From a virus, in IMG/VR virus record IMGVR_UViG_3300007735_000457, positions 1 to 20,847 of that record: a DNA stretch of 20,847 nucleotides; one strand, written 5' to 3'. Shown piece by piece: positions 1 through 20,847 of the stretch. Every line of letters starts with the position of its first letter. The stretch's first letter is position 1. Both the position numbers and the translations under genes were made by a program. Below the pieces are notes generated by a model. The model saw only the letters and a list, made by a program, of their open reading frames with translations. It did not search any database and was not told where the DNA came from.

Positions 1-212
1 AATCTATTCAAGAGGTTAAGGCTGGTACACCGCCAGTTGATACTACAGAACTAGAGCAGTCTATTGCCTACCTTGAGAACCAAAAAACCAACCTGTTAAA
101 AGCGGTTGCTTATAGGCAAGAGGTAGCAAGGTTACAGACCGAACTCGCCATCCTAGAAGCTAAACGCCTAGCAGAACTAGATGACGAGGAAAGCATATTA
201 CTACTGACATAA
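1..212 (+). CDS. C-terminal fragment of an unidentified coiled-coil protein (5' truncated)
   Basis: The frame beginning at base 3 is open from the window edge to the TAA at 210-212, giving about 69 residues. They are rich in Glu, Leu, Ala, Gln and Lys with heptad-like spacing (for example LEQSIAYLENQKTNLL and EVARLQTELAILEAKRLAE), so a helical coiled-coil tail is likely. It overlaps the start of the next gene by 16 bases and its last codons carry that gene's ribosome binding site. Being upstream of scaffold and capsid genes, it could be the end of the portal protein or a small head protein; nothing in these residues decides between them. Confidence 0.6.
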   Translation, partial: SIQEVKAGTPPVDTTELEQSIAYLENQKTNLLKAVAYRQEVARLQTELAILEAKRLAELDDEESILLLT

Positions 213-1096
213 AAGCCTTATACAGGTTAGCCTACGACCATTTACACGCAGGGCGTTACGAAGCTGGGTTTAGGCACTTTGAATACCGATGGCATAAAGA
301 CATTATGGGGGAACAGTCAGTACCCTATACGCCTGCCCTTTCTATCCCTGTATGGCGTGGGGAATCATTATTAGGCAAATCCATTGTGGTGCAGATGGAA
401 CAAGGTTTTGGCGATGTATTGCAGTTCTATCGCTTTTTACCTGCCCTAAAGGTCATGGGGGCTAAACGACTTATAGTCCTACAAGAATCATCATTGCACT
501 ACCTTATTGGGCAAATGGAATGTATTGATGTCATTACCAACTCTACCGATGAGGGTGAAGCCACCGAAGCCGATTATTGGATTGGCTCAATGTCTTTGCC
601 CCATTACATCTCATGCAGCCAACCTTATGTTAAAAACTTATTCCCAATTACTACTAAAAAGATTGTTGGTTCAGAAGGCTATTTGGAAGCTACGCCTAGC
701 AATATTCCTGCAAAAATTGGGGTGAACTGGGAAGCATCAGGTAAAAGCCTGTATTACATTAAATCGATTGACAGTCGTGAAATGCTTAAATTAGTGGGCG
801 ATAACTGCTATTCCCTAAATCCTAAGAGTGAAGGGCCATTCCACCCCCTACCTAACGATGGTTGGAAGAAAAACTGGATGCAAACCGCCCAACACATGAA
901 AGCCTGTAAGGGCATCGTGACAGTCGATACAGGTACAGCACATCTAGCTGGGGCATTAGGAATTAAGACGATTGTGCTATTGCCTAAAGAAGAATTTGTA
1001 TGTTGGCGTTGGAAAAATGGGCGTTGGTACGATTCGGTAGTGGCTTTAAGACCGCATGAATACGACAAAGTCCCTGATTTAATAAGGAGAATGTAA
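197..1096 (+). CDS. TPR-containing GT-B-like glycosyltransferase, probable ATT start
   Basis: About 299 residues. The N-terminus (DHLHAGRYEAGFRHFEYRW) is a TPR-type helix pair. It is followed by GESLLGKSIVVQMEQGFGD and, near the C-terminus, VDTGTAHLAGALGIKT, which match the TPR-linked glycosyltransferase 9 (heptosyltransferase-like) family with its GT-B nucleotide-sugar-binding half. The usual product would be transfer of a sugar to a protein or glycan; the acceptor is unknown. The first ATG (305) would remove the TPR helix and has no Shine-Dalgarno. The frame is open back to 185 with no ATG, GTG or TTG, and GAGGA at 186-190 sits 6 bases before an ATT at 197, so I place the start there (known for infC). 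Its stop overlaps the next start (TAATG). Lying between head genes, it may modify the capsid or host surface glycans; this is inference. Confidence 0.8.
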   Translation: MTTDIKALYRLAYDHLHAGRYEAGFRHFEYRWHKDIMGEQSVPYTPALSIPVWRGESLLGKSIVVQMEQGFGDVLQFYRFLPALKVMGAKRLIVLQESSLHYLIGQMECIDVITNSTDEGEATEADYWIGSMSLPHYISCSQPYVKNLFPITTKKIVGSEGYLEATPSNIPAKIGVNWEASGKSLYYIKSIDSREMLKLVGDNCYSLNPKSEGPFHPLPNDGWKKNWMQTAQHMKACKGIVTVDTGTAHLAGALGIKTIVLLPKEEFVCWRWKNGRWYDSVVALRPHEYDKVPDLIRRM

Positions 1097-1470
1097 TGAT
1101 TTGCCCTAAGTGTGGTTACTCAGAAAGCAATCATGTAGTTACCAAATCAGATAAAGAGAAATACCTAGACTTTTGGGGGTTTCAGATGGGTACGCCTGAA
1201 GCTGAAGAAGCATGGAAACAAAAGCAAGAAATGACCGCCAAAGAAGCCCCAATGGTCATGTCGGATATTGATGGTTATGTATCTCAGGTTGATGGTTCTT
1301 GGATAAGTAGCCGTAGTCACCACAGAAGCCACCTAAAACAGCACAGAATGATTGAATTAGGTAACGATGTCCCTATGCAACACAAACCCATAGAACTTAG
1401 TCGTAAAGAGCAAGAAACCCGTAAACGCAAGATTGCCGAGCTTGCTTACGCTAAATTAAACTATCGTTAA
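1096..1470 (+). CDS. Small CxxC (half zinc-ribbon) head-region protein
   Basis: 124 residues beginning MICPKCGY, a CPxCG knuckle typical of zinc ribbons (Cys3, Cys6), but no second CxxC pair is present, so metal binding would need His residues (the HHRSHLKQH stretch around residues 75-84) or a partner subunit. The C-terminus is basic and helical (LSRKEQETRKRKIAELAYAK). The start overlaps the preceding stop as TAATG, and AAGGAGA lies just upstream. Small zinc-knuckle proteins are common beside phage scaffold genes, sometimes labelled FmdB-like; the function is not known. It is probably translated together with the scaffold gene that follows after 9 bases. Confidence 0.6.
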   Translation: MICPKCGYSESNHVVTKSDKEKYLDFWGFQMGTPEAEEAWKQKQEMTAKEAPMVMSDIDGYVSQVDGSWISSRSHHRSHLKQHRMIELGNDVPMQHKPIELSRKEQETRKRKIAELAYAKLNYR

Positions 1471-1479
1471 GGAGCAATT

Positions 1480-2550
1480 ATGGCAGACCGCAGAGAGATG
1501 TTGGAATCCGCATTAGAAGAAATCTTAGAACCACAAGATGAGGGTAAACCCCAAGAGGTAGAACATGAGGAAGTGCAAGAGGAAGTATCTCAAGACGAAC
1601 CTGCTCGCAATGAGAAGGGACAGTTTGTCGCTAAAGATGAAGCGGTGGCAGAGGAAACGAGCATTGAGGTTGCTTCAGAAGATGCGGATGAACCCGAACA
1701 GCCCGAAGAACAGCTTGAGATTAGCGATATACCAAAGCCTACAACTTGGAAGAAAGACCTTTTACCTCTTTGGGATAAGATAGCCAAAGGCGAAACATTA
1801 ACAAAAGAAGAAAGCAAAAAACATCTTGAATACCTTAACCAAAGAGAGAACGAGTTTAAAAAGGGCGTTAGCGTATATAAAGCGGAAGCGGAACGAGCAA
1901 AGGCTCTTGAGGAAGCAATTACCCCGTTTGTCCCCGAACTCCAAGCACAAGGAATCCACCCTGCCGCATGGATAAACAATTTGGGTCGTGCCCACATGGT
2001 ATTGACCAAAGCACCCTATGAACAAAAAGTACAGATGTTTCATAGACTTGCACAAGATTATGGAGTAAACTTAAATCAAAGTACCGAACCGCAACAACCA
2101 GTTGACGCATATACTCAACAGTTAATGCAACAACTTTATCAAGTTAATCAAGAGGTTAGCACGATAAAAGGGCGGTTTGAGATGGAAGAACAACAACGCT
2201 TGAACAATGAAATTGAGCGTGTTAGAAGTAACAAGGAGCGGTTTCCGCACTTTGATATGGTTAGGGAAGAAATGGCTCAACTACTTGAGCTAGGTAAGGC
2301 CCAAGACCTTGAAACGGCTTACGCCAAAGCGGTGCGTATGAACGATGAAGCATGGAGCATTGAACAGGAAAAACTCCTGAAACAAGCGACTACGCAAGCA
2401 TCTAAGGCATCACAAGTAGCAAGAGCTAAAGCAACGGCTGTTAGCCCAAAATCCGTTACTCCTAACGGAACACAAGCGAAAGTCGAAGCAAAGGACAGGC
2501 GTTCTCTATTGATGGCCCAAATGGCTGAAGCAGAGAGCGGTAGGCTTTAA
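1480..2550 (+). CDS. Probable capsid scaffolding protein
   Basis: 356 residues. Roughly the first 90 are strongly acidic and disordered-looking (runs of Glu, Gln, Asp), the middle is helical with Gln-rich coiled coil (about residues 200-245), and the C-terminal 60 residues are Ala/Lys/Gln rich and basic before LLMAQMAEAESGRL. There is no catalytic motif. Acidic, elongated, helical composition with a basic C-terminal tail, immediately upstream of the major capsid gene, is the normal signature of podovirus scaffolding proteins, which guide procapsid assembly and leave before or during packaging. AAGGAG precedes the ATG at ideal distance. A head-maturation protease is unlikely, as no Ser-His pattern is seen. 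Confidence 0.75.
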   Translation: MADRREMLESALEEILEPQDEGKPQEVEHEEVQEEVSQDEPARNEKGQFVAKDEAVAEETSIEVASEDADEPEQPEEQLEISDIPKPTTWKKDLLPLWDKIAKGETLTKEESKKHLEYLNQRENEFKKGVSVYKAEAERAKALEEAITPFVPELQAQGIHPAAWINNLGRAHMVLTKAPYEQKVQMFHRLAQDYGVNLNQSTEPQQPVDAYTQQLMQQLYQVNQEVSTIKGRFEMEEQQRLNNEIERVRSNKERFPHFDMVREEMAQLLELGKAQDLETAYAKAVRMNDEAWSIEQEKLLKQATTQASKASQVARAKATAVSPKSVTPNGTQAKVEAKDRRSLLMAQMAEAESGRL

Positions 2551-2571
2551 TCAACTTATAAAGGAAATATC

Positions 2572-3549
2572 ATGGCATTTGCTAACTCAGCAATCACCGA
2601 TATTATCGCTACAACCATTCAAAGTCGTAGCGGTGAACTCGCTGATAACTTAACGCAGAACAATGCAATTCTGCAAAGACTTAACTCAAAGGGTAATGTA
2701 CGCCCATTCTCAGGTGGTAATGTGATTTTGGAAGAAATCATGTACAACGACACATCCACTAACAACGCTAATTCGTATAGCGGATATGAAGTATTGAACA
2801 TTGCTCCTGATAGCCCAATCTCGGCTGCTCAGTTCAAGATTGCTCAGTACGCTGCTGCTGTAACAATGAGCGGTTTGGAAATGCTCCAAAACTCAAGCAA
2901 AGAAGCAATCATTGACCTGTTAGATGGTCGTATGCAAGTTTCTGAAGCTCGTCTTTTGAACCGCATTTCAGGCGATTTGTATGGTGACGGAACAGGTAAT
3001 GGCGGTAAGAACATTGACGGCTTGGCTGCTGCAATTTCTACTTCCCCATCCACAGGCACTTATGGCGGTATCAATCGTGCTAACTGGACTTTCTGGCGTA
3101 ACCAAGTAACTACTGGTGCAACTTCTTCTAATGTTATGATTGCTAAGATGACTGAAGCAGCCATTAAGCAGATTCGTGGCACAGACAAGGCTGACCTGTA
3201 TATTGCTGGTAACAACCTCTACACCTATTTTGTAGGCGGTTTACAAGCTATTCAGCGTATTACTACCGAAGAAAGCGGTGCGGCTGGTTTTGCATCCCTT
3301 AAGTTCTATGGTGGTGGTACATCTGCTGATGTGATTCTTGGTGGTGGTATTGGTCAACAAGAGAATGACAACTATATGTATCTCTTGAATACCAATTACA
3401 TTTTCTTCCGCCCACACAAAGAGCGTAATTTCGTACCTATCGGTGGTGAGCGTCAAGCCATCAACCAAGATGCGATTGTTAAACTTTATGGTTGGGCAGG
3501 CAATTTAACCACTAGCAACGCACAGTTGCAGGGTATTTTGACCAATTAA
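2572..3549 (+). CDS. Major capsid protein (HK97-fold type)
   Basis: 325 residues, the expected length for a HK97-fold coat protein lacking a delta domain. The pattern fits a family of podovirus coat proteins: a helical N-terminus (AITDIIATTIQSRSGELADN), then a Gly/Asn-rich loop with FSGGNVILEE, an A-domain-like middle (AQFKIAQYAAAVTMSGLEML), LYGDGTGNGGKNIDGL, and a C-terminal section ending with FFRPHKERNFVPIGGE. The gene has good AAGGAAA Shine-Dalgarno spacing, follows the scaffold gene by 21 bases, and has a more even codon choice than its neighbours, as expected for the most abundant virion protein. The assignment rests on position, length and sequence pattern; fold membership is inferred. 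Confidence 0.85.
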   Translation: MAFANSAITDIIATTIQSRSGELADNLTQNNAILQRLNSKGNVRPFSGGNVILEEIMYNDTSTNNANSYSGYEVLNIAPDSPISAAQFKIAQYAAAVTMSGLEMLQNSSKEAIIDLLDGRMQVSEARLLNRISGDLYGDGTGNGGKNIDGLAAAISTSPSTGTYGGINRANWTFWRNQVTTGATSSNVMIAKMTEAAIKQIRGTDKADLYIAGNNLYTYFVGGLQAIQRITTEESGAAGFASLKFYGGGTSADVILGGGIGQQENDNYMYLLNTNYIFFRPHKERNFVPIGGERQAINQDAIVKLYGWAGNLTTSNAQLQGILTN

Positions 3550-3566
3550 TTAAAAGGAAACATATC

Positions 3567-3878
3567 ATGGCATATTCAGTACTTCCAATTGCAGGTTGCG
3601 ATTTAGATAACGCACCAGTAAATACAAGTTTTTCTTACACCAACGGCTCTACCGCAGTTAATATTCCTGCGATTGGCCCACTTGGGACTGAAACCTTTGG
3701 TAGCGATGGTCGTTTGTATGTATTGGCTCAAGCTAATGCTTCAATCCCTGCTTCTACCGCAGTTTGCACAGTAAACGCAACAACTTTCCTAGTTACGGCT
3801 AGTGGCGGTTCGTATCGTTCACCAGCAACCGCTTTGGTTTTAGGTGATGTAGCTTGGTTTAGCAAGGCTAGTGTTTAA
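3567..3878 (+). CDS. Small capsid decoration-type protein
   Basis: 103 residues, almost entirely Ala, Thr, Ser, Val and Gly with short alternating beta-strand patterns (for example TAVCTVNATTFLVTASGGSY), and two cysteines. It starts 18 bases after the coat protein stop, has AAGGAAA at good distance, and is followed at once by a strong terminator. It therefore shares the abundant capsid transcript. Small beta-rich proteins in this position commonly bind the outer capsid lattice and stabilise it; I infer a decoration or cement role but no specific family is recognised. Confidence 0.6.
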   Translation: MAYSVLPIAGCDLDNAPVNTSFSYTNGSTAVNIPAIGPLGTETFGSDGRLYVLAQANASIPASTAVCTVNATTFLVTASGGSYRSPATALVLGDVAWFSKASV

Positions 3879-3898
3879 TACACTTTTGTAGTAAAAAC

Positions 3899-3931
3899 AA
3901 AGGGTTACTCTTAATTGGGTAGCCCTTTTTT
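3899..3931 (+). terminator. Intrinsic terminator after the capsid genes
   Basis: A 12-bp stem with arms 3899-3910 and 3917-3928 (AAAGGGTTACTC against GGGTAGCCCTTT) and a 6-nt loop TTAATT. All positions pair, with two G-U wobbles, and the stem runs straight into six T residues (3926-3931) followed by another T-run. It lies 20 bases after the decoration gene and 40 bases before the next start, so it should lower transcription of tail genes relative to the capsid genes. Confidence 0.85.
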
Positions 3932-3970
3932 CTTTTTAACCGCAGTATCCTAACCACTTGGGAGTTTTAA

Positions 3971-4618
3971 ATGGCAATAGATAGCGATGTTCAAGACGCA
4001 GATTCACGCTTGGCAGTTAAGTTCTACAAACGAGCAGTCAAACTAGAGCATGAATCCAACGAAGCTGGCAGACCAATATTTAAAGATTACGACTTTGTAC
4101 GAATAATGGTCGCAGGCGATAGCCTAACCGAGATTGATACTTACGCACAGGAAAGCCATAAACAGCGTTTTCCTCGCCAATGGCTTCAATATCAGGCAAC
4201 CCAAGACTCTAGTAGCGAAATGATAGGTACACCTGTAGAGGAGTGGACTTTAATTAGCCAATCCCAAGCCCAAGAGCTACGGGGCATTAAGTTTATGACT
4301 GTTGAATCTATTGCTAACGCATCGGATTTACAACTGCAACGCATCGGTATGATTGCTGGTATGTCACCCCACGCCTTTAGGGATAAGGCTAGGACTTTCC
4401 TAAACCTTGCCGAAGAAACCGCAGAAGCCACAAAACGCACAGAAGAAATTAATCAGTTAAAGCAAGAACTTGCCAAAAAAGACGAGGAAACTGCTAAAAT
4501 TAAGGCTGAAACTGATGCGAAGCTCGCCTTAATGCAAGAACAGATGGCGACTATACTTGCGGCAGTTGGTGAAAAGAAACCCCGCAAAAAGAAAGCGGAA
4601 TCCGTAGAGGAAGCCTAA
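3971..4618 (+). CDS. Virion-region protein with helical C-terminal coiled coil
   Basis: 215 residues. The N-terminal half contains DFVRIMVAGDSLTEIDTYA and a stretch (GTPVEEWTLISQSQAQELRG followed by FMTVESIA...LQRIGM) that resembles a helix-hairpin-helix-like arrangement seen in hypothetical proteins at this place in many podovirus genomes. Residues from about 150 onward form a charged coiled coil ending in a Lys-rich segment (EKKPRKKKAESVEEA). GGGAG lies 8 bases before the ATG. It is the first gene after the capsid terminator and is 3 bases from the adaptor gene, suggesting a head or head-tail role. No enzyme motif is seen. Confidence 0.6.
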   Translation: MAIDSDVQDADSRLAVKFYKRAVKLEHESNEAGRPIFKDYDFVRIMVAGDSLTEIDTYAQESHKQRFPRQWLQYQATQDSSSEMIGTPVEEWTLISQSQAQELRGIKFMTVESIANASDLQLQRIGMIAGMSPHAFRDKARTFLNLAEETAEATKRTEEINQLKQELAKKDEETAKIKAETDAKLALMQEQMATILAAVGEKKPRKKKAESVEEA

Positions 4619-4621
4619 ACT

Positions 4622-5539
4622 ATGTCATCAACGATGCTCCAACTTGTGCAACAGACTACTAGCGAGTTAAACCTTGCTATTCCTACCTATGTTGCGGGTA
4701 ACACTAATCAGGATGTCCAACAGGTTTTAGCCCTAATGAATCGTGTAGGCTATGACTTAGTTAAAGAGCATGATTGGCAAGCCTTACAGTTGGAGTATCG
4801 GTTTTACACCGATGCAGTCACCTTTGTAGGGGCTACAGTTAGCGACCAAAGCTATAACCTTATTGTTACTGGTGACGCTACCGCCCTTAATAGCAATTAT
4901 TCCATTACAGGCACAGGCATTAACCAAGATACTTATGTATTGTCTGTAACCTATAACGGCACGAGCTCGACTATTGTGATGAGCCAGTTGGCTAGTGGTA
5001 CATACGCAGGCGTGACTTTTACCTTTTCACAGACCAAATATCCGCTACCCAATGACTTTGAAACCATTACGGATAATACGCATTGGGATAAAACGAAACA
5101 TTGGCAGATGCTTGGCCCTGAAGATGCCCAACAATGGCAATGGCTAAAGTCGGGTTATATTTCCACAGGCCCACGCATTAGATGGCGTATTCTAGGCAAT
5201 AAATTCCAAATTTGGCCACCATATAACACACAAGAGTATTTAGGTTTTGAATACCGCTCAAAAGGTTGGGCTAGAAGTATTACCGACCAAGTAAAGAACA
5301 GCTTTACACAAGATACCGATACAACCATATTTGACGATACAGTCATGGTTTTAGGTACAAAACTTAAGTATTTCCAAATCAAAGGATTTGACACTACTGC
5401 ATTGCAACAAGACTATTTCCGCTATCTAAATGTCGCTAAAGCCAACGATAAAGGCTCTGCCAATCTGTCGTTTGCACCCTACCCAACGAAGGTGCTTATC
5501 GGTTACGCTAACATCCCAGACACTGGCTATGGGACTTAA
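4622..5539 (+). CDS. Head-tail adaptor-like protein with an inserted beta domain
   Basis: 305 residues. The N-terminal helices (VLALMNRVGYDLVKEHDWQA) followed by YPLPNDFETIT, LGPEDAQQWQWLKSG and GFEYRSKGWA match the pattern of podovirus head-tail connector or tail-tubular-A-like proteins, which form a dodecameric ring under the portal. Residues about 65-138 (from TFVGATVSDQSYNL to GVTFTFSQ) do not fit the helical adaptor and look like a beta-sandwich inserted between the first helix bundle and the LPNDF segment. The stop overlaps the stop of the antisense HNH gene (TTAA at 5536-5539). The ring-forming role is inferred from position and pattern. Confidence 0.7.
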   Translation: MSSTMLQLVQQTTSELNLAIPTYVAGNTNQDVQQVLALMNRVGYDLVKEHDWQALQLEYRFYTDAVTFVGATVSDQSYNLIVTGDATALNSNYSITGTGINQDTYVLSVTYNGTSSTIVMSQLASGTYAGVTFTFSQTKYPLPNDFETITDNTHWDKTKHWQMLGPEDAQQWQWLKSGYISTGPRIRWRILGNKFQIWPPYNTQEYLGFEYRSKGWARSITDQVKNSFTQDTDTTIFDDTVMVLGTKLKYFQIKGFDTTALQQDYFRYLNVAKANDKGSANLSFAPYPTKVLIGYANIPDTGYGT

Positions 5540-6018
5540 TGATGTTTCCATCGAGTGCCATTTTTAATTCGACTTATAAGGCTTTGTTTTACGCCATATT
5601 CTTCCGCAATAATGCGTTGAATTCTATTGTCCTTACGAATGGCATCAACTTGAAATTGTTTCAATTTAGCCCAATTACAGCGTTCTCCACTATTACTGGT
5701 GTTATGTCCAAACTTATCAAGAATGTTATTTTTGTGAGTATCCCAACGCAAATTTTCAACATGGTTGTTGAAAGAATTTCCATCGTTATGGCAACCTTCC
5801 ATTCCTTCAGGGCAAACACTAACAAATGCTTCAAGAACAAGTTTATGTGGTTTTCGAATATATGGCTTGTTTTCTTTCCAAAGGTTTACAAAAGGTCGAT
5901 TAAGTTTTTTATCAACGCTAATTTTTTTAAGTTTTTTCTTTTTAAAGGAACGAACATTTCCATGATTAGAAACTTCATACAAACCTTTAAATCCAACAAC
6001 ATCACGCCATTCTTCCAT
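5536..6018 (-). CDS. NUMOD4/HNH homing endonuclease with C-terminal HTH
   Basis: 160 residues. MEEWRDVVGFKGLYEVSNHG is a clear NUMOD4 motif. The HNH core follows at about 57-100 (HKLVLEAF, then CHNDGNSFNNHVENLRWDTH) with His77, Asn78, Asn85 and Asn89 in place. Residues about 118-157 (AEEYGVKQSLISRIKNGTRW) form a helix-turn-helix of the type used for target recognition. I start at 6018 because CGGAG precedes this ATG by 6 bases; a GTG at 6036 is in frame but has no such site. These are free-standing selfish endonucleases that cut DNA and spread by repair. It is the only gene on this strand within the late block and fills the adaptor-nozzle gap exactly. Confidence 0.92.
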   Translation of the reverse strand: MEEWRDVVGFKGLYEVSNHGNVRSFKKKKLKKISVDKKLNRPFVNLWKENKPYIRKPHKLVLEAFVSVCPEGMEGCHNDGNSFNNHVENLRWDTHKNNILDKFGHNTSNSGERCNWAKLKQFQVDAIRKDNRIQRIIAEEYGVKQSLISRIKNGTRWKHH

Positions 6019-6047
6019 AAGAATCTCCGTTATCACAATATGGGGAT

Positions 6048-6056
6048 ATTATAACA
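6048..6056 (-). promoter_or_regulatory. Extended -10 promoter for the HNH gene
   Basis: On the - strand the sequence reads TGTTATAAT, a perfect extended -10 element (TGn plus TATAAT). No good -35 is seen 17 bases upstream, as is usual for extended -10 promoters. Transcription would begin near 6041, giving a leader of about 23 bases that holds the CGGAG binding site of the HNH gene. The element overlaps the ATG of the nozzle gene on the other strand. Confidence 0.6.
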
Positions 6057-7825
6057 TGGCTGTAGCTCAACAAAGACGGGCAGTTACAGCTTCCTTGCCA
6101 GCCCCTATTGGTGGTTGGAACGCAAGGGATTCTTTGGCAGAAATGAACCCACTAGATGCGGTTCAGATGGTCAACTTCTTTCCTACGCCTACGGATGTGA
6201 CCCTTAGAAAAGGTTACTCTAAAGTATCAACAGGCATTACTGGGGCTGTTTTATCCCTAATGAATTACTCTAGCCCAACGACTACGAAGCTCTTTGCTTC
6301 TACGGCTACCATTATTTATGATGCAAGCACCTCTACGGCTACCTCAAGCCTGACAGGGAACACCGATGGCAAGTGGATTCACGCCATGATTACGACTGCT
6401 GGTGGCTCGTTTATGCCTGCTGTCAACGGGGTTGACCCGATGGTCGTTTATGATGGTACAAGATGGTCAAGAAGTGCTACAACAGCTACAGCACAGACTA
6501 TTTCTACCATTACTAGGGGTGGAACGGGCAATTTAACCGCTACCCTAACAACTGCAAGTGCCCATAACCTTGTTACAGGCAACACCATAACAGTCGCAGG
6601 GGCGATACCTGCCGAATTTAACGGAACTTACCGCATTACTGTAACGGGTGGCTCGACCCTCACTTATACGATGGCGACTGCCCCAAGCGGTAATGCGACC
6701 ATAGTAGGCACTTATACGATTAATTACTACATTACAGGTAAAAACTCTAATACATTTGCCTATGTAAACTTATTTAAAGAGCGTCTGTATTTTGTAGAGA
6801 AGAATAGCCTGTCATTTTGGTATTTGCCTGTTGACTCCATTAACGGGGCAGTAACCGAGTTTCCTCTTGGTGGCATCTTTAAAAAGGGTGGCTACCTACA
6901 AGCGATGGGAACTTGGACTATTGACGCTGGCTACGGGGTAGATGACCTAGCCGTATTCGTTACCAGTAACGGAGAAGTCGCTGTTTACAAGGGTTCTGAC
7001 CCATCTAACCCTAATGATTGGGCTTTAGTAGGTATTTGGAACATTGGACAGACTTTTGCTCGTAAATGCGTCTTTAAATATGGTGGCGACATCCTACTTT
7101 TGACCGAAGATGGTCTAGTTCCCCTATCGGCAGGACTACAATCTACCCGCCTAGACCCCCGTGTAAACATTACAGACAAGATTTTCTACGCTATTAGCCA
7201 AGCTGCCGACAATTACGCCCAAAATTACGGCTGGCAGATGAATTACTTTGCTAAACACAATATGCTAATCGTCAATATCCCCGTAACAGGGGGTTCTGAA
7301 CAGTATGTCATGCACAACATTACAAAATCATGGGGAAGATTTACCAATTTGAACGCTAATTGTTGGGAATCTAGCGGTGACGATATGTATTTTGGTGGAA
7401 CTGGCTTTGTAGGCAAGTTTTACGACACTTTTGCCGATGCAGGGACTAACATCAAGGGCTTTGTACAGCAAGCCTACTCGTATTTCGAGTCTAGGGGACA
7501 GCAAAAACGCTTTACCTTAGTACGCCCTATCCTACAAACCGATAACGGCTTACCGACTGTTTTATGCGGTCTAAGCACCGATTTTGATACAGTTGAATTA
7601 ACTAGCCAAATATCCTTTAACCCCGCCATCTTACAAACGGGTGAATGGGACTTAGATACATGGGATAACGCCAACTGGGGCGGTGGTTTAGTGGTCACTA
7701 AAGTATGGCAAGGCGTGACAGGATTAGGCTATGCAGGCTCAGTTAGTATGAATGTGGCATCGCAAGGCATTGAGTTTCATTGGGCATCAACCGACTTTGT
7801 AATGGAGCGTGGCGGGGTACTGTGA
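6056..7825 (+). CDS. Tail nozzle (tail tubular protein B / stabilisation) -like protein
   Basis: 589 residues. The N-terminus (LPAPIGGWNARDSLAEMNP, then DAVQMVNFFPTPTDVTLRKG) is the typical opening of podovirus nozzle or DNA-stabilisation proteins. Many blade-like beta repeats follow, such as FKERLYFVEKNSLSFWYLP, GEVAVYKGSDPSNPNDW and GGDILLLTEDGLVPLSAG, ending in the GIEFHWASTDFVMERGG segment. Residues about 143-223 hold an extra Thr/Gly-rich beta domain (HNLVTGNTITVAGAIPAEFN). GGGG at 6042-6045 provides a ribosome site. The stop shares bases with the GTG of the next gene. The expected role is to close the tail tube and keep DNA inside. Confidence 0.75.
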   Translation: MAVAQQRRAVTASLPAPIGGWNARDSLAEMNPLDAVQMVNFFPTPTDVTLRKGYSKVSTGITGAVLSLMNYSSPTTTKLFASTATIIYDASTSTATSSLTGNTDGKWIHAMITTAGGSFMPAVNGVDPMVVYDGTRWSRSATTATAQTISTITRGGTGNLTATLTTASAHNLVTGNTITVAGAIPAEFNGTYRITVTGGSTLTYTMATAPSGNATIVGTYTINYYITGKNSNTFAYVNLFKERLYFVEKNSLSFWYLPVDSINGAVTEFPLGGIFKKGGYLQAMGTWTIDAGYGVDDLAVFVTSNGEVAVYKGSDPSNPNDWALVGIWNIGQTFARKCVFKYGGDILLLTEDGLVPLSAGLQSTRLDPRVNITDKIFYAISQAADNYAQNYGWQMNYFAKHNMLIVNIPVTGGSEQYVMHNITKSWGRFTNLNANCWESSGDDMYFGGTGFVGKFYDTFADAGTNIKGFVQQAYSYFESRGQQKRFTLVRPILQTDNGLPTVLCGLSTDFDTVELTSQISFNPAILQTGEWDLDTWDNANWGGGLVVTKVWQGVTGLGYAGSVSMNVASQGIEFHWASTDFVMERGGVL

Positions 7826-8256
7826 AAACTGTTACTACTGAAAATCAGCGATATTTGGGGGAATGGCTGGTTCGGATACTTAACTTTCCCCTACCTGAAA
7901 CCACCCAATGTATTGGGCAGTTAAAAGACGGCAATTTGGTAGCGGTGGCAGGATATACCAACTTTATGCCAAAGGCTTGTGAAATACATATTGGTAGTGT
8001 TGGTGAGCATTGGGCTAGTAAAGATTTTATATGGGCGGTATTTGATTACCCCTTTAATAAACTTGGAGTTAGCGTTATACTAGGGCAAATTTGTGCTGAT
8101 AACACAGATGCCCTAAAGTTAAACCGACATTTGGGCTTTAAGGTTGTAGCTGAAATACCTGATGCCCACATGAGTGGTGATTTGGTGATTATGGCTATGA
8201 GAAAAGAGGAGTGTCGGTTTCTTAACATCCGATGCTCTTTAAACAAGGGAGAATAG
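7822..8256 (+). CDS. GNAT-like acetyltransferase-fold protein
   Basis: 144 residues from a GTG at 7822 that overlaps the nozzle stop (GTGA). An in-frame ATG at 7780 would bury 46 bases in the nozzle gene and has no better ribosome site. The GNAT pattern is visible: a beta strand with NLVAVAGYTNF, CEIHIGSV, a central segment where an acetyl-CoA loop is expected, and the C-terminal ICADNTDALKLNRHLGFKVV, matching the conserved Asn...(L)N...LGF end of the family. The substrate is unknown. Such genes occur in many phages between the nozzle and the ejection-protein genes; host protein modification or a structural role are both possible. Confidence 0.65.
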   Translation: MKTVTTENQRYLGEWLVRILNFPLPETTQCIGQLKDGNLVAVAGYTNFMPKACEIHIGSVGEHWASKDFIWAVFDYPFNKLGVSVILGQICADNTDALKLNRHLGFKVVAEIPDAHMSGDLVIMAMRKEECRFLNIRCSLNKGE

Positions 8257-8257
8257 T

Positions 8258-9316
8258 ATGGGTGGTGGTGGATTTTTAGGATTAGGGCCTGCCCCAAGTG
8301 CACCTGCCGCACCTGATTACAGGGCTGCTGCACAAGAAACTGCGGCTGGTAATTTAGAAGCCGCTAGACAAGCAACTGCGGCTAACCGAGTCAATCAAGT
8401 TACGCCTTATGGCAATCTTAGCTACGCTATTACTGGTGCTGACCCTTATGGCAATCCTACTTGGACTGCTACGCAAACCTTAAGCCCCGCCCAACAACAA
8501 CTTTTAGATTATCAAAACCAAACAAGTCTTGGATTAGGCAAACTTGCTGGTCAAGGACTAGGCTATGTTGAGAATATGCTCAACACCCCGTTTGATACAA
8601 GCAAATTGCCATCGACAGGGTTTAACCCTAGTCAGACCTACCAAGAAGCCTATATGCAACGGCTTGCCCCCCAATTACAAATGGGGCGTGAGCAATTAGC
8701 ACAAGACTTAGCAAACAAAGGCATCGATATTGGCTCTAAGGCGTATGAAAACGCTATGCGTATACAAGCCCAAAGAGAAAATGACCTATTGTTAGGTGCT
8801 ACAACTCAAGGTTTTGGCGTTGGTCAACAAGCCCGTCAGACTGCTTTGCAAGAGCAAGCCTACCTCAGAAACGAGCCATTAAACACTTTATCTGCGGTTC
8901 GTACAGGGGCACAAGTGCAAGGCCCACAATTTGTTAATTCTGCCCAACAAGCAACGACTGCTGGCCCTGATATATTGGGTGCTGCACAGATGGGATACAA
9001 CGCCCAAATGGGTGACTTTAACGCTAGAAATGCCGCTCAAGCTAACCTTAATCAAGGTTTATTTAGTTTAGGTGGTGCTGCAATGATGGGATTTTCTGAT
9101 ATTAGATTAAAAGAAAACATTAAAGCAATCGGTGTAATGGATAACGGCTTAACCTTATATAGTTTTGAATACAAAGACGAAATTAAATCGCACCCATTAG
9201 CAGGTGATGGTATCCATGTTGGAGTCATGGCACAAGAAGTAGAGCAAGTATTCCCTTATGCAGTTAAAACCCTCGATGACGGCTATAAAGTCGTAGATTA
9301 CGGACTATTACCATGA
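8258..9316 (+). CDS. Virion protein with C-terminal S74 self-cleaving chaperone domain
   Basis: 352 residues. The N-terminus is Gly/Ala/Pro-rich (MGGGGFLGLGPAPSAPAAPD), the middle is helical and Gln-rich with YEN and ARN repeats, and the last about 73 residues form a peptidase S74 (intramolecular chaperone) domain: FSDIRLKENIKAIG, GLTLYSFEYK, GVMAQEVEQVFPYAV and VVDYGLL. Ser280 and Lys285 sit as in the known S74 Ser-Lys dyad, so cleavage just before Ser280 after trimerisation is expected. S74 domains usually end tailspikes or fibres; here the domain ends a protein in the ejection-protein position. GGGAGA precedes the ATG, and the stop overlaps the next start by 4 bases. Confidence 0.8.
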   Translation: MGGGGFLGLGPAPSAPAAPDYRAAAQETAAGNLEAARQATAANRVNQVTPYGNLSYAITGADPYGNPTWTATQTLSPAQQQLLDYQNQTSLGLGKLAGQGLGYVENMLNTPFDTSKLPSTGFNPSQTYQEAYMQRLAPQLQMGREQLAQDLANKGIDIGSKAYENAMRIQAQRENDLLLGATTQGFGVGQQARQTALQEQAYLRNEPLNTLSAVRTGAQVQGPQFVNSAQQATTAGPDILGAAQMGYNAQMGDFNARNAAQANLNQGLFSLGGAAMMGFSDIRLKENIKAIGVMDNGLTLYSFEYKDEIKSHPLAGDGIHVGVMAQEVEQVFPYAVKTLDDGYKVVDYGLLP

Positions 9317-9663
9317 ATATGTACAACCCATACATTCAACAAATGCCACAAACCCAAGACTTAGGTGGGTTAAGCCCGTACTATCAAAACATAGCAAATC
9401 AACAAGCTATGCAAAACGCTGCAATGCAACAGGCTCAAGGGCTAACGCAAGATGCAGGGCGTACAGTACAAGGCGGTATGAATCCGATGGCTATGGCTAT
9501 GATGCTACGCAAAAAACCAAATCAACAAGACATTAATGCTCGTGATGTGCAAATGGGCGGTATGGGAACTTATAACCCATATACCCAATACAATGTTTCT
9601 CAGCAATATGGTACAGACCCGTATTCGCAACAAAGCAGAATGTTAGCGTCACAGGAGTTTTAA
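9313..9663 (+). CDS. Gln/Met/Asn-rich low-complexity virion-region protein
   Basis: 116 residues dominated by Gln, Met, Asn, Ala and Tyr (for example MYNPYIQQMPQTQDLGGL and MNPMAMAMMLRKKPNQ), with no known fold. NPY/NPYTQY motifs recur (residues about 5, 90 and 103), giving a weak internal repeat. It begins within the preceding stop (ATGA) and ends 1 base before the next gene, so it is translated as part of the ejection-protein group. Low complexity and position suggest a small internal virion or tail component; this is only positional inference. Confidence 0.55.
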   Translation: MNMYNPYIQQMPQTQDLGGLSPYYQNIANQQAMQNAAMQQAQGLTQDAGRTVQGGMNPMAMAMMLRKKPNQQDINARDVQMGGMGTYNPYTQYNVSQQYGTDPYSQQSRMLASQEF

Positions 9664-9664
9664 T

Positions 9665-11098
9665 ATGGCTCAACAAATGCCCATGATAAATGTAGGCGGT
9701 AACTTACCACCTGAAATCCTACAGCAACAACAAGCCTTAAACCGCCAACAGCAGATGGCTCAGTTGCTTATGCAACAGGGTCAGCAGATGCCGTCAGGTC
9801 AAATGGTTAGTGGGCGTTATGTTGCACCTAGTTTCTTTCAATACGCTGCACCTTTATTCCAAACATATCAAGCAACCAAATTGGCTGAACAAGGCGATAA
9901 AAGTGCATTAGACCTAGCTAAACAACTGCGTCAGCAATATGCCAATGAAATGGCTCAGTTTCAAGATTTATATCGTGGTAAAGAACAGACATTTGAACAA
10001 GCTGGCCCAACTCAAGGTGGTGGAAACATACCTACTCAGACCTATCGTACTGGTGCAAATCCTGAAGCTGCTTATCTGTTTGGTTCTACAGCTTACAACC
10101 CTGTATTACAACAAGTTTCTGCTAAGAAAATGTTGGAAGGGCCAAAATACAAAGAGGTAACTCAATATAATCAACAAACAGGCAATACTGAAATTTATCG
10201 GTATGACGAGAATTCTCAAAATCCAAGAGAAACGATGCAATTTATTGGTATTAGTAAGCCTGCTATTAGTCCTGAAGCACAAATTCGTTTTGGCGATGAA
10301 AATATTAATATTCCCGCTCAATTTAGAGGTGGTGCTACAACACAAGGTCAACCTACAAGTGCCTATGGTGCAAATGTTCAGTTTACCCCTAACCAAGTTG
10401 TAGGTGCACCTCAAGGTCAACCATCAGGTCAACCTCAAGTAACACCTACTGTTGTTCCTACTGTTGCTTCTACAAAAGAATATGACCCATTTAAAGCACC
10501 GCCTGTACCAGCAGGTTTAAGTGGCAAACAAGCTAGAGAATGGCAAGCAGACCAAGCAAAACCCTTAACTGGTGATGATGCTAAACAAGTTACTGGTGCA
10601 ATTAACTATCAAAAATCATTAGTTGATGTACAAAACCTTTTTGATAAATACAAAGGTGCTGATTTATTAAAACCAAATGTTAGGGCAGAAATTCAAAGTG
10701 CTGTAGAAAATGCCCGTTTACAAGGTAAAGAAGCAAATCGTTTAGGTGCTTTAACTGGCCCTGATTACGGAATTTTAGAAAAAATTATTGCTGACCCAAC
10801 CGCTTTTGATGCGTTCTTAAAAGATAGAACTACTATTAACAAGTTGTATAACAATCAACGATTGTTTACTGGGGAAATCATTAAAACAAATTATCGTGCT
10901 GCCCAAAAAGCTGTGCCTGAGAATTTGCGTGAATATGTTGATATAAAACCTATGGAATTAACTACTAGCAAACCAAAAGAGGGAAATGCTGATATACAGT
11001 CGCAATTAAGGTCAAAAGGAATACCTTACCAGCCTAAATTGTATGAATACAGGGTAAACCCTGATGGTAGCGTTGATAGGAAAAGAAAAATTCTATGA
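9665..11098 (+). CDS. Probable internal virion / ejection protein, Gln-rich
   Basis: 477 residues. The first 50 are very Gln-rich (LQQQQALNRQQQMAQLLMQQ), a helical segment follows (KLAEQGDKSALDLAKQLRQQ), then a Thr/Gly/Pro/Gln-rich linker (about 215-275), and a helical C-terminal half (about 300-420) with LLKPNVRAEIQSAVENARLQ and LTGPDYGILEKIIADPTAFD. AGGAG sits 8 bases before the ATG. It overlaps the next gene by 4 bases. Long helical proteins between nozzle and tail fibre genes in podoviruses are normally carried inside the capsid and ejected with the DNA. No lytic transglycosylase motif is present. Confidence 0.6.
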   Translation: MAQQMPMINVGGNLPPEILQQQQALNRQQQMAQLLMQQGQQMPSGQMVSGRYVAPSFFQYAAPLFQTYQATKLAEQGDKSALDLAKQLRQQYANEMAQFQDLYRGKEQTFEQAGPTQGGGNIPTQTYRTGANPEAAYLFGSTAYNPVLQQVSAKKMLEGPKYKEVTQYNQQTGNTEIYRYDENSQNPRETMQFIGISKPAISPEAQIRFGDENINIPAQFRGGATTQGQPTSAYGANVQFTPNQVVGAPQGQPSGQPQVTPTVVPTVASTKEYDPFKAPPVPAGLSGKQAREWQADQAKPLTGDDAKQVTGAINYQKSLVDVQNLFDKYKGADLLKPNVRAEIQSAVENARLQGKEANRLGALTGPDYGILEKIIADPTAFDAFLKDRTTINKLYNNQRLFTGEIIKTNYRAAQKAVPENLREYVDIKPMELTTSKPKEGNADIQSQLRSKGIPYQPKLYEYRVNPDGSVDRKRKIL

Positions 11099-12747
11099 GC
11101 GATTGGGAAAGAATATCCTCGCCACAAAGTTCGGCAAAGTCTGAGCCTGTTTCTGATAATTGGGAGCGTGTTCAAGCTAATGCACCATCAGGTGCTTATG
11201 AACGCTTTTTAGATAGCCTACGCAACCTCCAAACAGGTGGTCGTAGTGGCGTTGTTGGCCCTGCATTAGTAGGCGGTACAGGCGAATTAATTAAAGGTGC
11301 TGGTGCTTTAACGCAAATGGCGTTTCCTGACGCTGGTACACGCATGGTTGAGGTTGGTGAAGCAATGACTGAGGGTGCTAAAAGTGTAGCCCCAGTATCC
11401 GCTACAGCAGGGCAAATTGGCTCTTATTTAATACCATTTGGTGCTGCTCAAAAAGCCACAACTGCTATTGCTAATATTCCGCAAGTTGCTAGACAAATAG
11501 GTCAATTACCAAGTTTTGCTAGGGCTGTAGGACAACAAGCGACTATTGGTGGAACTTTAGGTTATGGGTTAACTCCTGACCAACAGAATCGTGAACAAGC
11601 CGCCACATTTGGTACTTTAACTGGTGCAGCTACCCCATTTGTTGAAAAAGCGGTTCGTGGTACTGTTAACTTATTGCGTGGCACACCCCCATCACAGGGC
11701 ACAATGCAAGCCGCTAAAGAGGCCCAAGAAGCAGGTTATGTAATACCCCCTACCCAAGTTAAACCATCGTTGTTAAATCGTTTAATTGAAGGCTCGGCTG
11801 GTAAGATTTCTACAGCACAAAACGCTAGTTTTAGAAACCAACAAGTAACTAATCAGTTAGCCGCAAAGTCTTTAGGATTGCCTGAAGATGTTGTTATTAC
11901 CCCCGAAGTCTTAACTAATTTAAGAACTACAGCAGGAAAAGCATACGAAAATCTAGGTGCTACTGGAACTATTAAGACTAGCCCTAAATTTAATCAGGCT
12001 TTAGACGATATTAAAGTTTACAAAGATGCAAAATTAGCCGAAGCTCAATTTCCTACTGGCAAAATCAATCCTATTATTGAAACCATTGATTCGTTACGCT
12101 CACCCAGTTTTGATGTAAGTTCTGCGGTTTCCAAGATTAATGTATTGCGTAATGACGCAGATATAGCTTATAGAGCAGGCGACAAAGCATTAGGTAAAGC
12201 TAATAAAGAAGCAAGCCAAGTATTAGAAGATACTATTCAAAACTACCTTGCTAACACCAAACAAACTGATTTGTTGCAAAAATTTAAAGATGCTCGCCAA
12301 TTAATAGCTAAGACTTATTCTGTAGAAAACGCATTAAATCAAACTACAGGTTCTATTGATGCTAAAAAATTAGCTGCTCAATTAGCTAAAGGCAAGCCAT
12401 TGTCAGGCGAATTAAAACAATCTGCTCAATTTGCTCAAGCCTTTCCAACAGCCGCCCAAACAACTGAAAGAATGGGTAGCATACCCCAAACAAGTCCATT
12501 AGATTTGTATGCAAGTTTAGGTCTTGGTACGGCTGGATTGTATGGCGGTGATGCTCAAACAGGTGCTTTAGGTTTTGCAACTGGAGCTATTCGACCAGCT
12601 TTGCGAGCTACTGCATTATCAAAACCTGTACAAAGCAGATTAACTAATCAACAAATGCAACAACTGTCACCCGATGTCCGTAATTTAGCTAAAATGTTAA
12701 TGCTACAAGGGGCAACAAAAGCAGGTGCAAACGAGGAGCAAAAATGA
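11095..12747 (+). CDS. Probable ejection (pore/internal virion) protein
   Basis: 550 residues. It opens with a duplicated short motif (SDWERISS and SDNWERVQA) common at the start of phage ejection proteins. It contains Gly/Ala-rich hydrophobic stretches that could enter a membrane: about 50-76 (GRSGVVGPALVGGTGELIKG), 100-120, 145-160 and 465-493 (LGLGTAGLYGGDAQTG). The middle is helical and Lys-rich (residues about 270-440). Amphipathic glycine-rich segments plus helices fit proteins that form a channel across the host envelope during DNA delivery; the role is inferred. It overlaps both neighbours by 4 bases (ATGA). Confidence 0.6.
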   Translation: MSDWERISSPQSSAKSEPVSDNWERVQANAPSGAYERFLDSLRNLQTGGRSGVVGPALVGGTGELIKGAGALTQMAFPDAGTRMVEVGEAMTEGAKSVAPVSATAGQIGSYLIPFGAAQKATTAIANIPQVARQIGQLPSFARAVGQQATIGGTLGYGLTPDQQNREQAATFGTLTGAATPFVEKAVRGTVNLLRGTPPSQGTMQAAKEAQEAGYVIPPTQVKPSLLNRLIEGSAGKISTAQNASFRNQQVTNQLAAKSLGLPEDVVITPEVLTNLRTTAGKAYENLGATGTIKTSPKFNQALDDIKVYKDAKLAEAQFPTGKINPIIETIDSLRSPSFDVSSAVSKINVLRNDADIAYRAGDKALGKANKEASQVLEDTIQNYLANTKQTDLLQKFKDARQLIAKTYSVENALNQTTGSIDAKKLAAQLAKGKPLSGELKQSAQFAQAFPTAAQTTERMGSIPQTSPLDLYASLGLGTAGLYGGDAQTGALGFATGAIRPALRATALSKPVQSRLTNQQMQQLSPDVRNLAKMLMLQGATKAGANEEQK

Positions 12748-13325
12748 GTAGAAACGGGTCAGGCACATATACACTACCTGCGGGTAATCCCGTAGTAACA
12801 GGCACAACCATATCAAGTTCATGGGCTAATAACACCATGAATGACTTGGCTGCCGCTTTAACTGATTCGGTTGCCGCAGATGGTCAAACCCCAATGACGG
12901 GTAACTTAGACCTAAACACTAACAAAATTGTTAACTTAGTAGCTGGTACTGTTGCAGGTGATGCAATAGAGTTTGCACAATTTAAGACACCTACCTTTAC
13001 TGGTAATGTGACAATGACTTCTACAGGGTTTGCATTAATTCCCGCAGGAACTACCGCAGAACGCCCCGTAAGCCCCGCAAATGGTCAGATTCGTTATAAC
13101 ACCACGACTTCTCAGTTTGAAGGCTATCAAGGCGGTGCATGGGGTCAATTAGGCGGTGGTGCAACAGGCGGTGGTGGCGATGAGGTATTTGTAGAAAACA
13201 GCACGACTGTCACGACTTCTTACACGCTGACTACTGGCAAAAATGCCATGTCAACAGGGCCTATCACTATCAATGCGGGTGCTGTAGTTACCGTGCCAAG
13301 CGGTCAGAGATGGGTGGTATTGTAA
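12744..13325 (+). CDS. Tail fibre base / virion-attachment protein
   Basis: 193 residues. MSRNGSGTYTLPAGNPVVTG and SSSWANNTMNDLAAALTDSV are the characteristic opening of podovirus tail fibres, the part that binds the tail. MTGNLDLNTNKIVNLVAG and the TFTGNVTMTS repeats are typical of fibre shafts, followed by RPVSPANGQIRYNTTTSQFE (a trimer-cap segment) and a Gly-rich hinge. The protein ends after about 50 further residues (VPSGQRWVVL) without a receptor-binding head, so the tip is probably supplied by the separate genes downstream. AGGAG at 12734-12738 precedes the ATG, which overlaps the previous stop. Confidence 0.8.
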   Translation: MSRNGSGTYTLPAGNPVVTGTTISSSWANNTMNDLAAALTDSVAADGQTPMTGNLDLNTNKIVNLVAGTVAGDAIEFAQFKTPTFTGNVTMTSTGFALIPAGTTAERPVSPANGQIRYNTTTSQFEGYQGGAWGQLGGGATGGGGDEVFVENSTTVTTSYTLTTGKNAMSTGPITINAGAVVTVPSGQRWVVL

Positions 13326-13367
13326 GATGAAAACCACTAAAATAAACAAACATTTAGGAGTAAAACA

Positions 13368-13940
13368 ATGAGTATTGTACTTGTCGGTTCAACGAGTGGT
13401 AGCTGTACGCTTCAAGAGCAAGCGGTGGCTGGCAATACCACTTTGACCTTGCCTACCGTATCAGGAACTATTCTAACGACTGGCTCAAGCGGTCAGTCTA
13501 TTCCTAAAGCCGCATTACCAACTGGTTCTGTTTTGCAAGTGGTTCAAGCTACTTACTCAACTTCTACAAGCACAACTTCAGGAAGTTTTGTGGATTTAGG
13601 ATTGTCAGCTTCTATTACTCCTACAAGTTCTTCTAGCAAAATATTAGCAATAGCGTGTTTAAGTGCTGTTTATAAGAATGGTGCAAATTCTTCTGTTGGA
13701 GTCAATATTGTTAGAGGTTCTACAGAAATTGTAAAGTTTTCTGAAAATACTCTTTCTTACACAAATACAACAGGAGCAAGTGGAGTTTCTGCAACAATGA
13801 ATTATTTAGATAGCCCAGCGACAACTTCTTCAACTACTTATAAAATTCAATTTAAAAATGGTTCAGGAACAGGAACAAATGTAACTATAAATGATAGCAA
13901 TGTTACATCTACTTTAACACTTATGGAGATTGCGGCATGA
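13368..13940 (+). CDS. Fibre module: beta-rich adhesin-like protein 1
   Basis: 190 residues, Ser/Thr/Gly-rich beta-strand pattern. The N-terminus (MSIVLVGSTSGSCTLQEQAV, then TLTLPTVSGTILTTGS) is a short leader widely seen in phage fibre proteins. The C-terminal two thirds run from about residue 60 to TSTLTLMEIAA and form the probable receptor-binding domain. GC is near 50% over 13381-13500 but near 30-35% over 13621-13860, so the distal part looks acquired separately. TTAGGAG precedes the ATG. It overlaps the small chaperone-type gene by 4 bases. Confidence 0.65.
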   Translation: MSIVLVGSTSGSCTLQEQAVAGNTTLTLPTVSGTILTTGSSGQSIPKAALPTGSVLQVVQATYSTSTSTTSGSFVDLGLSASITPTSSSSKILAIACLSAVYKNGANSSVGVNIVRGSTEIVKFSENTLSYTNTTGASGVSATMNYLDSPATTSSTTYKIQFKNGSGTGTNVTINDSNVTSTLTLMEIAA

Positions 13941-14209
13941 GAACTACAGACGCCATCTATAAACTAAACCCATCCGTAGTAACCATTCGTGGCGATGTAG
14001 CCTACGATGCCGATGGTAACGAAGTCGCATACGATAAAGATGCAGTTCAGGCTTATGTTGATGCTCATGCTTATATTGCTAAACGAGCCGCAGAATACCC
14101 ACCCATCGGTGACCAATTAGATGCGTTATGGAAGGGCGGTGCAGAAGCCGAAGCAATGCTCGCTAAAGTCCAAGCGGTTAAGGCTCGTTTTCCAAAAGGA
14201 GTTAAATAA
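13937..14209 (+). CDS. Small fibre-associated protein, tail chaperone type
   Basis: 90 residues: MRTTDAIYKLNPSVVTIRGD, then YDADGNEVAYDKDAVQAYVD and a C-terminal KRAAEYPPIGDQLDALWKGG. The YPPIGDQLDALWK motif is shared by small phage proteins encoded next to fibre genes and often called tail fibre assembly or chaperone proteins. It is acidic to neutral, helical at the end, with no signal or TM segment. It starts in the stop of the fibre module (ATGA) and its own stop overlaps the next start (TAATG), so it is made in step with them. The chaperone role is inferred. Confidence 0.65.
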   Translation: MRTTDAIYKLNPSVVTIRGDVAYDADGNEVAYDKDAVQAYVDAHAYIAKRAAEYPPIGDQLDALWKGGAEAEAMLAKVQAVKARFPKGVK

Positions 14210-14763
14210 TGGCTAGTGTTATAACGGCAACAACCACCTCAGGGCTAACCCAGCAAGCCGACAACTCTGGTGTATTACAGTTAGCATCGGGAACTGGTAA
14301 CTTAGTTACGATTCCATCCGTTACAGGAACAGCGATGGTTAGCGGTAATATGCCAGCGTTTAGTGCTTTTAAAACAACTACAAATCAAACATATACTCAA
14401 AATACAAATACTAAAGTTGTTTTTGATGCAGAAGAATTTGATACTGCCAATTGTTTTGATAGCACTACAAATTATCGTTTTACCCCAAATGTGGCTGGAT
14501 ATTACCAATTAACTTGTGGTGTAGGTCAAAATAATGGAACTTCATATTGGGAACTTAAATTATATAAAAATGGTTCATATTATCGACAATTTGTTACATC
14601 CCAAACAAGCACATTTTATTCTTTAAACGGAACTACATTAGTTTACGCAAACGGAACAACAGATTATTTTGAAATTTATGTTTATGCAACAGGAACATCG
14701 CCAACTCTTGCTTATACAAACGCATATACATTCTTTCAAGGCTCATTGGTAAGGACTGCATAA
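14209..14763 (+). CDS. Fibre module: C1q-like jelly-roll adhesin
   Basis: 184 residues. A short leader (about 1-45, with NLVTIPSVTGTAMVSG, comparable to the leader of the previous module) is followed by a C1q/TNF-like domain. The visible elements are MPAFSAFKTTTNQTYTQNT, TKVVFDAEEFDT, NCFD, YRFTPNVAGYYQLTCGV, LKLYKNGS and TDYFEIYVYA up to a terminal FFQGSLVRTA. C1q domains form trimers and are used by phages as receptor-binding tips. GC falls from about 50% in the first 60 bases to near 25-37% from 14341 on. AGGAG precedes the ATG. Confidence 0.75.
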   Translation: MASVITATTTSGLTQQADNSGVLQLASGTGNLVTIPSVTGTAMVSGNMPAFSAFKTTTNQTYTQNTNTKVVFDAEEFDTANCFDSTTNYRFTPNVAGYYQLTCGVGQNNGTSYWELKLYKNGSYYRQFVTSQTSTFYSLNGTTLVYANGTTDYFEIYVYATGTSPTLAYTNAYTFFQGSLVRTA

Positions 14764-14918
14764 TGTACGAAAAAATCATGGCTTTATATCCTAGCCTTAC
14801 AACTGAAGATTTCTTGACTGTAATCACACTTCAAAACGATTCAGACGGCAAAGGCGATTACATAGCAAAGTGGGAACATCCTACTCTACCCCGCCCAACA
14901 GATGAGGAGTTAGCATAA
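14763..14918 (+). CDS. Very small XkdW-like fibre-associated protein (51 aa)
   Basis: Fifty-one residues beginning MYEKIMALYPSLTTEDF and ending KWEHPTLPRPTDEELA. The pattern LQNDSDGKGDYIAKWEHP followed by LPRPTDEEL matches the XkdW-type family of small proteins located after fibre genes in prophages such as PBSX. It is joined to both neighbours by TAATG overlaps (14761-14765 and 14916-14920), which strongly supports it as a real gene despite its size. The role in fibre assembly is inferred from association only. Confidence 0.7.
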   Translation: MYEKIMALYPSLTTEDFLTVITLQNDSDGKGDYIAKWEHPTLPRPTDEELA

Positions 14919-15469
14919 TGCCTATTACATTAGACGGCACAAACGGAGTTACGACTAATTCGGGAACTCTTATCTCTGCTACAACCATTGGTGTTGGCGG
15001 TGCTACCCCATCTACTAGCGGTGCTGGTATTACCTTTCCAGCAACACAATCCGCATCAACCGATGCTAATACGCTAGATGATTATGAAGAAGGTACTTAC
15101 ACAGCAACTTTAATCCCACAAAATAGCGGTTCAATTACGCTTTCTGCAAACACTTTATCTTATACAAAAGTAGGTAGATTGGTAACAGTTACAGGCTATC
15201 TTTCAACTACTTCTGTATCTAGCCCAACTGGATATTTAAAACTTTCTTTGCCATTTGCTTGTGGTTCTGGTAGTTCAAAACAATCGGCTGGATTTTTTAT
15301 TGGAAATTCTCTTGCAAGTGGAAATGTTTTAAATTTTTGGACTTATATCCCTGATAGCGATACGACTGCAAATATATTTTTAGGCGGCTCAACAAGCGTA
15401 TCTACAACTTCAGCACAAACTTGGGGCGGCACTTCTGAAGCTAGAATTTGCATAACCTATTCTGTTTAA
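14918..15469 (+). CDS. Fibre module: beta-rich adhesin-like protein 2
   Basis: 183 residues. It begins MPITLDGTNGVTTNSGTL and has FPATQSASTDANTLDDYEEG, then TYTATLIPQNSGSITL and YTKVGRLVTVTGYLS, a combination very common in phage fibre or capsid-associated adhesins from aquatic viromes. The last 100 residues are beta-rich with Ser/Thr and a final TWGGTSEARICITYSV. Base composition becomes AT-rich after about 15110, as in the two preceding modules. GAGGAG at 14904-14909 provides the ribosome site and the start overlaps the previous stop. Confidence 0.65.
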   Translation: MPITLDGTNGVTTNSGTLISATTIGVGGATPSTSGAGITFPATQSASTDANTLDDYEEGTYTATLIPQNSGSITLSANTLSYTKVGRLVTVTGYLSTTSVSSPTGYLKLSLPFACGSGSSKQSAGFFIGNSLASGNVLNFWTYIPDSDTTANIFLGGSTSVSTTSAQTWGGTSEARICITYSV

Positions 15470-15478
15470 GGAATAAAA

Positions 15479-15733
15479 ATGGCACTCACAGAAAACACAA
15501 GCATTGACCAAATAGAAATAATAAGCGATTGGAATATTCAAGTTCGTCAAGCTACAGTTATTGAACGGGATGGTGAATTTGTATCAAGAACATTTCATCG
15601 TTGGGTATTAACTCCTGATATGGACATTAGCGACCAAGAACAAAAAGTAAAAGATATTGCTAATGCCGCATGGACACCTGAAGTTCGCCAAGCATACGAA
15701 ACATTTAAGGCTGAACAAAGGATGGGAATGTAA
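15479..15733 (+). CDS. Small fibre-linked protein of chaperone type (84 aa)
   Basis: 84 residues: MALTENTSIDQIEIISDWNI, QVRQATVIERDGEFVSRTFH with RWVLTPDMD, and a helical end KDIANAAWTPEVRQAYETFK. The RDGxxxSRTFHRWVLTP motif and WTPE helix recur in small proteins next to phage fibre genes. It has AAGGAA before the ATG and follows the third beta-rich module by 9 bases, so each fibre module in this region has one small partner gene after it. The biochemical role is unknown. Confidence 0.6.
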   Translation: MALTENTSIDQIEIISDWNIQVRQATVIERDGEFVSRTFHRWVLTPDMDISDQEQKVKDIANAAWTPEVRQAYETFKAEQRMGM

Positions 15734-15771
15734 TGACTGATGCTAAGACTTATGTAGAGAGCTTGCCATAA
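15733..15771 (+). other. 12-codon minicistron bridging two genes
   Basis: A reading frame of 12 codons (MTDAKTYVESLP) whose ATG overlaps the upstream stop as TAATG and whose TAA overlaps the downstream ATG in the same way. It has no recognisable domain and may serve only to keep ribosomes moving between the genes. Chance cannot be excluded in sequence of this composition. Confidence 0.3.
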
Positions 15772-15938
15772 TGTTTATCATTGACTGGGTTTTTGATAAG
15801 ATGGGCTACACCAAAAAGGTGCATTGGCTAACTTTACTCAATGATTGGCAAGGCGAAGTAAAAGCCACGCCTAAAAAGAAAGTAACACGCAAACCTGCCG
15901 TTAAGAAAACTCCTACTGTCAGGAAGAAAAATGGCTAA
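15771..15938 (+). CDS. Small Trp-containing protein with Lys-rich tail (55 aa)
   Basis: 55 residues: an N-terminal half with three Trp (FIIDWVFDKMGYTKKVHWLT then LLNDWQGEV) that could form an amphipathic membrane-facing helix, and a C-terminal 25 residues rich in Lys, Pro, Thr and Val (KKKVTRKPAVKKTPTVRKKN) similar in composition to histone H1-like tails. The start overlaps the preceding minicistron stop (TAATG), and the end overlaps the next gene by 8 bases with AGGAAG as that gene's ribosome site. It lies at the start of the lysis region. Binding to nucleic acid or acidic phospholipid are both plausible; the function is unknown. Confidence 0.6.
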   Translation: MFIIDWVFDKMGYTKKVHWLTLLNDWQGEVKATPKKKVTRKPAVKKTPTVRKKNG

Positions 15939-16098
15939 CGAGATTGAAAAAGAAATTGTTAAAGAAGCCATTAAAGAGTGGTTAAACGAGAAAGTAACCC
16001 AGTTTGGTTGGTTCTCTCTACGAACATTGTTTTATGTCTTTGTAGCTGGTTTAGGCTATGCCTACCTAACAACTCATGGGTGGTCTTTGCCAAAATGA
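15931..16098 (+). CDS. Small single-TM protein (55 aa), lysis region
   Basis: 55 residues beginning MANEIEKEIVKEAIKEWLNE, a charged helix, then one hydrophobic segment (about residues 29-48, LRTLFYVFVAGLGYAYLTTH) and a short WSLPK end. The ATG lies within the previous gene, 4 bases after AGGAAG. Together with two further membrane proteins and the endolysin it forms a lysis block; it could be a small holin, antiholin or pinholin-like protein, or simply a membrane anchor. There is no signal-peptide cleavage site. Confidence 0.65.
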   Translation: MANEIEKEIVKEAIKEWLNEKVTQFGWFSLRTLFYVFVAGLGYAYLTTHGWSLPK

Positions 16099-16102
16099 AA
16101 CT

Positions 16103-16537
16103 ATGGAACTTCACGAAGGGATTAAAACCCTAACCAGTAACCTTGATACAAGCCGTCAATCGGCTAAAGAACTGTCTAAAAGTATTGAGAATGTACAAAA
16201 AGAAGCATCTGATGTTGCAGTACAAAGGAATATAGATAGACGCAGAGAGTTACGAGAAAACGAAGTACGCAAAGAACTGTTCTTAAAACGAGTCTTGATT
16301 CAATGGGAACACGAAGAACGGGTTAGGCGAGAAGAAGCACAAATTAGAGCCGACTTTCTTAAGAAATACGGCAAACGATGGGCAGAAGTCGAAGCGTTAA
16401 AAGCTAAGTTAGAGAAGCAAGAAAAAGAGTTTCAGAAAGAATTTAACAAAGATTTAAACAAAGCTAAAGTTGCACAGTTTTGGTGTTTTGCGGTAGCTGG
16501 CGTAATAGCTTACTTTTTAGTATGGGGTTATAAATAA
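16103..16537 (+). CDS. Coiled-coil protein with C-terminal membrane anchor
   Basis: 144 residues from ATG 16103; an earlier in-frame ATG at 16076 lies inside the previous gene and has no ribosome site. Almost the whole protein is charged coiled coil (DTSRQSAKELSKSIENVQKE through EALKAKLEKQEKEFQKEFNK), followed by one hydrophobic segment at the extreme C-terminus (AQFWCFAVAGVIAYFLVWGY). This tail-anchored layout is the reverse of a typical inner-membrane spanin. It is coupled to the next gene by TAATG. It may regulate the holin from the cytoplasmic side; this is inference from topology and neighbours. Confidence 0.65.
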   Translation: MELHEGIKTLTSNLDTSRQSAKELSKSIENVQKEASDVAVQRNIDRRRELRENEVRKELFLKRVLIQWEHEERVRREEAQIRADFLKKYGKRWAEVEALKAKLEKQEKEFQKEFNKDLNKAKVAQFWCFAVAGVIAYFLVWGYK

Positions 16538-16935
16538 TGTTTCCATTGACAGCAATTCTTGATATTGGCACAAAGCTCATTGACAAGCTCATCCCCGACC
16601 CTGAAGCAAAGGCTAAAGCTCAGTTAGAACTGGTAAAACTCCAACAAGAAGGCGAATTGGCTAAGATGCAAGCCGATATAGCCGAAGCCCAAGAGGTTAC
16701 AAAGCGTTGGGAAGCCGATATGTCTAGTGACAGTTGGTTATCCAAAAACATCCGCCCAATGGCTCTAATCGCCATATTTGGGGCTTATTTCCTATTCGCT
16801 ATGATGTCTGCCTTTGGCTACGATGCTAACCAAAACTATGTCCAGTTGCTTGGTCAATGGGGTCAAATCGTATTCCTAGCCTATTTTGGTGGTAGAACGG
16901 CTGAAAAAATTATTGAGATGAAAGCTAAAAAATGA
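16537..16935 (+). CDS. Holin, GTA_holin_3TM-like
   Basis: 132 residues. The pattern LIDKLIPDPEAKAKAQLELV, KMQADIAEAQEVTKRWEADM, SDSWLSKNIRPMALIAIFGA, a second hydrophobic stretch (YVQLLGQWGQIVFLAYFGGR) and a Lys-rich end matches the holin family first described for gene transfer agent release. Hydrophobic segments are at about 71-95 and 101-120, with an amphipathic N-terminal helix as a possible third. Holins form lesions in the inner membrane that release the endolysin encoded next. The gene starts in the stop of the coiled-coil protein. Confidence 0.8.
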   Translation: MFPLTAILDIGTKLIDKLIPDPEAKAKAQLELVKLQQEGELAKMQADIAEAQEVTKRWEADMSSDSWLSKNIRPMALIAIFGAYFLFAMMSAFGYDANQNYVQLLGQWGQIVFLAYFGGRTAEKIIEMKAKK

Positions 16936-16951
16936 ACCGCATGGTTAGGCT

Positions 16952-17491
16952 ATGAGCCGATTTGAGGACTGTTTAGCCCGTATTCTGAAGCACGAAGGTG
17001 GCTATGTAAATGATAAATTTGACTCAGGCGGCAGAACCAATTTAGGGGTCACACAGAGGGTTTGGGAAGAATTTGTGGGGCATCCTGTCACCGAAGCCGA
17101 TATGAAGGCTCTAACCCCCGAAAAAATAGCCCCAATGTACAAATTAAAGTATTGGAATCCTAGCTACTGTGAAGTCTTACCGAAAGGACTAGATTATGTG
17201 GTATTTGATTTTGCCGTTAATGCAGGGACAGGCCGAAGCGTTAAGACTTTACAACAGGCGATTGGATGCGTGGCTGATGGAGTTATCGGGCCTAAGACTA
17301 TGGCAGTAATTAATGATGCAAACCCTAAAGACCTTATTGCAAAGTTTTCAGACGCTAGGGCAGACTTCTATCAAGGCATAGTTGCAAGAAAACCCGACCA
17401 AGCTCGTTTTATTAAAGGTTGGCTTAATCGGGTTGAGGAGTCTAGAAAACTAGCTCTTGAGGAAAATAATCAAGACAATAAAGAGTCCTAA
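16952..17491 (+). CDS. Endolysin, GH108 N-acetylmuramidase with PG-binding domain
   Basis: 179 residues. ILKHEGGYVNDKFDSGGRTN LGVTQ is the GH108 signature, with Glu15 of the EGG motif as catalytic acid. LKYWNPSYCEVLPKGLDYVV and DFAVNAGTGRSVKTLQQAIG follow, and CVADGVIGPKTMAVIN marks the C-terminal peptidoglycan-binding domain. It would cleave the glycan strand between MurNAc and GlcNAc. No signal peptide or TM is seen, so export depends on the holin. The GTTAGG sequence lies upstream of the ATG. The 3' end overlaps the antisense gene by 42 bases. Confidence 0.92.
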   Translation: MSRFEDCLARILKHEGGYVNDKFDSGGRTNLGVTQRVWEEFVGHPVTEADMKALTPEKIAPMYKLKYWNPSYCEVLPKGLDYVVFDFAVNAGTGRSVKTLQQAIGCVADGVIGPKTMAVINDANPKDLIAKFSDARADFYQGIVARKPDQARFIKGWLNRVEESRKLALEENNQDNKES

Positions 17492-17653
17492 TATTAACAA
17501 GGCTTTTTCTGTCCAATACGCCCTGTTAAGACGAGCAGGGTCGTAAATCAAATAAGACTGAAGCTCTAGCATATCGGGGTCAGTTTCAATGTACTTAGGT
17601 GGCACATAATACTTACCGATTTGTACTTTGCCGTTGTTGTATGGAATGTTCAT
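17450..17653 (-). CDS. Small membrane protein with C-terminal TM (67 aa)
   Basis: 67 residues: a hydrophilic N-terminal part (KVQIGKYYVPPKYIETDPDM, LELQSYLIYDPARLNRAYW) and a C-terminal TM segment (LLILGLFIVLIIFLKS). GGGG lies 5 bases before the ATG. The start overlaps the stop of the 28-aa gene (ATGA). It is the last gene of the leftward cluster and runs 42 bases into the endolysin gene from the opposite side. The function is unknown; the membrane location is inferred. Confidence 0.6.
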   Translation of the reverse strand: MNIPYNNGKVQIGKYYVPPKYIETDPDMLELQSYLIYDPARLNRAYWTEKALLILGLFIVLIIFLKS

Positions 17654-17736
17654 AGATACCCCGCTAAACCATAACCTAGAGTTGTACAGGCTACTGCAAA
17701 TAACACAAATAAAATTGTAGCTACAAATGGGTTCAT
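17650..17736 (-). CDS. Tiny single-TM protein (28 aa)
   Basis: Twenty-eight residues, starting MNPFVATILFVLFAVACTTL and ending GYGLAGYL, almost all hydrophobic. GAGG lies 5 bases before the ATG. Both ends are ATGA overlaps with neighbouring genes (17733-17736 and 17650-17653), the same coupling seen throughout this cluster, which makes it more likely to be translated than a random small ORF. A membrane peptide of this size could regulate a host membrane protein; nothing more specific can be said. Confidence 0.55.
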   Translation of the reverse strand: MNPFVATILFVLFAVACTTLGYGLAGYL

Positions 17737-17927
17737 TCGTTCCTCGCTTCCATCATTGCATCTGCCATCTGATACGCTTCTTTTGAAACACTAAAATTGC
17801 CACAATCTTCCCATGACAACATGGCTTGCATAGCTTTAGCTGCAAAGTAATCACGCAAGTCCATGCCTTCAGGGTTAGGTGGCATACCCTTTTGATGAAC
17901 CCAATTTACTGTTGGAAAGGCTTTCAT
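17733..17927 (-). CDS. Conserved small phage protein with GMDLRDYFAAKA motif (64 aa)
   Basis: 64 residues. The motif GMDLRDYFAAKAMQAMLSWE followed by EAYQMADAMMEARNE is shared by a widely occurring family of small phage and prophage proteins of unknown function, usually encoded among early accessory genes. No membrane segment is seen. The start overlaps the previous stop and no strong Shine-Dalgarno is seen, so translation probably relies on coupling. Confidence 0.65.
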   Translation of the reverse strand: MKAFPTVNWVHQKGMPPNPEGMDLRDYFAAKAMQAMLSWEDCGNFSVSKEAYQMADAMMEARNE

Positions 17928-18127
17928 GAGTTCACCATATCGTTGATTGCTTCTTGGATTTGTTCAAATATTGGGTTATTAGCGACCATCTCATAAATAC
18001 TAATGCCACCCACCTCTAAGTCCTCAATCTCTACATAATTACCCATGATGCCAACAGCAGGCTCGCTAGGCAATTCTGTGCCATATACATCAACAGGCGT
18101 ATCGCCAATCGTTACAGTACCAATCAT
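17924..18127 (-). CDS. Unrecognised small acidic protein (67 aa)
   Basis: 67 residues beginning MIGTVTIGDTPVDVYGTELP and ending EQIQEAINDMVNS. It is clearly acidic with few Lys and no Arg or Cys, and carries a beta-rich first half and helical end. GGGGG sits 6 bases before the ATG. It is coupled to both neighbours by ATGA overlaps. I do not recognise a family. Low positive charge rules out simple DNA binding; an inhibitor or mimic is conceivable but not shown. Confidence 0.55.
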   Translation of the reverse strand: MIGTVTIGDTPVDVYGTELPSEPAVGIMGNYVEIEDLEVGGISIYEMVANNPIFEQIQEAINDMVNS

Positions 18128-18216
18128 GATATTCCCCCAGTTCTTAAGACATAAACAATAGCAGGTATGCCAAACGCCAACACACCTGCAACCATACCTA
18201 ATAAAAAGTCTTTCAT
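18124..18216 (-). CDS. Tiny single-TM protein (30 aa)
   Basis: Thirty residues: MKDFLLGMVAGVLAFGIPAI then VYVLRTGGIS, a single TM helix with short charged ends. AGGGGGAAACT gives a ribosome site 5 bases upstream of the ATG, and its stop overlaps the next start (ATGA). This resembles small phage membrane peptides that act on host membrane enzymes or transporters, but no target can be inferred. Confidence 0.55.
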   Translation of the reverse strand: MKDFLLGMVAGVLAFGIPAIVYVLRTGGIS

Positions 18217-18225
18217 AGTTTCCCC

Positions 18226-18414
18226 CTATTTACAATCTTTGCAATCACATACGATTACATCTCTTTTTACAGACTCTTTGAGTTCTTTCATGGTGTCATA
18301 CCCACGCACATGAACTAAATCGTCATAGAATCTAAAACCATTTGGCAGATTTAAAACAAATCCTGTATCGCCATCTGGGTCAACATCACGAGCTATATTT
18401 AATTTGTATTTCAT
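18226..18414 (-). CDS. Small protein with C-terminal CxCxxC motif (62 aa)
   Basis: 62 residues: MKYKLNIARDVDPDGDTGFV, NLPNGFRFYDDLVHVRGYDT and a helix KELKESVKRDVIVCDCKDCK. The three cysteines in the last seven residues (CDCKDC) could bind a metal ion or form disulfides. A GGGGG run 5 bases before the ATG is the ribosome site. It is the first gene downstream of the promoter at 18434-18462. The family is not recognised. Confidence 0.6.
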   Translation of the reverse strand: MKYKLNIARDVDPDGDTGFVLNLPNGFRFYDDLVHVRGYDTMKELKESVKRDVIVCDCKDCK

Positions 18415-18433
18415 AACATCCCCCTATAACTAC

Positions 18434-18462
18434 ATATTAAGCTAACTTAACATTTAATACAA
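18434..18462 (-). promoter_or_regulatory. Leftward promoter P2 for the small-gene cluster
   Basis: Read on the - strand: TTGTAT (18462-18457), a 17-bp spacer, and TAATAT (18439-18434). The start of transcription would be near 18427, just before the 18414 gene. The spacer length and -10 are identical to the promoter at 20516-20544, and the same 14-bp motif covers the -10 edge in both. Confidence 0.55.
18437..18450. promoter_or_regulatory. Operator-like motif O2
   Basis: TTAAGCTAACTTAA, an inverted repeat of TTAAG/CTTAA arms around four bases (on the - strand TTAAGTTAGCTTAA). It overlaps the -10 of P2. A 12-of-14 match (TTAAGCCAAATTAA) occurs at the same place in the promoter at 20516-20544, so one regulator probably controls both. 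Confidence 0.5.
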
Positions 18463-18664
18463 TAGGTATTTACCCTAAGTCTTGTATAAGAGTAAAAAGC
18501 AACAGGGCAGATTTGGTAGCTGTTACCTGTAACGCAGAAAGCCACAAAATTCGTTACTTGCTACATCCTCTTGCGATGGCTTAACGCCCTGCGAAAAGGT
18601 GGGGTGGCCCTCAAGGTGTGAAGGAGAGAGTTGTGGCAGGGGGATTGCCGCCACCCCGTAGTCA
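18463..18664. other. Gene-free stretch with GC-rich hairpin, candidate terminator
   Basis: With the leader of the 18414 gene, this makes a 250-base interval (18415-18664) without a convincing gene. Bases 18581-18660 are about 61% G+C by hand count, well above the surroundings. GGGGTGGC (18601-18608) can pair with GCCACCCC (18650-18657), and the loop holds a smaller GGCA/TGCC hairpin. In the leftward direction the stem is followed after three bases by TTTT, so it may end the exonuclease transcript before P2. CAGGGC (503-508 of this kb, i.e. 18503-18508) and GCCCTG (18586-18591) could also pair, and GTTAC/GTAAC lies at 18522-18533. A structured RNA is possible. Confidence 0.35.
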
Positions 18665-19405
18665 TTATAGTTTGTTTTTAGCCCGATAAAAGGCTAAAAG
18701 ATGAGTAAAACATTCCCACCCAATTCGCAGGTCATCTTCAGGTATCTCTATTAGTTTAGCTTTATTTTGTAGGGCATTGACATAAACAATGGCACACCGA
18801 GCTGTAGGCATATCAAAACCCTGTCTATAGGCACTTAGTTGCATTTGGTGGTCAAAGTAATAGTCGAGCTTATCTAAGTCTTTTTCAGTCGTTTTAAAGT
18901 CGATTACGCAGTTCTTGGCGATTAGGTCGCATTTACCCCCATACCCACCTTTAGCAAAAGACTTCTCAGAAACCCATAGCTGTGGGCCAAAATGCTCGTT
19001 TATGGTGCTTTCTACGACTCGGACATAGGGCGGTAGCTCAGGGATGTAAATACCCTCGTAAAACGCTTCTATGACCCCATGTATCTGTGTGCCCCGTTCT
19101 GCCGCTTGCTTGGCGGTTTCTTTGCTATCGGATACAACCCGACTTAGCCAATCTTCCTCAGACTCACCCTCTAAGCGAGGTAATGTAAGTGCAGCGAGGA
19201 TAGCTTGTTGTTGTTTCCATACATCCAATGCGGGTTTTGACGCACAACCAATAATTGTGGTGACTGAGGGCAATAAGCCATGTTCTCTTGCGTCTTTGAC
19301 AGTTGTGTTTCTTTCTTTGCCATTCTTGCCAACGACCCGATAGGCTGGACTGCCATTGGGTAAGTACCAATGACCACTCTCACTTTGATGCTCTTTCACT
19401 AACAT
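18665..19405 (-). CDS. PD-(D/E)XK exonuclease (RecB/Cas4/YqaJ-like)
   Basis: 246 residues. The nuclease core is visible in order: His109 (AERGTQIHGVIEAFYEG), Glu147 (WVSEKSF), GGYGGKCDLI with Asp160, CVIDFKTTEKD with Asp169 and Lys171, and the QxxxY motif Gln189-Tyr193 (HQMQLSAYRQG). These are the metal-binding and catalytic residues of PD-(D/E)XK exonucleases that resect DNA ends for recombination. Length fits the phage branch. GGGGG lies 4 bases before the ATG. It is encoded in the same direction as an SSB-like gene; no strand-annealing protein is present in the window, so it may lie outside. Confidence 0.88.
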   Translation of the reverse strand: MLVKEHQSESGHWYLPNGSPAYRVVGKNGKERNTTVKDAREHGLLPSVTTIIGCASKPALDVWKQQQAILAALTLPRLEGESEEDWLSRVVSDSKETAKQAAERGTQIHGVIEAFYEGIYIPELPPYVRVVESTINEHFGPQLWVSEKSFAKGGYGGKCDLIAKNCVIDFKTTEKDLDKLDYYFDHQMQLSAYRQGFDMPTARCAIVYVNALQNKAKLIEIPEDDLRIGWECFTHLLAFYRAKNKL

Positions 19406-19423
19406 ACATCCCCCTGTTAAACA

Positions 19424-19621
19424 TTACATTAACTGTAGTATTGCGATTCTATCATCTGAGTTTCTAACCCTGTCGGCACAAGCCTGAACCACAGTCTTAA
19501 TGACAGTTTCCAAGTCATCTTGGGCAAATCCGATGATGGGTACTTCCTCATCGTAGCCCCGTTCTTGAAAGGTCTTGACTGTATATTTTTGGTCAATAAA
19601 GTCTTTAATCATGTGGTTCAT
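19424..19621 (-). CDS. Unrecognised small early protein (65 aa)
   Basis: 65 residues: MNHMIKDFIDQKYTVKTFQE, an acidic middle (RGYDEEVPIIGFAQDDLETV) and a helical end VQACADRVRNSDDRIAILQL. TAGGAG is 5-6 bases before the ATG. It lies between the SSB-like and exonuclease genes, with 18-23 base gaps, so it may share the recombination or replication role of that operon. No catalytic motif is seen. Confidence 0.55.
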   Translation of the reverse strand: MNHMIKDFIDQKYTVKTFQERGYDEEVPIIGFAQDDLETVIKTVVQACADRVRNSDDRIAILQLM

Positions 19622-19644
19622 GGCTTACTCCTAAAGGTTACCCC

Positions 19645-20268
19645 CTAAAAAGGCACATCATCCTCTATGGCAGCGTCTTGCAGTAGCTTATTAACATCAG
19701 GCTTACTGAAAGTGTTGCGATATTCGGCTGACTGCATAATTTGGTCTTTTAAGCCTTGTGATAGGCTGTCAAAAACCTCTTGGTCAAACTTCTGTAAATC
19801 AAACAAAACGCAAGGGTTTACGCCTTGTGGTACGCCAGCTTTCTGTACGATTGAAGGTACTGGGGTGATAGCCACAGCATCAGCGTAGGTATTGCCGTTT
19901 TGGGCAGTTCTATGCTGAATAGTGACCATGCACCATTTATCCAGTAGGTTTCTAAGGTCAAAGCCACGCAACTCATCATCGGTAAATGATTTGCCACGCC
20001 AAGATTCCAAGTCCTTCCGTAACGAAGCCTTATCGCCTAGCGATAGCGTGTAGTTGCGTGTCTGAATTAAGGGTTTGCCATCATCGGTCTTTAAATCATC
20101 CCCATGAAGCTCCCAAAAAAACTTAACCTTGCGTAGCATTTTGACTTGACCCATGTACTCAGACTTTTGTGTACCTAAGTCAATAATTCGGTATAAACGA
20201 GCTAGGTGCGACCCAACTGGGGCTACCTTAAACTCTCGCTTTTCTGTAGTTGTGCCTGTCACAATCAT
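19645..20268 (-). CDS. SSB-like ssDNA-binding protein with EDDVPF acidic tail
   Basis: 207 residues. The N-terminal part (PVGSHLARLYRIIDLGTQKS, VKFFWELHG, LIQTRNYTLSLGDKASLRKD, WRGKSFTDDELRGFDLRNLL, WCMVTIQHRT...YADAVAI) has the beta-strand pattern of an OB-fold and matches a family of phage proteins found next to exonucleases. Its last residues, AIEDDVPF, match the acidic C-terminal tip of bacterial SSB (DDDIPF), which recruits partner proteins. I infer ssDNA protection during phage replication or recombination. GGGGGG lies 5 bases before the ATG and the start overlaps the preceding stop. Confidence 0.75.
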   Translation of the reverse strand: MIVTGTTTEKREFKVAPVGSHLARLYRIIDLGTQKSEYMGQVKMLRKVKFFWELHGDDLKTDDGKPLIQTRNYTLSLGDKASLRKDLESWRGKSFTDDELRGFDLRNLLDKWCMVTIQHRTAQNGNTYADAVAITPVPSIVQKAGVPQGVNPCVLFDLQKFDQEVFDSLSQGLKDQIMQSAEYRNTFSKPDVNKLLQDAAIEDDVPF

Positions 20269-20477
20269 TGTTTCCCCCCAAAAATATTAGAAAAATCATC
20301 AGCAATAGCAGACAAAACTGGATTAACCCTACGCTTGTTAGGGAGCCCACAATGAAACCTGATTAGGTCTATCTCTGCCAAAGTCAACATATCGCCATCT
20401 TCTGCCTTATCTAAAGCTATGCTTAGGCGTTCTTGCTCTTGTAACTGCTCGTTATAAAGTTCTTGCATATCATCCAT
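20265..20477 (-). CDS. First gene of the leftward early operon (70 aa), unknown
   Basis: 70 residues from the ATG at 20477, which follows GGAG by 6 bases; upstream TTG (20489) and ATG (20483) codons are in frame but lie on or too near that site. MDDMQELYNEQLQEQERLSI is a coiled helix, followed by DGDMLTLAEIDLIRFHCGLP and a C-terminal NPVLSAIADDFSNIFGGKQ. No family is recognised. It is promoter-proximal behind the operator-bearing promoter, and its stop overlaps the SSB-like start, so it is probably an early regulator or replication accessory. Confidence 0.6.
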   Translation of the reverse strand: MDDMQELYNEQLQEQERLSIALDKAEDGDMLTLAEIDLIRFHCGLPNKRRVNPVLSAIADDFSNIFGGKQ

Positions 20478-20495
20478 AATCATCTCCAAAAGTAA

Positions 20496-20509
20496 ACAGC
20501 TTATGCTGT
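20496..20509. repeat. Short inverted repeat in the early leader
   Basis: ACAGC (20496-20500) and GCTGT (20505-20509) around TTAT. It begins at about the predicted start of the leftward transcript and could be a second operator or a small leader hairpin. Confidence 0.35.
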
Positions 20510-20515
20510 ACTGAT

Positions 20516-20544
20516 ATATTAAGCCAAATTAAATAAATGTGCAA
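20516..20544 (-). promoter_or_regulatory. Leftward early promoter P1
   Basis: On the - strand: TTGCAC (20544-20539), 17 bp, TAATAT (20521-20516). Transcription would start near 20509, giving a leader of about 30 bases to the GGAG and ATG of the first early gene. The -10 and spacer length are the same as in P2 at 18434-18462. Confidence 0.55.
20519..20532. promoter_or_regulatory. Operator-like motif O1
   Basis: TTAAGCCAAATTAA, matching TTAAGCTAACTTAA at 18437-18450 in 12 of 14 positions and lying in the same relation to the -10 of its promoter. A repressor bound here would block P1. Confidence 0.5.
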
Positions 20545-20559
20545 ACTATTTGAATGTGC
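20536..20559. repeat. Direct repeat AATGTGC across the divergent -35 elements
   Basis: AATGTGC occurs at 20536-20542 and again at 20553-20559, 17 bp apart. The first copy covers the -35 of the leftward promoter and the second covers that of the rightward promoter, so a protein binding both would affect both directions. Confidence 0.4.
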
Positions 20560-20578
20560 GTTGTATTTTTGGTAAGAT
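20550..20578 (+). promoter_or_regulatory. Rightward promoter for the HTH regulator, leaderless
   Basis: TTGAAT (20550-20555), 17 bp, TAAGAT (20573-20578). The expected start of transcription, 6-7 bases downstream, falls on or next to the A of the ATG at 20585. No Shine-Dalgarno lies before that ATG, which agrees with a leaderless mRNA. Confidence 0.5.
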
Positions 20579-20584
20579 AGCTTA

Positions 20585-20845
20585 ATGCGTAAGAAAAAAG
20601 TGTTTACCGATAGCCAAATTATCGAGTTACTGGGTGGCCCTACCAAAATAGCCAAAATCTGCAAAATTAGCGTACCTGCGGTGTCTATGTGGAAAAACAC
20701 AGGGATTCCAGCCGATAAGCTAGTCTATTTGGGGGCTTTGCTAGAACAGGAATCTAAGGGTTTAGTAAGCCGTAAAGACTTATTTCCCGATTCATACTCA
20801 TTAATTTGGCCTGACTTGCGTGGATTTAAAACTGAGTTATACTAA
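20585..20845 (+). CDS. Cro/CI- or YdaS-like HTH regulator
   Basis: 86 residues. DSQIIELLGGPTKIAKICKI and SVPAVSMWKNTGIPADKLVY form a helix-turn-helix: GPTKIAKIC as the first helix and SVPAVSMWKNTG as the recognition helix. The GIPA segment after it and the C-terminal VSRKDLFPDSYSLIWPDL are typical of phage Cro-like and YdaS regulators. Facing the leftward early operon across a 107-base divergent control region, it is likely the repressor or Cro-type switch protein that reads the two operator motifs. The stop overlaps another ATG at 20845-20847, so a coupled gene begins at the window edge. Confidence 0.8.
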   Translation: MRKKKVFTDSQIIELLGGPTKIAKICKISVPAVSMWKNTGIPADKLVYLGALLEQESKGLVSRKDLFPDSYSLIWPDLRGFKTELY

Positions 20846-20847
20846 TG

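What the first reader, a model, noticed from the sequence alone, without database searches (positions are those of the whole stretch)
12744..15733. Split, modular adhesin system with one chaperone per module
Instead of one long fibre gene, a short base protein is followed by three separate beta modules (13368, 14209 C1q-like, 14918), each followed by a distinct small partner gene (13937, 14763, 15479). All are joined by stop-start overlaps or very short gaps. This could be a set of alternative or combined receptor-binding tips with dedicated assembly factors, allowing broad or switchable host range.
Basis: inference. Interest (0 to 1): 0.7.

Follow-up and report, generated by a model that had tools for sequence, protein, structure and literature searches.

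The report
Swappable phage adhesin cassettes with helpers
A freshwater phage carries three interchangeable cell-grabbing tips, each with a small helper gene that stays with the same kind of tip in hundreds of related and unrelated phages, which suggests that the helpers are dedicated folding aids.

Summary
Base 12744-13325 is followed by three beta modules (A, B, C), each with its own small partner (ptA, ptB, ptC), nearly all joined by stop-start overlaps. In 409 fetched loci the unit is [swappable N-terminal head][C-terminal body][partner]. Partner class follows the body almost perfectly (adjusted mutual information (AMI) 0.957 over 453 junctions; no cross-pairing in 413 A, B, C and E cases). 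It does not follow the next gene, although that gene is just as close (AMI 0.138). The pairing holds in GenBank phages of other families, including P-SSP7. Body A matches the C-terminus of a solved 18-copy protein, body B is C1q-like, and body C models as a viral receptor-binding head. Modules ending in an S74 self-chaperone domain never have a partner (0/38, against 477/586). The window holds a 52-nt scar of a lost cassette E. The best reading is receptor-binding heads with class-specific assembly chaperones, exchanged as cassettes. The chaperone role is inferred, not shown.

The parts
12744..13325 (+). Base protein (193 aa): conserved tail-fibre stem with its own C-terminal cap (...VTVPSGQRWVVL); no partner of its own
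   Evidence: PHROG hits to structural and fibre proteins; 269 relatives in viral contigs; in L154, L159, L382 and L075 the same N-terminus is fused directly to a D, A or F body
13368..13940 (+). Module A: swappable head (about residues 1-40) plus receptor-binding body A (ends MEIAA)
   Evidence: Profile of 52 relatives matches PDB 9efk_AE orf22 residues 475-656, 18 chains, E 1.5e-19; always followed by ptA when a partner is adjacent
13937..14209 (+). ptA: partner of body A; body-specific N-half, interchangeable helical C-half
   Evidence: phrog_9114, unknown function, 2e-11; no Pfam or PDB family; pairing 128/139 with body A and none with B, C or E; C-half swaps
14209..14763 (+). Module B: swappable head plus C1q-like receptor-binding body
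   Evidence: Pfam C1q in 6 of 31 family members; PDB C1q-like proteins E 1e-5; phrog_12754 and phrog_15750
14763..14918 (+). ptB: partner of body B, XkdW family
   Evidence: Pfam XkdW 2.5e-8 above cutoff; PDB 2hg7 XkdW E 2.7e-6; 111/120 B-bodies followed by ptB
14918..15469 (+). Module C: head plus receptor-binding body C (DANTLDDYEEGT motif)
   Evidence: phrog_17970; model residues 56-184 align to the Dettilon tailspike C-terminal domain Z 12.6, rmsd 2.8, 127 aligned, then mostly to reovirus, adenovirus and lactophage attachment heads
15479..15733 (+). ptC: partner of body C; three-strand beta meander plus two helices
   Evidence: phrog_6228 1e-19; AlphaFold pLDDT 93.6; 57/58 C-bodies followed by ptC; last codons written in the ptE remnant
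15720..15771 (+). Scar: 3' end of a lost ptE gene (residual reading MTDAKTYVESLP*), overlapping the end of ptC
   Evidence: 90.7% identity over 75 nt (including downstream sequence) to the ptE 3' end of the close relative L082/L004, which still has cassette E here

Best explanation
The stretch is an array of receptor-binding-protein cassettes. Each cassette has a short exchangeable N-terminal head (inferred to dock on the tail or base), a trimer-type receptor-binding body, and a small downstream partner specific to that body class. The partner most likely acts in trans as an assembly chaperone: its N-half recognises the conserved part of the body and its C-terminal helices are a replaceable assembly unit. 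It does for these bodies what the fused S74 domain does for self-chaperoned fibres. Whole cassettes are exchanged between phages by recombination at heads and at partner ends, with homing endonucleases sitting between cassettes in relatives. Shown: gene anatomy, homology and fold of the bodies, body-partner locking, S74 and partner never together, exchange and scar. Inferred: chaperone activity, docking by the head, presence of all three heads on one virion.
For: Body-partner AMI 0.957 against 0.138 for the equally close next junction. C-terminal 90 aa communities predict partner AMI 0.917, N-terminal 35 aa only 0.445; nearest-neighbour agreement 98.8% vs 82%, chance 22%. No cross-pairings among A, B, C and E in 413 cases. 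Same pairs in Zobellviridae, Autographiviridae and Kyanoviridae phages (for C1q plus XkdW). S74 modules with partner 0/38 vs 477/586, and 0/6 vs 117/148 in loci not fetched by partner; S74 confirmed by Pfam 3.6e-13. Partner C-halves shared between partner types, N-halves body-specific. Body folds. Precedents with experiment: Pam3 gp24/gp25 (PMC9608196), V22 gp26/gp27 (PMC7289586), A5 (PMC10579305). Backbone 94-97% identical to L082 while cassettes differ, plus scar.
Against: No partner except XkdW matches a named family, and XkdW has no described function in anything I read. The ptC model finds no chaperone in the PDB (inconclusive). S74 modules are one body class, so the Fisher p overstates independence. 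P-SSP7 has four A-bodies and one ptA, so strict one-to-one dependence is wrong. AlphaFold of the C-ptC read-through chain was weak (pLDDT 62) and gave no usable interface.
Confidence: 0.7

Rival explanations
1. The partners are small structural subunits that stay on the virion (adaptor, cap or tip piece) rather than transient chaperones.
For: Body-class locking would look the same. Mu Tfa is reported to stay bound to its fibre (discussion of PMC10579305).
Against: Mutual exclusion with the S74 self-chaperone. Pam3 gp25 was not found in virions while gp24 was (PMC9608196). P-SSP7 has one ptA for four A-bodies. No ptA or ptC homologue is seen in solved structures, although body A is.
Confidence: 0.18
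2. Partners are hitchhikers: they stay with the body only because they are adjacent, with no physical partnership.
For: The partner lies immediately 3' of the body, so linkage is tight. The C-halves of partners do recombine.
Against: The partner-next module junction is as tight (median gap -1) yet scrambled (AMI 0.138). Pairs persist across unrelated phage families. Partner protein is strongly conserved while body tips diverge.
Confidence: 0.07
3. The modules are alternative tips used one at a time through a switch (shufflon or phase variation).
For: Several different heads with similar N-termini in one array.
Against: All same strand, translationally coupled. No inverted repeats suited to inversion (only a 19-nt 84% pair inside genes). 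No invertase-like product stood out among the window's ORFs, though this was not searched systematically.
Confidence: 0.04

Closest known systems
Pam3 tail fibre gp24 and chaperone gp25 (PMC9608196)
   Same: Freshwater phage; short fibre with TNF-like head followed by a small gene; chaperone with N-terminal beta domain that grips the fibre and C-terminal helices that trimerise; chaperone absent from virions
   Different: One fibre-chaperone pair, gp25 162 aa and Tfa-like; here three or more pairs in a row with partners of 51-90 aa from different families
Alteromonas phage V22 gp26/gp27 and A5 gp8/gp9 (PMC7289586, PMC10579305)
   Same: Fibre plus cognate downstream chaperone moved as a unit between unrelated phages; chaperones resemble fused intramolecular chaperone domains
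   Different: Single pair per phage, larger chaperones, no head swapping or array described in what I read
XkdW of Bacillus element PBSX (PF09636, PDB 2hg7)
   Same: ptB is a member by sequence
   Different: ptB is 51 aa and covers only about residues 1-46 of the 110-aa XkdW
Peptidase_S74 intramolecular chaperone (PF13884)
   Same: Occupies the same functional slot at the end of other modules in these arrays
   Different: Fused and, in published cases, self-cleaving; partners are separate genes without S74 similarity
Host-recognition metaviromic islands of marine phages (PMC3909814)
   Same: C1q proteins, fibres and XkdW listed among the most frequent variable-island genes
   Different: There XkdW is listed with unknown function; no body-partner rule was seen in the passages read

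Membership tests
XkdW (PF09636), for ptB | Profile match above the curated cutoff | tested here: met
   34 bits vs 24.6 cutoff, E 2.5e-8; PDB 2hg7 XkdW E 2.7e-6
Pfam tail assembly chaperone families (e.g. Phage_tail_APC PF16778), for ptA and ptC | Profile match above the curated cutoff | tested here: not met
   No Pfam family for the window's ptA or ptC; only ptD2 of relatives matches PF16778, below cutoff (13.1 vs 26.6 bits)
Intermolecular tail-fibre chaperones (functional class: gp38, Tfa, Pam3 gp25, V22 gp27) | Encoded directly downstream of its fibre and specific to it | tested here: met
Intermolecular tail-fibre chaperones (functional class) | Two-part anatomy: fibre-specific N-terminal part, helical C-terminal part | tested here: inconclusive
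   ptC model is beta meander plus two helices and C-halves swap, but no PDB fold match
Intermolecular tail-fibre chaperones (functional class) | Needed for folding or trimerisation of the fibre; usually absent from the virion | not testable with these tools
   Needs co-expression and virion proteomics
C1q/TNF-like receptor-binding heads, for module B | C1q profile or structure homology | tested here: met
   6 of 31 family members hit PF00386, best 2e-9; PDB C1q-like proteins E 1.4e-5 with the family profile; the window member alone had no hit
Viral attachment-head fold, for module C | Structural match of a predicted model | tested here: met
   Z 12.6, rmsd 2.8, 127 aligned to Dettilon tailspike; following rows mostly reovirus, adenovirus and lactophage heads; model confidence modest in places
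Shufflon or invertible tail-fibre switch | Inverted repeats flanking the alternative segments | tested here: not met
   Only a 19-nt 84% pair inside modules B and C and a small palindrome

The most novel reading that the evidence does not exclude
Environmental phages share a common 'cassette code': at least eight classes of receptor-binding body, each with its own tiny class-specific chaperone whose body-reading half and generic helical half recombine separately, so that heads, bodies and chaperone tails are exchanged like parts across phage families, and one chaperone can serve several bodies of its class.
Probability: 0.45. Interest if true: 0.7.

Novelty: new variant of a known kind. Interest (0 to 1): 0.52.

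Why it matters
It gives a functional reading to several abundant phage protein families now called 'unknown function' (phrog_9114, phrog_6228, XkdW, and the ptE, ptF, ptD types): each predicts which receptor-binding head it serves. That would let receptor-binding proteins be spotted in metagenomic phages from a conserved 50-90 aa neighbour even when the tip itself is too variable to recognise. It also makes a clear test possible of whether small trans chaperones and fused S74 domains are interchangeable solutions.

Tried and rejected
Near-identity search of GenBank phages with the whole window: no match. Genome contigs scan for a host or prophage with the 6056 protein: none, so the host is unknown. 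Single-linkage clustering of module ends merged everything and was replaced by community detection and nearest neighbours. The C-ptC read-through chain as a pseudo-complex: pLDDT 62, used only for the fold of body C, not for an interface. Fold searches with ptC: no informative PDB match, only uncharacterised phage proteins in the viral library. Paper searches for the solved protein 9efk and for P-SSP7 virion proteomics gave nothing usable. Promoter and terminator scan: no more than chance. Shufflon or phase variation: rejected for lack of inverted repeats. In-gene fusions of partners to modules: none found among the fetched loci.

Full report
What is in the window. The window is an IMG/VR virus record of 20,847 bases with a major head protein 51% identical to that of Myxococcus phage Mx8, a tail gene block, then holin and endolysin. 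Between the tail block and lysis lie the base (12744), module A (13368), ptA (13937), module B (14209), ptB (14763), module C (14918) and ptC (15479), all on the + strand. Junctions: base-A 42 nt, A-ptA 4-nt overlap, ptA-B, B-ptB and ptB-C 1-nt overlaps, C-ptC 9-nt gap.

What the modules are. A profile of 52 relatives of module A matches residues 475-656 of PDB 9efk_AE 'orf22' (658 aa, 18 chains) at 1.5e-19; 18 chains would fit six trimers, which is my inference, and I could not identify the phage. Module B belongs to a family in which 6 of 31 members hit Pfam C1q, and solved C1q-like proteins match at about 1e-5. Body C, residues 56-184 of the model, aligns to the C-terminal domain of the Dettilon tailspike (Z 12.6, rmsd 2.8, 127 aligned) and then mostly to reovirus, adenovirus and lactophage attachment heads. 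All three are therefore receptor-binding-head folds or homologues.

What the partners are. ptB is a short XkdW (Pfam 2.5e-8; PDB 2hg7 at 2.7e-6). ptA and ptC match only PHROGs of unknown function. ptC is predicted with high confidence (pLDDT 93.6) as three beta strands followed by two helices; fold searches are uninformative.

The cassette rule. I gathered loci anchored on the base, on the 6056 protein and on each partner. In 86 non-redundant base-anchored loci the interval up to lysis is a run of modules and partners of at least eight kinds in varying number and order. In 482 module-partner pairs, communities made from the last 90 residues of the module agree with partner class (AMI 0.917), those from the first 35 much less (0.445); nearest neighbours agree in 98.8% vs 82%, chance 22%. 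Near-identical N-termini occur with different partners. The natural objection is physical linkage. The control is the next junction: partner to next module is just as tight (median gap -1) but AMI is 0.138, against 0.957 for module to partner. With body profiles, A is followed by ptA in 128/139, B by ptB in 111/120, C by ptC in 57/58 and E by ptE in 117/122, with no cross-pairing among these; the exceptions are gaps or uncalled genes. E was never used as a search query, so its result is free of that bias. When the base is fused directly to a body (L382, L154) the matching partner still follows. GenBank phages of other families keep A-ptA, B-ptB, C-ptC and E-ptE: MEP401, MEP402, P-SSP7, S-B05, HTVC120P, HTVC026P and two spring phages (contexts). 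P-SSP7 has four A-bodies and one ptA, so the rule is one partner per class.

Why a chaperone. Modules that end in an S74 domain (Pfam 3.6e-13 in L003) are never followed by a partner: 0/38 against 477/586. In loci not selected by partner the figures are 0/6 against 117/148, Fisher p 1.4e-4. S74 modules count as one class, so these p-values overstate independence, but MEP401 and HTVC120P show the same in other phages. The partners also look two-part: the C-terminal 32 residues (for example LAALGLTQDEVKALVG) are shared across ptA, ptB, ptD and ptF types, while the N-half follows the body (AMI 0.852 vs 0.744). This parallels Pam3 gp25, whose N-terminal domain grips the fibre and whose helices trimerise, and which is absent from virions (PMC9608196). 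V22 gp27 is needed for a functional fibre, and the A5-like chaperones resemble fused intramolecular chaperones (PMC7289586, PMC10579305).

Exchange in action. The close relative L082/L004 is 94-97% identical to the window outside this region, but its cassettes differ: D with two partners, B, an HNH gene, E. At 15720-15771 the window keeps the 3' end of ptE (MTDAKTYVESLP*), and the last codons of ptC are written in that remnant. So a C cassette was joined onto the tail of a former E cassette. In relatives, GIY-YIG and HNH endonuclease genes sit between cassettes and might promote exchange; this is inference.

What is not shown. No partner has been tested for chaperone activity; virion content, docking by the N-terminal head, and any effect on host range are unknown; the host is unknown. 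Nothing supports switching: no suitable inverted repeats and co-directional coupled genes.

Verdict. Modules as receptor-binding heads: about 0.9. Partners as class-specific assembly chaperones: about 0.7. Fibre-chaperone pairs are known; the multi-class cassette array with tiny class-locked partners is a new variant.

Noticed in passing
L002, L004, L013, L047, L052 and others, between cassettes: Free-standing GIY-YIG and HNH endonuclease genes sit between adhesin cassettes in many relatives. They may drive cassette exchange.
   Followed up: partly
window 5536-6036 (-): HNH endonuclease gene on the opposite strand inside the structural block, between the 4622 and 6056 genes.
   Followed up: no
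window 8258-9316: A structural protein (phrog_6121) whose C-terminus looks like an S74 chaperone domain (SDIRLKENI...), so the window itself holds a self-chaperone type besides the partners (by eye).
   Followed up: no
L046/L047 and L093/L117 (IMGVR_UViG_3300046779_000327, 45,505 bases): This contig carries two different copies of both the base and the 6056 gene, so it may join two related phages or be a concatemer.
   Followed up: no
L405 (PQ492659.1, Limnohabitans phage DC33): GenBank lists this 39-kb phage under Inoviridae, but it carries body A plus ptA and a lysis gene, as expected of a tailed phage.
   Followed up: no
L013 ORF of 88 aa, L260 ORF of 85 aa, L169/L201/L391 ORFs of 91-98 aa: Further small genes after modules that match none of the partner classes here (after a C1q-like body and after glycine-rich tips), probably additional partner classes.
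   Followed up: no
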